Shown here: positions 1 through 64,000 of the stretch, in pieces | Layout: every line of letters starts with the position of its first letter | Numbering within the stretch: position 1 is the stretch's first letter | Origin: Ruminococcaceae bacterium BL-6 | GTDB lineage: Bacteria; Bacillota; Clostridia; Oscillospirales; Acutalibacteraceae | Assembly (NCBI GenBank): GCA_902810075.1 | Contig: LR778135.1 | Location: 186,001 to 250,000, forward strand | Direction of reading: 5' to 3' | DNA length: 64,000 nt | The notes under the pieces: model-generated | What the model was told of the DNA's origin: nothing | Seen by the model: the letters and a program-made list of their open reading frames with translations, nothing else | Databases searched by the model: none | Program-made: the position numbers and the translations under genes

Positions 1-2
1 GG

Positions 3-998
3 GTGGTCAGGCGGATTTTTCTGTGGTTCGCGTACGCGGGCATGAGCAAAAACGGAATCGCGAGAAAGCTGAACGAATGGGCGGTGCCGAACCCCACGGA
101 ATACAAGCGGCGGAGCGGCATGAAATACCATAATCCCAGCGGGGCCGGGAACGACGGGCTTTGGAGCGCCGGCACCGTCGCGCGGATCCTGAGCAATCCG
201 GTGTATCTCGGCCATATGGTGCAGGGGCGGCAGAAGGTCGTCAGCTACAAGGTGCACGACAAGGTTCCGGTGCCCCGGGAAAAATGGTTCGTCAAAGAGA
301 ACACCCATGCCCCGGTCGTCGATGCGGAAACCTTTGAGAGAGCGCAGAGCCTTCAGCAGCAAAATACCCGCACCGCGCCGAGCTGCGGCAGGCTGTCCCT
401 GTTTTCGGGATTCCTGCGCTGCTCCGGCTGCGGAAAGGCGCTTTCGAGGAAGCGCGCAAAAAATCATGTTTACTATTTCTGCCGGACGTATCGGGAAAAA
501 TCCAGAACCAGATGCACCAGGCATTCCATCCGGGAAGAGGATCTTCGGGCCGCCGTCCTGCTTGCAATTCAAAAGCAGGAGGAGCTGGTGCGTCCGTTTC
601 CGGCGGACATCCGCACGCCCCGCCCTTCCGGCGGGTGGGATGGGGGCCGCCTGCTGGCGCTTCGCCGGCAGGCGTGGAAGCGTGTCGCCGCGCAGATCGA
701 CAGCCTTTATCCGGACTGGAAAAACGGGGACCTGACAAGGCAGGAATATCACAGGCTGAAAGAAAAGCTGACGAAGCAGGCCGCCGCGCTGGAACAGGCG
801 GTGGCATCGCTGGAGCAGGAAACGGAGGAAGAAAAGGAAGAAAAAGACGCCGATTCGGGGGCCACGGCGGGCGCGCGGGGAATCCTCCGGCTGGAGCGGG
901 GAATCCTGGCGCAACTGGTGAGCCGGATCGACGTGGGGGAAGGCGGGATCACGATACGGTTTCGGTTCGCGGACCCTTATCAAAAAAGTCCGGGATGA
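3..998 (+). CDS. Large serine recombinase, C-terminal part (5' end outside window)
   Basis: The frame is open from the window edge, so the true start and the N-terminal catalytic domain lie upstream. What is visible is the recombinase DNA-binding domain ([19 protein letters not shown], then the [20 protein letters not shown] stretch), a zinc ribbon (CSGC, then YYFC and TRC) and a charged coiled-coil C-terminus. This is the architecture of TnpX/CisA-type large serine recombinases. It is clearly a paralogue of the recombinase at 1621-3222: SYKVH, FSGFLRC, CRTY and CTRH align throughout. It points rightward and stops about 60 bp from the collagen-like repeats, mirroring the other recombinase, whose 3' end abuts the opposite side of the same tract. 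Inference: it is the integrase of a second element that extends left of the window. Confidence 0.9.
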
Positions 999-1600
999 CA
1001 GGAAACAGCTGCCATCCCGGACTTTCCCGGGAGGAACGGTTGTGCAGAAAAGGCTGCCCCTGTTGCGCCCGTTGCGCCCGTAGGACCGGTGGGACCGGTC
1101 GGACCCTGAGCGCCCGTTGCGCCCGTAGGACCGGTGGGACCGGTCGGGCCCTGAGCACCCGTTGCGCCCGTAGGACCGGTGGGACCGACCGGGCCCTGGG
1201 CACCCGTTGCGCCCGTAGGACCGGTGGGACCGGTCGGACCCTGAGCGCCCGTTGCGCCCGTAGGACCGGTGGGACCGACTGGGCCCTGGGCACCCGTCGC
1301 GCCCGTAGGACCGGTGGGACCGACCGGGCCCTGAGCACCCGTCGCGCCCGTAGGACCGGTGGGCCCGACCGGGCCCTGGGCGCCCGTCGCGCCCGTAGGA
1401 CCGATGGGACCGACTGGGCCCTGGGCACCCGTTGCGCCCGTAGGACCGATGGGACCGACTGGGCCCTGAGCGCCCGTCGCGCCGGTTGCGCCGGTGGGAC
1501 CGACTGGGCCCTGAGGCCCGACCGGGCCTTGGGCGCCCGTTGCGCCGGCGGGGCCTTGCGGGCCGGTCGGCCCAGTCGCCCCGGTCGCCCCGGTTGCGCC
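980..1600 (-). CDS. Collagen-like Gly-X-Y tract, start-less 3' part of a split gene
   Basis: On the minus strand from 1600 the codons read an uninterrupted run of about 60 Gly-X-Y triplets, dominated by [16 protein letters not shown] short tail ([16 protein letters not shown]...) and a TGA at 980-982, inside the terminator T-run, follow. There is no start codon or ribosome site at the 5' end: the same frame simply continues into the antisense of the recombinase gene. The first collagen codons, GGC GCA AC, are the same 8 bp in the same codon register as the last collagen codons of the tract at 5655-6071. Deleting the DNA between the two copies would fuse the halves into one frame of about 345 residues. 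Alternative: a decayed collagen-gene remnant. Confidence 0.75.
982..1023 (-). terminator. Rho-independent terminator of the collagen-like tract
   Basis: A perfect 11-bp stem (AGTCCGGGATG with CATCCCGGACT, 15-nt loop) is followed on the minus strand by six T. It ends transcription coming from the collagen-like tract. It also lies just 3' of the rightward recombinase, but on the plus strand it has only a three-T tail. Confidence 0.75.
1080..1484. repeat. Nine tandem 45-bp collagen-coding repeats
   Basis: The word GTAGGACCG recurs every 45 bp from 1080 to 1440. Each unit encodes five Gly-X-Y triplets on the minus strand, with scattered third-position changes (GGTC/GACT/GACC). High identity between units makes the array prone to copy-number change and to misassembly. 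Confidence 0.9.
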
Positions 1601-1618
1601 GTTTTCAACAGGAATACC
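1570..1618. other. Candidate attL
   Basis: This is the collagen half-site (left) plus the core GTTGCGCC (1593-1600) plus the element arm through 1618. The arm mirrors 5623-5645, differing at four of 23 positions. The probable crossover dinucleotide is GT at 1593-1594, which is non-palindromic as required for directional integration. Confidence 0.65.
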
Positions 1619-1620
1619 GG

Positions 1621-3222
1621 TTATGGTGGAAAATGCAGAAGCGGGTCGGAGCAGCGCAGATGAATGCGAACCGCTCCGTTTTCTCCGACTGAAATCGTGT
1701 CCACCAGCTCCGTCAGCAGGCCGCGGGTCAGCGACGGGAGGCTGCCATCTTTTTGAAATGCCGCCCAGTCCGGGGAAACGCCGTTTCCTGCCCGCGGTTT
1801 TCCGGCTTCTTCCCGAATGACATCCAGGGACCGGCGAAGCTCCTTCTCCCTTTGCTCGTACCGCCGGCGCAGAGCCCGGTAATCGCCGCGAGAAAGATCG
1901 CCATCCCGCAGCGTTTCGTACAGGGACCGTTTGTAAAATAAGGTTCTTTCCAGCTCGCGCTCCCTGCTTTGCAGCATGGAAGAAAGGCGCGCTCCGCTTT
2001 CCCCCCCAAAGGGAAAAGCTTCCACTGCCGCGGCGACGGCCTCTTTTCGCACCGCCAGCGAAACAAGAAGACGCAGTGCGGCCAGCACGGCCCGCTCCAG
2101 CCGGTCTTCCCGGATGGTGTGCCTGGTGCAGGCTGCTTTGGATGCATCCTTATAGGTGCGGCAGTAATAATAAACGCGGTTTTTCATTTTGCTTCGGCTC
2201 ATGGATTTTCCGCAGTCCGCGCAGCGAAGAAATCCGGAAAACAGGGCGGGCTCCCTGCATGCCGGAGGGATGTGAACCGTCCGTTTCTGAAGCTCCTGCG
2301 CCCGTTGAAAAAGCTCCGCGGAAACCACCGGCTCATGGGAACCGGGCACAATGAACCACTCGCTTTCCGGCGTGCGGATCTGCGTATGCACCTTATAGCT
2401 TTTCACCCGGAAGCGCCCCTGAACCAGGTCGCCCAGATAGGTGCGGTCGGTCAGGATCCTGCGCACGGTCGCCGCGCACCACAGGCGGGTATCCGGCCGG
2501 GCGTTGGGGTTGCGGTAGGAAAGGCCCGAAGAGAGCTTGTAAGCGCTCGGGCATGGGATGCCGAGGGCGTTCAGCCTGCGGACGATCCCGTTATGGCTCG
2601 CTCCCCGCACGAACCAGCCGTAAATGTCGCGCACCACCCGGGCGGCTTCTTCATCGATCAGCAGGCGGTGGCGGTCCGCGGGGTCCTTCCGGTACCCGTA
2701 GGGGGCGAACGCGCCGATGAACTCCCCCCGCCTCCGCTTGGAATCCAAGACGCCGCGGATCTTCAGGGAGGTCTGGCGGCAGAAATCGTCATTGATGACA
2801 TTCTGAAGCGGAACCAGAATGCTGTTCATCCGGCCGGGGTCCCGGTAGCTGTCGAGCGCGGGTGCTTCCAGCGAGATGAACCGGACATCCAGCGAAAGGA
2901 AAAGCTGCTCCAGATAAAAGCCCGCCTCCCAGTAATTGCGGGAAAGACGGGAAAGATCTTTTACGATCACGCAGTTGACCTTCCGGCTTTTCACATCCTT
3001 CAGCATACTCAGAAAGCCGGCGCGCTCGGAGTCGGTGCCGGTGTAGCCGTCATCCGCGTAGATCCCGGCTATCTCAAATTCGCCGCCGCGGCTCCCGGCA
3101 TATTCCAACAGAAGGTCGCGCTGATTTTTCACGCTGTAGCTTTCGTCGTGCCCGTCTTCCCTGGAAAGGCGGATATAGAGAGCGGCCCTCCATCCGGGGC
3201 GGTTTTGTGCGGATTCGTTCAT
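1621..3222 (-). CDS. Large serine recombinase (integrase of the split-gene element)
   Basis: This 533-residue protein has the full architecture. The N-terminal resolvase domain holds the probable catalytic Ser20 in YIRLSRED and the DLSRLSRN motif near residue 95. Next come the recombinase DNA-binding domain (from about 165), a zinc ribbon ([15 protein letters not shown]; about 345-385) and a coiled-coil C-terminus. The family (TnpX, CisA/SpoIVCA, phiC31-type) makes 2-bp staggered cuts through a phosphoserine link and integrates or excises DNA between attP and attB. The start ATG follows AAAGGGGGATACGCC. The TAA stop at 1621-1623 is almost inside the left attP arm. No convincing sigma-A promoter was found upstream. 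An excision factor, if needed, was not recognised. Confidence 0.95.
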
Positions 3223-3435
3223 GGCGTATCCCCCTTTTTCTGCCCTGCCGCGGGCAGATATGATCTTCTCTTGGGTTTCTCTACTATATATGTATCGAAA
3301 CGAATATCAGAACGGGGACGACGTATTTACGGCATTTTGAAAGAAACGGCGGAACGATTTTGCCTTCTCCGCCGCCGCGGGGGGAAGGGAGCAAGGCACA
3401 GTTTTCGAATGGATTTGCGGGAAGGCGGAAGGGCA

Positions 3436-3474
3436 GAAAAACAGGGCGGAGCCTCAAAGAAGGCCTCGCCCTGT
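3436..3474 (-). terminator. Terminator downstream of gltS
   Basis: A 14-bp stem with one mismatch (ACAGGGCGGAGCCT at 3441-3454 with AGGCCTCGCCCTGT at 3461-3474) is followed on the minus strand by TTTTTCTG. It separates gltS from the recombinase gene. The 3223-3435 stretch in between shows no gene, only the recombinase ribosome site and an AT-rich patch. Confidence 0.8.
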
Positions 3475-3516
3475 CTGTTTTCAGGAGATAATAAAGGTTC
3501 GTACAGCCGCGTTCTT

Positions 3517-4719
3517 TTACAGCGTTGCGACCCAGGGCGCGACGATGCTGCACAGAAGCGGGTTGACAATATCCAGTACGATCAGCGCGAACGGGGTGAA
3601 AACGATCCACGCAACGTTGGCGGGGCCGTATTCGGAAATAACTGCGCGCATGTTCGCCATGGCGTTGGGGCCGGAACCAAGGCCGATCCCGACATGGGCT
3701 GCGGTCATAACGGCTGCGTTGTAGTCTTTTCCGCAAAGGTTGAAGGTGACGACAGCGACCCACACGATCATCAGGATGATCTGGCAGACCAGGATGAGGG
3801 CGAACGGACCGGCGACGGAAGCCAGCTTCGTCACGTCGATCGTCATCATGATCATTGCGATGAACAGATCCAGGGTAATGGAGTTGATTGCGTCGACCTC
3901 GGCATCCCGAAGCTCATAGCCGACATGATCCAGAATATTGCGGATGATCACGCCGCCCAGCATGCAGCCGACGAAATAGGGAAATTCAATACCCGGAATC
4001 ATGCCGAATAGAACGGCAATGTAAGAGCCGATGCCTGCGGAAATAGTAACCACGGCGACGGTCCCCAGCAGGTTTTTCGCATCCAGAGGCACGGCTTCGT
4101 TGTCGGCTTTCTTACTGGCATCCACTTCGTTCTTGTTGCCGGAGAGGTTGTGCTTCTTGATCAGCCAGCGGGCTACCGGGCCGCCGACCAGGCTTGCAAA
4201 AATCATGCCGAAGGTGGCGCCCATCACGCTGACAACGGTCGCGTTTGCGGCGCCCAGCTTTTCATAAAGCGGTGCAACAGCGCCCGCGGTGCCCACGCCG
4301 CCCATCAGGGACAGCGAGCCGAGACCGATGCCCATCAGCGGATGCAGGCCCAAAGGCTTTGCCAGCAGAACGCCCAGGACATCCTGCGCCAGGATCGAAC
4401 CGATCGTGGTGATGGTGATGCCGAGCATCAGCTTTCCGCCGGAATTTTTGATCAGTCTGGCGGATGCGCCGAGGCCGATGCAGGTGAAAAACAGGTCCAT
4501 GAAGAATTCTTTCAGGGTCGCCACGTCAAGCTTGACGGCGATTACGTTTCCGTTTTTCAGCAAGGATAATACGATACTGACAAGCAGGCCCGCGACGACC
4601 ACTCCGGGAATACAGTAAACCTGAAGAAATTTAACGCGTTTGACAAGCCAGCGGCCAAACAGTACTACCAAAGCCGCAAGTGCACAACTCTGCATGACAT
4701 CAAAGGAAATAGTTGGCAT
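3517..4719 (-). CDS. gltS: Sodium/glutamate symporter GltS
   Basis: A 400-residue polytopic membrane protein of the GltS (ESS) family, importing glutamate with Na+. Evidence is the family length, about ten hydrophobic segments, and the two inverted Gly-rich half motifs GLGSLSLMGGVGTAGAVAPL and HVGIGLGSGPNAMANM. The start was set at 4719 because AAGGGGG sits eight bases upstream. An in-frame extension to 4752 lacks a ribosome site. It is transcribed from its own consensus promoter (5122-5150) through a leader of about 400 nt. It lies inside the candidate integrase element, so it may be cargo, or an ancestral neighbour trapped by rearrangement. Confidence 0.93.
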   Translation of the reverse strand: MPTISFDVMQSCALAALVVLFGRWLVKRVKFLQVYCIPGVVVAGLLVSIVLSLLKNGNVIAVKLDVATLKEFFMDLFFTCIGLGASARLIKNSGGKLMLGITITTIGSILAQDVLGVLLAKPLGLHPLMGIGLGSLSLMGGVGTAGAVAPLYEKLGAANATVVSVMGATFGMIFASLVGGPVARWLIKKHNLSGNKNEVDASKKADNEAVPLDAKNLLGTVAVVTISAGIGSYIAVLFGMIPGIEFPYFVGCMLGGVIIRNILDHVGYELRDAEVDAINSITLDLFIAMIMMTIDVTKLASVAGPFALILVCQIILMIVWVAVVTFNLCGKDYNAAVMTAAHVGIGLGSGPNAMANMRAVISEYGPANVAWIVFTPFALIVLDIVNPLLCSIVAPWVATL

Positions 4720-5115
4720 ATAATGTTCCCCCTTATACAAGATAAAACTCAAATAAAAATTCTGTTCCCGGCAAAGAATAATCGCGCAGGTCTTCGCGGC
4801 GTTGCGAAACCGTCCCTCCTTCTCCCTCCCTTGCAGTACAGTTTATAAAACAAAAAACCGGGGCGAAGAACCGGCCGCCAGATGATCAAAATCTGCCGGA
4901 ACAAACATAAAAAACAAAATGCCCGGCCTTCGCTTCCCTGTTCCGGCGCGGAACCTTTTGTTTTTTTCAGAATAAAACGCTTTGCCTGCTTTTCGCCGTT
5001 CAGCTGTTCAGCAGGCCTGTCCACCCGGCGCCTGAACGGCGGGGAGGAAATGAGAGCTTTCGTTGCGGCCCTAAAATCAGGGCTAAATGTTAAGTGCTTT
5101 TCTCGCTTGAATTTC
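4720..5115 (-). promoter_or_regulatory. Long structured gltS leader with attenuator-like hairpin
   Basis: About 390 nt separate the promoter from the gltS start and hold no convincing gene. On the minus strand I see a perfect 10-bp stem (CGCCGTTCAG with CTGAACGGCG, around 4992-5040), a GTTCCG/CGGAAC hairpin (around 4943-4957), and a short CCGG stem followed by TTTTTTGTTTT (around 4848-4872) that could act as an attenuator. No known riboswitch or T-box consensus was recognised. Confidence 0.45.
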
Positions 5116-5121
5116 AGCCTT

Positions 5122-5150
5122 ATCATAGCATCGTTGTTTCCCACTGTCAA
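5122..5150 (-). promoter_or_regulatory. Sigma-A promoter of gltS
   Basis: The minus strand reads TTGACA (5150-5145), a 17-bp spacer and TATGAT (5127-5122). This is a near-perfect vegetative promoter with its start near 5115. Confidence 0.8.
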
Positions 5151-5622
5151 TAACTTTTTTGCATATATTAACTAATGAGTTTCAAAAACATTCAAATTCC
5201 TCTGTGCATCAATACAATTATTTTAATTAAATAGAATGAAATTTGAATAATGTGTTAAAACTGGTGAAATAGGGCTGGCGAATAGCAACAAAATTTCCGC
5301 TATGATGTTGTGAAAGAAAATATTTTACATAGAAATTGATGTTTCTATTTTTTTAACACGAAATATAAACACTTTTGAAAAAATTTGTGAAATCCTTAAA
5401 ATCCTGAGAAATTTGAGGAATTTTGTGCTTTTCGGAAAGGCACGAGGGTGGAAAGAAATTTCCTCCCGCTTTATCCCGAATGGAAGCGGATAGGACGGGC
5501 GGAAAAAATAAAAAACGATTTTCGGGCTCTGCTCCTGCTTGTACTTTTGAGATCGCCGTTTCCATCCGCCTATCAGGGGATGGCTGTATTTTTCTGTAAG
5601 AAGCGATGATTTCCGTGCTTTC
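5151..5622. other. AT-rich right flank of the element, no gene seen
   Basis: This stretch is markedly more AT-rich than its surroundings. Its only long minus-strand frame is the read-through of the collagen-like N-terminal half, giving a basic, low-complexity tail with no recognisable domain. I see no independent gene here. Confidence 0.5.
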
Positions 5623-6071
5623 GGGATTCCTGTCGGGAACGGCGCTGTTGCGCCTGCCGGGCCCGCAGGTCCGGTAGGACCCTGGACGCCGGCAGGGCCC
5701 TGAGAACCGGCAGGACCCGTGTTACCCGTTGGGCCGGCCGGCCCAACGGGCCCCTGAATTCCCTGGGGCCCCTGCGGGCCCTGGACGCCCTGAGGCCCCT
5801 GCGGGCCCAGCGGACCTTGCGGGCCCTGTGCGCCTTGGGGGCCGGCAGGCCCCGTCGGTCCTGTCGGTCCGGCAGGGCCGGGAGGGCAGGAAGGCGGGCA
5901 TGGCGGGTAAGGCGGGTAAGGAGGCGGGCAAGGCGGGTAGGGTGACGGCGCCGGCGGGCACTGCCAGAAGGCGTTGCCGAGTCCGGAATTGTCAGAGCAG
6001 CTGCGGTAAATTTTCGTATCCGGGGTAAAAGGTTGGCCACCACAGGAGGATGGCCATCTGCCATATGACAT
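5325..6071 (-). CDS. Collagen-like protein, N-terminal part with foreign C-terminus
   Basis: The start is ATG at 6071, eight bases after AGGAG; an upstream in-frame TTG at 6077 is less likely. Domains in order: a Cys/Trp/Pro-rich N-terminus ([12 protein letters not shown]..., then repeated PPYPPCPP, about residues 1-61), about 26 Gly-X-Y triplets (about 62-139), then an abrupt switch to a basic, low-complexity tail of about 109 residues with no domain. The switch falls exactly at the 8-bp core of the candidate attR, so the tail is best read as translation of the inserted element. Collagen-like proteins with short N-termini are typical exosporium or spore-surface filaments in Firmicutes. The sigma-K-like promoter upstream supports that role. 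Confidence 0.8.
5623..5675. other. Candidate attR
   Basis: This is the element arm 5623-5645, the core copy GTTGCGCC (5647-5654) and the collagen half-site to the right. It is the partner of the candidate attL at 1570-1618. The collagen codon register (GGC GCA AC on the minus strand) is identical at both cores. Confidence 0.65.
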
Positions 6072-6128
6072 AAGCAAATCTCCTATTCCTTAGAAGTTCA
6101 GTACTTTTCAGACACCTTTTGTCTGATA

Positions 6129-6155
6129 TATAGTATGACGCTCTTCGAAATAAGT
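6129..6155 (-). promoter_or_regulatory. Sigma-K-like promoter of the collagen-like gene
   Basis: The minus strand carries CATACTATA (6137-6129), a full match to the CATAnnnTA -10 of sigma-K (and close to sigma-E), with AC at -35 (6155-6154) after 16 bp. It lies about 60 bp before the start codon. It implies late mother-cell expression during sporulation. Confidence 0.55.
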
Positions 6156-6170
6156 TGAAGGACGCTTCGC

Positions 6171-7286
6171 TTATCCGGCCTGCGGCGACGGCGAAGCGCC
6201 CGGCTTCTGCCCGCGGCTTTTCCTTTCCGCGAAAAGCCAGATCAGAAGAGGAAGGGCGACCTGGAACGGGAAGGCAAGGTAGGGATAAAGCCGGATGAAA
6301 TCCTGCATCTGCATGGAGCCTGAATAGACGATTTTTGACAGCAGCAGAACGATCAGGCAGACCGGCATTACCGTATATTCCATGCTGCGCACATGGAACA
6401 GGCGGGTAAAGCCGAGCGTCCCCGCGTACATGCAGACCGTGATTTTGGTCATGCCCGACAGAACGAAATTGATGGAAATACCCCCTTCCACCCGGGAAAG
6501 AAAGCTGCCGACTTCCATGACCCTGGCGCAGACGTAGGAAGGAAAGTATTCCGCCTGCATCAGGGCCGGGCCGACGCACAGGATATTCCGCAGGACGATG
6601 AGGAGCAGGCCCCCTCCGCCGAACAGCAGTCCGCCCAGATAAAACCGGTAAGGGCTCGCCTTTTTTGCGTAGGGCAGCAGCGGGAGGAAGACGACGGATT
6701 CGGCCAGCGGAAAGCTGAAAATCTGATAGGCGCTCTCGAGGATCTCTCCCGGGGGATGTTCCAGAACCGGCAGCAGATTGGTGGGGTCCAGATGATTCAG
6801 CGAGCCTAAAACGGTAAATAAAATGATGGAGAGCATGATGGCCAGCGTGACGATCGACCATTCGCCCATCACCTGCAGCCCGCTCTTCACCATGTAAGCC
6901 GCCAGCAGGATAATCGGGATCGTCAGCGCCAGCTCAGGGGTTTCCGGCATGGATACGATCTGGATGAATTCGGTAAAATTGCGCAGTACCGCGCTGGCCA
7001 GGAGCAGGCAGTACCACGAAAAGAGTGCAGTGAGGATGCCTCCGCCGGCTTTTCCGAACAGGTCGGTGAGCAGTTGAAAAAAATCGCGGTCCGGATACAG
7101 CTTGTTGATCCTTGCGTACATCAGCAGCACCGGCACGCTGATCGCGATTCCCAGAAGCAGGCTGATCCACGAATCCTGTCCGGCATTGGTGTTGACGCCG
7201 AACACAACGCTGCTGCCGCAAAGAAACAGAATCATCATAAAGGTGATCTGACGCGGCGAAATGTTTTCCCTTTGTGATAACTGCAT
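6171..7286 (-). CDS. gerAB: Spore germination permease, GerAB family
   Basis: A 371-residue protein with about ten hydrophobic segments, starting SQRENISPRQITFMMILFLC as in GerAB/endospore germination permeases (APC superfamily). B subunits sit in the spore inner membrane and form the germinant-binding, transporter-like part of a receptor with A and C subunits. It is the last gene of the operon A-C-small-B. ATG at 7286 is preceded by AAAAGGAGC. The C-terminus is a short basic, Pro-rich tail. The germinant cannot be told from sequence. Confidence 0.93.
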   Translation of the reverse strand: MQLSQRENISPRQITFMMILFLCGSSVVFGVNTNAGQDSWISLLLGIAISVPVLLMYARINKLYPDRDFFQLLTDLFGKAGGGILTALFSWYCLLLASAVLRNFTEFIQIVSMPETPELALTIPIILLAAYMVKSGLQVMGEWSIVTLAIMLSIILFTVLGSLNHLDPTNLLPVLEHPPGEILESAYQIFSFPLAESVVFLPLLPYAKKASPYRFYLGGLLFGGGGLLLIVLRNILCVGPALMQAEYFPSYVCARVMEVGSFLSRVEGGISINFVLSGMTKITVCMYAGTLGFTRLFHVRSMEYTVMPVCLIVLLLSKIVYSGSMQMQDFIRLYPYLAFPFQVALPLLIWLFAERKSRGQKPGASPSPQAG

Positions 7287-7304
7287 ATTTCATGCTCCTT
7301 TTGC

Positions 7305-7523
7305 CTATTGTGGATGGAAGGTGTTTCTGATCCACTCCATAAAAAACAGGCTGGAAAAATTCGGCGTGGGGACACCGAGGGAAAAAGCGGTTAAAAGAAC
7401 GGCGCATAGGGAAAAGGTGATCCAATAGAGCCGGATTTCGCGGCGAAGCATCTCGCGGCGCTTCGGGAGAAAATCAAAGACAAGAATCCCGAGAAGGAAG
7501 AATACGAGTATAGAAGTCTCCAA
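7305..7523 (-). CDS. Small two-helix membrane protein, GerD-subunit-like
   Basis: A 72-residue protein with two hydrophobic helices (about residues 4-20 and 32-52) separated by a basic loop (KRREMLRREIR). It sits between the C and B receptor genes with tight spacing (18 bp before the next start, 19 bp after the previous stop). Small two-helix D proteins are known from several ger operons of spore formers and modulate receptor output. I assign it by position, size and topology only. It has no catalytic motif. Confidence 0.7.
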   Translation of the reverse strand: METSILVFFLLGILVFDFLPKRREMLRREIRLYWITFSLCAVLLTAFSLGVPTPNFSSLFFMEWIRNTFHPQ

Positions 7524-7542
7524 ATTTTTTTCCTCCTTCTGT

Positions 7543-8673
7543 TCAGCGGAGCAGAGCGGTGTTCAGAATCTGCAGTTCGGGGTCCACTTCCACATCCAGC
7601 GTCTGAAAAATCTCATCCCAGTTTCCTTTCAGCTTTTCCCACAGCGGAAGGTCGGTTTTGTAGATACTGTTTCCAAACCCGAAAATGTCGGAGTCGTATT
7701 CCGTCTGGACGCGTTTGATGAGCTTTTTCGCCTGCTCCTGGATCAGGTTTTTGGTGTCGTTTTGAACCCGGGTGAGATGCTGGTTCCCCAAAGGAGAGAA
7801 ATTTTCCGGATACTCCCCGAGATAGGCGCTCATTTTGATGCCGATATTCATGGTCAGTTTTCCATTTTGATAGGAATGGGTAACTTTTGTCTCGTTTTTT
7901 ATCAGCTCCAGCGAGACATCCTGAAGGGAGCCTTCGCCCGGTTCCCCCGTCAGGATGCCGCCGTTCAGGTAGTTGACTAGCATCAGGTAATATTTGGCTT
8001 CCGCTGCGCTCATAAAACCGACCAGCTTGTCTTTCTTAAAAATTGCGGCGCCGTTTGCCTCTTCCTTTTTCGTCTGGTCGTTGTCGGCCAGATGAAAAAC
8101 GGGAAGGACCAGCGAATCCCCCTGCGCGCTCAGCTTGTTATAGATCTGGTACAGCGGCATCCGGACCGTAGAGCCGACCAGCGTGTCGTCTTGTTCGATA
8201 ATCCTTACGATTTCATAGGAAATGGCCAGATCCTCCCCGTCCCCCTGTGCCAGAAGCTTCTTTGCCGTCTCTTCCTGAGAGATAACGACTTCGGCCGTTT
8301 CCCGTATCTCGGCATCTCTTAAGAACCAGTTGATCAGGGATTCCAGTCCGTCCTCCTCCGCGATTTTCTTGCTGAGGACCAGCAACTGGGCATTGCCGAA
8401 GTACAGGCGGTTGGAAATCCTCTTTTTGGCGTTGCGCACCGCCTCAAACACGGAGTCTCCATCCGATTCGATCAGTTTGGCTTTGACGGCGCTTTCCTTC
8501 GTAGTAGCATTCAGGTCGATCGTTTCAAAGGTGAGATGGTAGCGCTCGCCCACCTTGTCCACCGCTATTCCGGAAACAAGGGTCATCTCGTTCAGACCGT
8601 GGTAGCTCCAGCACCCGGAAAGGACCAGGGACATGAAAAGGGCGAGAAGCATACAGGCTGCTTTTTTTGTCAT
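7543..8673 (-). CDS. gerAC: Spore germination lipoprotein, GerAC family
   Basis: A 376-residue lipoprotein with signal peptide and lipobox LSGC (Cys21). The GerAC-family opening follows: WSYHGLNEMTLVSGIAVDK and the LYFGNAQLLVLS stretch. C subunits anchor to the outer face of the spore inner membrane and are needed for receptor function. Its start overlaps the end of the A-subunit gene by 4 bp (ATGA), so the two are translationally coupled. Confidence 0.95.
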   Translation of the reverse strand: MTKKAACMLLALFMSLVLSGCWSYHGLNEMTLVSGIAVDKVGERYHLTFETIDLNATTKESAVKAKLIESDGDSVFEAVRNAKKRISNRLYFGNAQLLVLSKKIAEEDGLESLINWFLRDAEIRETAEVVISQEETAKKLLAQGDGEDLAISYEIVRIIEQDDTLVGSTVRMPLYQIYNKLSAQGDSLVLPVFHLADNDQTKKEEANGAAIFKKDKLVGFMSAAEAKYYLMLVNYLNGGILTGEPGEGSLQDVSLELIKNETKVTHSYQNGKLTMNIGIKMSAYLGEYPENFSPLGNQHLTRVQNDTKNLIQEQAKKLIKRVQTEYDSDIFGFGNSIYKTDLPLWEKLKGNWDEIFQTLDVEVDPELQILNTALLR

Positions 8674-10262
8674 GGCTGATTCTTTTGGGGCGGATTCATC
8701 CGCACCTTATCCTTTGTCAGTTTCTGGGGCAGCGTGACCATCTTCCACCACGGCGCCCGAATGGGGATGTCCTTCAGCTCCTGGAATTTCAGCCGGCCGA
8801 CGGGGGTGAGCTGGGAAATGCCGAACGAAGTCAGGTTCAGAAGATGAATCAGCAGGAACGAAAGCCCGATCACAAGTCCGAACAGCCCGAAAATGGAACT
8901 GCAGAACAGCAGCCCCATCCGCGCAAAAATGATCGGGGAGTTCATTTTCGGAACCAGGAGCCCGGTAATCCCTGTCAGCCCCACCACGATGATCATCGGG
9001 GCCGCCACCATCCTCGCCTCTACGGCGGCCTGCCCGATGACGAGCGCGCCGACGATGCTGAGCGCCTGACCGACGTTCGACGGCATGCGAACGCCGGTTT
9101 CCCGCAGAATATCGAATACGATCAGCATGATAAAGGCTTCCAGGGAGGCGGGAAGCGGAACTCCCTGCCGTTCGCGGGCAATGTTTACAAGAAGCGGCGT
9201 CGGCAGCATTTCCTGATGGAAGGCTACGATCGCAATATAGACGGCTGGCACCGAAATCGTGAGGAAAAATCCCAGAATCCGGAGCAGGCGGGAAAAAGAG
9301 GTATAAAAGAAGCTCAGATAATAGTCCTCGCTGCTCTGAAAATTTTCGGCGAACAGATAAGGAAGCAGCAGCGCCACGGGGCTGCCATCCAGAATGACGG
9401 CGATACGCCCCTCCAGCAGCTTGCTCACCACGACATCCGGCCGCTCGGTATAACCCGTCGTGCGGAATGGGGATAACGCGGAATCCCGGATCAGTTCGGT
9501 CAGATAGTTGGTGTCCAGCACGCCGTCCATGTCGATTCTGTCGAGCCGTTCGTTCAAAAGCCGAAGGACCCGTTTGTTGACGACGCTGTCCAGATAACAG
9601 ACGCACGCCTTGGTCTGCGTGCTCCTGCCGAAGGTCCTGCTTTTCATCTTCAGGTCGTTTGTCCTCAGCCTGCGCCGTATCATCGAAAGGTTTACGACCA
9701 GGGATTCGTTGAAGCCTTCCCGCGGGCCGGTCAGGATTTTTTCGCTGTCCGGTTCTGTGGGGGAGCGCAGATCGAACGACTTCGTGTTCAGCAGAAGCGC
9801 CTGTGTGCATCCCTGGGCGAACAGGAGCGTGTCGCCGTAGGTGACGGAGCGGACGATCTCGTTCCAGTCTTCCGTTTCCTTCACTTCGTTGACGAGAAGG
9901 ACTTTTTCCGTCAGGGTCTGCAAGGCGTCCCGGCCGGGACGTTCCTCCGAGCGGATCAGCGGACGGATGACGCTTTCGTTGATGGTCTGTGAGCTCACCA
10001 TGCCGTCGCAGAAGAAAAGAAGGTATTCGAGAGAACGGTTCAGGCTGTTGCGCACCCGGCGTGTGACCAGCGTGTCGTTATCCCGAAAAAGGTCGCGCAT
10101 CACGGCCAGATTCTCTTCCAGGTTTTCAGAAACCGTTTTCCCTTCAATGGGTGGAACGAGTTCTTTCAGATCTCTGTCCACCTTTTCCTGTTTCTCTTTC
10201 TCCTGCCGGTCCTTTTCCCGCTTGTCCGGTTTCCCGAAAAAAGAGCCGAATAATTTGTTCAT
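8670..10262 (-). CDS. gerAA: Spore germination protein, GerAA family
   Basis: A 530-residue protein with a charged N-terminal tail, a soluble domain (about 25-260, including YGDTLLFAQG and GPREGFNESL typical of GerAA), and four to five membrane helices from about 300. A subunits form the oligomeric nutrient-gated ion channel of Ger receptors. ATG at 10262 is preceded eight bases upstream by GGGGGG; a GTG three codons earlier is too close to that site. First gene of the operon, behind a sigma-G-like promoter. Confidence 0.95.
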   Translation of the reverse strand: MNKLFGSFFGKPDKREKDRQEKEKQEKVDRDLKELVPPIEGKTVSENLEENLAVMRDLFRDNDTLVTRRVRNSLNRSLEYLLFFCDGMVSSQTINESVIRPLIRSEERPGRDALQTLTEKVLLVNEVKETEDWNEIVRSVTYGDTLLFAQGCTQALLLNTKSFDLRSPTEPDSEKILTGPREGFNESLVVNLSMIRRRLRTNDLKMKSRTFGRSTQTKACVCYLDSVVNKRVLRLLNERLDRIDMDGVLDTNYLTELIRDSALSPFRTTGYTERPDVVVSKLLEGRIAVILDGSPVALLLPYLFAENFQSSEDYYLSFFYTSFSRLLRILGFFLTISVPAVYIAIVAFHQEMLPTPLLVNIARERQGVPLPASLEAFIMLIVFDILRETGVRMPSNVGQALSIVGALVIGQAAVEARMVAAPMIIVVGLTGITGLLVPKMNSPIIFARMGLLFCSSIFGLFGLVIGLSFLLIHLLNLTSFGISQLTPVGRLKFQELKDIPIRAPWWKMVTLPQKLTKDKVRMNPPQKNQP

Positions 10263-10294
10263 CCGTTTCACCCCCCGTTTCAGATGTTTCCATT

Positions 10295-10323
10295 TATTAT
10301 GAAACAGCCGGCGGAATATATAC
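10295..10323 (-). promoter_or_regulatory. Sigma-G-like promoter of the ger operon
   Basis: The minus strand reads GTATA (10323-10319), 17 bp, CATAATA (10301-10295). This matches the forespore sigma-G consensus (-35 GHATR, -10 CATnHTA) and lies 33 bp before the gerAA start. It predicts forespore-specific expression, as for characterised gerA operons. Confidence 0.65.
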
Positions 10324-10386
10324 CCCGATCTCCCCCGGTTTTTCCGCTTTTTTCATACCGGGCATGAACCGGCCGGGGGATTTTCC

Positions 10387-10415
10387 TTTTCAAATCGGAC
10401 GGGCTATGCTATAAT
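10387..10415 (+). promoter_or_regulatory. Promoter of lepA
   Basis: TTTTCA (10387-10392), 17 bp, then TATAAT (10410-10415) with an extended TGC in front (TGCTATAAT). It is the vegetative counterpart of the divergent sporulation promoter. Confidence 0.7.
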
Positions 10416-10493
10416 AATACATTATAGTTTTATTATTGTTCCCGGATTTTTATGGCCGGAAACAAACCCCAATTCAAGGAATCAGGTGATAAT

Positions 10494-12302
<1,809 letters not shown>

Positions 12303-12323
12303 GGGAAGCGCCGGGAAATCCCC

Positions 12324-13460
12324 GTGCTTACGGACCGCGGGAGGTGGTTCTCTATCAGCGAGCCGATCGGTGTCTATATTCATGTTCCGTTCTGCGCCGC
12401 GAAATGCCCGTACTGTGATTTCTATTCCCTGCCCGGACGGGCGGCGGGCGGCAGGGACGACTACGCCCGCGCGCTTGCCCGGCTGCTGCGCCGGAAGTTC
12501 GGGGACCGCCGCAGAAAAGCGGACACGCTGTATTTCGGCGGGGGCACGCCCCCGCTGCTGGGCGCGGAAAACCTTGCCGCGCTGATCCGGGAAGCAAAGC
12601 GCGATTTCGGCCTTTCGGATGCCGAGATCACCGTAGAGGTCAACCCCGCGCAGTATCCGCCGGATTTTTTTGAAAAGATGGCGCGGGCGGGCGTTACGCG
12701 CCTTTCCATCGGGCTTCAGTCGGCGGACGACGGGGAGCTCCGGCTCCTCGGCCGGCGCCACACGGCCGCGCAGGCGCGGCAGGCGGTGCGGGATGCGCAG
12801 GCGGCGGGCTTCGCGAACATCTCCCTCGACCTGATGCTGGCAATCCAGCTCCAGACGGAGGACAGCCTCCGCCGGTCCGTGGAATTCTGTGCGGAGTGCG
12901 GCGTCCAGCACGTTTCCGCGTACCTGCTGAAGGTGGAGCGCGGCACGCCGTACGACAGGCGCCGGGATAAGCTGCAGCTTCCCGGCGAGGACGAGACGGC
13001 GGAGCTGTACCTGCTTGCCTGCCGGGAGCTGGAGCAGTACGGCTTCGCACAGTACGAAATATCGAATTTCGCGCAAAAGGGAAAGGAGAGCCGCCACAAC
13101 CTGAAATACTGGAACGCCGAGGAGTATTTCGGCGCGGGCCCGTCCGCCCATTCGTTCCTGGACGGGGCCCGGTATTATTATCCCCCGGATTTCGCGGCGT
13201 TTCTCGCGGGGCGGGAACCGGCCCGCGAGGGGACCGGCGGCTCTTTCGAGGAGTACGCCATGCTCCGGCTCCGCCTTGCGGATGGCCTGCGCGGCGACAA
13301 GTGCCGCGCGCGCTTCGGCCACGGGATTCCGCCCGAATATCGGGAGCGGGCGGAAAAGTATGCCGGCGCGGGGCTCCTGACGTGCGGGGACGACGCGATC
13401 CGGCTGACCCCGCGGGGCTTTCTCGTCTCGAATGCGCTGATCGGCGAGATCCTTTTCTAA
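12324..13460 (+). CDS. hemW: Radical SAM heme chaperone HemW
   Basis: About 378 residues. The CAAKCPYC cluster motif (CxxxCxxC, followed by DF and without the fourth Cys of true HemN oxidases) and YFGGGTPPLL identify HemW, which binds heme and a [4Fe-4S] cluster and delivers heme to membrane targets. The usual DLMxGLPGQT segment reads DLMLAIQLQT, an unusual substitution of the GLP part. The start is uncertain: GTG at 12324 is used, while the strong GGGAGG at 12340 has no standard start codon 5-10 bases after it in frame. Confidence 0.9.
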   Translation: MLTDRGRWFSISEPIGVYIHVPFCAAKCPYCDFYSLPGRAAGGRDDYARALARLLRRKFGDRRRKADTLYFGGGTPPLLGAENLAALIREAKRDFGLSDAEITVEVNPAQYPPDFFEKMARAGVTRLSIGLQSADDGELRLLGRRHTAAQARQAVRDAQAAGFANISLDLMLAIQLQTEDSLRRSVEFCAECGVQHVSAYLLKVERGTPYDRRRDKLQLPGEDETAELYLLACRELEQYGFAQYEISNFAQKGKESRHNLKYWNAEEYFGAGPSAHSFLDGARYYYPPDFAAFLAGREPAREGTGGSFEEYAMLRLRLADGLRGDKCRARFGHGIPPEYRERAEKYAGAGLLTCGDDAIRLTPRGFLVSNALIGEILF

Positions 13461-13487
13461 GTCTGAATATGAAATCAAATCGGATGT

Positions 13488-13530
13488 TCCGCGGAGGAAA
13501 CATGGTTTCCGCTGCGGATTTTCTGTTTTT
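13488..13530 (+). terminator. Terminator after hemW
   Basis: A 14-bp stem with two mismatches (13488-13501 with 13505-13518, three-base loop) is followed by TTTTCTGTTTTT. It insulates lepA-hemW from the heat-shock operon. Confidence 0.7.
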
Positions 13531-13630
13531 CCGAGCGGAAAACGCAGCCCGATTTTGTCTTGGCGGGCGATATTTCGGCCTGCTTTCGGAAACAATACCG
13601 TTACTTAATAATTAATTTACATTTGAAATC

Positions 13631-13659
13631 TTGACAACGGGGGGAAGGAATGGTAAATT
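13631..13659 (+). promoter_or_regulatory. Sigma-A promoter of hrcA-grpE-dnaK-dnaJ
   Basis: TTGACA (13631-13636), a 17-bp spacer and TAAATT (13654-13659), with the CIRCE operator starting 12 bp downstream so that HrcA blocks initiation. Confidence 0.8.
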
Positions 13660-13671
13660 ATTAAATAGAAG

Positions 13672-13698
13672 TTAGCACTCTGGCATAAAGAGTGCTAA
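13672..13698 (+). promoter_or_regulatory. CIRCE operator (HrcA site)
   Basis: TTAGCACTC - 9 bp - GAGTGCTAA, a perfect copy of the CIRCE consensus, between the promoter and hrcA. HrcA binds it and is released on heat shock when GroEL is titrated. Confidence 0.98.
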
Positions 13699-13720
13699 AA
13701 CCAAAAAAGAGGTGAGTGGG

Positions 13721-14752
13721 TTGGAGCTGAGCGAGAGAAAATTGAAAATCCTGGCCGCCATTGTGGATGCGTATGTCAAAACGGGCGAGCCGGTGGGCTC
13801 CAAATCGCTGGCTTGCGACCTTGGCGTTTCTTCTGCCACCATACGCAACGAGATGGCCGACCTGGTCGAACTGGGGCTGCTGGAGCAGCCCCATACCTCC
13901 GCCGGCCGGGTCCCCTCCCAAAAGGGGTACCGGGTCTATATCGACAGAATCATGAACCGCAAACCGATTTCCAGAAAAGAGCAGCTTTATCTGGACGGCC
14001 TGCTGTTTTCCAGCGCTTACGACCCCGAAAAGCTTTTGGAGGGCGTGTCCCAGGCGCTGGCGGGCCTTACCCGCTTCGCCGCCGTCTCGACCGCGCCTTC
14101 CGGCAGAAAAGCGGACATCCGGGCGCTGCAGTTCGTGCAGACCGGCCGCCGCACCGCTATGCTGATTTTGCTGACTTCCGCGGGAACCATGAAAAATCAG
14201 GTTTTCCGCTGTGACTTTGACCTGTCTCCGGAAATCCTGCGCGTGTTCTTCCGCGTGATGAACGAAAGGCTGGCGGGCATGCCGGTCGCGTCCGTCACCC
14301 CGGCGTTCGTCCAGACCCTGGCGGCCTCCCTCGGCGACCTTACGGCGCTGATGTCGTCCGCCCTGGCGGCGCTTCTGGAAGCCGCGCAGGAATCGGTGGA
14401 GACCGAAATCCGCCTGAACGGGCAGATGAACCTTCTTTTTTACCCCGAGTTCGAGCGCGGGAACGCGCGGCGCGTGATGGATTTCCTGGAGCGCCCGCAG
14501 GATCTGGTGGATCTGCTGCTTCGGCCGCAGCCGTCCGCCGACGTAAAGGTGATGATCGGCGAGGAGACCAGGCATCCGGAGCTGTACGATTCCAGCGTCG
14601 TCGTGGGCCAGTATGCCATCGGCGGGAAAAACGCCGGGGCGATCGGGGTAATCGGGCCGACGAGGATGGATTACGCCGGGCTGATCTCCAAAATCGAATA
14701 TCTTTCCGGTTCCGTCAGCCGGATGCTGACCGAGCTGATGAAGGACGAATGA
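13721..14752 (+). CDS. hrcA: Heat-inducible transcription repressor HrcA
   Basis: 343 residues: an N-terminal winged helix (ELSERKLKILAAIVDAYVKTG ... SSATIRNEMADLVELGLLEQPHTSAGRVPSQKGYR in segments, with the classic HTSAGR turn) and the C-terminal GAF-like HrcA domain (GVIGPTRMDYAGLISKIEY region). It represses its own operon at CIRCE and depends on GroEL for activity. The start is placed at TTG 13721, five bases after AGGTGA; an in-frame GTG at 13712 is part of that ribosome site. First gene of the operon. Confidence 0.95.
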   Translation: MELSERKLKILAAIVDAYVKTGEPVGSKSLACDLGVSSATIRNEMADLVELGLLEQPHTSAGRVPSQKGYRVYIDRIMNRKPISRKEQLYLDGLLFSSAYDPEKLLEGVSQALAGLTRFAAVSTAPSGRKADIRALQFVQTGRRTAMLILLTSAGTMKNQVFRCDFDLSPEILRVFFRVMNERLAGMPVASVTPAFVQTLAASLGDLTALMSSALAALLEAAQESVETEIRLNGQMNLLFYPEFERGNARRVMDFLERPQDLVDLLLRPQPSADVKVMIGEETRHPELYDSSVVVGQYAIGGKNAGAIGVIGPTRMDYAGLISKIEYLSGSVSRMLTELMKDE

Positions 14753-14801
14753 AGGGGAAAAGAACGGCACGAGAGATAGAATTGGAAAGGGGCAAGCAGC
14801 C

Positions 14802-15467
14802 TTGAGCAAAAAAGACACCGAAAAGGAAACGGCTAAAAAGGCGGAAGAGACCGCCGGGCAGAAGCCGGAAAAGGCCGCGGATCAAAAGCCGGAGAAAAAG
14901 GCCGAAGAAAAGCCGGAGCAGAAGGCCGAAGCGGAAAAAGAACAGAAAACGAAAAAAAAGGCAGAGCAGACGGCCGAAACGGAGCCGGAGCAGTCGCCGC
15001 CGGAAAAGGAAGAGGACGACCTGCGCGGCCAGCTGGAAAAGACAAGCGCGCAGCTTGCCGCACAAAAAGACCTCTTCCTCCGCACCGCCGCCGAATACGA
15101 CAATTACCGAAAGCGCACCGACCGCGAAAAGACCAGCCTTTATGCCGATACCATTGCGGAAGCGGTCGCAAAGTTCCTTCCGGTTTACGATAATCTCCAG
15201 CGCGCGCTGGCACAGCCCGACTGTTCGCTGGAAGACCTGCGCAAGGGCGTGGAAATGGTTGAAAAGCAGATGGGCGAAACGCTTGAAAAATTCGGCGTTT
15301 CCGCGGTCGGGGAAACAGGGGACCCGTTTGACCCCGCCGTGCACAACGCCGTGTCCCATGTCGAGGACGAAAACCTCGGCGAAAATGTCGTTGCCGCCGT
15401 GCTTCAGAAGGGCTACCGTCTCGGCGGCAGGATCATCCGCCACGCGATGGTTCAGGTGGCCAACTGA
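14802..15467 (+). CDS. grpE: Nucleotide exchange factor GrpE
   Basis: 221 residues. The first 75 are an unusually long Lys/Glu/Ala low-complexity segment (repeated KPEKKAEEKPEQ-type words). The GrpE core follows: coiled coil with LRTAAEYDNYRKRTDREK, then a C-terminal beta domain ending GYRLGGRIIRHAMVQVAN. It promotes ADP release from DnaK. Start TTG at 14802 after AAAGGGG. It lies 49 bp after hrcA and 87 bp before dnaK, in one operon. Confidence 0.95.
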   Translation: MSKKDTEKETAKKAEETAGQKPEKAADQKPEKKAEEKPEQKAEAEKEQKTKKKAEQTAETEPEQSPPEKEEDDLRGQLEKTSAQLAAQKDLFLRTAAEYDNYRKRTDREKTSLYADTIAEAVAKFLPVYDNLQRALAQPDCSLEDLRKGVEMVEKQMGETLEKFGVSAVGETGDPFDPAVHNAVSHVEDENLGENVVAAVLQKGYRLGGRIIRHAMVQVAN

Positions 15468-15554
15468 TTCCCGCTTTTTCAGGCCATGCCTGTCAGATAG
15501 AAAATCCACATCTGTTTCAAGAAGAATCAATCCTATCAATTTGGAGGTAATTTT

Positions 15555-17435
15555 ATGTCAAAGACAATCGGTATCGATTTAGGTACAACCAACTCCTGTG
15601 TCGCCGTCATCGAGGGCGGCGAACCCGTTGTCATTCCGAATGCCGAAGGCGCAAGGACCACGCCGTCCGTCGTCGCTTTCTCCAAAACCGGCGAAAGGAT
15701 GATCGGCCAGGTCGCAAAGCGCCAGGCGATCACGAACCCGGAGCGCACCGTTTCCTCCATCAAAAGGGAAATGGGCTCCAACTATAAAGTGAACATCGAC
15801 GGAAAGAGCTTTACGCCGCAGGAAATCTCGGCGATGATTCTGCAGAAGCTGAAGGGGGACGCCGAAGCGTATCTGGGCGAGCCGGTCAACTCCGCCGTCA
15901 TCACGGTGCCCGCTTACTTCACGGACTCCCAGCGCCAGGCGACGAAGGACGCCGGAAAGATCGCCGGCCTCGACGTCAAGCGCATCATCAACGAGCCGAC
16001 AGCCGCCGCGCTTTCCTACGGCGTAGACAAGGGCGAAGACCAGAAAGTGATGGTTTACGATCTGGGCGGCGGCACGTTTGATGTCTCCATCATCGAGATG
16101 GGCGACGGCGTGCAGGAGGTCCTCGCGACCGCCGGCAACAACCGCTTGGGCGGCGACGATTTTGACAAGCGCATCATCGACTGGATGATCCAGAACTTCA
16201 AAAAGGAAAACGGGATCGACCTTTCCGGCGACAAAATGGCGATGCAGCGCCTGAAGGAAGCCGCCGAAAAAGCGAAAATCGAGCTTTCCGGCATGACCTC
16301 CGCGTCCATCAACCTGCCGTTTATCACCGCGGACGCGAGCGGCCCGAAACACCTTGACCTGACCCTTTCGAGGGCGAAATTCAACGAGCTGACCGCCGAC
16401 CTCGTCGAAAAGACGATGGGCCCGGTGCGCCAGGCCCTGAAGGATTCCGGGCTTCAGATCTCCGAGATCGGCAAGGTGCTGATGGTCGGCGGCTCCTCGA
16501 GGATCCCCGCCGTGCAGGATGCGGTCAAGAACTTTATCGGCAAGGAGCCGTTCAAGGGCATCAACCCCGACGAGTGCGTCGCAATCGGCGCCGCGATTCA
16601 GGCCGGCGTTCTCGGCGGCGAGGTTCAGGGCCTGCTGCTGCTGGATGTCACCCCGCTTTCGCTGGGCGTGGAAACCATGGGCGGTGTCATGACCAAGATC
16701 ATCGACCGCAACACCACCATCCCGACCAAGAAGAGCCAGATCTTCTCCACTGCCGCGGACGGCCAGACCCAGGTGGAGGTCAACGTGCTGCAGGGCGAGC
16801 GTGAATTCGCGCGCGACAACAAGCAGCTCGGCCTGTTTAAGCTCGACGGCATCGCGCCTGCGCCGCGCGGCATCCCGCAGATCGAGGTCACGTTCGATAT
16901 CGACGCGAACGGCATCGTGAACGTTTCCGCAAAGGATCTGGGCACCGGCAAGGAGCAGCACATCACCATCTCCTCCAGCTCGAACATGAGCAAGGACGAT
17001 ATCAATAAGGCCGTGAAGGAAGCGGAGAAATTCGCGGAAGAGGACAAGAAGCGCCGCGAGCAGGTCGACTCGAAGAACGAGGCGGAAAACCTGTGCTACT
17101 CGGTGGAGAAGCTGATCTCCGAAAACGGCGCGAAGATCGACGAGGCCGACAAGACCGAGCTGAACCAGAAGGTCGCTGCGGTCAAGGGAATTCTTTCCTC
17201 CGGCAGCGCCGAAGACATCAAGGCAAAGACAGAGGAGCTCCAGAAGTCGCTGTATGCGGTTTCCGAAAAGCTGTATAAGAACAGCGCCCCGCAGCAGAAC
17301 GCCGGCCCTGCCGGATCTGCCGGCCCGCAGCAGGGTGCGCCCGGCGCCGGCCCTGCCGGGAAAGGCCCCGACGGCCAGAACGTCTACGATGCGGATTACA
17401 AGGATGTCGACGACAACAACAGCCAGAACAAATAA
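15555..17435 (+). CDS. dnaK: Hsp70 chaperone DnaK
   Basis: 626 residues, full length. The ATPase domain shows [14 protein letters not shown] near the N-terminus, [11 protein letters not shown] and [11 protein letters not shown]. The substrate-binding domain ([13 protein letters not shown]), a helical lid and a Gly/Ala/Pro-rich tail ([20 protein letters not shown]) follow. It folds and protects client proteins in ATP cycles with DnaJ and GrpE. ATG at 15555 has GGAGG eight bases upstream. It is transcribed from the CIRCE-controlled promoter. Confidence 0.98.
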
Positions 17436-17443
17436 TTCCGGTA

Positions 17444-17472
17444 TTTTCAACCCGTTCGGTTTGTGGTAAAAT
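17444..17472 (+). promoter_or_regulatory. Possible internal promoter ahead of dnaJ
   Basis: TTTTCA, 17 bp, TAAAAT in the 157-bp dnaK-dnaJ gap, which also holds GC-rich hairpins. It could give dnaJ a CIRCE-independent supply. Confidence 0.35.
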
Positions 17473-17592
17473 AATCTCGGGTATGCGAAGGGGTGGCTTC
17501 GGCCGCCCTTATTGCATATTTTGATAAAGAGTTCCAGGCGGGCCGTCCGTTTTTTCGGGCCGGGCGCCGCGTTAATGTAGGAGTGACTTGGT

Positions 17593-18735
17593 TTGGCTGA
17601 TAAAAAGGATTATTACGAGGTAATGGGCGTGCCCAGAAACGCCTCGGAAGAAGAAATCAAAAAGGCCTACCGAAAATTGGCCAAGCAATATCATCCGGAT
17701 CTTCATCCGGGGGATAAAACGGCGGAGGCAAAGTTTAAGGAAATCAACGAGGCGTACGAGGTCCTGTCCGATAAGGAAAAGCGGTCGCGCTACGACCAGT
17801 TCGGGCATGCCGGCGTCGACCCCAATTTCGGCGGCGCCCCGGGCGGAAGCCCGTTCGATGCCGATATTGATCTGGGGGATATTTTCAACAGCTTTTTCGG
17901 CGGCTTCGGCGGGCACAGAAGCGCAAACCCCAACGCGCCGAGGAGGGGCCGCGACGCGGAAGCGAACGTCGTGATTTCTTTTGAAGAAGCGGCCAAAGGC
18001 TGCAAGAAAAACATATCGTACAGCAAAGTCGATCTCTGCCCTGCGTGCGGCGGCACCGGAGCGGAGCCCGGCACGCAGGCGAAGACCTGCCCCCAGTGCG
18101 GCGGCACCGGCCAGGTCAGGATCAGCCAGCGCACGCCGTTCGGTATGGTGCAGACCTCGCGCACCTGCGACCGCTGCGGCGGCACCGGGAAAGTGATCGA
18201 AAAGCCGTGCAAGGCGTGCAACGGAACGGGAAGGGTGCGCCGGCAGAAAACCGTTGAAATTTCGATCCCGGCGGGCATCGACGACAATCAGGTGCTGAAT
18301 GTCGGCGGCCAGGGCGACGCCGGGGTCAACGGCGGCCCCGCCGGGGATCTGCATGTGTTCGTCAGCGTCCGGCCCCACCCGATCTTTGAACGGCGCGGGA
18401 ACGACGTCTGGTGCGAGATGCCGATCACGTTCACACAGGCGGCGCTCGGCGCGGATGTCACCGTCCCCACGCTGGATGGCAAGGTCAGCTACCACGTGCA
18501 CGAGGGCACCCAGCCGGGCGACGTTTTCAAGCTGCGCGGCAAGGGGATCCCGAATATCGGCGGCCGCGGCCGCGGCGACCAGTATGTGCGCGTCACGATC
18601 GAAGTCCCGAAGAATCTTTCCGAAAAGCAGAAAGAGCTTCTGCAGGAGTTCGACGGCGAGGGCAGCGAGCGGAACTATCAGAAGAGAAAAAGCTTTTTCG
18701 ATAAGCTCAAAGGCAGGTTCGACACGGAGAAATAA
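17593..18735 (+). CDS. dnaJ: Chaperone DnaJ
   Basis: 380 residues with J domain (HPD in YHPDLHPG, about residue 35), Gly/Phe-rich linker (about 75-120), four CxxCxGxG zinc repeats ([32 protein letters not shown]) and C-terminal substrate domains: type I DnaJ. It delivers clients to DnaK and stimulates its ATPase. Start TTG at 17593, nine bases after AGGAG. Last gene of the heat-shock operon, closed by a strong terminator. Confidence 0.97.
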
Positions 18736-18739
18736 AAAA

Positions 18740-18773
18740 ACACGGGCCAAATTTTTTTGGCCCGTGTTTTTTT
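18740..18773. terminator. Bidirectional terminator between dnaJ and the anti-sigma gene
   Basis: An ACACGGGCCAAA/TTTGGCCCGTGT stem is flanked by seven A on the left and seven T on the right. It serves the convergent genes on both sides. Confidence 0.9.
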
Positions 18774-18783
18774 AATTGCGCGC

Positions 18784-19653
18784 CTATTTGGCAATCTCGA
18801 ATTCCAGCAGGCCCATGTAACCGGGGGCGATGGCGTATTTGTCGAAGCAGATCACCGGGTTCCCTTTGGTGTTGATGTAGAAATGCTGGTCGCTGGAAAT
18901 CCCATGGAATCCCTCGTCACCTTCGAAAAACATGTTTTTGGGGTCCTTCTTGAGCTCCGCGATCTGCTTTGTGATCGAAGCATCCGCGATCTTCCTGTAA
19001 TCTTTGCCCAGCAGCTCGGACAGGGTGATCTCTTTTCCGGTTTTCAGGTCGATGTTGTAAAAAACCTGCTCGGTGTTCGAACTGGCCCGGACCTCCGTCT
19101 TGTTGATGACAAACGACAGGGTGGATTCGTTCGAGCATTTTACCTCGTAATTCACGTCGACCGTCACGGGGATGAAATCCTCCGCCTTGCCGCCCGTTTC
19201 CAGATAGGCTTTTCTTTCGCTCTCGCTGCGCTTTTTGGATTCTTTTAGGATCGTGTCGATCTTCGACTGGATTTCATGGTTCACGCGGGCTTCCAGCTCC
19301 GCATGGCCGGTGTTGCTGACCGACGGCGCCTCGATCCGGATCTGCCGGGCGTCGCTTTGCTCGGAATACCTCCAGAGGGTGAAGACGCGGGCGACATTGC
19401 CCAGCACCGGAACCTGGTAGACGGTTTTGGCAAAAGCCGGGCTGGCGTTGACGGAGATGATGAAGAGGGCCAGAACCGCGGCGGCGCTGACGGCGGTTTT
19501 CCGCCAGGCCATTCCGTGCCCCGGCCGCGCGGAGGATAGGGCGGCGCCGACGCGCCCGCTGAGCTCGGGGGGAACCGGAATGGCCTGATAAAGCTTCTTT
19601 GCGCCGCCGAACGCGTCCTGATACTCCGAACCGTCGAATTTGTTGTTTTGCAT
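18784..19653 (-). CDS. RsiV-like anti-sigma factor (DUF3298)
   Basis: 289 residues: a short cytoplasmic N-terminus (sigma-binding side), one membrane helix (about 48-66) ending in the signal-peptidase-like site NASPAFA-K, then an extracellular domain of the RsiV/DUF3298 kind (VDVNYEVKCSNESTLSFVI and FYNIDLKTGKEITLSELLG). In Bacillus and Clostridioides RsiV binds lysozyme and is then cleaved at that site, releasing SigV. Start at ATG 19653, six bases after GGAG. It follows the sigma gene by 28 bp, so the two form one operon. Specificity for lysozyme is by analogy only. Confidence 0.85.
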   Translation of the reverse strand: MQNNKFDGSEYQDAFGGAKKLYQAIPVPPELSGRVGAALSSARPGHGMAWRKTAVSAAAVLALFIISVNASPAFAKTVYQVPVLGNVARVFTLWRYSEQSDARQIRIEAPSVSNTGHAELEARVNHEIQSKIDTILKESKKRSESERKAYLETGGKAEDFIPVTVDVNYEVKCSNESTLSFVINKTEVRASSNTEQVFYNIDLKTGKEITLSELLGKDYRKIADASITKQIAELKKDPKNMFFEGDEGFHGISSDQHFYINTKGNPVICFDKYAIAPGYMGLLEFEIAK

Positions 19654-19681
19654 GGTGATCTCCTTTCCCAAAGGTCGTTTT

Positions 19682-20164
19682 TTATTTCAGATAGGCTTTC
19701 AGCAGTCCCAGGCCCCGGTAAAGGCGGGATTTCGCCGTGCTCAGATTGCTGTGCGTCACCTTTGCGATCTGCTCCAGCTTCAGGTCTTCAAAGAACCGCA
19801 GGATGATCACGGTCCTCAGTTTCGGCTCCAGAGCGCCGATGGCACGGTACAGGTCCAGCGCCGCTTCGGGGTCGCCGTCCATCATGGGGACGTCCTGCAG
19901 GACGTCGCCGGAAAGAAGCGGTTTGTTTCTGCGCAGATAAGAGAGCGATTCGTTGACCAGGATTCGGTAAAACCATGGCTTCAGGGAATCCGGATGGTTC
20001 AGCGTGCCGGATTTCCGGATGGCCTTCTCGATGGAATCCTGCACCACATCCAGCGCGGCGTCGCGGCTTTTGGTGTAGCTGTACGCCAGCCGGTAAAAAT
20101 CCTGCTGATGGGTCTGCAGATAATCTTTCAGAAGCTCTGCTGTGGAAGCGCTGTTTTGATTCAT
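19682..20164 (-). CDS. ECF-type RNA polymerase sigma factor (SigV-like)
   Basis: 160 residues with sigma region 2 (FYRLAYSYTKSRDAALDVVQDS ... in LAYSYTKSRDAALDVVQD form, and KPWFYRILVNESLSYLRRNK) and region 4 (RTVIILRFFEDLKLEQIAKVTHSNLSTAKSRLYRGL split over about 115-150). With the RsiV-like gene downstream it forms a classical membrane-stress switch. A self-regulated promoter is expected in the 20165-20300 gap, but I could not fix one with confidence. Confidence 0.92.
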   Translation of the reverse strand: MNQNSASTAELLKDYLQTHQQDFYRLAYSYTKSRDAALDVVQDSIEKAIRKSGTLNHPDSLKPWFYRILVNESLSYLRRNKPLLSGDVLQDVPMMDGDPEAALDLYRAIGALEPKLRTVIILRFFEDLKLEQIAKVTHSNLSTAKSRLYRGLGLLKAYLK

Positions 20165-20409
20165 GACATTTTCTCACCTTTCAGTGGCTCTATCGAAACC
20201 GCAGTTCCGCCGCGGAAAGCGAAACCGCCCGCCGCCCTGCGGAAATTTTCTCGTCTGTTGATAAGACGCTCCGGCGGCGGAAAAAGTTGACGGATTTTTT
20301 TATTTTAATCATTTCTGAAATTCGTCTGCCGGAGAGATGTTCAGAAGCCCGGTTAAGGAGCGGGAGCCGTGTGGCTCAGAAAGCCGTTCTATCCTTCTGC
20401 CCGGAACAA

Positions 20410-20446
20410 GAAAAAGGCGCTTTCCCGCCGGGGAAAGCGCCTTTTT
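20410..20446. terminator. Terminator of the GGGtGRT operon
   Basis: AGGCGCTTTCCC and GGGAAAGCGCCT form a 12-bp stem flanked by A and T runs on both sides. On the minus strand it ends the genes at 20467-22194. The rest of 20165-20466 shows no gene. Confidence 0.88.
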
Positions 20447-20466
20447 ATCCGATTTTTTTGGGCAGT

Positions 20467-21474
20467 TTATTTCAGCGATTCGTACACCGCGACGGCGCAC
20501 GCCACGGTGGCGCCCACCATCGGGTTGTTGCCCATGCCGATCAGGCCCATCATCTCCACATGGGCCGGAACGGAGGACGAGCCGGCGAACTGCGCGTCGC
20601 CGTGCATGCGGCCCATCGAGTCGGTCAGGCCGTAAGAGGCCGGGCCGGCGCCCATGTTGTCCGGGTGCAGGGTGCGGCCCGTGCCGCCGCCGGAAGCCAC
20701 CGAGAAATATTTCACGCCGTTTTCGTTGGCCCACTTTTTATAGGTGCCCGCCACCAGGTGCTGGAACCGGACCGGGTTGGTGGAGTTGCCGGTGATGGAG
20801 ACATCCACGCCCTCGTGCTTCATGATCGCGACGCCCTCCTGGACGTCGTTCGCGCCGTAGCATTTTACCTGGGCGCGCTCGCCGTCGGAAAAGGCGCGCT
20901 CCTCCACGATGTTCAGCGTTTCGCTGAAGAAGTCGTAATCTGTTTTCACATAAGTAAATCCGTTGACTCTGGAGATGATATAGGCCGCATCTTTCCCCAG
21001 GCCGTTCAGGATGATGCGCAGCGGCTTTTTGCGCGCTCGGTTCGCGGTGCGGGCGATGCCGATCGCGCCCTCCGCGGCGGCGAAGGATTCGTGCCCCGCC
21101 AGGAACGCGAAGCATTTCGTTTCATCTCTCAGAAGCATGGCGCCCAGGTTCCCGTGGCCCAGGCCCACCTTGCGGTGCTCCGCGACGGAGCCGGGGATGC
21201 AGAACGCCTCCAGGCCGATGCCGATCGCCTCGGCGGCTTCGGATGCGTTTTTCACGTTCTTTTTCAGCGCCACGGCGCAGCCGAGCGTATAGGCCCAGCT
21301 TGCGTTTTCAAACGCGATGGGCTGCACGCCCTTGACGATTTTGTCCGGGTCGAAGCCCTTCTTCAGACAGATGCCGCGCGCTTCTTCCAGGCTGGCAATG
21401 CCGTACTCGGCAAGGCACTTCTCTATTTTGGCAATTCTTCTTTCCTTGCCCTCAAATATGACGTCGTTGGCCAT
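20467..21474 (-). CDS. GGGtGRT protein
   Basis: 335 residues of the family named for its GGGTGRT motif, present here as SVASGGGTGRTLHPDNMGAG near residue 240. It is rich in Gly motifs (GLGHGNLGAM, VSITGNSTNPVRFQHLVAG). Its function is not established. In Clostridia it is regularly encoded next to a NifU/IscU-like scaffold, as here (27 bp downstream of it). No membrane segments or signal peptide. A role in Fe-S or metal handling is inferred from the neighbour only. Confidence 0.88.
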   Translation of the reverse strand: MANDVIFEGKERRIAKIEKCLAEYGIASLEEARGICLKKGFDPDKIVKGVQPIAFENASWAYTLGCAVALKKNVKNASEAAEAIGIGLEAFCIPGSVAEHRKVGLGHGNLGAMLLRDETKCFAFLAGHESFAAAEGAIGIARTANRARKKPLRIILNGLGKDAAYIISRVNGFTYVKTDYDFFSETLNIVEERAFSDGERAQVKCYGANDVQEGVAIMKHEGVDVSITGNSTNPVRFQHLVAGTYKKWANENGVKYFSVASGGGTGRTLHPDNMGAGPASYGLTDSMGRMHGDAQFAGSSSVPAHVEMMGLIGMGNNPMVGATVACAVAVYESLK

Positions 21475-21501
21475 TTCGCTTGTCCTCCTTTTCGGTTTCC
21501 C

Positions 21502-22194
21502 TTACTCTTCCCGCGGGTCGATGTATTTGGCGGCGCCGTCGTAGCGGCCGTATTGCCCGACGTTCTTTTTGTACGCCTCTTCGGGGTTCACGCCGTGGCG
21601 GATATCCTCCATCATTTTTCCGAGCTTGACGAATTTGTATCCGACGACTTCGTCGTTTTCATCCAGGGCAAGCGACAGGATGTAGCCCTCCGCCATCTCC
21701 ATGTAGCGCACGCCCTTCGCTCCGGTGCTGTACATGGTCCCCACTTGGGAGCGAAGGCCCTTGCCCAGATCCTCCAGCCCGGCGCCGATGGGCAGGCCGC
21801 CCTCGGAAAAGGCCGTCTGGCTGCGGCCGTAGGCGAGCTGCTTGAAGAGTTCGCGCATCGCGACGTTGATGGCGTCGCAGACAAGGTCGGTATTCAGGCA
21901 TTCCAGCAGCGTCTTGCCCGGCAGAATCTCCGCCGCCATCGCCGCGGAATGAGTCATGCCCGAGCATCCGATGGTTTCGATCAGGGCTTCCTGAACGACG
22001 CCGTCCTTCACGTTGAGCGTGAGCTTGCACGCACCCTGCTGGGGCGCGCACCAGCCGACTCCGTGGGAAAGGCCGGAAATATCCCTGATCTCATAGGCCT
22101 TCACCCATTTTCCCTCTTCGGGAATCGGCGCGGGGCCGTGATGCGGCCCTTTGGCGACGGTACACATTCTTTCCACTTCTGCGGAATAATTCAT
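21502..22194 (-). CDS. Iron-sulfur cluster assembly scaffold-like protein
   Basis: 230 residues with an IscU/NifU-type fold signature: a first Cys in GVGWCAPQQGACKL, a second in IETIGCSGMTHSAAMAAEIL and a third in NTDLVCDAINVAMRELF, the spacing of scaffold ligands. It probably assembles or carries a cluster for the GGGtGRT partner. First gene of a two-gene operon. ATG follows AAAGGAGCACCAAT. Confidence 0.82.
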   Translation of the reverse strand: MNYSAEVERMCTVAKGPHHGPAPIPEEGKWVKAYEIRDISGLSHGVGWCAPQQGACKLTLNVKDGVVQEALIETIGCSGMTHSAAMAAEILPGKTLLECLNTDLVCDAINVAMRELFKQLAYGRSQTAFSEGGLPIGAGLEDLGKGLRSQVGTMYSTGAKGVRYMEMAEGYILSLALDENDEVVGYKFVKLGKMMEDIRHGVNPEEAYKKNVGQYGRYDGAAKYIDPREE

Positions 22195-22282
22195 ATTGGT
22201 GCTCCTTTCGGTTTTTATGCCCGGGGAGCCCGCCGGCCGGGCGGCCCCTGACTTTTTTTACCATGTTAAGCGTTATGGAATT

Positions 22283-22311
22283 ATTATAGAGCATTTTTCG
22301 CCCCCGCACAA
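22283..22311 (-). promoter_or_regulatory. Promoter of the scaffold-GGGtGRT operon
   Basis: Minus strand TTGTGC (22311-22306), 17 bp, TATAAT (22288-22283), about 90 bp before the scaffold start. Confidence 0.7.
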
Positions 22312-22443
22312 TAGGACGGACATTGTTTATGAAAAATTTAACGAAAACCATATCTTTACGGGGACGGGCCGGCCTGAAAAGGATCTCCGGAGGACTTTTA
22401 AGGAGAATTTTACCGGATTTTAATCTGCCGGGGCGGTCTGCGC

Positions 22444-22472
22444 TTGTTCCGGCGGGACGGCTATGCCATAAT
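22444..22472 (+). promoter_or_regulatory. Promoter of the small membrane protein gene
   Basis: TTGTTC, 17 bp, CATAAT with an extended TGC. It lies about 80 bp before the start at 22555 and is divergent from the scaffold promoter. The gap 22195-22443 holds no gene. Confidence 0.55.
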
Positions 22473-22554
22473 AACGAGGATGGAAATCTATCCTGCGGGC
22501 AAGGGAATGCTTCGGCTGCTTTGTGCCGCAGACAACTTGAGGAGGCAGAATTCA

Positions 22555-22866
22555 ATGGAAACCAAAGAGCAGAACCAGGCTCAGTATCAGAATCCGCAGG
22601 TTCCGGCCCAGCCTTACCCGAATCAGCTTGAGGACACGGCCCCGCTTTCCGTCGGCAGCTATCTGATCATGATGATCGTCACCGCGATCCCGCTCGTCGG
22701 GCTGATCATGCTGTTTGTCTGGGGCTTCGGCAACCGGAACGTCAACCGCAGGAACTACGCCCGGGCGGCGCTGATCGTCGCGGCGATCAGCATCGTGCTC
22801 TCCATTATTTTCGGCGCCAGCCTGGTCGCATGGTTCGCTTCCACTTTGGGCGGCACCGGGTATTGA
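22555..22866 (+). CDS. Small membrane protein, function unknown
   Basis: 103 residues: a Gln/Pro-rich cytoplasmic N-terminus (about 1-30), a first hydrophobic helix (SVGSYLIMMIVTAIPLVGLI), a loop FVWGFGNRNVNRRNYARA and a second helix. This pattern recurs in conserved hypothetical proteins of Clostridia, but I know no function. ATG at 22555 is nine bases after GAGGAGG; longer in-frame forms upstream have no ribosome site. Confidence 0.8.
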   Translation: METKEQNQAQYQNPQVPAQPYPNQLEDTAPLSVGSYLIMMIVTAIPLVGLIMLFVWGFGNRNVNRRNYARAALIVAAISIVLSIIFGASLVAWFASTLGGTGY

Positions 22867-22949
22867 GCGTACGATACGGGGCATAGGCCCTGCGGCAGGG
22901 CGGCGGGAAATGTTCATGAAATCTTCTTTCTTTTTAATTTTTCTTATGC

Positions 22950-22955
22950 TATAAT
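22950..22955 (+). promoter_or_regulatory. -10 element ahead of secA
   Basis: TATAAT preceded by TATGC (extended -10), 59 bp before the secA start. The -35 region is only T-rich. Confidence 0.5.
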
Positions 22956-23013
22956 TAATTTTGTCTGAGATGATGAAAAATTTAAAAGTATAGATTCTCT
23001 GAGGTGACATTTC

Positions 23014-25770
23014 ATGGCGAAAAACATCCTTGCCGCTTTTTTCGGCAACTACAGCAAGCGCGAGCTGAAACGGATCCAGCCGATCCGCGACGCCGTGCTG
23101 GCTTTGGAGGACAAATACAAGTCCATGTCCGATACGGAGCTCAAGGCGCAGACTCCCGCTTTAAAGGAACGCCTTTCCGCGGGGGAAACGCTTGACGATA
23201 TTCTGCCGGACGCTTTCGCCGTCTGCCGGGAGGCTTCCGCCCGCGTTCTGGACATGCGCCATTTCCCCGTTCAGGTTGTCGGCGGCATCGTGCTGCACCA
23301 GGGGCGCATCAGCGAGATGAAGACCGGCGAAGGGAAAACGCTGGTTGCGACGCTCCCCGCGTATTTGAACGCGCTTTCAGGCAAGGGCGTCCACATCGTG
23401 ACGGTCAACGATTACCTGGCGCGCCGCGACTCGGAATGGATGGGCAAGGTCTACCGCTTCCTGGGGCTTACGGTCGGCCTGATCGTGCACGACCTGGACA
23501 ACGACGCGCGCAAAGAAGCATATAACGCTGACATCACCTACGGCACGAACAACGAGTTCGGATTCGATTATCTGCGCGACAACATGGTGATCTACAAAGA
23601 AAACAAGGTTCAGCGCGGCCACAACTTCGCAATCGTCGACGAGGTGGACTCGATCCTGATCGACGAGGCGCGCACCCCGCTGATCATTTCGGGCCCGGGC
23701 GACAAATCCACCGATCTTTACAATGTGGCGGACCGTTTCGCCAAATCCCTCAAAATGATCCGCGTCGCGGAAGTGGACGAAAAAGCCGACAACGACGAGA
23801 TTTACAAGGATTACGACTATGTCGTGAACGAGAAGCTGAAAACCGCCACGCTGACCCCTTCCGGCGTCAGGAAGGCGGAGCAGTTCTTTAAAATAGACAA
23901 CCTGACCGATGTGGACAACATCACGATCCAGCACCACATCAATCAGGCGATCAAGGCCAACGGCGTGATGCGCAGGGATATCGACTATGTCGTCAAGGAC
24001 GGCGAGGTCATCATCGTCGACGAATTTACCGGCCGCCTGATGTACGGCCGCCGCTACAACGAGGGGCTTCATCAGGCGATCGAGGCGAAAGAGGGCGTGG
24101 AGGTCGCGCGCGAGAGCAAGACCCTTGCGACGATCACGTTCCAGAACTACTTCCGCCTTTACGACAAGCTTTCCGGCATGACCGGCACGGCCATGACCGA
24201 AGAGGAGGAGTTCCGCGAAATCTACAAGCTGGATGTCGTCGAGATTCCCACGAACCGCCCGATGATCCGCAAGGATCTGCCGGATGTCGTGTACAAGACC
24301 GAAAAGGCGAAGTTCAACGCGGTCATCGACGATATCGAGGAGCACCACAAAAACGGGCAGCCCGTTCTGGTCGGCACGATTTCCATCGAAAAATCCGAAG
24401 AGCTCAGCGCGATGCTGAAGCGCCGCGGCGTGAAGCACGAGGTGCTGAACGCGAAGTACCATGAAAAGGAAGCCGAGATCATCGCTCAGGCCGGGCATAA
24501 GGGCGCGGTGACGATCGCGACGAACATGGCCGGCCGCGGCACCGATATCATGCTCGGCGGGAACGCCGAGTATATGGCGAAATCCGAAATGCGGCGCAGG
24601 AAGTGCAGCGACGAGATCATCAGCGAATCCACCGCTTATTCCGAAACGCAGGATGAGGAGATCCTGAACGCCCGCCGCCTGTTCAAAGAGCTGAACGAGA
24701 AATACAAGGAGCAGATCAAGGCCGAGGCGGAGGAGGTCAAGGCCGCCGGCGGGCTTTATATCATCGGCACGGAGCGCCACGAATCCAGAAGAATCGACAA
24801 TCAGCTGCGCGGGCGCTCCGGGCGCCAGGGCGACCCGGGCCTGAGCCGTTTTTACATCTCGCTCGAGGACGACCTGATGCGCCTGTTCGGCGGCGACCGG
24901 ATCCAGAACATGATGAACACGCTGAAGGTGGACGAGGACATGCCGATCGAGGCCGGCATGCTGACCAGAACCATCGAGAGCGCGCAGCGCAAGGTGGAGG
25001 GCCGCAACTTCGCCATCCGCAAGAACGTGCTCCAATACGACGACGTGCTGAACCGCCAGCGCGAGATCATCTATAAGCAGCGCGACCAGGTGCTGGACGG
25101 CGAGGACATCCACGCCCAGATCGTCTCGATGATCGAGCAGGCGGTCGAGGCGAACGTGAAGCGCTATCTGCCCGAGGACCAGCTTCACGACGACTGGGAT
25201 CTGAACGGCCTGCGCGACCATTACATGGGCTGGCTGATCGGGGAGAACGACCTGAAATACACGCCCGACGAAATGGAGCGGCTGGAGCCGGAGTTTGTCA
25301 AGGACGAGCTGATGAAAAAGGCGAACGAGCTTTACGAGAAGCGGGAACGCGAGTTCGGGAGCGAAATCTGCCGCGAGCTGGAGCGCGTGATCCTTCTGAA
25401 AAACGTGGATGTCGAGTGGATGGACCACATCGACGCGATGGAGGAGTTGCAGAAGGGAATCCGGCTGCGCGCCTACGGCCAGCACGACCCCGTCGTCGAG
25501 TACCGGATGGAAGGCTTCGAGATGTTCGACGCCATGATCGCGACGATCCGCGAAAACACGGCGCGCATGATGCTGACGGTGCGCCTGCAGAGGAAGGAAG
25601 AGCCGCCGAAGCGCGAGGAAGTGGCGAAGCCCACCTCGACCAACGCCGGGGGCGGCGACGGCGAAACCAAAAACCGGACGGTGCACAAGGGCAAGAAAAT
25701 CGGCAGAAACGATCCGTGCCCGTGCGGGAGCGGGAAGAAATACAAGAAATGCTGCGGGCGCAACCTGTAA
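23014..25770 (+). CDS. secA: Preprotein translocase ATPase SecA
   Basis: 918 residues, full length: Walker [29 protein letters not shown] of the first ATPase fold, the preprotein cross-linking domain, the second fold ([24 protein letters not shown]) and the C-terminal zinc/SecB-type motif [14 protein letters not shown]. It drives secretory proteins through SecYEG. ATG follows GAGGTGAC. It stands alone between its own promoter and a strong terminator. Confidence 0.98.
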
Positions 25771-25782
25771 CATTCAAAAGGA

Positions 25783-25818
25783 AAAGGGCGGCTCCGGAAT
25801 TTCCGAAGCCGCCCTTTT
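25783..25818. terminator. Bidirectional terminator between secA and ilvD
   Basis: An AAAGGGCGGCT.CGGA stem pairs with TCCG.AGCCGCCCTTT around a short AT loop. It is symmetrical and serves convergent secA and ilvD. Confidence 0.88.
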
Positions 25819-25828
25819 GGCAACTGTT

Positions 25829-27484
25829 TTATTTTTCAAATACCGCGCCGCGCGCGCCGGAGGTCACCTGCTGCGCATAGCGCTTGAGGTAGCCCGAAAG
25901 CTCTTTATGCGGCGCCTTCCAGGCCCCGCGGCGGGTTTCCAGCTCTGCTTTGTCCACGTGAAGGTTCAGCGTGCGGTTCGTGATGTCCACGTCGATCAGG
26001 TCGCCGTCGCGGACCAGGGCGATGGGGCCGCCGACGGCCGCTTCCGGGGAAACGTGCCCTACGGCCGCGCCGCGCGTCGCGCCGGAAAAGCGCCCGTCCG
26101 TGATGAGCGCGACGCTGGAGCCCAGCCCCATGCCCGTAAGCGCGGAGGTCGGGGTCAGCATTTCGCGCATGCCCGGCCCGCCCTTCGGCCCTTCGTAGCG
26201 GATCACGACCACGTCGCCCTCGCGGATTTTCCCGGAAAGGATCGCGTCGGAGGCTTCCTCTTCGCTGTCGAAGCAGCGGGCCGGGCCGCTGTGCTGCATC
26301 ATTTCGGGGGCCACGGCGCCCTGCTTTACCACGGCGCCCTCGGGCGCGATGTTCCCTTTCAGCACGGCGATGCCGCCGTCTTTGCGGAACGGATGCCCCA
26401 GCCGGCGGATGATTTCCCCGTCGGCATCCGGAGCCTGGCGCAGGCGGTCGCCGACCGTGCCGGACACGGTCAGGCAGTCCTCGTGGATCATGCCGCCGCG
26501 GGAAAGCTCCTTCAGAACCGCCGGGATCCCGCCGACCTCGTTCAGGTCGGTGATGAACACCTGGCTTGCGGGGTTCAGCTTGCAGATTTGCGGGGTCTCG
26601 CGGCTGATGCGGTCGATGTCGGCGATGTCGAGGCCGACGCCCATTTCATACGCGACCGCGGTCAGGTGAAGGACCGTGTTGGTGGAGCAGCCGAGCGCCA
26701 TCTCGCTGCGCAGCGCATTTTCAAAGGCCTTTGCAGTCAGGATGTCGCCGGGGCGGATGTTCTGACGGTACAGCTCCATGATCCGTTCGCCCGCCTCTTT
26801 GGCAAGGCGGATCCGCGCGGACATGACGGCCGGTATGCTGCCGTTGCCCGGCAGGGCCAGGCCGATCGCCTCGGACAGGCAGTTCATGGAATTGGCCGTG
26901 TACATGCCGGAGCAGGAGCCGCAGGTGGGACAGGCGCAGTTTTCCAGCTCGGTCAGCTCAGCCGCGTCGATTTTTCCGGCCGCGTAGCTGCCGACGGCCT
27001 CGAACATTTCCGAAAGGCCGAAGCGCACGCCGTTGTGAAGCCCCGGCAGCATGGGGCCGCCGCTGACGAAGATGCTGGGCAGGTTCATGCGGCAGGCCGC
27101 CAGCAGCATGCCGGGGACGATCTTGTCGCAGTTGGGGATAAACACGGCGGCGTCCATCGGGTGCGCCGTCAGCATCACCTCGACGGAGTCGGCGATCAGC
27201 TCGCGCGAGCACAGCGAATATTTCATGCCCTTGTGGTTCATGGAAAGGCCGTCGCACACGCCGATCGTGTTGAATTCAAACGGCACGCCGCCCGCGCTGC
27301 GGATTCCGGCCTTGACCGCCTCGCCGATTTCCTTCAGGTGGCGGTGGCCCGGTATGTAGTCGCTGGCGGAGTTGACCACCGCGATGAACGGGCGTTTCAT
27401 TTCACTGTCGGTCAGGCCGAGCGCGCGCAGAAGGGAGCGGTGCGGGGCGCGGGTGGAACCTTCTTTCATCAGATCGCTTCTCAT
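25829..27484 (-). CDS. ilvD: Dihydroxy-acid dehydratase IlvD
   Basis: 551 residues. It dehydrates 2,3-dihydroxy-isovalerate and -methylvalerate to the 2-oxo acids of valine and isoleucine synthesis, using an Fe-S cluster. Visible are [30 protein letters not shown] (cluster Cys and metal sites) and the C-terminal [11 protein letters not shown]. It starts with ATG after AGGAGGAAAGACA. It is the last gene of lysS - unknown - ilvD with small gaps, without other ilv genes nearby. Confidence 0.96.
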
Positions 27485-27508
27485 TGTCTTTCCTCCTAAA
27501 AATTCACC

Positions 27509-28261
27509 TTACCGGCCGTAGATCAGCTTTTCGAAAAGCCTGCGGCTTGCGGTGTAATATTCCCGAATTCCCTCTTTTTCGGCCAGCGGGGTGCCTTCTA
27601 TGGCGCGCATGCTGATGCTCAGGCCCTTCAGGCTTTGAACGGCGCGGGCCTCTTCCGCGGCGTTCGCTTCCTCGCCGAGCTTCGGCTGAAAATCCGCGAG
27701 CAGCTTACACTTTTCCCACGGAACGCGCATGTTGCCGTCGTCCTTTGCGTTTTTTGCGGGCAGGGAGCCATCCACATAGGTGAACGCTTCGCCCTGTTTC
27801 CTGATTTCCTGAAAATTGGCGTCATCCGTCAGGTAAATCATGCTGTGGCCGTTCTGCAGATCTACGGAAAAGCGGGCCACGCTCGCGATCTGGACGTTCG
27901 GGTCCTGAACCTGAACGCCCTTCTGCGTCACGATCACATAGGAATTGACCTGAACCAGCACCCGCCCGTCTTTGTTGAGGTCTGTGCCGTATTTTTCGAG
28001 TTCGTTTTCCAGGGCCGTGAGGAACCTGTCGGAATAACCGGACTGCGTCAGCAGGGCCACCTCGTAATCGGGCTCCCTTTTCAGAACCATCTCGCGGATG
28101 AATTCCCCCGCCAGCAGGGCGACGATCAGAATAATCGCCACGTGCGCCTTGTGATAGTACCAGAAGTTTTCCCATTTGCTTTTTTTGCTCGGGGGAGGCT
28201 GCCGGTTTTCCCGGTGAATGGTTTCCTCACCGGCATTCCACAGGTATCTGTCGCGTGCCAA
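27509..28261 (-). CDS. Membrane-anchored protein of unknown function
   Basis: 250 residues: a basic cytoplasmic N-terminus (QPPPSKKSKWENFWYYHKAH), one membrane helix (AIILIVALLAGEFI, about 41-54) and an extracytoplasmic domain of about 190 residues with mixed alpha/beta character and no recognised motif. The start is TTG at 28261, nine bases after GGAG and 6 bp from the lysS stop, so it is co-transcribed with lysS. I do not recognise the family. Confidence 0.75.
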   Translation of the reverse strand: MARDRYLWNAGEETIHRENRQPPPSKKSKWENFWYYHKAHVAIILIVALLAGEFIREMVLKREPDYEVALLTQSGYSDRFLTALENELEKYGTDLNKDGRVLVQVNSYVIVTQKGVQVQDPNVQIASVARFSVDLQNGHSMIYLTDDANFQEIRKQGEAFTYVDGSLPAKNAKDDGNMRVPWEKCKLLADFQPKLGEEANAAEEARAVQSLKGLSISMRAIEGTPLAEKEGIREYYTASRRLFEKLIYGR

Positions 28262-28267
28262 AGCGTA

Positions 28268-29776
28268 TCACTCCCTGGGTTTCATAGTGGGGAAGAGAAG
28301 CACGTCGCGGATCGACGCGCTGTCGGTCAGCAGCATCGCGAGCCGGTCGATCCCCATGCCCATGCCCCCGGTGGGCGGCATGCCGTATTCCAGCGCGGTC
28401 AGGAAATCCTCGTCGATCATGTTGGCTTCTTCGTCGCCCGCGGCGCGCAGCTCCATCTGGCGCTGAAAGCGGGCGCGCTGGTCGATCGGGTCGTTCAGCT
28501 CGGAATAGGCGTTCGCGAATTCCCGGTGTGTGGCGAACAACTCGAACCGTTCCACCAGCTGGGGAACCCCTTTTTTACGCTTGGTCAGCGGAGAGACCTC
28601 GACCGGGTAGTCGTAAATAAAGGTCGGCTGTACCAGTTGCTCTTCCACGCGCTCCTCGAAAGCCAGATTCATGATGTCGCCCCACGAGTCGGACGGCTTC
28701 GGCGCGAGGCCGATTTGCTTCGCGGCTTCGCGTGCTTTTTCCGTGTCCCCCGCAAACGACAGGAAATCGACGCCCGTCTGCTCTTTGATCGCGTCGTTCA
28801 TCGAAAGGCGGCGGAACGGGAGCTTCAGGCTGACCGGCTCCCCCTGATAGGTGATCTCTTCGGTGCCGCACACCTCTCTGGCACAGGCGTTGATCAGCTT
28901 TTCGGTCAGGTCCATCATGCCGTGGTAGTCGGTGTAGGCTTCGTAAAGCTCGATCGTCGTGAATTCGGGGTTGTGCTTGACATCCATGCCTTCATTGCGG
29001 AACAGGCGGCCGATCTCATACACTTTTTCCATGCCGCCCACGATCAGGCGCTTCAGGTAAAGCTCCGGCGCGATGCGCAGGTACAGGTCGATATCCAGCG
29101 TGTTGTGATGCGTGATGAACGGCCTTGCCGCGGCGCCGCCCGGGATGGTGTTGAGCACGGGGGTTTCGACCTCGATATAGCCCTTGTCATCCAGAATCGA
29201 GCGGATGGTCCTGATGATCTTGCTGCGCTTGATGAAGGTTTCCTTCACTTCGGGATTGACGATCAGGTCCACATAGCGCTGCCGGTAGCGCAGGTCGGTG
29301 TCCTTCAGCCCGTGGAACTTGTCCGGCAGGGGAAGAAGGGACTTGGAAAGAAGCGTGACGCTTCTGGCGTGGATGGAGATTTCGCCCCGGCGAGTGCGGA
29401 ACACATAGCCCGAGACGGCGGCGATGTCGCCGATGTCCCAGTTTGCCAGGTCCCGGTAGACGTCCTCGCCCACCTGGTCGATCTTCAGGTAAACCTGAAT
29501 GCGGCCGGTGCGGTCGTAAAGGTCCAGAAAGCTGGCCTTGCCCATGTGGCGCCAGCTCATGATGCGGCCGGCGATGGTGACGTCTTTGTTTTCCAGCTCG
29601 TCAAAGCGGTCGCGGATTTCCTGCGCGAAAGCGGTGCGTTTGCACACGGTGATCTGGAAAGGGTCTTTTCCCTCCTGCTGAAGCGCCGCCAGCTTTTCGC
29701 GGCGGATCCTCAAAAGCTCACTCAGGTCCTGTTCGTCCTGCTCTTCCTGTACCGGTTCTTTGGTGTTGTTGCTCAT
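28268..29776 (-). CDS. lysS: Lysyl-tRNA synthetase, class II
   Basis: 502 residues: an N-terminal OB-fold anticodon-binding domain ([21 protein letters not shown]) and a class II catalytic domain with motif 2 ([20 protein letters not shown]) and motif 3 ([11 protein letters not shown]). It charges tRNA-Lys in the cytoplasm. It begins after GGGAGAG. greA lies upstream with a terminator in between. Confidence 0.97.
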
Positions 29777-29823
29777 TGGTAACTCTCCCGTATTTCAATT
29801 TCTCGTTTTTGCTCTGATAATAA

Positions 29824-29862
29824 AAAACGGGGCAGGGTGAAAATGATCACTCCCGCCCCCGC
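29824..29862 (-). terminator. Terminator between greA and lysS
   Basis: A GC-rich stem (GGGGC.GGG.GTGA type, imperfect) is followed on the minus strand by TTTTTTATTAT. It could limit read-through from greA into lysS. No separate lysS promoter was evident. Confidence 0.65.
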
Positions 29863-29892
29863 AGCTTCCTGTTTTCCAACGTGAGCCAAGGG

Positions 29893-30375
29893 TCATTTGG
29901 AAATGGCAAGAACCTCGTACTCCACGATCCCCGCAGGAACCTCCACGGGCACCTTGTCGCCGATCCCATGGCCGAGAAGAGCCTTGCCGACGGCCGATTC
30001 GTCGGAGATTTTGCCTTCCAGCGGGCTCACTTCGTTGGAGCCCACGATTTTGTATTCGCGGATGGATGAGGGCTTGCCCTCGGGCGTCACCCGCACTTCC
30101 ACTTTGGAGCCGATGTGGATGTTCTCGTTGCCCAGCTCATCCTCGTCGATGACCTTGACGTTTTTGAGCGTCACTTCGATATCCGCGATGCGGGCCTCCA
30201 TAATGGCCTGCTCATTTTTGGCCTCGTCGTATTCGCTGTTTTCCGAAAGGTCGCCGAAAGACAAGGCAACCTTTATTTTTTCCGCAATCTCTTTGCGCTT
30301 GACGGATTTCAGCTGCTCCAGCTCCTGTTCCAGCGCTTCCAGCCCTTCGCGTGTCAGAACGACCTGCTTTGCCAT
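29893..30375 (-). CDS. greA: Transcription elongation factor GreA
   Basis: 160 residues: an N-terminal coiled coil (LTREGLEALEQELEQLKSVKRKEIAEKIK in two heptad runs, with DLSENSEYDEAKNEQ at the tip that carries the acidic residues) and a C-terminal FKBP-like domain (SPLEGKISDESAVGKALLG). It stimulates RNA cleavage by backtracked RNA polymerase. It has its own consensus promoter. Confidence 0.97.
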   Translation of the reverse strand: MAKQVVLTREGLEALEQELEQLKSVKRKEIAEKIKVALSFGDLSENSEYDEAKNEQAIMEARIADIEVTLKNVKVIDEDELGNENIHIGSKVEVRVTPEGKPSSIREYKIVGSNEVSPLEGKISDESAVGKALLGHGIGDKVPVEVPAGIVEYEVLAISK

Positions 30376-30422
30376 CTGCCCATTACCACCTTTATCCGGA
30401 AATCTTTTTTTACAGTAGTTCT

Positions 30423-30451
30423 ATTATAGTAAACGGGAACCGGTCTGTCAA
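30423..30451 (-). promoter_or_regulatory. Consensus sigma-A promoter of greA
   Basis: Minus strand TTGACA (30451-30446), 17 bp, TATAAT (30428-30423): a perfect match. The -35 overlaps the stop codon of the upstream S41-like gene. Confidence 0.9.
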
Positions 30452-31764
30452 CGGCTATTTGTCCCGGAAGAGGAATCCGCGCCGCTTTCGCCCCCGGCGG
30501 AAGAGACGCTGTCCGTTCCGGGGATCTGCGCCACATCCGCGCCCTGCTGGACCAGCGCCGTCACGGCTGTCTGAACCTGCGGGTCATCCAGCGGCGCAAG
30601 GGACCTGCGCAGCAGAAGCTCCTTCTGGCTGTCGGTCAGGGTGGCTTTCAGGTCCGCGTCGATTCCCTTTCCGTTGAACGCATCCCCGTTGATGCGCGTG
30701 TAATAAGCGACGGAAAGCATGATCGCGGAGCCGTCCGAAAGCGGGAGCACTTCGTCTTTCGTGCCGTAACCCGCCGTTTTCTCCCCGATCAGCTTTCCCC
30801 TTTTATAATCCTTGATGTCGGCGGCGAACAGCTCGGCCGCCCCAAAGGTGCTCCGGTTCACGATCACGCTGACGGGCAGGGGGATCTGGGAGGACTTGGA
30901 GCGGAACTCCTCGGTCTTTTTGCCCGTTTTGTCCTCATAGCTCACGGTGCCGCCGGCGGGAAGAAGCGGATCGAGCACTTCGGCCATCGCTGCCATGTCC
31001 CCGCCGGAATTGTTGCGCAGGTCGATCACAAGACCCGCGACCTTTTTTTCGGTCAGGGAATTGATCGCGTCGGTGAACTGCTCCTTTGTGGAAGCCTGGA
31101 ATTCCGAAATGGAAAGGTAGCCCACGTTCCCGTTGATGACGGAGGAAGAAAGTGTGCTGCGCCGGTATTCCGCGCGCGTCACGGGGACGGTGACGCGGGA
31201 GGCCGCATCCTTTGTGTCCGCGCCTTCCGTCTTGCGCAGAATGGAAAACGAAACGGATGTCCCGGCCGCGCCGTCCAAGCTGTTGACCGCTTCCCCGTAG
31301 CTGGTGCGGATCACTTCGCGCCCGTCGATCGACAGGATCACGTCGCCCTTTTTGATTCCGCTTTTTTCCGCGGGCGAGTTCGGGAAGACCTCGACGACTT
31401 CCATGTTGCCGTCGCCATCCTGAATGGTACGGATCCCGACGCCGACGTTTTTATCGGAGCTTCCGCTCAGATAGCTCTTATACTTTTCGGCGGACAGGTA
31501 TTTGCCGTTCCCGTTCGTCAGGCCGGCCATATACCCCGCCGCGATCCCGTCGTTCAGCGCGGTTTCATTAATCTTCCCGATATAGTCCTGCCTCGACTTC
31601 TGGTCGATTTCGCTCAGCTTCGTGTACATGGCCTGACGCTGGTTGACGTCTGCCACTTTTTTATTGAATCGATTCATGGCGTAGACATAGGTGAGAGAGA
31701 CCGTGACGGCCGCCGCGATGATCATCAGGGCAAGGGCCGCGCCGAGCGATAGCTTTTTGCTCAT
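30448..31764 (-). CDS. S41/CtpA-like PDZ protein, probably catalytically inactive
   Basis: 438 residues: one N-terminal membrane anchor (about 7-29), a PDZ domain (VVEVFPNSPAEKSGIKKGDV, about 122-141) and an S41 core (GLVIDLRNNSGGDM). By alignment with CtpA/CtpB, the Ser of the GSASASE motif is Thr here (NRSTFGAAE), the Lys of TFGKG is Tyr (TAGYG) and the Gln four residues on is Asp. So all three members of the Ser-Lys-Gln triad look replaced. A pseudoprotease or scaffold role is inferred. It is the last gene of ftsE-ftsX-M23-S41. In B. subtilis ctpB also neighbours ftsEX. Confidence 0.85.
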   Translation of the reverse strand: MSKKLSLGAALALMIIAAAVTVSLTYVYAMNRFNKKVADVNQRQAMYTKLSEIDQKSRQDYIGKINETALNDGIAAGYMAGLTNGNGKYLSAEKYKSYLSGSSDKNVGVGIRTIQDGDGNMEVVEVFPNSPAEKSGIKKGDVILSIDGREVIRTSYGEAVNSLDGAAGTSVSFSILRKTEGADTKDAASRVTVPVTRAEYRRSTLSSSVINGNVGYLSISEFQASTKEQFTDAINSLTEKKVAGLVIDLRNNSGGDMAAMAEVLDPLLPAGGTVSYEDKTGKKTEEFRSKSSQIPLPVSVIVNRSTFGAAELFAADIKDYKRGKLIGEKTAGYGTKDEVLPLSDGSAIMLSVAYYTRINGDAFNGKGIDADLKATLTDSQKELLLRRSLAPLDDPQVQTAVTALVQQGADVAQIPGTDSVSSAGGESGADSSSGTNSR

Positions 31765-31785
31765 AAAATGCTTCTTCCTTTAATT

Positions 31786-32970
31786 TTAGCTGAACCACTT
31801 CAACGGATTCTGGGCGACCCCGTTGACACGGATCTCAAAATGCAGGTGAGGCCCGGTGGAATCACCCGTGCTGCCGATATAGGCGATGACCTGCCCCTGC
31901 TTGACGATGTCGCCCGTATTGACGACCACCCTGCTGGCGTGTCCGTAGCGGGTGGAGTATCCGCCGCCGTGGTCTATGTAGACGCAGAGCCCGTAGCCGC
32001 CGCCCCAGCCGCTGTGGTTTGCCAGCATCACCCTGCCGGAATCCGCGGCGACGATCGGTTTGCCGTAAGCGCTGGCGCCTGCGATGTCGATGCCCTTGTG
32101 GCCCCGGCCGTCGCCCCAGTAGGCGGTGATCTTCGTGACGCCGGGCGCCGGCCAGATGAACTGGCCCTTGCTGACGTATCCGCCGCTCGCGTGGTTATCG
32201 TTATTGTCCCCCTGATTGGCATAATAATCCTTGTACCACTGGTCGATCTGCGCGTCTACCTTTTTGCGCTCTTCGGCGACGCGGTTGTTTTCGGAGTTCG
32301 CCTCGACGACGCTGCTGTTCAGCTTCTGGATCACCTGATTGCTTTCGTTTACCAGGGCCGACAGATCGGTGTTCTTCTGGTCCAGGCCCTTTTTCGCTTC
32401 GGATACCTGCTGGCGGTTCGCCTCGATTTGCTCCTTCTGGGATTTGATGGACTGAAGGTCCGTCTTCAGGCTGTCGATGATCTCCGAATCATGCGACGTG
32501 ATGGATCTCATCAGCTCCGCCTTGTCCAGAAAGTCGGTCAGGTCTTTCGCGCCGAGAACGATTTCAAGGTTCGAGGATTCACCCATCAGGTAAATCGCGC
32601 GCACCCGCTCTTTCAGCTGCTCGAAATTTTTGTCGATATTCTTCTGCTTGTCCGCAATTTGGCTTTCCTTGCTCGTGATGTCGGCGTTCAGCGCGCCGAT
32701 CTGATCGTTCATTGTGTCGATCTGGCTCTGGATATTCTGGATCTGGGTATCCAGCGTTTCCTTGTATTCCTGTTGCTTGTTTCTGTCCTGCTTCAGCTGC
32801 TTCAGCTTGGCCGCCGTTTCACTCTGCTGCTTTTTGAGCTGGCTCTGTTTCTGCTGAAGGCTGCTGATAGACGACGCGGCCTGGGCCGGGGTATGGCCGG
32901 CCGCCGTGGCCAGAGCAAGGACGGCCGCAAGGAACACGGCGGCCAGCTTGTGGTAGCTTTTACCAGCCAA
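31786..32970 (-). CDS. Coiled-coil M23 (LytM) peptidoglycan hydrolase, FtsEX partner
   Basis: 394 residues: signal peptide (VFLAAVLALATAAGHTPAQA), two long coiled coils (about 35-245, Gln/Lys/Glu heptads) and a C-terminal LytM domain with GRGHKGIDIAG and HLHFEIRVNG, the zinc ligands and catalytic His all present. EnvC/PcsB/CwlO-type proteins cleave peptide cross-links when activated by FtsEX. The start is TTG at 32970, six bases after AAGGAGGAG. It overlaps the ftsX end by 11 bp, which supports translational coupling. Confidence 0.93.
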   Translation of the reverse strand: MAGKSYHKLAAVFLAAVLALATAAGHTPAQAASSISSLQQKQSQLKKQQSETAAKLKQLKQDRNKQQEYKETLDTQIQNIQSQIDTMNDQIGALNADITSKESQIADKQKNIDKNFEQLKERVRAIYLMGESSNLEIVLGAKDLTDFLDKAELMRSITSHDSEIIDSLKTDLQSIKSQKEQIEANRQQVSEAKKGLDQKNTDLSALVNESNQVIQKLNSSVVEANSENNRVAEERKKVDAQIDQWYKDYYANQGDNNDNHASGGYVSKGQFIWPAPGVTKITAYWGDGRGHKGIDIAGASAYGKPIVAADSGRVMLANHSGWGGGYGLCVYIDHGGGYSTRYGHASRVVVNTGDIVKQGQVIAYIGSTGDSTGPHLHFEIRVNGVAQNPLKWFS

Positions 32971-33874
32971 TAAAATCTCCTCCTTCTCTTCGCAGGTATT
33001 TTCCAATGGATATTCCGCCGCCGACCGCGCCGAATAAGGCGCCGGCCAGGATAAAGCACAGAACAATCACTGCGAAGATCGAGCCGAGCCCTATGGGATG
33101 GAAAAACGGCACGATGTTTGTGATGCTCTGCAGAATCTTATGGTAAGCCAGGGCCAGAAGCCCGCTGGACAGGACCCCGGAAAACACGCCGATGATGATG
33201 CCCTCCACCATAAAGGGAAGACGCACGAAGCCGTCGGTCGCGCCCACCGATTTCATCACGCTGATTTCCAGCCGGCGCGAGAACATCGTCACGCGGATGG
33301 TGTTGGAGATGATGAACAGGGACACCAGGCTCAGGATCAGGACGATCCAGAATCCGGCGGTCGTCACCAGGCGGTCCAGGCTGGTCAGCTTGGCGGCGAT
33401 GTCCGAGTAATCGCGCACCTTGTACACGCCGTCCAGCGAGCCGATCTGCTTTGCCGTCTCCTTGTACTTGGAAAGGTCGGCGAGCGACACCTTGAAAACG
33501 TCGTTGAGCGGATTTTCGCTGCCCACCAGGCTGTTGAAGATGGTTCCGTCGTCGCCCATGGATTTCATGATGGATTCGAGCGCCTCGGCCTTCGGCACGA
33601 ATTCGCAGCTTTCCACGTTGTCCAGCTTTTTGATTTCCTCGCCCACCTGGATCGATTTGAGTGTTGGCAGGCCGTCCTTCATATATACGGTAACGGAGTT
33701 GTCCTGCTCCAGCTTCTGCATGGCCGTGTTGATGTTCAGCGAGAACAGGATCGCCGCGCCCGTCAGCAGCAGACAGGAAACGAGAACTCCGATGGAGGCG
33801 AACGACATCATGCGGTTGATCCAGATGTTCCTGACGCCTTCCTTGATGAGGTATTTTGCGCTACTGATTTTCAT
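32960..33874 (-). CDS. ftsX: Cell division ABC permease FtsX
   Basis: 304 residues: a short cytoplasmic N-terminus, the first helix (about 22-44), an extracellular loop (about 45-165, with VTVYMKDGLPT and a loop that receives the M23 coiled coil) and three further helices. The FtsX motif is INTIRVTMFSRRLEISVMKSVGAT-like (ISNTIRVTMFSRRLEI, MKSVGATDGFVRLPF). ATG at 33874 is six bases after GGAGG. It overlaps ftsE by 14 bp. Confidence 0.95.
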   Translation of the reverse strand: MKISSAKYLIKEGVRNIWINRMMSFASIGVLVSCLLLTGAAILFSLNINTAMQKLEQDNSVTVYMKDGLPTLKSIQVGEEIKKLDNVESCEFVPKAEALESIMKSMGDDGTIFNSLVGSENPLNDVFKVSLADLSKYKETAKQIGSLDGVYKVRDYSDIAAKLTSLDRLVTTAGFWIVLILSLVSLFIISNTIRVTMFSRRLEISVMKSVGATDGFVRLPFMVEGIIIGVFSGVLSSGLLALAYHKILQSITNIVPFFHPIGLGSIFAVIVLCFILAGALFGAVGGGISIGKYLRREGGDFIGW

Positions 33875-34559
33875 GGGCATCCTCCGGTACTGAGATGTTG
33901 CAGCTGTCCGCAACGATTTCGCCGTCGTGGATCTCGATGACCCTGCGGCGGAAATGCTTGACGAGCCTGTGCTCATGGGTGACCATCAGGATGGTGGTTC
34001 CCCGGCGGTTGATTTCGCTCAGCAGCCCCACGATTTCAAACGAGAGCGCCGGGTCGATGTTGCCGGTGGGCTCGTCCGCGATAATCATGCTGGGGTTGTT
34101 CACCAGCGCGCGCGCCAGGCCGACGCGCTGCTGCTCGCCGCCGGAAAGCTCGTTCGGGTGGCAGCCCGCCTTTTCCTTCAGGCCCACCAGGTTCAATATG
34201 TAAGGGACGCGTTTCCGGATCTCGCGCGGGGCGGCCCCCACCACGTGCATGGCAAAGGCGACATTGTCGTAAACGGTCATTTTGTCGATCAGCCGGAAGT
34301 CCTGAAAGACGATGCCCATCGTGCGGCGCACATAGGGGATGTCCCTGCGCTTCACGGTGGAAAGCTTGCGGCCGTTTACGATAATCTCGCCGCTGTTTGG
34401 GAATTCCTCGCACATGATCAGCTTTAAAAAGGTGCTTTTGCCCGCGCCGGAGGAACCGACGATGAAAACGAATTCCCCTTTATCCACTTTTAAATTTATG
34501 TTTCTAAGCGCCTGCGTCCCGTTTCCGTACGTTTTAGAAACATCCATGAATTCTATCAA
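33861..34559 (-). CDS. ftsE: Cell division ABC ATPase FtsE
   Basis: 232 residues: Walker A GSSGAGKST, signature LSGGEQQR, Walker B MIIADEPTG. It powers FtsX to activate the M23 hydrolase at the septum or sidewall. The start was placed at TTG 34559 (MIEFMDVSKTYGNG, the normal FtsE opening), nine bases after GGAG. The in-frame ATG at 34574 has no ribosome site. Confidence 0.95.
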   Translation of the reverse strand: MIEFMDVSKTYGNGTQALRNINLKVDKGEFVFIVGSSGAGKSTFLKLIMCEEFPNSGEIIVNGRKLSTVKRRDIPYVRRTMGIVFQDFRLIDKMTVYDNVAFAMHVVGAAPREIRKRVPYILNLVGLKEKAGCHPNELSGGEQQRVGLARALVNNPSMIIADEPTGNIDPALSFEIVGLLSEINRRGTTILMVTHEHRLVKHFRRRVIEIHDGEIVADSCNISVPEDAHENQ

Positions 34560-34612
34560 CTTAAATCGCTCCATAAAAAAGATATCGTTGAGATTTCCTT
34601 CGGTCAAATCAA

Positions 34613-34655
34613 CGCCCACTGGCATGTTTACATAATACCAATGGGCGGGTTTTTT
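34613..34655 (+). other. Terminator-like hairpin in the ftsE leader, plus orientation
   Basis: CGCCCACTGG pairs with CCAATGGGCG (one G-T) and is followed by GGTTTTTT on the plus strand. No plus-strand gene needs it. On the minus strand it would fold in the ftsE 5' leader with an A-run before it and no T-run after it. Confidence 0.4.
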
Positions 34656-34725
34656 ATAATTCTAAAAAAGAAATAATTTGTAATAAATTTGTAACTATTG
34701 TCAATTCATCGCGATTCTTGTCTTT

Positions 34726-35811
34726 TTAGAATTTGGTTGGGTTGGAAGAGAGGTATTTCTTTACCATCAGAGCGACTTTAAAGACGATGGCGTCCTCAAA
34801 TTCCCGCAGATCCAGCCCTGTGATTTTCTTGATTTTTTCCAGGCGGTAAACGAGCGTGTTGCGGTGGACGAACAGCTTGCGCGAGGTTTCGGAAACATTC
34901 AGGTTGTTCTCGAAGAAGCGCTGGATGGTGAAGAGCGTTTCGTGGTCGAGCGATTCGATGGAGCCGCGCTTGAACACCTCTTTCAGGAACATCTCGCACA
35001 CCGTCGTCGGAAGCTGATAGATCAGCCGGGCGATGCCCAGATTGTCGTAGCTGACGATCGGCTTTTCGGTGTCGAACACCTTGCCGACCTCCAGCGCGAC
35101 CTGCGCTTCCTTGAACGAGCGGGCCAGGTCCTTGATCCCCGTGACCACGGTGCCGATGCCGACGACGCAGTGGGTGTAAAACTCGCTCGAAAGCGTATCC
35201 ACAATGGAGCCGGCCAGCTTGTCGAGATCCTTCGGCTCGATGCCGATGCGGATCTCCTTGACCAGGGCGATGTCGGTTTCGTTGATGTTGATGACAAAGT
35301 CCTTGTTCTTGTCGGGGAACAGGTTCTGAATCACGTCGTAGGCGGAAATATCGGATTTGTTGGCGATCTTGATCAGCAGACACACGCGGCTCACGTCGGA
35401 GTTGAAATGCAGCTCGCGGGCTTTCAGATAAATGTCGCCGGGCAGAATGTTGTCGAGGATCACGTTTTTGATAAAGTTGCTGCGGTCGTATTTTTCATCG
35501 TAATACTGCTTGATGCTGCTTAAGGAAACGGCAAGCAGGTTGACATATTTTACGGCCTCGCTGTCGCTGCCGGAAACGAATACGGCGTATTCCGGGCGGG
35601 GGCGGTTGCCGAAGGAACGGTAGGTGTATCCGTCCGCCACAAAGGGGCTCGGGGAAGCGATGAGTTCCGGGGTGATGCTTTCGTTCACTTCGCCGATCCT
35701 GCCGAGCTCGCTGCATGCGATAATCACCGAAGTCTCGTCGATGACGCCGATCGTCCGATCAATTGCATCGCGCATTTGATGGATTACTCCCTGAAATAGT
35801 CTGTTTGACAT
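34726..35811 (-). CDS. CdaR/PucR-family transcriptional regulator
   Basis: 361 residues: an N-terminal sugar-diacid/GAF-like segment (about 1-130, MSNRLFQGVIHQMRDAIDRT), a GGDEF-like middle region and a C-terminal PucR helix-turn-helix (NLNVSETSRKLFVHRNTLVY). The family includes CdaR, activator of sugar-diacid use. ATG follows GAGGGAAAAAC. The ftsE operon is downstream and the sugar-ABC ATPase upstream; its targets are unknown. Confidence 0.88.
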   Translation of the reverse strand: MSNRLFQGVIHQMRDAIDRTIGVIDETSVIIACSELGRIGEVNESITPELIASPSPFVADGYTYRSFGNRPRPEYAVFVSGSDSEAVKYVNLLAVSLSSIKQYYDEKYDRSNFIKNVILDNILPGDIYLKARELHFNSDVSRVCLLIKIANKSDISAYDVIQNLFPDKNKDFVININETDIALVKEIRIGIEPKDLDKLAGSIVDTLSSEFYTHCVVGIGTVVTGIKDLARSFKEAQVALEVGKVFDTEKPIVSYDNLGIARLIYQLPTTVCEMFLKEVFKRGSIESLDHETLFTIQRFFENNLNVSETSRKLFVHRNTLVYRLEKIKKITGLDLREFEDAIVFKVALMVKKYLSSNPTKF

Positions 35812-36122
35812 GTTTTTCCCTCACTTCTCAGTTTTCGATCTTCCTTATATTTCCCGTGGCGGTTTGAAACGCGCGCTGACCTGTGATTTTTCATTTTGTA
35901 AAAATTAAAATTTATATTTATCCTATTTTACACAAATTTTCGGAATATTTCAACCTTGAAAGCGGGATTTTCACAGGAATCCAAGAAAAGGACTGGAGAT
36001 TTACAAAAAATTTACATTTATCCTCCCGGCGGAGCCGGCAAGGCTGGAAAATTTTCTGCTTTTTTCCTCATAAATGAGGGAAGGGCCGCTTGCTCCGCAC
36101 GGCTGCCGATCCGAATCGCCGT
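35812..36122. other. Intergenic, AT-rich, no gene seen
   Basis: This is the presumed promoter region of the CdaR-type regulator: runs of A/T between 35880 and 35960. No -35/-10 pair good enough to call. Confidence 0.5.
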
Positions 36123-36171
36123 AAAAAAATACGCCTTGAGGCGGATATCTCATCCGGTCAAAGCGTATTTT
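36123..36171 (-). terminator. Terminator after the sugar-ABC ATPase gene
   Basis: An AATACGC.TTGA stem pairs with TCAA.GCGTATT and is followed on the minus strand by a run of seven T. Confidence 0.78.
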
Positions 36172-36233
36172 CCTGTTTGATATCGTTTTTTATGGGCGGC
36201 TGTTTTTCATCCGCCCCTTTCGTCCGGCCGGGG

Positions 36234-37346
36234 TCAGTTCAATACGGCCTTCTCCGTTTCCTTGTCGAAGATATGGCACTTGCTCATATCCAGCGCGATC
36301 GCGATATTGTCCCCGGATTTTGCGGTGGAGGTGGGCTCCACGCGCGCGGTGATGGGATTTCCCTCGCAGCTCAGGTAAAGGTAGGTTTCCGAGCCCATCA
36401 GCTCGGTGACTTCCACGTTTGCCTTTGCCGTGCTGTCCTGCGCTTTCGCCAGGAAGTCCGGCTCGTCGTGGACATCCTCGGGCCGGATGCCGAAGGTGAC
36501 GGATTTCCCGACGTAATCGTCGAGCGAAGCGCCCTCGGTTTTGGACTGCGGGATCTTGACGGTGCATTCGCCGAACGTAAGGCTGTACTGGTTCCCCTCG
36601 CGGCTGAGCACGGCGTCGAGGAAGTTCATCTGCGGCGAACCCATGAAGCCGGCCACGAATTCGTTGACCGGGTTTTCATACAGGTTCTGCGGGGTGTCCA
36701 CCTGCTGGATGAACCCGTCCTTCATGACCACGATGCGGTCGGCCATGGTCATGGCCTCGATCTGGTCGTGGGTCACGTAGACGAAGGTCGTCCCCAGCCT
36801 TTTGTGCAGCTTCGCGATCTCGGTCCTCATCTGCGCGCGCAGCTTTGCATCCAGGTTGGAAAGGGGCTCGTCGAGCAGGAACACCTTCGGGTCGCGCACG
36901 ATGGCGCGCCCCAGCGCCACGCGCTGGCGCTGGCCGCCGGAAAGCGCCTTCGGCTTTCTGTCGAGCAGATGCGAGATGTCCAGGATGCGCGCGGCTTCTT
37001 CCACTCGGCGTTTGATCTCGTCTTTCGGGGTCTTGCGCAGCTTCAGGCCGAAGGCCATGTTGTCGAATACGGTCATGTGGGGATACAGCGCATAGTTCTG
37101 GAATACCATCGCGATATCGCGGTCTTTTGGAGCCACGTCGTTCGCAAGGGTGTCCCCTATGTACAGCTCGCCCTTGGTGATTTCCTCCAGGCCGGCGATC
37201 ATTCTCAAGGTCGTGGATTTCCCGCAGCCGGATGGCCCGACCAGGATGATGAATTCCTTGTCCTTGATTTCCAGGCAAAAATCGGTGACCGCCGTTACGT
37301 TGCCCGAATAAACCTTGTAAATATTCCTGAGTGAAAGACTCGCCAT
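36234..37346 (-). CDS. Sugar ABC transporter ATPase, UgpC/MsmK/MsmX type
   Basis: 370 residues: Walker A GPSGCGKST, Q-loop FQNYALYPHM, signature LSGGQRQR, Walker B LLDEPLSNLD, and a C-terminal TOBE/regulatory domain (GIRPEDVHDEP). Such ATPases serve several carbohydrate importers (CUT1). No permease or binding-protein gene is adjacent, so it is probably a shared, orphan ATPase as MsmX is in B. subtilis. ATG six bases after AGGAGG. Confidence 0.93.
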   Translation of the reverse strand: MASLSLRNIYKVYSGNVTAVTDFCLEIKDKEFIILVGPSGCGKSTTLRMIAGLEEITKGELYIGDTLANDVAPKDRDIAMVFQNYALYPHMTVFDNMAFGLKLRKTPKDEIKRRVEEAARILDISHLLDRKPKALSGGQRQRVALGRAIVRDPKVFLLDEPLSNLDAKLRAQMRTEIAKLHKRLGTTFVYVTHDQIEAMTMADRIVVMKDGFIQQVDTPQNLYENPVNEFVAGFMGSPQMNFLDAVLSREGNQYSLTFGECTVKIPQSKTEGASLDDYVGKSVTFGIRPEDVHDEPDFLAKAQDSTAKANVEVTELMGSETYLYLSCEGNPITARVEPTSTAKSGDNIAIALDMSKCHIFDKETEKAVLN

Positions 37347-37559
37347 AGTAAACCTCCTGAAATTCTGAGTTGTTATTTTCGGATTTCGATTTTCAATTTT
37401 AAGTTCCAGGTTTGGCTCCGTTCCGGTTTGCGATTTTTTTCAGATTTCATTCAAACCGGCATTTATAATCTTATCAGAATTTCAGGGGAAAGAACAGACC
37501 TTTTTTACCCAAATTTTGAATATTCCGTTTAGGTAAATCTCATAAATGCAAAAAATAAG

Positions 37560-38318
37560 TCATAAAAAACCGCCCTCATTTCCGTGAAAAACTGCCATAA
37601 CCTCACTTGGCGCCATGCGGCGGGCCTGCCCCGGAAGCAGGGATTCATCCAGCCGGAGCGTGCCGATCCGGACGCGCTTCAGAGCTAGAACCGTCTTTCC
37701 CCGCGCGGCAAACATGCGCTTTACCTGGTGGAATTTCCCCTCGCGGATTTCCACCGCCGCAAAACATTCCGGTGGCATATCCAAATAAGGGGCCTCGCTT
37801 TTGGGCAATATCGACAATTTTGCAGGAAGAGAACTGAAATCTTTCATTTCCACTCCGCAGGCAAAGGCTTCGATATCGTCTTTTTCAATGGGGAAATCGA
37901 GCACGGCGTGATAAATTTTGTACACATGGCTCTTGGGGGAAAGCATCCGGTGCGCGTAATCCCCGTCGTCGGTCAGGATCAGAAGGCCCTCGGTGTCGCG
38001 GTCCAGCCGGCCGGCCGGAAAAAGGCCGCGCCGGGAAAGCTCGGGGGGAAGAAGGTCCAGCACGGTCTTTTCCCGCCTGTCGCGCGAGGCGGACAGAACG
38101 CCCGCGGGCTTGTTCATCATCAGATATTCGAACCGGCGGAAAACCAGCTTTTTCCCATCCACCGTGATTTCGTCGAGCAGGGGATCAAACTTCCGGTCCG
38201 GGTTTTCAGCGGGCGCGCCGTTGACCGAAACCAGCCCCCGGCGGATCAGGGCGCCGGCCTCCCTGCGGCTGCAAAGCCCTTGCGAGGACAGTATCTTGTC
38301 CAGCCTTTCCTTCGGCAT
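37560..38318 (-). CDS. RsuA/RluB-family rRNA pseudouridine synthase
   Basis: 252 residues: an N-terminal S4 RNA-binding domain (RLDKILSSQGLCSRREAGALI) and a catalytic domain with GRLDRDTEGLLILT, whose Asp is the nucleophile, plus IREGKFHQVKRMF. It is of the 16S rRNA U516 (RsuA) type, but the 23S enzyme RluB cannot be excluded. ATG follows GGAGGGAAGCCTCA. The gap 37347-37559 shows no gene. Confidence 0.9.
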   Translation of the reverse strand: MPKERLDKILSSQGLCSRREAGALIRRGLVSVNGAPAENPDRKFDPLLDEITVDGKKLVFRRFEYLMMNKPAGVLSASRDRREKTVLDLLPPELSRRGLFPAGRLDRDTEGLLILTDDGDYAHRMLSPKSHVYKIYHAVLDFPIEKDDIEAFACGVEMKDFSSLPAKLSILPKSEAPYLDMPPECFAAVEIREGKFHQVKRMFAARGKTVLALKRVRIGTLRLDESLLPGQARRMAPSEVMAVFHGNEGGFL

Positions 38319-38382
38319 TGAGGCTTCCCTCCTTTTTTACATCTTTTATTTATTGTATCCTGCGCCGGACGGCGCGTCAACG

Positions 38383-38414
38383 CAAAAAAAAGCGCCGCCC
38401 GGAAAAGGCGGCGC
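38383..38414 (-). terminator. Terminator after the DUF4830-like gene
   Basis: GCGCCGCC and GGCGGCGC form an 8-bp stem followed on the minus strand by eight T. Confidence 0.85.
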
Positions 38415-38420
38415 GTTCGT

Positions 38421-39020
38421 TCAGTCTGTGGGCCATGCGGCCGTGGGAATTTCGCTTACATTGATGCCGCTGTTTTCCTCAGCGGGCCCGCTTTGGGCGT
38501 TCCCCCCCGGATCTTCGGAAGACGGGGTGATCTCTCCGGATGCTCCGGCGCCGTTGAAGCCGCACATGAACCCGTCGACCGGCGTGGAGCTGATGTCCCC
38601 GCCGATGACCTTTCCTTCGTAGACGAGCATGGTGGCCCGTACCGGTGCGCCGCGGTCGGAATAATTCTGGATCTCGTAGATCCATTGCTTGCAGGTCTTT
38701 CCGGCATACCGCGTCAGGTCAAGCCCCTGCTGCTTTTGGATCTCGTTGTATTTTTCGTAGACGTCGTTAAACTTTTCGGGGATCGTGATTTCCCGGATCT
38801 CGGCCGGCTCGGGGTTGACTTCCCACCCGAACTGCCTGAGAAACGAGATGCGGTCCTCGTTGCTCTCGGCCTTCAGGCTGTATTTGTTTCCGGCCATGGT
38901 GGCTTCGCTCCGCGCGGTGCGCACGAAATTTGCGGCGGTGGCCACAAGGGCCAGCACCACGACCAGAAGGATACCCAAAAAAATGTTTTTTCTTTTTGTT
39001 TTAAAAGACAGCACAAACAT
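38421..39020 (-). CDS. DUF4830-like membrane-anchored protein
   Basis: 199 residues: an N-terminal basic stretch and one helix (FLGILLVVVLALVATAANFV), then a domain with RISFLRQFGWEVNPEP, IPEKFNDVYEKYNEIQKQQG and LTRYAGK, words I associate with DUF4830 proteins of Clostridia. It ends in a Ser/Gly-rich tail. Function unknown. Topology suggests the domain is outside the cell. Confidence 0.75.
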   Translation of the reverse strand: MFVLSFKTKRKNIFLGILLVVVLALVATAANFVRTARSEATMAGNKYSLKAESNEDRISFLRQFGWEVNPEPAEIREITIPEKFNDVYEKYNEIQKQQGLDLTRYAGKTCKQWIYEIQNYSDRGAPVRATMLVYEGKVIGGDISSTPVDGFMCGFNGAGASGEITPSSEDPGGNAQSGPAEENSGINVSEIPTAAWPTD

Positions 39021-39130
39021 CAGTCTCTCCCCCTTGTGTCAATAGATATGCGGAAAAATCCGCAGTCATGCACGGACGGGGAAGAAAAAGGACGGCGAGA
39101 AGGGGAAAACGCTTGTTTGGAAATGCCCGG

Positions 39131-40261
39131 TTACCCCCAGACCTCCTCCGCGATTTCCCGGATCAGCCTGATCTTTTCCCATTGCTCCTGCTCGGTGAGG
39201 ACGTTCCCCTCTTCCGTCGAGGCAAAGCCGCACTGGGGGCTGAGGCAGAGCCGGTCGAGCGGCACATACGCGCTTGCCTCGTGGATGCGCGCGATGATTT
39301 TTTCCTGATCCTCCAGCTGCGGGCGTTTGGATGTAATCAGGCCGAGAACGACCAGCTTTTTGCCGGAAACCGCCGCCAGCGGGGAAAAGTCTCCGGAACG
39401 GCTGTCGTCGAATTCCAGGTAATAGGCCCGCACGTTTTCGCCGCCGAACAGCGTTTTGGCAACAGGCGCGTAGCCGCCGCTGGTCGCCCAGGTGGAGTGG
39501 TAGTTGCCGCGGCAGATATGGGTGTTCACCGTCAGGTCGCCGGGAAGGTCCCGGATGGCACCGTTGTTCAGCCGCAGATAAAGCTGCTGAAGATTCTCGG
39601 GGCTGTATCCGTCGCCGGCCATGGTGTTCCAGAAATTTTTGTCGCAGAGCATGCCCCAGGTGCAGTCGTCGAGCTGCAGGTTGCGGCATCCGGATTCATA
39701 AAGCGCGAGAATGAAACCGCGGTAAGCATCCGTCAGATCACGGTAAAGCTCCTCGCGGTCGGGGTAGACGTCATCCAGATACCGTTCGTTTTCGGCGCGC
39801 ACCAGTTCCGCGAAAAACTGCGCGGGCGCCGGGATCGTCTGGCGGGTCAGCGCCCGGCCGCCCACCGCTTTTTGCAGGAATTGATAATGCTTCAGGAACG
39901 GGTGCCCGGAGAACCGGATCTTCCCGCACACCCGGGCGGAATCCGCGCGGGTTTCCTCGCCGTGGAAGAAATAGCCGTGCTCCATCTCGATGTGCTCGAT
40001 GCCGTCGAACCCCCACATGAAATCCAGATGCCAGTAACTGCGGCGGAATTCACCGTCGGTGACCGAGTGCAGGCCGGCCCGGATTTCCTTTTCCACCAGG
40101 TCCCGGATGCAGTCATCCTCGACGGCGGCCAGCTGCTGCTTTGTGATTCTGTCCTGCGAAAAATCCAGCCGCGCCTTTTTGAGGCGCTCCGGCCGCAGGA
40201 AGCTGCCGACGATGTCGTAACGGAACGGCGCGCTTGTGCGTACGGAAAACTGTGTGCTCAT
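39131..40261 (-). CDS. MetE-like cobalamin-independent methyltransferase (YxjG/YxjH type)
   Basis: 376 residues, equal to the C-terminal half of MetE. It has VTDGEFRRSYWHLDF, the zinc ligands His-x-Cys in NTHICRGNY and a further Cys in SPQCGFAS. Short MetE-like enzymes transfer methyl groups to homocysteine or related thiols. The exact methyl donor is unknown without the N-terminal domain. It is preceded by a LysR gene on the same strand and a dyad at 40349-40365, so it is probably that regulator's target. Confidence 0.88.
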   Translation of the reverse strand: MSTQFSVRTSAPFRYDIVGSFLRPERLKKARLDFSQDRITKQQLAAVEDDCIRDLVEKEIRAGLHSVTDGEFRRSYWHLDFMWGFDGIEHIEMEHGYFFHGEETRADSARVCGKIRFSGHPFLKHYQFLQKAVGGRALTRQTIPAPAQFFAELVRAENERYLDDVYPDREELYRDLTDAYRGFILALYESGCRNLQLDDCTWGMLCDKNFWNTMAGDGYSPENLQQLYLRLNNGAIRDLPGDLTVNTHICRGNYHSTWATSGGYAPVAKTLFGGENVRAYYLEFDDSRSGDFSPLAAVSGKKLVVLGLITSKRPQLEDQEKIIARIHEASAYVPLDRLCLSPQCGFASTEEGNVLTEQEQWEKIRLIREIAEEVWG

Positions 40262-40348
40262 AAGCTTGATCTCCTTATTGTTTTTGGAATGGCTCCATTA
40301 TACAATAAGCGCGCGACGATGCGTTAGTATCAAATTTTAATCAGTATC

Positions 40349-40365
40349 GATAGTTTAAGGCTATC
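40349..40365 (-). promoter_or_regulatory. LysR-type dyad upstream of the MetE-like gene
   Basis: GATAG-N7-CTATC overlaps the LysR stop codon. The -10 TATAAT for the MetE-like gene is at 40302-40297 with a poor -35, as expected for an activator-dependent promoter. Confidence 0.5.
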
Positions 40366-41275
40366 ACAAATGATAAGAAGCGATATATTCCCGCAGCAAT
40401 GTGATATAACGCGCCCCGATCGTGCTGAGCTGACCGCCTTCGCCGCAGAGATAGCCGATGTCCATTCGTTCCTCGCTTTTCAGCGGAATGGCGACGATGT
40501 CGTCTCCGTTCAGATCCCGGCTGAGGATGCCGGACGAAATGGTGTACCCGTCAAGGCCAATCAGCAGGTTGAACAGCGTGGCGCGGTCGGAGACCACAAT
40601 GTTCTTCGGGCTGAACTCTACGCTGTGCAGTTCTTCCGAAAAATAAAAGGAGTTGTTGATCCCCTGCTCATAGGTCAGCCGGGGGTAATCCGCCAGATCT
40701 TCCAGCGTCACCTGCTCCTTTTTCACCAGCGGGTTTCTGCTGCTGACAAAGACATGCGGCGTCGCCGTGAAAAGCGGCACAAAGCGCAGATCGTTTTCCT
40801 GCAGGATGCGCTGCAGAACCTCGTGGTTGAAACGGCTCAGATAGAGGATTCCCAGCTCGCTGCGACCTGTGCGGACATCCTCGATGATATCGAATGTCCG
40901 CGATTCGCGCAGGGAAAATTCATACTGGGCCTGCCCGTACTCCCGCACCAGCGCGACAAACGCGTTGACCACGAAGGCATAGTGCTGGGAAGAGATCGCG
41001 AAAACCCGCCGGACGGGCGTGTTCTGCTTGTACTGATGCTCCAGCAGCTCCGCCTGCTCGATCACCTGCCGGGCGTAAGCCAAAAACTTCGTTCCTTCTT
41101 CGGACAGCGTCGCGCCGCGGTTGGTGCGGTGGAAAATCAAAATTCCCATCTCTTTTTCCAGTTCGGCAACCGCCTTGGAAATGCTGGGCTGCGTGATGAA
41201 AAAATGCTGCGCGGCTAAATGGAACGATCCTGTCTGTGCGATCTGTATCACGTATCTGAGCTGCTGAAGTGTCAT
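40364..41275 (-). CDS. LysR-family transcriptional regulator
   Basis: 303 residues: an N-terminal helix-turn-helix (LQQLRYVIQIAQTGSFHLAA, ITQPSISKAVAELEKEMG) and a type 2 periplasmic-binding-like effector domain. The start is ATG 41275 after GGGGGGATCAA; an upstream extension to 41392 is not supported. Likely controls the MetE-like gene 102 bp downstream. Confidence 0.93.
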   Translation of the reverse strand: MTLQQLRYVIQIAQTGSFHLAAQHFFITQPSISKAVAELEKEMGILIFHRTNRGATLSEEGTKFLAYARQVIEQAELLEHQYKQNTPVRRVFAISSQHYAFVVNAFVALVREYGQAQYEFSLRESRTFDIIEDVRTGRSELGILYLSRFNHEVLQRILQENDLRFVPLFTATPHVFVSSRNPLVKKEQVTLEDLADYPRLTYEQGINNSFYFSEELHSVEFSPKNIVVSDRATLFNLLIGLDGYTISSGILSRDLNGDDIVAIPLKSEERMDIGYLCGEGGQLSTIGARYITLLREYIASYHL

Positions 41276-41469
41276 TTGATCCCCCCTGAACTGCCGTTGG
41301 CCCTGGGCCTTGTTTGACCCCAAGGGACTTTGAATCCGTCGCCCTTTTGATTGCTCAAACAAGGCCGGACCAAACCGGCAAGGAATTTTCATTTCTTATT
41401 GTATCACAGCCGCGCCTTCCTTCCAAGCCGCCGTTTCTGTAGAACAGACCCTGGGGCGCCGCCGCATAA

Positions 41470-41501
41470 CAAGGGGCGGACTGTAAAATCTGTCCGCCCC
41501 C
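41470..41501 (-). terminator. Weak terminator after the EF-G-like gene
   Basis: GGGGCGGAC and GTCCGCCCC form a 9-bp stem followed on the minus strand by TTGTTATG. Strong stem, poor T-tract. Confidence 0.5.
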
Positions 41502-41506
41502 AAAAA

Positions 41507-43579
41507 TCAGTCTTCGTTTTCTTTTTTTGCCTCTTCTATGACCTTCTGCGCCACCTGCGGAGGAGCCTCTTCGTATCTTGCGAAGTCGAAGGTGAAATTG
41601 CCGCGGCCCTGTGTCACCTGGCGGATAAACGTGGTGAAGTCGTACATTTCCGCCATGGGGACTTCCGCCTGTATGGTCTGGCAGCCGGACTGCGCCGGCT
41701 CCATGCCCAAAACCCTGCCGCGGCGCTTGTTGATTTCACCCATCACGTCGCCCATGTTGGCATCCGGAACCGTGGCGTTCAGCGTGCCGATCGGTTCCAG
41801 AAGAACGGGGTTCGCCTGCGGCATCCCGGCTTTATAGGCGACGGCGGCTGCCATTTTGAACGACATTTCCGAAGAATCCACCGGATGGTAAGAGCCGTCG
41901 TACAGCGTCGCGCGCAGCCCAACCACCGGGTAGCCCGCGAGAGGCCCTTTCTGGATGCATTCGCGCAGGCCCTTTTCCACCGCCGGGAAGAAGCCCTTCG
42001 GCACCGCGCCGCCCACGACGCGCTCGGCAAATTCCAGCCCCTCGCTGCTGCACGGCTCGAACTCGATCCACACGTCGCCGAACTGCCCGTGGCCGCCCGT
42101 CTGCTTTTTATGGCGCCCCTGCACCTGCACCTTCTTGCGGATGGTCTCGCGGTACGGGACGCGCGGCTTTGTCAGCGAAACCTCCACGCCGAATTTGTTT
42201 TTCAGCTTGGAAATGACGACATCCAGATGCTGCTCGCCAAGGCCCGAAAGGATCATCTGGTGCGTTTCGGTGTTGGTGGAAAAGCGGATGGTGGGGTCTT
42301 CCTCCGAGAGCCGGGTGATGCCCTGGGCCACCTTATCCTCTTCGCCCTTGTTCTTGGGGATCACCGCCATCGAAAGGGTGGGGTTGGGGTATTCCAGGCC
42401 CTGAAGCGTCACCTTGCGCAGCGGCGAGCAGAGCGTATCCCCGGTGTTGGTGTTCTGAAGCTTCGGCACCGCGCCGATGTCCCCGGCGCACAGCTCCTTC
42501 GCGTCCTCCTGCTTTTTGCCCCGAAGGAACACCACTTTGCCGATGCGTTCGGTGTTGCCGGTGCGCATGTTGATGAGCGGCGCTTCGGTGGTGACCTTCC
42601 CCGAGATCACCTTCAGATAGGAAAGCTTGCCCACGAACGGGTCCGCCACGGTTTTGAAAACGATCGCGGCGGTTGCGCCGTCCTCGTTGACGGAAAGCTC
42701 CACCGGGTCCCCGTTGACATCCAGCCCCAGCTCGCCGCTTTTGTCCGCGGCGGTGGGCGCGAGCCAGATCAGGCCGTTGAGCAGCTGCTCCATGCCGTAG
42801 GTGAGCTGGGCGTCGCCGCAGAACACCGGGCTGATCGCGCCGGATTTCACGCCCTTGCTGATCCCGACGATCACTTCCTCGGGGGTGAACTGCTCCCCGG
42901 AAAAATATTTCTCGAACATTTCCTCGCTCGTTTCGGCCACCGCCTCGTAGATCGCGGTGCGCAGGCCGTCGAGCCGGTCGCCCATGTCGGGCATGGGAAC
43001 CTCCGCGGGCGAGCCGTTCTCCCCGTAGCGGTAGGCCTTGTATTCCAGGATATTGATGTAGCAGTCGGCCTTTCCGTCCACGATGTACGGAACCACCACC
43101 GGGCAGACCGACGGGCCGAAGCTGGCTTTCAAATCTTCAAACACGCGGTAGAAACGCGCGCTTTCGTCGCACAGGCCGTTTACGAAGAAGATCTTCGCGA
43201 GCCCCCGGTCGTTCGCCGCGGCGACCGCCTTTTCCGTGCCGACGCCGACGCCGGATTTCCCCGAGACCGTAATCAGCACCGAATCCGCCGCGCGCACGGC
43301 CTCGCATCTGCCGCCCTCGAAATCGAACAGGCCGGGGGAGTCGATCAGGTTGATCTTGTAGTTCTTCCATTCCAGCGACGCCACCGCCGTGCCGACGGTC
43401 GTTTTCCGGCGGATTTCTTCGGGATCGAAGTCGCAGACCGTGTTTCCGTCCGCAACCTTGCCGAGCCTGTCGGAAGAGCCCGATAAAAACAGCAATGCTT
43501 CCGCCAGCGTGGTCTTTCCCGAGCCGCTGTGACCCGCGATCGCGATGTTCAAAATGTTCTTTGCATGATACTGCTTCAC
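41507..43579 (-). CDS. EF-G paralogue (translation-factor GTPase)
   Basis: 690 residues with EF-G domain order. P-loop GHSGSGKTT (16-24) and G3 DSPGLFDFEG are present, but the G4 NKxD base-recognition motif is not recognisable (VNGLCDES is at its place), so nucleotide specificity or GTPase behaviour may differ. Domains II-V include RLSEEDPTI, GLGEQHLDV and GHGQFGDVWIEFEP. Secondary EF-Gs are common in Clostridia. Their roles (e.g. in ribosome recycling or stress) are not settled. GTG start nine bases after AAAGGAG. Confidence 0.9.
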   Translation of the reverse strand: MKQYHAKNILNIAIAGHSGSGKTTLAEALLFLSGSSDRLGKVADGNTVCDFDPEEIRRKTTVGTAVASLEWKNYKINLIDSPGLFDFEGGRCEAVRAADSVLITVSGKSGVGVGTEKAVAAANDRGLAKIFFVNGLCDESARFYRVFEDLKASFGPSVCPVVVPYIVDGKADCYINILEYKAYRYGENGSPAEVPMPDMGDRLDGLRTAIYEAVAETSEEMFEKYFSGEQFTPEEVIVGISKGVKSGAISPVFCGDAQLTYGMEQLLNGLIWLAPTAADKSGELGLDVNGDPVELSVNEDGATAAIVFKTVADPFVGKLSYLKVISGKVTTEAPLINMRTGNTERIGKVVFLRGKKQEDAKELCAGDIGAVPKLQNTNTGDTLCSPLRKVTLQGLEYPNPTLSMAVIPKNKGEEDKVAQGITRLSEEDPTIRFSTNTETHQMILSGLGEQHLDVVISKLKNKFGVEVSLTKPRVPYRETIRKKVQVQGRHKKQTGGHGQFGDVWIEFEPCSSEGLEFAERVVGGAVPKGFFPAVEKGLRECIQKGPLAGYPVVGLRATLYDGSYHPVDSSEMSFKMAAAVAYKAGMPQANPVLLEPIGTLNATVPDANMGDVMGEINKRRGRVLGMEPAQSGCQTIQAEVPMAEMYDFTTFIRQVTQGRGNFTFDFARYEEAPPQVAQKVIEEAKKENED

Positions 43580-43704
43580 TTGGTAAAACTCCTTTCAACT
43601 TGCCCCGGCGGGGCAGCAGGGTAATATTGGAAACAACCTCGGCGGCAACGCCCGGCTGGAATCCTTTGGACAATTCCGACAATTCAAAATTGGATTTCCA
43701 TATA

Positions 43705-43733
43705 ATTATAGCCTGTTTTTACATACGGTTCAA
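43705..43733 (-). promoter_or_regulatory. Promoter of the EF-G-like gene
   Basis: Minus strand TTGAAC, 17 bp, TATAAT. The stretch 43734-43954 that follows shows no gene. Confidence 0.75.
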
Positions 43734-43954
43734 TCCTTTCTGAAAATTTTATAAAATGGAATCACGGGTATGAAAGATTTACGGAGGGTTTCACAAAACG
43801 GCTCGAATCACACGCTCAGAGTAGGGAGAGGACGGTGTGATCGGGCAGGCGGGGAGGGCTGCCAAAGGCACGATGCTGTATTTTAAAGATCAGAGCCCTA
43901 CAAAAATTGTATCTTTTCACAAAAAAGCAAATAAAGATTTGTTCAAATTTTGCA

Positions 43955-43995
43955 TTGAAAACCGGGAAAAAATAGGATAATATGTTTGTATACAA
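43955..43995 (+). promoter_or_regulatory. gntR promoter with TTGTATACAA operator
   Basis: TTGAAA (43955-43960), 17 bp, TAATAT (43978-43983). The 10-bp palindrome TTGTATACAA (43986-43995) lies at the expected transcription start. The same palindrome recurs at 44889, so autoregulation is likely. Confidence 0.7.
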
Positions 43996-44036
43996 TCAGT
44001 GTGCAATAATGTAAAGGATCAAAAGCGTGGTTTGTT

Positions 44037-44689
44037 ATGAATAAAAAACTGGTGGCCTCTTCTAAAATCTACGAATCCATAAAAAAAAAATAATCAATAT
44101 GGAATTGAAAATGGGTGAGCCCCTGGTAGAAGAAGACTTAGCGGAAGAATATGGCGTAAGCAGAACGCCCGTACGGGATGCTCTGCGGCGTCTGGAGCAT
44201 GAGGGGCTTGTCAGCATCATTCCGTATAAGGGCAGCGTGGTGCGAGAGATCACGGCGGAAGACATTACCGAAATTTACATTATCCGTCAGGCATTGGAAA
44301 GCATCTGTTCTAAGAATACCGCTGCCGTCATTACGGATGCCAATATTGAAAAGCTGGAATCCTATTGGCGGGAATCGATGAGGTTCCTGAAGGAAGGGAA
44401 TTATCAGATGTCCTCCGAGTACGGGGACAAAATCCATCATGTGATCATCAGCATCGGCGGAAGCAAACGGATTTTCCAAATCATCAATGAATTAAGCGCC
44501 CAGACGCTCCAGTTGGGCAAGGTCGCGGCTACGCTTCCCGGAAGGCTTGAAAAATCCAACGAAGAGCATCACCTGATTATCAATGCCATAAAGGCTCATG
44601 ACAGGGAACTTGCGGGAAAGCTGATGGAAGAGCATATTCTCAGCACACGGAAAGATATGCTGCTTGCTCTGAAAAATTCTCATCTTTGA
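44037..44689 (+). CDS. GntR/FadR-family regulator, frameshifted at an A10 tract
   Basis: From ATG 44037 the frame reads MNKKLVASSKIYESIKKK and stops at once, because the ten A at 44081-44090 are followed by TAA. One base shift joins it to IINMELKMGEPLVEEDLAEE and the rest: a winged helix with YGVSRTPVRDALRRLEHEGL and a C-terminal FCD ligand domain (DKIHHVIISIGGS). Without the shift, translation could only begin at ATG 44099, which lacks a ribosome site and drops the first helix of the DNA-binding domain. Either slippage on A10 makes the full protein, or the gene is phase-off, or a base is missing from the assembly. Likely controls the sugar operon downstream. Confidence 0.8.
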
Positions 44690-45179
44690 TTCTTTGGTCC
44701 CAAGGGCTGGGCCTCGTTTGAACCATCAGGGAACTGGCCTTTCCAGCTAAATTACACGGTCGGCGTCAAAAACGCCCGGAATCTGGAAAGAATCTTTTTT
44801 CCTTGTTCGGCACGATTTTATCTCGAAAATCTGTCGTTTTTGATTCTGCAAACAGGGCCTTGAGAGGGAAGAGTCGGCATAAAACAAATTGTATACAAGT
44901 CGTATACTAATTTCATTTTGGGAACTTCCGCCGTTGGGGCGGCTGAAAGACGGGAGCCCGTTCCGCAGGGATTTTCCTTTGTCTGTGAAATAAACATTTG
45001 AAAGTTGGAGTTGGAAATGAACATGGTCAGAATCAAAACTTAGGGCTAGTTCGGTTCAAGCAAGCCTGGCGAAACGGGCTTCCGCAAGCGTCGACGGGGT
45101 CTGTGTCGCCAGGTAAAAAGGGGTGCTGAGGTGATAGGGGCGCCGTAAATATGGAGCGTTGTTTGGGAAGGTGATTGTT
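44690..45179 (+). promoter_or_regulatory. Control region of the sugar operon
   Basis: A 490-bp gap without a convincing gene. The palindrome TTGTATACAA at 44889-44898 is followed one helical turn later by a second GTATAC (44902-44907), and TATACT there could be a -10 element. A tiny reading frame (MERCLGR) ends at the ribosome site of the ATPase gene and may be meaningless. Confidence 0.55.
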
Positions 45180-46706
45180 ATGAGTAAAGGCAGCGGCGAC
45201 AGTCGCTATGTCGTACAGATGTATGGCATTACCAAAGAATTCGAAGGCATAAAAGCGCTGGATGATGTGGATTTCCTGCTGGAACCCGGCCGGGTCAACT
45301 GTCTCTGCGGAGAAAACGGAGCCGGAAAGTCCACGCTGATTAAGATCCTTTCGGGAGCGTATCAGTGCGACGGCGGGGAGATCTACCTGAACGGCGAACA
45401 GGTGAAAATTGCAAATCCCAAAACGGCGAAAAATCTTGGAATCATTCCGATTTATCAGGAGCTCGACCTGATTGATTGCCTTTCGATTGCAGAGAACATA
45501 TTCCTTGGAAACGAGAGGAAAAAGAACGACTTTGTCATCGATAAGGAGAGAGAAATCCAAGAGGCCGAAAAGATGATGGCAGACATCGGATGCGAGATGG
45601 ACGTGCGGAAAAGCCTGGGAGAACTGAGCGTCGCCCAAAAGCAGATGGTCGCGATTGCCAAGGCCCTGTCGACGCAGAGCAAAGTGCTGATCCTGGATGA
45701 GCCGAGCGATGTGCTGACCGGAAAAGAGCTGAAAATCCTGTTTGAGGTCATCCGAAAGATCAAGGAAAAAGGCGTCGGGATCATCTATATCTCCCACCGG
45801 CTCGAAGAGGTCTTTGAAATCGGGGATGTCATCACCATACTCAGGGACGGAAAGTTCATCGGGGCAGATCCGGTCAAGGATATGACGAGGAAACAGCTCA
45901 TCCAGAAGATGGTGGGACGCGAGGTCGACGAGGATGTCAAGCTGCAGCACGCCGACCCCGGCAAGCCGGTCGCGCTTGAGGCGGCCGGCATCACGCGGGG
46001 AAAGGTCCTGTCCGACGTGTCGTTTCTCCTGCGTTCCGGTGAAATTCTCGGCGTGGCGGGCCTGATCGGCGCCGGGCGCACGGAGCTGGCCCGGGCGATT
46101 ATCGGGGCGGACCGGATCGACAAAGGGACCATCAAAGTTTTCGGCAGAGAGGTTAAGGTCAGTTCGCCCACAAAGGCCTGTCAATATGGGATCGGGTATA
46201 TCCCCGAGGACCGGAAAATGGATGGCCTTGTGCTGATTCAAACCGTCGCCAACAATATCCTGCTGACGGTTCTGAATCAGGTGAGCCGGTTCGGCTTCCT
46301 CAAAGAGAAGCTCATGCGGGATACGGTTGACCGCTGTATCAACCAGCTTCGGATCAAATGCAGCGGGCCGAATCAGCTCGCAAAGTACTTGAGCGGCGGG
46401 AACCAGCAGAAGATCGTGGTTTCCAAATGGCTCGCCACGGGGGCGAAGATCCTGATTCTGGATGAGCCGACCAGAGGAGTCGACGTCGGCGCCAAAGCGG
46501 AAATCTACAATATCATCAGGGATTTTGCCAAGCAGGGTCATGCCATTATGCTGATCTCCTCGGAAATGAGCGAAATTCTGAGCATGAGCGACAGGATCAT
46601 GGTGATGTCCGAGGGCACCATCACAAAAACCTTCGATTCGAATCAGGTGTCCCAGGAAGAGCTGTTGGAATATGCGCTGCCCAAGTCCTTGAAAACAGAG
46701 GTGTAA
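45180..46706 (+). CDS. Sugar ABC transporter ATPase (two-domain, RbsA/YtfR type)
   Basis: 508 residues with two ABC domains. The first has Walker A GENGAGKST and LDEPSDVLT. The second has the degenerate GLIGAGRTEL and the signature LSGGNQQK, with LDEPTRGVDVG: the CUT2 pattern. It energises uptake through the two permeases that follow. ATG 45180 follows AAGGTGAT. Downstream gene 3 bp away. Confidence 0.95.
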   Translation: MSKGSGDSRYVVQMYGITKEFEGIKALDDVDFLLEPGRVNCLCGENGAGKSTLIKILSGAYQCDGGEIYLNGEQVKIANPKTAKNLGIIPIYQELDLIDCLSIAENIFLGNERKKNDFVIDKEREIQEAEKMMADIGCEMDVRKSLGELSVAQKQMVAIAKALSTQSKVLILDEPSDVLTGKELKILFEVIRKIKEKGVGIIYISHRLEEVFEIGDVITILRDGKFIGADPVKDMTRKQLIQKMVGREVDEDVKLQHADPGKPVALEAAGITRGKVLSDVSFLLRSGEILGVAGLIGAGRTELARAIIGADRIDKGTIKVFGREVKVSSPTKACQYGIGYIPEDRKMDGLVLIQTVANNILLTVLNQVSRFGFLKEKLMRDTVDRCINQLRIKCSGPNQLAKYLSGGNQQKIVVSKWLATGAKILILDEPTRGVDVGAKAEIYNIIRDFAKQGHAIMLISSEMSEILSMSDRIMVMSEGTITKTFDSNQVSQEELLEYALPKSLKTEV

Positions 46707-46709
46707 TCG

Positions 46710-47678
46710 ATGAGTAAGAAGATCTCGCTATCCTATCATGAAAAAGGCGGACAAATATTCCGCCTGGCCCGAAGCAATGCAATCTACTTATTCCTGCTGC
46801 TGTTCTTTGCGGCCGCATGCTTCGCGTCCCCCCACTTCCGTTCGGTTTCCAACATTACGACCCTGCTGAGCCAGTCCTCCATCATCGGGATTCTGGCAAT
46901 CGGGCAGACGATCGTTTTGATCACAGGCGGCTTCGATCTTTCGCATGGCTCCTTTCTGGCGCTTGTTTCGGTGTTGATCGCGATTGTGATACCGACCAGC
47001 ATCTTCGGCGCCTTTCTGGCGGCGATGGTGTCCCTGCTGGCGCTTGGCTTCGTGAATGGCTTTTTTGTCAATAAAGGGATTTCTCCGTTTATCGTGACGC
47101 TGGGCATGCAGGGAATCGCGAGAACGCTCGCCCTGTGGCTGGCAAATTCAAAATCGATCAGCTTCAAGGCGGATATCAGCGTGTTCGCCTATGGGTCCCT
47201 GTTCGGAATCCCGTACTGTGTGATCATCTGGGCCGTTCTCATGGCGGTATTCGCATTCATATTGAATAAGACCGTTCCCGGCCGCCACATCTACGCGATA
47301 GGCGGAAACAGCGAATCCGCCAGGCTTTCCGGCGTGAATGTGGAAGCCGTCCGGTATTTTGCCTATTGCATCAGTGCCTTTTGCTCGTTTGCGGCGGGTG
47401 TCATTTACGTTTCAAAGCTCGGGGTGGGCATGCCGGATAAGGCGGTCGGATACGAAATGGATTCCATCGCGTGCGCGATTATCGGCGGGACAAGCCTTTT
47501 CGGCGGCGTCGGAAAGCTGAGCGGAACCCTGGCCGGTGTTTTGATTTACGGCATTATCACAAACATTCAGAACCTGATGGGAGTGTCTGCATACTGGCAG
47601 GATGTCATCAAGGGCCTGATAATCCTGGTTGCGGTTTACTTCAATTTGGTGAGTAACAGGCGCCAGAGGGGAGCGTGA
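46710..47678 (+). CDS. Sugar ABC permease 1 (RbsC/YtfT family)
   Basis: 322 residues, about eight to ten helices, with the CUT2 permease motif GQTIVLITGGFDLSHGSFLA and IGGTSLFGGVGKLSGTLAG. It has a different sequence from the second permease, so the channel is probably a heterodimer as in YtfT-YjfF. It overlaps the next gene by 1 bp (TGATG). Confidence 0.93.
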   Translation: MSKKISLSYHEKGGQIFRLARSNAIYLFLLLFFAAACFASPHFRSVSNITTLLSQSSIIGILAIGQTIVLITGGFDLSHGSFLALVSVLIAIVIPTSIFGAFLAAMVSLLALGFVNGFFVNKGISPFIVTLGMQGIARTLALWLANSKSISFKADISVFAYGSLFGIPYCVIIWAVLMAVFAFILNKTVPGRHIYAIGGNSESARLSGVNVEAVRYFAYCISAFCSFAAGVIYVSKLGVGMPDKAVGYEMDSIACAIIGGTSLFGGVGKLSGTLAGVLIYGIITNIQNLMGVSAYWQDVIKGLIILVAVYFNLVSNRRQRGA

Positions 47679-48634
47679 TGGTTGAGATGAGAAGCGAAAA
47701 GCTGAATGCGAGAAATCTTTTTTCACAGTACCGTTTATTTATGATTCTTCTGCTCATGGCGGCGATCCTTTCGGTTGCAACCAAAGGAGTTTTTCTCCAC
47801 AAGGACAATATCATCAATCTGTTTACCCAGAATGCCATGCTCGGCATTATCGCCATCGGGCAGTTCCTGGTGATCCTTACCGGCGGCATCGATCTGTCGG
47901 TCGGCTCGGTCATGATGATGACCTCTGTGTTCTACGTCAGGTTTCAGGGCCTGGGCGCGGTTGCATGCGCGACGCTGGCGATTTTGCTGGGGACGGCATT
48001 CGGAGTGATGAACGCGCTCCTGATCACGAAAGTGAAGATCAACCCGTTTATCACCACCCTGGCGACTATGGCCGTGGCGGAAGGCCTGGGCAACATTTTT
48101 GTGGACGGCCACACCATCTTCAATATTCAGCCGTCTTTTCTGGCAATCGGGCGGATAAAAATTGCTTCAGTCTCCATCTATGTGTTCTTTTGGATCGCCA
48201 TCGCGGTCGTTATGGCGCTGATTCTCAGATATACGTCGTTCGGCATCAAGCTGTACAGTACGGGCGGAAACGCCTCGGTGGCCTATCTTTCCGGCATCAA
48301 AACCGACCGGGTCATCAGCGCGGCCTACATCATCTCCGGGCTGCTGTGCGGCGTTGTGGGCGTCCTGTATACCGCGAAGCTGTGCGTCGGGGATCCGACG
48401 ATCGCCGGAACTTATAACACCGACTCGATTACGGCGGTTGTCATCGGCGGGACCTCAATGGCGGGCGGCGAAGGGAAATTATTCAATATCGTCCTTGGAG
48501 TTCTGATTCTGGGGATGTTGAGCAATTTCATGAACACCATGGGCGTCCCGAGCGCGCTTCACGTCGGCGTAAAAGGATGCATTTTGATCGCCACTGTGCT
48601 GTTCAATATCTACGAAAAGAAAAGATCCAAGTAA
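47678..48634 (+). CDS. Sugar ABC permease 2 (RbsC/YjfF family)
   Basis: 318 residues, with GQFLVILTGGIDLSVGSVMM, ALLITKVKINPFITTLATMA and IGGTSMAGGEGKLFN. Two non-identical CUT2 permeases with one ATPase and one binding protein is the YtfQRT-YjfF arrangement, known for furanose sugars. ATG 47678 is used; GTG 47675 is also possible. Confidence 0.92.
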   Translation: MVEMRSEKLNARNLFSQYRLFMILLLMAAILSVATKGVFLHKDNIINLFTQNAMLGIIAIGQFLVILTGGIDLSVGSVMMMTSVFYVRFQGLGAVACATLAILLGTAFGVMNALLITKVKINPFITTLATMAVAEGLGNIFVDGHTIFNIQPSFLAIGRIKIASVSIYVFFWIAIAVVMALILRYTSFGIKLYSTGGNASVAYLSGIKTDRVISAAYIISGLLCGVVGVLYTAKLCVGDPTIAGTYNTDSITAVVIGGTSMAGGEGKLFNIVLGVLILGMLSNFMNTMGVPSALHVGVKGCILIATVLFNIYEKKRSK

Positions 48635-48682
48635 TTATGCGGGTTTACAAGGCACCGCATAAAAATAAAGGGAGGAAAAAAC

Positions 48683-49732
48683 ATGAAAAAGCTCATTTCG
48701 GTCCTTTTAGCTGGAGTTTTGGCCCTTTCGCTTACAGGGTGCGGCTCCGGAAATCAATCCGCGGGGTCGGCGGCTCCGTCGGGGGCAGCCGACGCGGCGC
48801 AGCCGGGTTCTTCCGAGAAGAAACTGATTGCGTTTTCTCAGGGGGACAATGGAAACTCGTGGCGCGTCACCTGCACGGATGACCTGAAGGCCACCGCGGA
48901 AGCGAGGGGGTATGAATTTGTCTGGGTCGACGCCGGCGCCGACCCGTCCAAGCAGCTCTCCGATATTCAGGACCTTCTTTCCAGGAAGCCCAGCATCCTG
49001 ATCGTTGATCCCGTTCAGACCGACGCCCTGACCCCCTGCGTCGATATGGCGACGAAAGCCAATGTCCCCCTGATCACGATCGACCGGGCCGTCGGCGCGA
49101 AGGTGGGCACCGGGACCTATGTCGCGAACATCGTGCAGGATTTCGTCGAGGTCGGGAGACAGGCTGGACAGTATACGGTCGATTACTTGACCAAAAAATA
49201 CGGGAAGCCCCAGGGCAAGGTCCTGGAAATCTCGGGTACCGTCGGCTCGTCCCCGTCCATTGACGAATCCAACGGAATCCGTGAGGTCCTGAGCAAATAT
49301 CCCGATATCAAGATCGTGGCTTCCCAGTCCGGCGACTATGCGCGCGCCACCGCACGCACCGTGATGGATGATTTTCTCAACAAATATCCCAAGGGCTCCG
49401 TCGATTTTCTCATCAGCTACAATGATGAAATGTCTTTGGGCGCGATGCAGGCGATGGAGGATGCCGGCAGGACGGATCTGTTCGGCGCCATCGTTTCCAA
49501 GGACGGCATGAGGGATGCGCTTGGCGAAGTCGTGAAGGGGAGAATCTATGCGTGCGTGCAGTGCACACCCTATTTCGGCAAGACCACATTCGACCTTGCG
49601 GAAAAGATCCTCAAAGGGGAATCCTATGAATCGACGGTCAACATCCCCTTCACCGATTTCGATATGGCAAAAAACAAGGCGGCCACCGAGGAATATTATC
49701 AGAAGCTGATGAAGGACAACCTGGCCTATTAA
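48683..49732 (+). CDS. Sugar-binding lipoprotein of the ABC transporter
   Basis: 349 residues: signal peptide and lipobox LTGC (Cys20), a Ser/Ala/Gly linker, then a type 1 periplasmic-binding fold (GDNGNSWRVTCTDDLKATAE, ITIDRAVGAKVGTGTYVAN). It is of the RbsB/YtfQ kind. It captures the sugar outside the membrane. ATG after AAAGGGAGG; it follows the permeases by 48 bp. Confidence 0.93.
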   Translation: MKKLISVLLAGVLALSLTGCGSGNQSAGSAAPSGAADAAQPGSSEKKLIAFSQGDNGNSWRVTCTDDLKATAEARGYEFVWVDAGADPSKQLSDIQDLLSRKPSILIVDPVQTDALTPCVDMATKANVPLITIDRAVGAKVGTGTYVANIVQDFVEVGRQAGQYTVDYLTKKYGKPQGKVLEISGTVGSSPSIDESNGIREVLSKYPDIKIVASQSGDYARATARTVMDDFLNKYPKGSVDFLISYNDEMSLGAMQAMEDAGRTDLFGAIVSKDGMRDALGEVVKGRIYACVQCTPYFGKTTFDLAEKILKGESYESTVNIPFTDFDMAKNKAATEEYYQKLMKDNLAY

Positions 49733-49878
49733 AGGAATATTCAAAGGCAGGGGCCTGATTTTGGGCTGGTCAGGCGGCACATCCCCGGAAAAGTTCACCG
49801 CTCGGCGGTTTGAATTTCCGGGAAATCGCTTGGCGCCTTGGTAAAAGACTTGGAACATATGGAAAGGAGCAATCAGAA

Positions 49879-50655
49879 ATGGGAAAATTTGAAAACAAGA
49901 ATGTGGTGATCACCGGGTCCTCGGAAGGCGTGGGGCAGACGATCGCCTGTGAATTTGCCAAAGAAGGAGCGAACCTGTTCCTTGCGAACAGGCGCGTTCC
50001 GGAAAGGACGATGGAGATGATCCGTCCGTTCGGAAAAGAGGCGTCCTACGCGATATGCGACATCGGCAAGGAGCGGGACGTTGTTGAGATGGCAAAGAAA
50101 GCCGCGGAGACCTTTGACGGGAAGATCGATATCCTTGTGAATAACGCGGGGTTCAACGGGAAGGCCCACCTGGTCAAGGATATGCCTCTGTCCGACTGGG
50201 AGTACACGATAAAGGTCAACCTTACGGGCACGATGATGGTGACCAGGGAAATCGTTCCGTATATGATCTCGCGGAAGTCCGGCGTCATCATGAACATGTC
50301 GAGCAATACGGGGCGCCGCGGGATCCCGTACAGGGCGGATTATGCCTGCACCAAGTGGGCGCTGATCGGCCTGACGCAGACGCTCGCGCTGGAGCTGGCG
50401 GAGCACAACATCCGCGTGAATGCGGTCTGCCCCGGCCCGATCGAAGGCGAGAGGGCCGAGCAGCTTGTGCGGATGCATGCCGAGGCGGAGCATCGCAGCC
50501 TGGATGAAATGCATCGGTCGTGGGAGGATGTTCCCATGAAACGCTTCGTCAAGCCGGAGGAAGTCGCCGATGTGGTCAAATTCCTGTGCGGCAGCGAAAG
50601 CAGCTCGCTTACGGGCCAGGCCATCAATGTCTCCTGCGGGCTCATCATGACCTGA
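49879..50655 (+). CDS. Short-chain dehydrogenase/reductase
   Basis: 258 residues, classical SDR: NAD(P) motif TGSSEGVGQ, NNAG, catalytic Ser in MNMSSNTGRRG and Tyr-x3-Lys in YACTK. In context it could oxidise the imported sugar to its lactone, or the later 2-keto-3-deoxy acid. ATG 49879 is nine bases after AAAGGAG. Confidence 0.92.
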   Translation: MGKFENKNVVITGSSEGVGQTIACEFAKEGANLFLANRRVPERTMEMIRPFGKEASYAICDIGKERDVVEMAKKAAETFDGKIDILVNNAGFNGKAHLVKDMPLSDWEYTIKVNLTGTMMVTREIVPYMISRKSGVIMNMSSNTGRRGIPYRADYACTKWALIGLTQTLALELAEHNIRVNAVCPGPIEGERAEQLVRMHAEAEHRSLDEMHRSWEDVPMKRFVKPEEVADVVKFLCGSESSSLTGQAINVSCGLIMT

Positions 50656-50764
50656 TGCGGCTCCGCCCGGATCCGTGCGGGAAAGCAGGTGGGACGGCGG
50701 TGGAGGCCATGGATTTCCCAAAATAAGTCTCATATCAAATAAAATCAAAGCAGTTGAGGTCATT

Positions 50765-51940
50765 ATGAAGATATTGAAGATCGAGACGTATATTCTTAGA
50801 GTACCGTTAGGAAACGAGAGGTTCTACTCTTCCCAGTGTGCTTTCCCGGAAAGAAACAGTATGCTGGTCCACATCGAAACCGACGAAGGGATCGGCGGCT
50901 GGGGAGAAGGGGGACAGTACGGCCCTCCGGAACCGGTGGCTTCCTGCATCAACGACGTCCTTGCCAAACAGCTGATCGGGCGGGATCCCCTGCAGCCCAT
51001 GGTGCTGTGGGATGAGATGTATGCGAGCACCAGGGACTTTGGGCAGAAGGGAACCTATATCGAGGCGATCAGCGCAATCGATATCGCGCTGTGGGACATT
51101 ATGGGAAAGGCCCTGGGAAAACCCATCTATACGCTGCTTGGCGGCGCGCACCGGAAAAGAGTGCCGGCCTATGCGACCGGATGCTATTACCGCGGCGAAG
51201 ATCCTTTCGATTATCGGTCCAACCTGCACAGGCTCGGAGAAGAGGCAAAAGGATATGTCGACACCGGCTTCCGAATGCTGAAAATAAAAGTGGGGCTCCT
51301 GCCGATCGAGCAGGATCTGGAACGGGCCGCCGCGGTCCGGCAGGCGGTGGGGAACGATATCAAGCTGTTTGTGGACTGCAATCATTCCTACAACGCCTTC
51401 AACGCGGTGAAAATGATAAGCGGGCTGGAGAAGCTGGGCGTCGTCTTTGTGGAAGAGCCGGTGATCCCCGAAGACCTGGAAGGGTACAAGTATGTGCGGT
51501 CCAAAGTCAATATGGCGATTGCCTGCGGGGAGTGCGAATATACCCGGTACGGGTTTAAAAATCTCATCACCGCGGGCTGCATTGACATCGCGCAGCCGGA
51601 CATCTGCGTTTGCGGCGGGCTTTCCGAATGGATGAAGATCATGGCGCTCGCACAGGCGTTCGGCGTATGGACCATCCCGCATGTGTGGGGGTCCGGCATC
51701 GCGCTGGCCGCGGCGCTGCATGCGGTCGCGACGATACCGGAGTTCCCCCATACGGCGAATCGCGTGGTGACGCAGAACGAGCCTATGGTGGAATATGACC
51801 GCAACCCCAACCCCCTGCGGGACCTTCTTCTCAAAGAAAAGTTCGAGCTGGTAAACGGCTGCGTCGTGGTGCCCGCGGGGCCGGGCCTCGGGGTGGAGAT
51901 CGACAGAAAGATCCTGGAAAAATATTCGGTCCGGAAATGA
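50765..51940 (+). CDS. Enolase-superfamily sugar-acid dehydratase (mandelate racemase-like)
   Basis: 391 residues. Barrel residues of the mandelate-racemase group are visible: KxK in MLKIKVG, metal ligands Asp in FVDCNHSYN, Glu in FVEEPV and Glu in ACGECEY, and the catalytic His in TIPHVWGSG. Such enzymes dehydrate sugar acids (fuconate, rhamnonate, galactonate and others) to 2-keto-3-deoxy acids. ATG 50765 follows GAGGTCATT. The substrate must match the neighbouring mutarotase and transporter. Confidence 0.92.
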   Translation: MKILKIETYILRVPLGNERFYSSQCAFPERNSMLVHIETDEGIGGWGEGGQYGPPEPVASCINDVLAKQLIGRDPLQPMVLWDEMYASTRDFGQKGTYIEAISAIDIALWDIMGKALGKPIYTLLGGAHRKRVPAYATGCYYRGEDPFDYRSNLHRLGEEAKGYVDTGFRMLKIKVGLLPIEQDLERAAAVRQAVGNDIKLFVDCNHSYNAFNAVKMISGLEKLGVVFVEEPVIPEDLEGYKYVRSKVNMAIACGECEYTRYGFKNLITAGCIDIAQPDICVCGGLSEWMKIMALAQAFGVWTIPHVWGSGIALAAALHAVATIPEFPHTANRVVTQNEPMVEYDRNPNPLRDLLLKEKFELVNGCVVVPAGPGLGVEIDRKILEKYSVRK

Positions 51941-51968
51941 CCCGGCCCTGATTCATGGAGGTGATCCG

Positions 51969-52880
51969 ATGAAAGCAATCGATATCCATGCCCATATTTT
52001 TTCCTGTGTGCATGGAGCAAACCGGAACGGCCCGGTGACTTCGGAGCGGTACGGGCGGGTTTTCAACGGCGGCTCCGTAAAGCCGTTCATGCCCCCTCTG
52101 AGCGATCACACGACGTTTACGGAGGACAATCTGCTCGAAATGATGGCCCGGTCGGACGTGGAAAAGGCGGTTCTTTTGCAGAACCCAACCATCGGCCTTA
52201 TCAACGGGGAAGTCGCCGGGGCGGTGCGCGCTCATCCCGGTGTGTTCGTGGCGGCCGCGCAGGTGGACCCATTTCTTCCCGATGCGGCGGAACGGCTGCA
52301 GGCGCTGGTCGAGACGGGCGCGTTCCGCGCGCTGAAGCTGGAAATGAGCGACGACTGGGGGTGGCTTTCCATTCATCCGCAGGCGGATTTTCACTATCGG
52401 AAGGTTTACCCGCTTCTTGACGTCGCCGCGGCGAACCGCCTGCATGTGATTTTCGATACCGGCGCTACGACGGGCGCGGCATATCTTGTGGATGAGCTTC
52501 GCGGCCTTGTCCGTGATTATCCGGACATACATTTTGTCTTTGAGCATCTGGGATATATGACGCCCGGCGGGGACGAGCCGCGCTATGGGCAGCTTTTGCA
52601 GCTCGGACGCCTGGAGAATGTCAGCTTCGGAATCTCCGCCGCAGGGCAGCTTCTTGCGGAGGAGTACCCGTGCAAACGCGCGCTTCTGCTTCTGCAGCAG
52701 GCCTATGAAATCATGGGCGCGGAAAAGCTCCTCTGGGGATCCGACTGTCCCACGACGCTGTGCCGCTATACCTATCAGCAGATGAAGGATTTCGTTGCAC
52801 TGCACGCAACCTTCCTGACCGAAAAAGAGCGCTTTCAAATTCTTTACGGCAATGCGGACCGGATGTTTTTCGGAGACTGA
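51969..52880 (+). CDS. Amidohydrolase-family lactonase-like hydrolase
   Basis: 303 residues of the amidohydrolase-2 family: HxH metal motif IDIHAHIF at the start, FEHLGYMTPGG, and the Asp of WGSDCPTT. Members of this superfamily hydrolyse sugar lactones (for example L-fucono-lactone) or decarboxylate acids. Set between a dehydratase and a mutarotase, a lactonase role fits best. ATG follows GGAGGTGATCCG. Confidence 0.85.
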   Translation: MKAIDIHAHIFSCVHGANRNGPVTSERYGRVFNGGSVKPFMPPLSDHTTFTEDNLLEMMARSDVEKAVLLQNPTIGLINGEVAGAVRAHPGVFVAAAQVDPFLPDAAERLQALVETGAFRALKLEMSDDWGWLSIHPQADFHYRKVYPLLDVAAANRLHVIFDTGATTGAAYLVDELRGLVRDYPDIHFVFEHLGYMTPGGDEPRYGQLLQLGRLENVSFGISAAGQLLAEEYPCKRALLLLQQAYEIMGAEKLLWGSDCPTTLCRYTYQQMKDFVALHATFLTEKERFQILYGNADRMFFGD

Positions 52881-52920
52881 TTTCCCGCATACTGTGAACC
52901 TGTAAGGAGGAGATATCATC

Positions 52921-53367
52921 ATGCTCAAAAAAATACCTTCCATTCTGTCGCCGGAGCTGCTGAAGGTTCTGGATGAAATGGGGCACGGCGACCGGATCTG
53001 CATCGGCGACGGAAATTTTCCGGGGACGTCTTTGGCAAGGGCGGGGGGAGCCATCCTCCTGCGCGCGGATGGGCACGGTGTTCCCGCGCTGCTGAATGCC
53101 ATTCTGGAACTGATCCCGCTGGATGAAAATGTGGATACTCCCGTTATGCTGATGGATACGATGGAAAGCGACAAGCATCTGGACATCGTCATCTGGAAGG
53201 AATACGAGAAGATCGTCGAAAAGTACGACAAGCGCGGAAAGGCCGCAATCGGCAAATATGAGCGCTCTGAATTTTACGAGCAGGCGAAGAATACCTATTG
53301 CGTTCTTCAGTCCGGCGAGTCCGCCATTTATGGAAATATCATCCTGAGAAAAGGCATCGTCTATTGA
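52921..53367 (+). CDS. FucU/RbsD-family sugar mutarotase
   Basis: 148 residues, the family size. It has the catalytic His in EMGHGDRICIGDGNFP and the C-terminal YGNIILRKG. These decameric enzymes interconvert anomers of fucose, ribose or similar sugars in the cytoplasm. Its presence shows that the operon handles a free sugar. Last gene before a strong terminator. Confidence 0.93.
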   Translation: MLKKIPSILSPELLKVLDEMGHGDRICIGDGNFPGTSLARAGGAILLRADGHGVPALLNAILELIPLDENVDTPVMLMDTMESDKHLDIVIWKEYEKIVEKYDKRGKAAIGKYERSEFYEQAKNTYCVLQSGESAIYGNIILRKGIVY

Positions 53368-53488
53368 CGCGTTCCGGCTGTTATTTGGCGGCGCGGCCGC
53401 GCGAACGCATGAAACAAGCCTCCCCCAAAGCCGGAAGGCGGCCACGGACCTATTAGAAGGATGATTCGGGTGGTTTTCCGGCGAAATA

Positions 53489-53533
53489 AAAGCAGGTCAT
53501 ATCCAAAACCTTTTGGATATGACCTGCTTTTTT
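53489..53533 (+). terminator. Terminator of the sugar operon
   Basis: An AAAGCAGGTCATATCCAAAA stem pairs with its exact complement around a two-base loop, followed by six T. Very strong. Confidence 0.95.
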
Positions 53534-53689
53534 GCGTCCTGCCCGGTGGAAAAAGCGGGGCGTATCGGAAAAAAACCACTTGTCATTGTCGCGCGCGACC
53601 GGTGTGGAGAATCCAGGGGGCTGCGCCGGTTCCCGATGCGGCTTGCTTATGTCTGCGGCTTTCCGGCGGAACCAGGCCTGCAGAAAGAC

Positions 53690-53733
53690 AGGTAGGTCAG
53701 ACAACTTTTAGCATCAGTTGCCTGACCTACCTG
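53690..53733 (-). terminator. Hairpin after the sigma-54 regulator gene
   Basis: AGGTAGGTCAG.CAAC pairs with GTTG.CTGACCTACCT and is followed on the minus strand by GTCTTTCT. A probable terminator for the convergent regulator. The rest of 53534-53748 shows no gene. Confidence 0.6.
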
Positions 53734-53748
53734 CTTTTGTGGTGTTCC

Positions 53749-55635
53749 TTACGGGATCAGGTGATATTTTTTCATCTTCCTCCAAAGGGTGGTCGTACTG
53801 ATATTCAGCTCTGCGGCTACCCGCGCTCTGCTGCCCTGGTTGCGCTCCAGAAGCTCCCGGATTTGCTCCTGCTCGTATGCCGCCGTCGAGCCTTTGGGAG
53901 CAGGCAGCGCCGCTTGGAAGGAAGGGCTTTCCTCCGCCTCCCGGCGGAGAATGCCGGCCAGATGTTCCGGGCGGATCCGGGTGCTGTCGGAAAGGGTGAC
54001 GGCGCGCTCCAGAAGATTGAAGAGCTGCCTGATGTTTCCCGGATAATTTCCTTCCTGGAGCAGCCTGACCGCTTCCTCACTGAAGGATACCCCATGGCAG
54101 TTCGCCGCCAGATAGTGGCCGATCAGGCTGGGAATATCCTCTTTTCGCTGCCGGAGCGGGGGCAGGTGCAGCTCCAGCACATTCAGCCGGTAGAGCAGGT
54201 CCTCGCGGAATTTTTTTGCCCGCACCAGCGCCTCCAGATCCTTGTTGGTGGCGCTGATCACGCGCACGTCGATCGGGATCGTCTGGTTGTCCCCCAGCCG
54301 GCTGATTTCCTTTTCCTGAAGCACGCGGAGCAGCTTTGCCTGAACGTTGATGTCCATCTCGCCGATCTCGTCCAGGAACACGGTTCCTCCGTGCGCCCAC
54401 TCGAACAGTCCCATTTTCCCTTCCTTGTTGGCCCCGGTAAAGGCTCCCTTTACATAGCCGAACAGTTCGCTTTCCAGAATGGATTCCGGAAGCGCTGCGC
54501 AGTTGATGGCCACAAAGGGCTCTTCCGCCCGCTTGCTGTAGGTGTGTATGCTTTGGGCGAAGATTTCTTTCCCGGTTCCGGTTTCTCCGGTAATCAGGAC
54601 GGCGCTGCCGCTTCTGGCGTATTTTTTCGCGAGACGGATCGTTTCCCTGATCGCGGCGCTTTTGCCCAAGATATCTTCAAATGTGTACTTGGCGGCGGGG
54701 CGTTTTTCGTTCAGCTTGATGCGGATCTGTTTTTCCGCGGACTGGATCCGGTTTCCGCTGCCGACGATGACGACCACGCTTTTGATCTGAGAGTTGACAA
54801 TGATGGGCTTGCAGTTTACAAAATAAACGCGGGAGAACAGGTTCACAATGGTTTTGTAGGGCGCATCCCTCTGGTTCAGAACCTGTTTCGCCTCTGTTTC
54901 AGGGAACAGCAGCCCCAGGATCTCTCCCGGCGTCCGGTTCCGGAACAGGGCCTTGGCGTTGTCGTTCTGAAACAGAAGCTCGCCGGAACGGGAAAAGTTG
55001 AGGATTGCGTCGGGAGTACCGTTGACGGTGGCCAATATCGTCTGCAGGTATTCGTCCCTCGCTTCCAGCGACATCAGGATGTTCAGCGCCCGGTCGATGG
55101 CCATCTCCACGTTGCTGGTGCGCACCCGCAGCATGACATGGCGCAGATGATGGGCGTCGGCGACCTGTTTTACGGTGAAGCCGCCGATCAGGACCCGGAT
55201 GTCGGGCCGAAGCTCGCTCATGATATCCTGCTCGATGGTGTCCGGCGATTTGGGGCCGATGACCTGCACATCGGTTCCGGAGATCTGGCGGAAGTACATC
55301 ATCGTGTCGTATGCATTGTCGAACCCCACCAGCGCGCTTTCCTCCGGCGCACAGCATCCCGTGTGGACGGATTCGTAGATCTCTTCGAAAAGATAGGGGA
55401 CATCCACCACCGGAATGGACACATGCTCTTTCAGCAGCCGGACGTTCCGGCCCCGGGCGATCAGAATCTTTGCTCCGGAAGCGGCGGCCTTCTGGGCGTT
55501 CCGGACGGTATTCCGGCCGGTGGCTTCGATGATGCCCACCCGCCTGCTCAGACGCCGCTTGACGATGATCTGCCGGCTGGCGGCGGTGAAAACATCCGAG
55601 GCGGAAAAAATCATGATGTCTTTGACTTTTTCCAA
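53749..55635 (-). CDS. PrpR-type sigma-54-dependent transcription activator
   Basis: 628 residues: an N-terminal PrpR sensor domain (about 1-190), a PAS domain (about 195-300), an AAA+ domain with Walker A GETGTGKE, the sigma-54 contact loop in ELFGYVKGAFTGA and GGTVFLDEIGEM, and a Fis-type helix-turn-helix at the end (RARVAAELNISTTTLWRKMK). It activates -24/-12 promoters with RpoN. The divergent operon at 55889 has such a promoter and is the obvious target. The start is TTG 55635 after AAGGG. Confidence 0.94.
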   Translation of the reverse strand: MEKVKDIMIFSASDVFTAASRQIIVKRRLSRRVGIIEATGRNTVRNAQKAAASGAKILIARGRNVRLLKEHVSIPVVDVPYLFEEIYESVHTGCCAPEESALVGFDNAYDTMMYFRQISGTDVQVIGPKSPDTIEQDIMSELRPDIRVLIGGFTVKQVADAHHLRHVMLRVRTSNVEMAIDRALNILMSLEARDEYLQTILATVNGTPDAILNFSRSGELLFQNDNAKALFRNRTPGEILGLLFPETEAKQVLNQRDAPYKTIVNLFSRVYFVNCKPIIVNSQIKSVVVIVGSGNRIQSAEKQIRIKLNEKRPAAKYTFEDILGKSAAIRETIRLAKKYARSGSAVLITGETGTGKEIFAQSIHTYSKRAEEPFVAINCAALPESILESELFGYVKGAFTGANKEGKMGLFEWAHGGTVFLDEIGEMDINVQAKLLRVLQEKEISRLGDNQTIPIDVRVISATNKDLEALVRAKKFREDLLYRLNVLELHLPPLRQRKEDIPSLIGHYLAANCHGVSFSEEAVRLLQEGNYPGNIRQLFNLLERAVTLSDSTRIRPEHLAGILRREAEESPSFQAALPAPKGSTAAYEQEQIRELLERNQGSRARVAAELNISTTTLWRKMKKYHLIP

Positions 55636-55835
55636 TGGAAGCCCTTCTTTCTCTTCTGCATTTCAAAAATGAAATTCAATGGAATTCATTTAAATGATAT
55701 TATCATGATTGATGAAACTGTTAATGATTAAAAAGAAAATATTTTTTGAATCAAAACAAAGAATCGTGGAAAATAAGCATGGGATTTGCTATTATTTCAA
55801 ATTTTTTTCAATTACTTTTATTGAAAATAGAACAA

Positions 55836-55851
55836 TTGGCATATGAATTGC
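55836..55851 (+). promoter_or_regulatory. Sigma-54 promoter (-24/-12)
   Basis: TTGGCATATGAATTGC: GG at 55838-55839 and GC at 55850-55851 are 10 bp apart as required, about 37 bp before the start codon. The upstream region 55640-55800 is AT-rich and contains the near-palindrome TGATATTATCA (55695-55705), a possible activator site. Confidence 0.82.
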
Positions 55852-55888
55852 TTTCTTTATTGAGTGGAACAAGAAAGGAGGACAAAGA

Positions 55889-56881
55889 ATGGTTTATAAG
55901 GTATTAGTACCGCAGCCAATTTTAAAGGAGGGGTATGATTTTCTGCAGGATCACGGTTACGAGGTGATCGAGGGAAGGGGGATGAAAGAGGAGGACATCA
56001 TCGCCGATATCGCGGATTGCGACGCCATGATCGTCCGCACCGCGAAAATTACGGCGAGAATTTTCGAGAACGCGCCCAAGCTTCGCGTGATCGCCCGGCA
56101 CGGCGCCGGGTATGACGGGGTCGACCTGGAAGCGGCCCGCAGGCATAACGTTCTGGTGATGAATGCGCCGGGTGTCAACAGTATTTCGGTGGCCGAGCTG
56201 GCGATTTTCTATATGCTCTACTGTGCCCGGAACTTCAAGCTGGTTCAGAAGCTCTATCAGCAGGATTACAGCTATGCGAAGTTCAAGGTCCCCAAAACGG
56301 AGCTTTATGGAAAGACACTGGGGCTTTTGGGTCTGGGCAATATCGGCAAGCTGGTGGCGAAAAAAGCGGCTTTGGGCTTTGACATGAAAGTGGTCGCCTT
56401 TGATCCGTACCAGAGCGGCAATCTGCCCGATTACATTGAGCTGACACAGGACCGGGACGAGATTTTCCGTACCGGCGACTACGTTTCCATCCACGTCCCG
56501 GCAACGGAACAAACCATCAACAGCGTTGGCCGGCAGGAATTTTCCATGATGAAAAAGACCGCTTTTCTCATCAATACCGCCCGCGGGTCCATTGTGGATG
56601 AGCCGGAGCTGATCCGCGCGCTGGAGGAAAAGCAGATCGCCGGGGCGGCCCTGGATGTGCTGCACGACGAGCCCTTTCAAAAGGATAACCCTTTGCTCGG
56701 GATGGATAACGTGCTGACCGCGCCCCACATCGGCGCGGCGACAAAAGAGGCTTCCGGCCGTGCATCCCTGACATGCGCGGAGAACATAGACGACTTTTTC
56801 TGCGGTCGTCCCCTGCGTTCCGTCGTGCCGGAACTGCGCGATCTGATCAGCCCAATCATCAAAGGAAAGGAGAAAAAATAA
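55889..56881 (+). CDS. D-isomer-specific 2-hydroxyacid dehydrogenase
   Basis: 330 residues of the phosphoglycerate-dehydrogenase-like family: NAD motif LGLLGLGNIGKLVAKKA, catalytic Arg in NTARGS, Glu in VLHDEPF and His in APHIGAAT. It oxidises or reduces a 2-hydroxy/2-keto acid. It overlaps the RraA-like gene by 1 bp (TAATG). First gene behind the sigma-54 promoter. Confidence 0.92.
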   Translation: MVYKVLVPQPILKEGYDFLQDHGYEVIEGRGMKEEDIIADIADCDAMIVRTAKITARIFENAPKLRVIARHGAGYDGVDLEAARRHNVLVMNAPGVNSISVAELAIFYMLYCARNFKLVQKLYQQDYSYAKFKVPKTELYGKTLGLLGLGNIGKLVAKKAALGFDMKVVAFDPYQSGNLPDYIELTQDRDEIFRTGDYVSIHVPATEQTINSVGRQEFSMMKKTAFLINTARGSIVDEPELIRALEEKQIAGAALDVLHDEPFQKDNPLLGMDNVLTAPHIGAATKEASGRASLTCAENIDDFFCGRPLRSVVPELRDLISPIIKGKEKK

Positions 56882-57582
56882 TGAGTGTAGGAAATCGGAT
56901 TTTTCTGGAACGTGATTTGCCGGACGAAAAAATAATGGAGGGCTTTCAAAACCTGCCCGCGGCAAATGTGGCCGACACGATGGGGCGTTCCTGCGCGCTG
57001 AACTCTCAGATCCGCCTGATCAGCAGCCCGAAGAAGCCGGCGATGGTGGGGGCCGCTTTGACGGTGAAAGCGCGCCCGGGCGATAACCTGATGCTGCACA
57101 AGGCCCTGGATCTGGCCGGAAGCAACGACGTCATCATCGTCTCGAACGACGGGGACCGGACCCATTCTTTGATGGGGGAGATCATGGCGGTTTATGCCCA
57201 GTGCACCCGCAAGGTCGGCGGCATTGTGCTGGACGGACCCATCCGCGATATCGATGAGCTGTCGCAGATGGATATGTTCCTGTATGCCACCGGCTCCACG
57301 CCGGGCGGCCCGTATAAGGAGGGGCCCGGGGAGATCAACGTTCCCATTTCCATCGGCAACATCGCCGTGATGCCCGGAGACATCGTGCTGGGCGACCGGG
57401 ATGGCGTCATCGTCATCCCAAGAAAGGACGCGGCTCAGATCCTGGAGGCGGCGACCAAATACGCCGAGATGGACGCCGGCAAGGTGGCCGCGGCCAAAAA
57501 CGGCGCGGCGAAACGCCAGTGGGTGGACGAGACTCTGGAGAAGAAAAAGGTGGAAATCATACAGGGGAAATATTCAAGATAA
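56881..57582 (+). CDS. RraA-family aldolase/decarboxylase-like protein
   Basis: 233 residues, RraA/HMG-aldolase fold: IVLDGPIRDIDEL (substrate Arg and metal Asp) and GDIVLGDRDGVIVIP. Catalytic relatives split 4-hydroxy-4-methyl-2-oxoglutarate or decarboxylate oxaloacetate; the namesake regulates RNase E. The metabolic context favours an aldolase. It is directly coupled to the dehydrogenase. Confidence 0.88.
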   Translation: MSVGNRIFLERDLPDEKIMEGFQNLPAANVADTMGRSCALNSQIRLISSPKKPAMVGAALTVKARPGDNLMLHKALDLAGSNDVIIVSNDGDRTHSLMGEIMAVYAQCTRKVGGIVLDGPIRDIDELSQMDMFLYATGSTPGGPYKEGPGEINVPISIGNIAVMPGDIVLGDRDGVIVIPRKDAAQILEAATKYAEMDAGKVAAAKNGAAKRQWVDETLEKKKVEIIQGKYSR

Positions 57583-57748
57583 TGAATAATAGGGGGTATT
57601 TTGACCTTGTCGGAAAGTAAAAGCAGCAACGTAACCGAAGTATAAAGAATTTTTAACGAATATGCATGCGTTTCCCTTTTTAAGGGAGTTCCGGTATGTA
57701 AGTTGAGGTAATTGCACATTTGTTAAAACCGAACGGAGGAGTGAATAT

Positions 57749-58756
57749 ATGAAAATTATGGATTGCACGCTGCGCGACGGCGCCAATGTGGTTGGCAATG
57801 GTTTTTCTTCCGAGCTGACCCGGATGATGATTGAGGGCCTGATCCGCAGCAATATTCACATTATTGAGATGGGTAACGCCAAAGGGCTTGGCGCAACCGA
57901 AAAAGGCAGCCCCGCACCCATCAGCGACGCGGCCTATCTGGACCTGATCCATTCTTATCTGTCCAAAGCGGACATCGGCATGTTTTTGAACGCCAAGCGT
58001 TATGAGCCGGAAAATGTAGCGATGGCGGCGGACAAAGGCATCTCTTTTTTGCGGATTGGTGCGGATGCCGGTGATGGCGCCAAGACTTATCCTGTGATTG
58101 AGGATGTTAAAAAGCATGGCATCACAGCCCGGTATTCCCTGATGAAAGCGTATTTGCTTTCCCCCGATGCGTTGGCGGAAGAGGCCGTTCAGCTTGAGGC
58201 TCATGGATTGGACGAAATCACCATTATGGATTCCGCCGGAACCATGCTGCCACAGGATGCCGGTCAATATGTCAAGGCATTGAAAGCCCGCCTGCATATC
58301 CCTGTTGGCTTTCACTGTCACAATAATCTGGGCTTAAGCACCGCCAACGCTTTGGCCGCTTATGAAAACGGTGTGGATGTGCTGGACTGCGGTCTGCTTG
58401 GTATGGCCCGCAGTGCAGGGAACCTGCCCACCGAAATGGCTGTCGCGCTGATGCACAGGAAAGGGGAGGCGGGGGAAGTAGATCTCTATCAGCTCCTGAA
58501 TTTTGAGGATCAGGAACTGATTCCTGCCATGGAGAAAGAGGGCTATCATACGCTCATCAAACCTAAGGATTTGATTCTGGGATATAGCGGCGCCCACTCT
58601 TCTTTCATGAGCACCTTCCGGAAAGTCGCCGAGGAATGCGGAGTGGGACTGTACCCATTGATTGTGGAGACATCTAAAATAAACCGCAAAAATCCCGGTG
58701 AGGAATTGATGCGGGAGGTCGCCGCCCGGCTTCAGGCGAAGGGGGCAAGCACATGA
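57749..58756 (+). CDS. HMGL-like (DRE-TIM) aldolase
   Basis: 335 residues: N-terminal metal motif DCTLRDGANVVGN (DRE-TIM metallolyase, like 4-hydroxy-2-oxovalerate aldolase) and the HxH metal pair in GFHCHNNLGLS. It probably performs a retro-aldol or Claisen cleavage of a 2-keto acid. From here on base composition is visibly less GC-rich than upstream. ATG after GGAGGAGTG. The 166-bp gap before it has no clear promoter. Confidence 0.85.
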   Translation: MKIMDCTLRDGANVVGNGFSSELTRMMIEGLIRSNIHIIEMGNAKGLGATEKGSPAPISDAAYLDLIHSYLSKADIGMFLNAKRYEPENVAMAADKGISFLRIGADAGDGAKTYPVIEDVKKHGITARYSLMKAYLLSPDALAEEAVQLEAHGLDEITIMDSAGTMLPQDAGQYVKALKARLHIPVGFHCHNNLGLSTANALAAYENGVDVLDCGLLGMARSAGNLPTEMAVALMHRKGEAGEVDLYQLLNFEDQELIPAMEKEGYHTLIKPKDLILGYSGAHSSFMSTFRKVAEECGVGLYPLIVETSKINRKNPGEELMREVAARLQAKGAST

Positions 58757-59736
58757 ACATCGTTCTTGCAGGTCCCTATCCCAAAGGCACGCTGGAGCGC
58801 TTTCAATCGCTTCTTCCGAACCATCATTTTACCACGATCCTGACCGAGGATGAATACGACGCCATGACCGACGCGGAGTGTATCATTGTCCGTGTATTAA
58901 AAACTTCGGAGTCTGTTATCCTACATAACCCAAAGCTCAAAGCCATTATCCGCTGGGGGGCCGGATACGACTCGGTAGATATTGAAGCAGCCGGAAAGCA
59001 CGGCATCATGGTAGCCAACACTCCCGGTGTCAATGCATATGCCGTGGCGGAGCTGACCATAGGCCTGATGATCCTTCTCGGACGCAAGGTTCTGGGTTAT
59101 TACCGCAATATTCAGGCGGGGAAATGGGATCGTGGTGCTTACAGTGAGACTTCTTTTTCTCTCAACTGCAAGGTCGTGGGCATTATCGGTGGCGGGAACA
59201 TAGGCCGGCGGGTTGCCGCCCTGGCGCAGGCTCTTGGGGCTAAGACCCAATATTACGACGTTTCCCGGCTTCCGGCGGAAGTAGAGCGGCAATACCACGT
59301 GACCTTTGTCCCGCTGGATCAGCTCCTGGCCTCCTCAGACCTGATCTCCATTCATGTCCCCCTGCTGGGCAGCACCCGGCATATCATCGGGGCGGAGCAG
59401 CTGACCGTGATGAAACCGTCCGCCTGTCTGTTCAATACCGCCAGAGGCGGTTTGATCGACGATGCCGCTCTGCTGGAGGCTTTACGGCACGGCCGTCTTT
59501 CCGGAGCCGGGCTGGACTGTGTGGAAGATGAAAAGTCCGATGTCACGGCCCGGCTTCTTCAGTGCCCCAATGTGATCATTACGCCGCACATTGGCGGCGC
59601 CACGGCGGATCTCGCCGATGCAATGATCCCGTTCATCGCGGAGAAGATTGTATCCCTGGCCGAAAAGGGGATGATGGATGACATCGTAAACCGTCAATGG
59701 CTTCCCGATTCTGACAAAAAGATAAATCGGTTATGA
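58753..59736 (+). CDS. Second D-isomer-specific 2-hydroxyacid dehydrogenase
   Basis: 327 residues: VGIIGGGNIGRRVAALAQALG, Arg in NTARGG, Glu in CVEDEK and His in TPHIGGAT. Distantly related to the enzyme at 55889. It overlaps the aldolase by 4 bp (ATGA), so the two act on linked metabolites. Confidence 0.9.
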   Translation: MNIVLAGPYPKGTLERFQSLLPNHHFTTILTEDEYDAMTDAECIIVRVLKTSESVILHNPKLKAIIRWGAGYDSVDIEAAGKHGIMVANTPGVNAYAVAELTIGLMILLGRKVLGYYRNIQAGKWDRGAYSETSFSLNCKVVGIIGGGNIGRRVAALAQALGAKTQYYDVSRLPAEVERQYHVTFVPLDQLLASSDLISIHVPLLGSTRHIIGAEQLTVMKPSACLFNTARGGLIDDAALLEALRHGRLSGAGLDCVEDEKSDVTARLLQCPNVIITPHIGGATADLADAMIPFIAEKIVSLAEKGMMDDIVNRQWLPDSDKKINRL

Positions 59737-59749
59737 GGGAGGAATTATC

Positions 59750-61105
59750 GTGCATATTGGAATTGGAATCTTGGCCTTTGTGATTTATCTTGCAGTCGTA
59801 ATGCTATGGTACCTTGCGCTGAAGCGCTCGATTGCAGAGTCCATGTTGGTGGGATTATTTGTTGCATGCGCCTTCAACGGAATTAATCGTATCCCCGCAA
59901 CATTGGTGGCAAGCTTTGCCGACGCCATGCAGCAAAACGTTATGGCAGCCATTATTCTGTTTTCTGTGATGGCCGCAATCCTATCCCGAACTGGGATCAT
60001 GGCTAAACTGATTAATATTTTGAATTCTGTCCTGGGCCGTGTCCGCGGCGGTGCCGCCTATGTTTCCGCCTGTGCCAGTTACCTCTTCGGCATGGTGGCC
60101 AGCGCAAGCAGCGCCAATGCCGCCACCGTTGGTTCCATCACTATCCCATGGATGATAGAATCCGGCTGGCCAAACGATGTAGCCGCCGTTATGAACGCAG
60201 GCAACGCCGGGCTCGGCATCTGCGGCCCGGTGCCTGCTTCCCTGTTTATGATGCTGGGCTTCGCTCCCATTGCGAAAGTGCTTACTTACGGGGATGTTTA
60301 CTTGGCCCTGGTAATCGGCGCTGCCTGGACGCTGCTCTGCCGTCTGCTAGTGACCCGCTATTATGTATGGAAATATAAAATCCCATCCATGGCCAACAAA
60401 GTTGATAAATTGGGGGTCGCCATGAAAAAGGGCGGCACCTCGCTGCTCATGTTCCTGGGGATCGTTATCCCTCTGATGCTGACCATCGGGCCCATCAGCT
60501 CCGTTCTGAAAAATCATGCTTCTTTTGGGAAGGATGCCGTAAAAGCAATCGACATTATTATCTGGGTCCCCGTGTTGATCATGCTTATCTGCATCATATT
60601 GGGCCACAAAATGCTGCCAAAAACATGGAAGGGCTGGAGCGAGGTTCTTTCCTCCATAGCCAAAACCTGCTCCTCCTCCGGAACGGTTGCCCTGTTCGCC
60701 TTTGCGGGAAGCTATGCTTTGACTGAAATCGGCTTTGGAGACGACTTGAGTTCCCTTTTGAGCAGTGTAAACCTGCCTAAATTCCCCATGGTCCTTTTAG
60801 TCGGGGGTATTATTGCCCTTGTGGCCGGCCCGTTGAATGCCAGCGCCACCACGATCAGTCTCGGCCTGGTCGCATGGTCTGCCATGGTTGCCGTAGGGGT
60901 TACTCCTGCTGCCGCCCTGGTGTCCTTCCTGATTTTTGCCTCCACCGAGGGAACTTCTCCTCCGATGTCTTCGCCTATTTTTATTTCCAGCAGTATCGCC
61001 GGGGTGGAAAATGTCAGCGTGATGTTTAAGAGGCTGATTTTCCATTATTTGGTTCCCATCATTTTGGTTGGAGTTTTGGTTGCCTGCGGCATCCTGCCCA
61101 TTTAG
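59750..61105 (+). CDS. DctM-like permease, copy 1
   Basis: 451 residues, about 11-12 helices. GGAAYVSACASYLFGMVASA then SSANAATVGSITIPWMIESG resembles the DctM (TRAP large subunit) signature, and STEGTSPPMSSPIFIS repeats it in the second half. No DctP-type binding protein is encoded in the window, so this may be a TRAP-derived or other ion-transporter-superfamily carrier for the hydroxy acid degraded by the preceding enzymes. GTG start after GAGGGAGG. Confidence 0.8.
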   Translation: MHIGIGILAFVIYLAVVMLWYLALKRSIAESMLVGLFVACAFNGINRIPATLVASFADAMQQNVMAAIILFSVMAAILSRTGIMAKLINILNSVLGRVRGGAAYVSACASYLFGMVASASSANAATVGSITIPWMIESGWPNDVAAVMNAGNAGLGICGPVPASLFMMLGFAPIAKVLTYGDVYLALVIGAAWTLLCRLLVTRYYVWKYKIPSMANKVDKLGVAMKKGGTSLLMFLGIVIPLMLTIGPISSVLKNHASFGKDAVKAIDIIIWVPVLIMLICIILGHKMLPKTWKGWSEVLSSIAKTCSSSGTVALFAFAGSYALTEIGFGDDLSSLLSSVNLPKFPMVLLVGGIIALVAGPLNASATTISLGLVAWSAMVAVGVTPAAALVSFLIFASTEGTSPPMSSPIFISSSIAGVENVSVMFKRLIFHYLVPIILVGVLVACGILPI

Positions 61106-61115
61106 GAGGAATATT

Positions 61116-61358
61116 ATGATGCGTAAAGTATTAACTGCTGTTTTTTCCTTTTTTCTGATTTTAGCGATCGCGAGCGCTTTTTGCATTATCGCAATCCAGA
61201 TAGTTTCCATTATCACCGTAAACGGTACGTGGGCTGTTTGGGCGAAAGACACACTTGAGACTCCTGTTTGCGTTTTTTGTTCTCTCTCTGCATTTGTTGC
61301 TTTCTTTTTAAGCTATATCAATAAATCTTCCGCAAAGCAAGGAGAGGACGACGATTAA
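61116..61358 (+). CDS. Small two-helix membrane protein, partner of permease copy 1
   Basis: 80 residues with two hydrophobic helices (about 4-32 and 49-68), starting right after the permease (TAGGAGG overlaps the permease stop). It is paralogous to the 79-residue protein at 63760: both read ...VSIITVNG/LAIITLNG in mid-protein and end with a charged tail. Position suggests a miniature DctQ-like subunit, shorter than the usual four-helix DctQ. Confidence 0.75.
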   Translation: MMRKVLTAVFSFFLILAIASAFCIIAIQIVSIITVNGTWAVWAKDTLETPVCVFCSLSAFVAFFLSYINKSSAKQGEDDD

Positions 61359-61515
61359 AAGCTATAGCCTGTGGGGGAGCATGTTATGGATCAAACAAAG
61401 AGCCTATGGCTGTAGAGGAAACGGTCAAGGAAAACTCCTGAGAACATTTAGAGAAAAAATTTGGAAATCATACAAGAAAAATTTATCAGATGAACTTCTG
61501 GGAAGGAGGACCATT

Positions 61516-62880
61516 ATGGTAATCGGAATAGGAATATGGGCATTTGTCATTTATATCATCTCGATTCTCGTGTGGATGCTTTTATTGAAAAGGAACATTG
61601 CAGAAGCAATGGGAGTCGGTCTGATCATTGTCGCACTGTTCAAAGGGATCACTGCTTTGCCGAATACTCTGGCGGTTTCTTTGGTTTCGGCGGCAAAGGA
61701 AAGCTCTTTTCTGGCAACCATGCTCTTTTTGCTGATGGCTGTTATCATGACGAAAACGGGGATCATCGCCCATCTGGTTGAATTGCTGAATTCCCTGATC
61801 GGGCGGGTAAAGGGCGGGGCGGCTTATGTGTCCACATGTGCCAGCTTTTTGTTCGGCCTGGTTTCAGGGAATGCAATTGCGAATTGCTCCACTGTCGGTG
61901 CCATCACCGTTCCGTGGATGAAAGAAAGCGGCTGGCCCAAGGAAGTGGCGGCCACAATGAATGCGGGGAATGCCGGGGTAGGGCAGGCCATGCCGTCCTG
62001 CACCGCGATGTTCCTGCTGGTCGGCCTCGCCGAGGTTTCGAAAGCAATGACCATCAGTCAGGCATATATCGCGGTGCTCTGTGCAGGCGCCTGGACCTTT
62101 CTTTACCGCCTGCTGCGGGTATGGCTGTATGCAAGGAAGTATCACGTGCATCCGGTGCCGGAAGACCAGATTAAACCAATAAAACAGTCTTTCCGGGACA
62201 ACTGGATGTCCTTGCTGATGTTAGTCGGGATTGCAATTCCGCTGTTTTTGACCATGGGTCCCATCGCGGCCATCCTGACCTCTATGAAATCTTTTGGGAA
62301 GGCCGGCGTAGGTTCCATCAATATCGTTCTTTGGGTCCCTATCCTCGTCAGTGTGATCTGCCTGATCATCGGCAGAAAGAATCTGCCCCATAAGGCAGGC
62401 GAGTGGGTCGGCCTTGCAAAAGGGAGCCAGCAGACTTTCACTACGGTTGGCGGAGTTCTGCTTTTTGCCCTGGCTGCCAGTAAGGTTCTGACGATGGTTG
62501 GGTTTGACCGTGATTTGAAGGTAGTGCTGAATTCCCTTTCTCTGCCCAATTTGATCATGATCATTCTAACCTGCATCATGGTGGCGCTTGTGGCGGGCCC
62601 TTTGAGCGCTGTTGCGACGACTGCTGCGGTGGGCCAGGTGGCCTATTCCATCATGGTCGGTGCGGGCGTAAGCCCGATTGCCGCGGTAGCCGCATTTATG
62701 ATCTGCATTTCCACCGAGGGAGCATCTCCTCCAAGCTCGTCGCCGATTTTCATTTCATGCGGCCTGGCTGGCGTGGACGACCCGGCGGTGATCTTCAGAC
62801 CCCTCATCACCGACTATATCGTGCCTTTGCTCGGTGTGGCGACATTGGTGGCCGTTGGAATTTTTCCTGTTATTCCCTAG
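61516..62880 (+). CDS. DctM-like permease, copy 2
   Basis: 454 residues, clearly homologous to copy 1 over the full length (GGAAYVSTCASFLFGLVSGN, IANCSTVGAITVPWMKES, STEGASPPSSSPIFIS). ATG 61516 after GGAAGGAGG. Its stop codon TAG lies in the CTAG target of the IS element, whose 4-bp duplication keeps the stop intact. The protein is therefore complete, but its small partner gene is now 0.88 kb away. Confidence 0.82.
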   Translation: MVIGIGIWAFVIYIISILVWMLLLKRNIAEAMGVGLIIVALFKGITALPNTLAVSLVSAAKESSFLATMLFLLMAVIMTKTGIIAHLVELLNSLIGRVKGGAAYVSTCASFLFGLVSGNAIANCSTVGAITVPWMKESGWPKEVAATMNAGNAGVGQAMPSCTAMFLLVGLAEVSKAMTISQAYIAVLCAGAWTFLYRLLRVWLYARKYHVHPVPEDQIKPIKQSFRDNWMSLLMLVGIAIPLFLTMGPIAAILTSMKSFGKAGVGSINIVLWVPILVSVICLIIGRKNLPHKAGEWVGLAKGSQQTFTTVGGVLLFALAASKVLTMVGFDRDLKVVLNSLSLPNLIMIILTCIMVALVAGPLSAVATTAAVGQVAYSIMVGAGVSPIAAVAAFMICISTEGASPPSSSPIFISCGLAGVDDPAVIFRPLITDYIVPLLGVATLVAVGIFPVIP

Positions 62881-63723
62881 AGTGTGTATGCAAACCATCA
62901 AGATAACCAAAGCAGAGCTGCGGCAAGGAGAGTAACAGCAAGAAAAGAGGCCGCTCGCTTCTCGTATCTTGTTGCAAAACGGCGATGGTTCTTGAGTTTC
63001 AAGAATAAATTTTCGACCAAATGCCGTTCATTGTAAATGAGCCGGTCAATAGTTCGCGGGTGCTTCGCGATAACACGGCTGGGAATTACAACCATACCGC
63101 CGCGTTTTTCAATCCAGCGAACAAATTTATCGCTGTCATAGCCTTTATCAGCAAGAATCAGTTTGCCCCGCAAATCAAATGGTTCCAGTAAGGTTTTCGC
63201 AAGACAAATATCGTTACGGTTTCCACTCGAGAGAATAAACCGCAAAGGGTTTCCAAGACCGTCAACCACAGCATGGACCTTCGTAGTCAGTCCACCCCGG
63301 CTTCGTCCGGTTTCCTCTTCGTGGAGCCCTTTTTTAAACCGCTGCCGTGCTGGTGCACCTTAATGGTAGTGCTGTCCAGCATGAGTGCGGTTTCGTCCAC
63401 AATATCCTGCTCAACAAGAGCGGTAAACAGTTTTTCCCAAACTCCTTGTTGTGTCCATCGGCGAAATCGGCTATAGACACTGCTCCACGACCCAAAACGT
63501 TCCGGCAAGTCTCTCCACGGAATCCCAGTGTTTAGCCAATAAATTATGCCATTGAGCATTAACCGGTTGTCTTTTGCCGGTCGGCCTCCCTGCGGTTTCT
63601 TTTCCAGTGGCAGCAATTTCTTAATTTTATTCCATTGTTCTTCGCTTAACTCATGTCGTCTCATGTCTTTAATTTTACCATATTATGCACTTTTACTACA
63701 ACCTTTAGGTTTGCATACACGCT
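62881..63723. mobile_element. IS5-family insertion sequence (843 bp)
   Basis: 16-bp terminal inverted repeats with one mismatch (62881-62896 and 63708-63723) are flanked by a CTAG duplication at 62877-62880 and 63724-63727. It holds one transposase in two overlapping frames on the minus strand. The nearly intact ends suggest recent insertion. Confidence 0.93.
62898..63664 (-). CDS. IS5-family transposase, made by -1 frameshifting
   Basis: The first frame (63664-63287, 125 residues) opens MRRHELSEEQWNKIKKLLP and ends after the DSTTIKVHQHGSG segment with the first catalytic Asp. The second frame, ending at 62898, supplies RGGLTTKVHAVVDGLGNP, the second Asp in ADKGYDSD and the C-terminal Glu region (ERHLVENLFLKLKNHRR). 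The slippery heptamer A AAA AAG (63335-63329) is correctly phased for -1 slippage joining the two. DDE transposase of the IS427 type. Confidence 0.92.
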
Positions 63724-63759
63724 CTAGCGTTACGGTAGCGTTACGGAGGGATTATTAAA

Positions 63760-63999
63760 ATGAAGAAAACAGAGAAGATTTTGGATTGTCTTTGCGTGAT
63801 CTGCACAATTGTTTTTTTTCTGGCAGTTGCCCTCATGGTTTTTGCACAGGTGCTTGCAATTATCACGTTGAACGGGCCACTGTCCGTCGCATTATCCGAC
63901 GCCATTTCGGAACCGGCGAGCATCGTTTCGGCTGTGGCCACGGTCATTGCAATCGTATTGTCCTATATGCGGGGACAGATGAAGTCCACCTCCGCCTGA
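63760..63999 (+). CDS. Small two-helix membrane protein, partner of permease copy 2
   Basis: 79 residues, two hydrophobic helices (about 8-36 and 51-69), paralogue of the protein at 61116. It has its own site GGAGGGATTATTAAA. Before the IS inserted it lay about 32 bp after permease copy 2, in the same order as copy 1. A short duplicated word (GCGTTACG twice) precedes it. Confidence 0.75.
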   Translation: MKKTEKILDCLCVICTIVFFLAVALMVFAQVLAIITLNGPLSVALSDAISEPASIVSAVATVIAIVLSYMRGQMKSTSA

Positions 64000-64000
64000 G

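Follow-up and report, generated by a model that had tools for sequence, protein, structure and literature searches.

Is a collagen-like gene with an integrase gene lodged among its repeats a severed remnant, or can it be made whole? The question arises at the left edge of the window, the whole stretch of 64,000 nucleotides from Ruminococcaceae bacterium BL-6 that was analysed. The preliminary description had placed an integrase-bearing element in frame within a collagen-like gene; this part stood, but a second element and the real 3' end of the gene, outside the window, had been missed. Judged from its sequence, one collagen-like gene here is in three pieces, split by two small integrase-bearing elements. 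The parts are:

5649-6071, minus strand: N-terminal part of the collagen gene (translation; PF01391)
1595-5648, minus strand: element 1, 4054 bp (crossover AC at 5648-5647 and 1594-1593)
3520-4719, minus strand: gltS, sodium/glutamate symporter, cargo of element 1 (PF03616; TIGR00210)
1621-3222, minus strand: rec1, large serine integrase of 533 aa (PF00239, PF07508, PF13408)
1064-1594, minus strand: middle part of the collagen gene, nothing but Gly-X-Y repeats (translation; PF01391)
1-1063, no strand assigned: right part of element 2 (crossover assignment), the remainder lying left of the window
1-998, plus strand: 3' part of rec2 (gene at about L009 11400-12998)

The N-terminal part starts with an ATG at 6071 and encodes a Cys/Pro-rich head followed by Gly-X-Y repeats, which end at the Gly-Ala-Thr codon where element 1 starts. 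Both collagen halves flanking element 1 lie on the minus strand in one codon register, as originally described. Element 2 (2045 bp, L009 11019-13063) straddles the left edge of the window and is a second interruption of this gene, whose real 3' end lies farther left, outside the window, and encodes a BclA_C-like domain (PF18573, 33.5 bits, E 4.4e-8, below the curated 38 bits). Removal of both elements in silico gave a 492-residue frame that runs from the N-terminal head through 96 Gly-X-Y triplets, unbroken across both predicted crossovers, to the BclA_C-like domain, so that joining the pieces restores the interrupted frame. The 4054-bp circle proposed at the outset fits the crossover assignment, but the restored product has 492 rather than about 345 residues because the second element must leave too. 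This product is probably a spore-surface protein. Our main reading, with a probability of about 0.7, is that the locus is a single BclA-type collagen-like gene interrupted by two independent small integrative elements, and that precise excision by serine integrase would rejoin it. An assembly artefact is unlikely because the genome is one 3.44-Mb contig, the arms described below are restricted to the junctions and other genomes show the same architecture.

Both recombinases matched all three Pfam models (Resolvase, Recombinase and Zn-ribbon) above cut-off, the domain set of large serine integrases; they are 44% identical and their genes are convergent. Rec1 adjoins one collagen half and gltS lies inside the same element, in agreement with the preliminary description. 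The gltS product scored 299.3 bits against TIGR00210, slightly short of the 310.75 cut-off. Because the copy within element 1 is the sole close ortholog in this genome, and three of four copies in other species stand beside a sensor kinase and a TAXI-type binding protein (neighbours identified by eye), gltS may be captured cargo and not a typical part of such elements; its placement in other species does not support a role as a standard component. The sensor kinase adjoining gltS in the relative G003 had no match in this genome at 1e-30, in a search run without a positive control. One promoter-like site points toward gltS:

5122-5150, minus strand: sigma-70-type TTGACA-17-TATGAT (consensus scan, 11/12; a match only)

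Element 2 contains rec2 and a DUF6870 gene, whose product is a candidate directionality factor. DUF6870 was rejected as a marker of collagen elements, being similarly common beside other recombinases of the family (16 of 33 collagen loci, 12 of 28 in the non-collagen clade and 6 of 11 others, counted by regular expression only at loci with at least 700 bp upstream). No small gene of element 1 was convincing as a directionality factor, which counts against the main reading.

The ends of the elements carry inverted arms:

5622-5646, plus strand: element 1 attP half-arm, N-part side (20/25 inverted match to 1595-1619)
1595-1619, minus strand: element 1 attP half-arm, middle-part side, next to the rec1 stop (inverted match; genome-wide scan)
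1037-1061, plus strand: element 2 attP half-arm (22/25; partner at L009 11019-11043, left of the window)

The arms of element 1 had been noted before, together with an attP rebuilt from its junctions, and both observations withstood closer analysis: the arms match at 20 of 25 positions about an AC dinucleotide, and none of 150 shuffles was as good. The dyads of the two elements have the form of a large serine integrase attP, about 50 bp long and centred on a non-palindromic dinucleotide that attB has as well. In a scan of the whole genome, using an arm pattern with N where the two arms differ, element 1 gave zero-mismatch matches at its two junctions only, plus one three-mismatch site, and element 2 matched only at its own two junctions. 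The 8-bp repeat GTTGCGCC noted at the junctions of element 1 is weak evidence by itself, with 12 copies on the plus strand (10 of them within 1000-1620) and 3 on the minus strand of the window. Placing the element 2 junction at GCC or GC was rejected, AC giving the best dyad and keeping the collagen register. Since AC reads on the collagen strand at both ends, recombination is predicted to delete and not invert, and an inversion switch was rejected.

All 17 elements with both ends placed fit an AC crossover in the Thr codon of Gly-X-Thr-Gly, with the same codon phase and dinucleotide throughout, AC being required by construction. For G001:C16 and L160, where the automatic search had taken pairs inside repeats, the anchors were then picked by eye; L116, whose far end is near a contig edge and yielded no dyad better than shuffles, was left out of the crossover table, as was L167. 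The weakest placed arms are those of L160 (13/25) and L128 (15/25). With the dinucleotide left free, AC ranked top for 16 of 18 pairs (two of the 16 lying inside repeats), a result we list against the main reading. The same search beat the best of 20 shuffles in 13 of 18 pairs (including G001:C16, with its pair inside repeats) and called the register automatically in 12 of 18, with three returned as 'diff' (L118, L122, L155) and three undecided. A blind arm search through all upstream DNA had its best match at the far collagen junction for four loci, L122, L146, L155 and L159 (19-20 of 24, against 15-18 in the controls of the individual loci), and close to that junction for L118 (17, equal to its control); at the other loci the best match lay elsewhere, reaching 20/24 in L166 and L162.

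Collagen genes each hold many equivalent attB sites, so repeated cycles of excision and reintegration, or exchange between different collagen genes, could vary repeat number and swap the C-terminal domains of spore-surface proteins. The common phase and dinucleotide of the placed crossovers are consistent with such shuffling, as are the presence of two elements in one gene here, a collagen segment flanked by two convergent recombinases in UBA8129, and the differing C-terminal domains at this locus within the genus. We nevertheless consider this explanation unlikely: none of the alleles seen demonstrates that these enzymes swapped a domain or altered repeat number, and the orientation of attL and attR leads to deletion rather than inversion.

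The preliminary description was right about a collagen-gene element but missed a habit of the wider family. Within the genus, collagen pieces adjoin 10 of the 11 family integrases with 44% identity or more. A named scan of 79 loci found collagen sequence no more than 500 bp from the 3' end of the recombinase at 36 (L105, L120, L146 and L166 having been put in this class by eye after automatic scoring, and two loci with less than 500 bp after the recombinase counted as misses); at the 5' end the count was 0 of 74, and the background 21 of 1592 bins. These neighbourhoods indicate that part of this integrase family repeatedly targets collagen repeats. Against the main reading stand the remaining 43 loci, which did not score as collagen sites and of which 31 belong to one clade, and a family-wide sample in which only 5 of 26 loci examined adjoin collagen.

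The same distribution could reflect purely selfish insertion, with collagen repeats serving as an abundant, repetitive and dispensable attB, the loss of one gene tolerated, and excision occurring by chance or at transfer. At least two further collagen genes are present in this genome, a sister clade of integrases sits elsewhere, and integrases 95% identical over 557 codons occupy different collagen genes of different species (L030 and L032). Cargo also varies among elements, gltS being identified by Pfam and the others by eye (MFS and MarR types, sensor/regulator and transport genes). Two observations on the severed parts, given below, argue against a dispensable target.

The uninterrupted gene that the preliminary description suggested seeking in relatives exists at the syntenic locus of G002, as a 759-codon collagen open frame (stop to stop) between ger genes and a glycosyltransferase gene. 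At the syntenic place in G003 the collagen gene holds another element with another integrase, and the same is true of G001, provided that contigs C10 and C16 belong together, as their ends suggest. None of the 120 matches listed, of 6765 obtained with the joined protein as query, was a near-identical intact allele, which weighs against the main reading. Selection was tested on one locus pair, L035/L036 (dS 0.50 for rec and 0.55 for the adjoining flank gene; 0.29 to 0.68 for other genes between these two species). The severed C-part has a dN/dS of 0.44 and no stop or gap over 139 codons; of 400 neutral simulations, 4 were as low and 337 gained a stop. For this pair, the comparison shows purifying selection on a C-part apparently severed before the species split, the first observation against insertion into dispensable DNA.

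The elements might also be dead insertions in a pseudogene whose frame is preserved through youth. Genes of this kind do also decay, as the two in-frame TGA codons in the first collagen gene of G002 show, and we list this against the main reading. As an account of the present locus, however, we judge it very unlikely: both recombinases retain all three domains, the arms are intact, the L035/L036 split shows neither stop nor gap, and Ser20, Arg18, Arg92 and Arg95 of rec1, which we take to be catalytic residues, are invariant across 11 family members.

Two signals near the gene bear on its expression:

6129-6155, minus strand: SigK-like promoter AC-N16-CATACTATA, upstream of the N-part (same motif at this locus in four species)
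985-1025, plus strand: hairpin after rec2 (folding, z -4.56), probably the collagen terminator of the preliminary description

The motif AC-N16-CATA[CT]TATA, SigK-like by the consensus that we assume, stands 64-66 bp before the start codon in all five genes at this locus in four species, and sigK scored above cut-off in all four; in this genome it is an open frame without stops. The promoter is kept ahead of the split N-part in three species, the second observation against selfish insertion. Other results count against the main reading: the motif is present in 2 and lacking in 7 of 9 other collagen genes with upstream DNA examined, and CATANNN[TA][AT] was not seen upstream of rec1, rec2, gltS, the DUF6870 gene or five other recombinases. 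That no sporulation-type promoter precedes the rec genes examined would suit selfish insertion, which we regard as possible but doubtful. The terminator previously assigned to the outer end of a collagen half is probably the hairpin at about 985-1025, within element 2. Folding places another hairpin beyond the real stop of the gene (L009 10428-10493); a terminator scan listed neither.

Returning to excision by serine integrase, we propose that the integrase recombines the dyad attP of its element with a collagen repeat serving as attB, a Gly-X-Thr-Gly repeat whose Thr codon contains the AC. Since attL and attR are in direct orientation, this enzyme, probably assisted by a directionality factor, would delete the element as a circle and rejoin the gene exactly in its Gly-X-Y register; loss of both elements would yield the 492-residue protein. 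Because the promoter of the gene is SigK-like, the sporulating mother cell is the likely setting. The three-way split, the att sites, the register, the syntenic uninterrupted gene and the recurrent choice of collagen repeats by part of the integrase family are evident at the sequence level; excision, its timing, the directionality factor and the spore location are what we infer. As these elements have their own integrases and related enzymes lie at the same collagen motif elsewhere, such genes look rejoinable when the elements leave. More tentatively, and at somewhat less than even odds, the integrase family may have evolved to read Gly-X-Thr-Gly DNA, with collagen-like surface genes of spore formers as a reversible docking array; the host would retain the split genes because excision in the mother cell gates, and can rearrange, the collagen of its spore surface.

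Part of an integrase family has repeatedly chosen a repeated coding motif, so that a single att rule covers insertions in both Clostridia and Paenibacillaceae and points to full-length proteins hidden where annotation would give fragments. Completion of the spore surface by mother-cell DNA deletion becomes a testable idea, and the family offers integrases with many natural, codon-phased landing sites.

To our knowledge, a handful of genes have been described as targets of gene-intervening elements in spore formers. TnpX, which belongs to Tn4451, and the SPbeta integrase YokA (SprA) are among the nearest solved relatives of rec1 by PDB comparison; the NCBIfam models for XisF, of the fdxN element, and CcrA/B/C matched rec1 weakly, far below curated cut-offs. 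No description of serine-integrase elements in collagen-like genes was found in the open-licence PMC literature, as covered by titles, starts of abstracts and passages of PMC3158075. As described in parts of PMC4191935, SPbeta in spsM of Bacillus subtilis is excised by SprA in the mother cell, restoring a spore-surface gene; it differs in being a prophage, in its timing factor SprB and in its polysaccharide gene target. The yin element in yabG of Clostridium botulinum has a recombinase with the same three Pfam domains as rec1 and rec2 and is excised as a circle, SigK-type control being proposed; it is prophage-like, unique according to that paper, and has another target gene (passages of PMC10747680). 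Portions of PMC5025042 describe skinCd of Clostridioides difficile, likewise a sporulation-gene intervening element and one with a recombination directionality factor, in the sigma factor gene sigK, which is uninterrupted here. Excerpts of PMC5595907 describe gin, a 28.6-kb element in gerE of Bacillus cereus ATCC10987 whose excision was shown in vivo and in vitro. Like the present elements, gin is a non-phage element with serine recombinase genes, interrupts a mother-cell gene that excision rejoins, and has att sites formed by an inverted repeat about a dinucleotide. Whereas gin, in those excerpts, has three recombinases and GirX and lies in a small regulator gene, the elements described here, with their predicted excision, measure 4.1 and 2.0 kb, have one integrase each and share one gene, where their target is a repeated codon motif of collagen.

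The window (G000:C1:186001-250000) comes from the BL-6 genome (G000), a single contig of 3.44 Mb, and DNA to its left was added as locus L009 (174001-193900; window coordinate = L009 minus 12000). On this extended stretch, one collagen-like gene is divided into three parts by two insertions, elements 1 and 2, each carrying a large serine integrase (rec1 and rec2, respectively). The features are as follows.

Window 6071 to 5649, minus strand: collagen N-part, from translation
Between N-part and middle part: element 1, containing rec1 and gltS
Window 3520-4719: gltS glutamate symporter gene
Window 1594 to 1064, minus strand: collagen middle part, between elements 1 and 2
Between middle part and C-part: element 2, containing a DUF6870 gene and rec2
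L009 11119-11397: DUF6870 gene, beside rec2
L009 11018 to 10494, past the window edge, minus strand: collagen C-part, ending in a BclA_C-like domain (33.5 bits, below the 38-bit cut-off)

The preliminary description proposed a single element because the remainder lies outside the window. Its 4054-bp length for element 1 is reproduced when the crossover is assigned to an AC dinucleotide; element 2, likewise delimited by its crossovers, measures 2045 bp. The terminator it had given to the collagen gene is, judging from folding, probably a hairpin following rec2 instead. The two integrases share 44% identity and their genes converge. With both elements removed, the predicted joined frame is 492 residues long and contains an unbroken run of 96 Gly-X-Y triplets, and the unexcised N-part frame has 248 residues and ends in a non-collagen tail. 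The gltS gene inside element 1 is the sole close ortholog in G000, and an extra copy in the related species G003 (L033 12126-13316) lies beside the same collagen locus.

The main argument for this reading rests on the att sites and the codon register. The inner ends form inverted arms about AC that agree at 20 of 25 positions in element 1 and 22 of 25 in element 2; none of 150 shuffles was as good in either case. In a genome-wide search (up to 3 mismatches, N at positions where both arms differ), the element 2 pattern was confined to its own two junctions, and the element 1 pattern had one additional hit, with 3 mismatches, outside its own pair of junctions. Across 17 elements with both ends placed, in a table that imposes AC by construction, the crossover falls in the codon for Thr within the motif Gly-X-Thr-Gly, with at least three flanking triplets before it and at least two after, and the Gly-X-Y phase is kept across the junction. 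In a free search over all dinucleotides, AC was the top choice for 16 of 18 pairs (in two of them at a wrong position within repeats), L122 gave a tie and L116 failed. Since AC lies in direct orientation, deletion rather than inversion is predicted. Locus L145, whose recombinase belongs to a mostly collagen clade, has a junction of GPTG and then the usual arm 43-525 bp past the recombinase, in a frame unlike a collagen gene; this is possibly an off-target attB.

An uninterrupted collagen frame, a putative empty site, is present in the related species G002. Its neighbourhood matches in lepA, the ger genes, collagen genes, a glycosyltransferase and an Rrf2-type gene, and at the syntenic place this contiguous frame extends over 759 codons from one stop to the next. 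In the first collagen gene of G002 (gene I; L072 8485-9678), the repeats contain two TGA codons in frame. A ~12 kb element with another integrase splits the G003 gene that lies between ger and glycosyltransferase. In the third relative, G001, contig C10 terminates in a collagen N-part downstream of ger genes, and contig C16 opens with collagen repeats and an att junction, followed by a ~10.7 kb element that carries its integrase, then by the C-part and the gene for the glycosyltransferase; we infer that C10 and C16 join. The gene thus seems to have been struck by different elements in three of the four species compared. Names of flanking genes (ger, lepA, glycosyltransferase, Rrf2, sensor kinase, TAXI, MFS, MarR) were given by eye from translations, without family search.

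Collagen targeting extends beyond this locus. Ten of the eleven genus integrases with at least 44% identity adjoin collagen pieces, the exception being L034 (G001:C3). A scan of GTDB species genomes, from which the best 79 loci were kept (at least four in genomes already examined), found six or more Gly-X-Y triplets no further than 500 bp from the recombinase 3' end in 32 of these 79, all at 27-271 bp; four further loci with shorter tracts or a BclA_C-like part, judged by eye, bring the collagen loci to 36 of the best 79. At the 5' end, 0 of 74 of the scan's best loci had a collagen tract inside the same 500-bp distance, and the background rate was 21 of 1592 bins. In a 91-row tree (44 of the rows collagen), built by a quick method and with several long branches, rec1 and rec2 among them, the collagen label needs 9 changes versus a shuffled mean of 30.6, and one clade of 32 rows is without any collagen member. 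Past the recombinase 3' end in three loci of that clade (L112, L115, L131), the adjoining frames end in a similar tail, ..ILGK.T.., probably an att arm read through; we take the L115 frame to resemble an IS200-type transposase. When the search was widened to 300 genomes of the family, 125 of them matched at 1e-90. Only 5 of 26 loci examined there (at least four being contigs already in the GTDB scan) adjoin collagen within 200 bp, one with just four triplets, which places the collagen habit in part of the family only. At L206 (9500-9900; UBA8129, contig shared with L129), a collagen middle segment lies between two convergent family recombinases, an arrangement that matches the paired one in the window, and the outer collagen halves are absent from that contig. 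The outgroup consisted of clusters of at least three serine recombinases whose 3' ends lack a collagen tract (L039, L040, L041); L039 has a collagen N-part upstream of its cluster.

The severed halves may still serve. The best evidence is selection, estimated from sequence, at L035/L036, essentially one locus pair, where the same split is common to two species. The matching dS of the recombinase (0.50) and a flanking MATE-type gene (0.55) is read as vertical descent; for other genes compared between these species, dS spans 0.29 to 0.68. Over 139 codons with no gap and no stop, the severed C-part shows dN/dS of 0.44. Under neutral simulation, dN/dS was that low in 4 of 400 runs, and stops were gained in 337 of 400. 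At the window's locus, where different elements with undated insertions split the gene in G001 and in G003, the two C-parts give dN/dS of 0.35 over 167 codons.

AC-N16-CATA[CT]TATA, which we take to fit the SigK consensus, lies 64-66 bp before the start codon in all five genes at the window's collagen locus in four species. It also precedes two of nine other collagen genes inspected in the four genomes (the G003 MAYF gene and the G000 546k gene) and is absent from the other seven; sigK is above cut-off in all four genomes. Upstream of the recombinases inspected, no promoter of sporulation type was seen, so control by a directionality factor remains. DUF6870 is a candidate only for this role. 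Similar small genes lie upstream of many family recombinases, at collagen and non-collagen loci alike.

As far as its accessible text goes, PMC3158075 deals with collagen-binding repeats and not with integrase elements in collagen-like genes. The accessible accounts of gin (PMC5595907), SPbeta-spsM (PMC4191935), yin (PMC10747680) and skin (PMC5025042) describe a similar working arrangement, but the present elements differ from each of these in size, double occupancy and spread, and in their target, which here is the repeat motif of a collagen-like gene.
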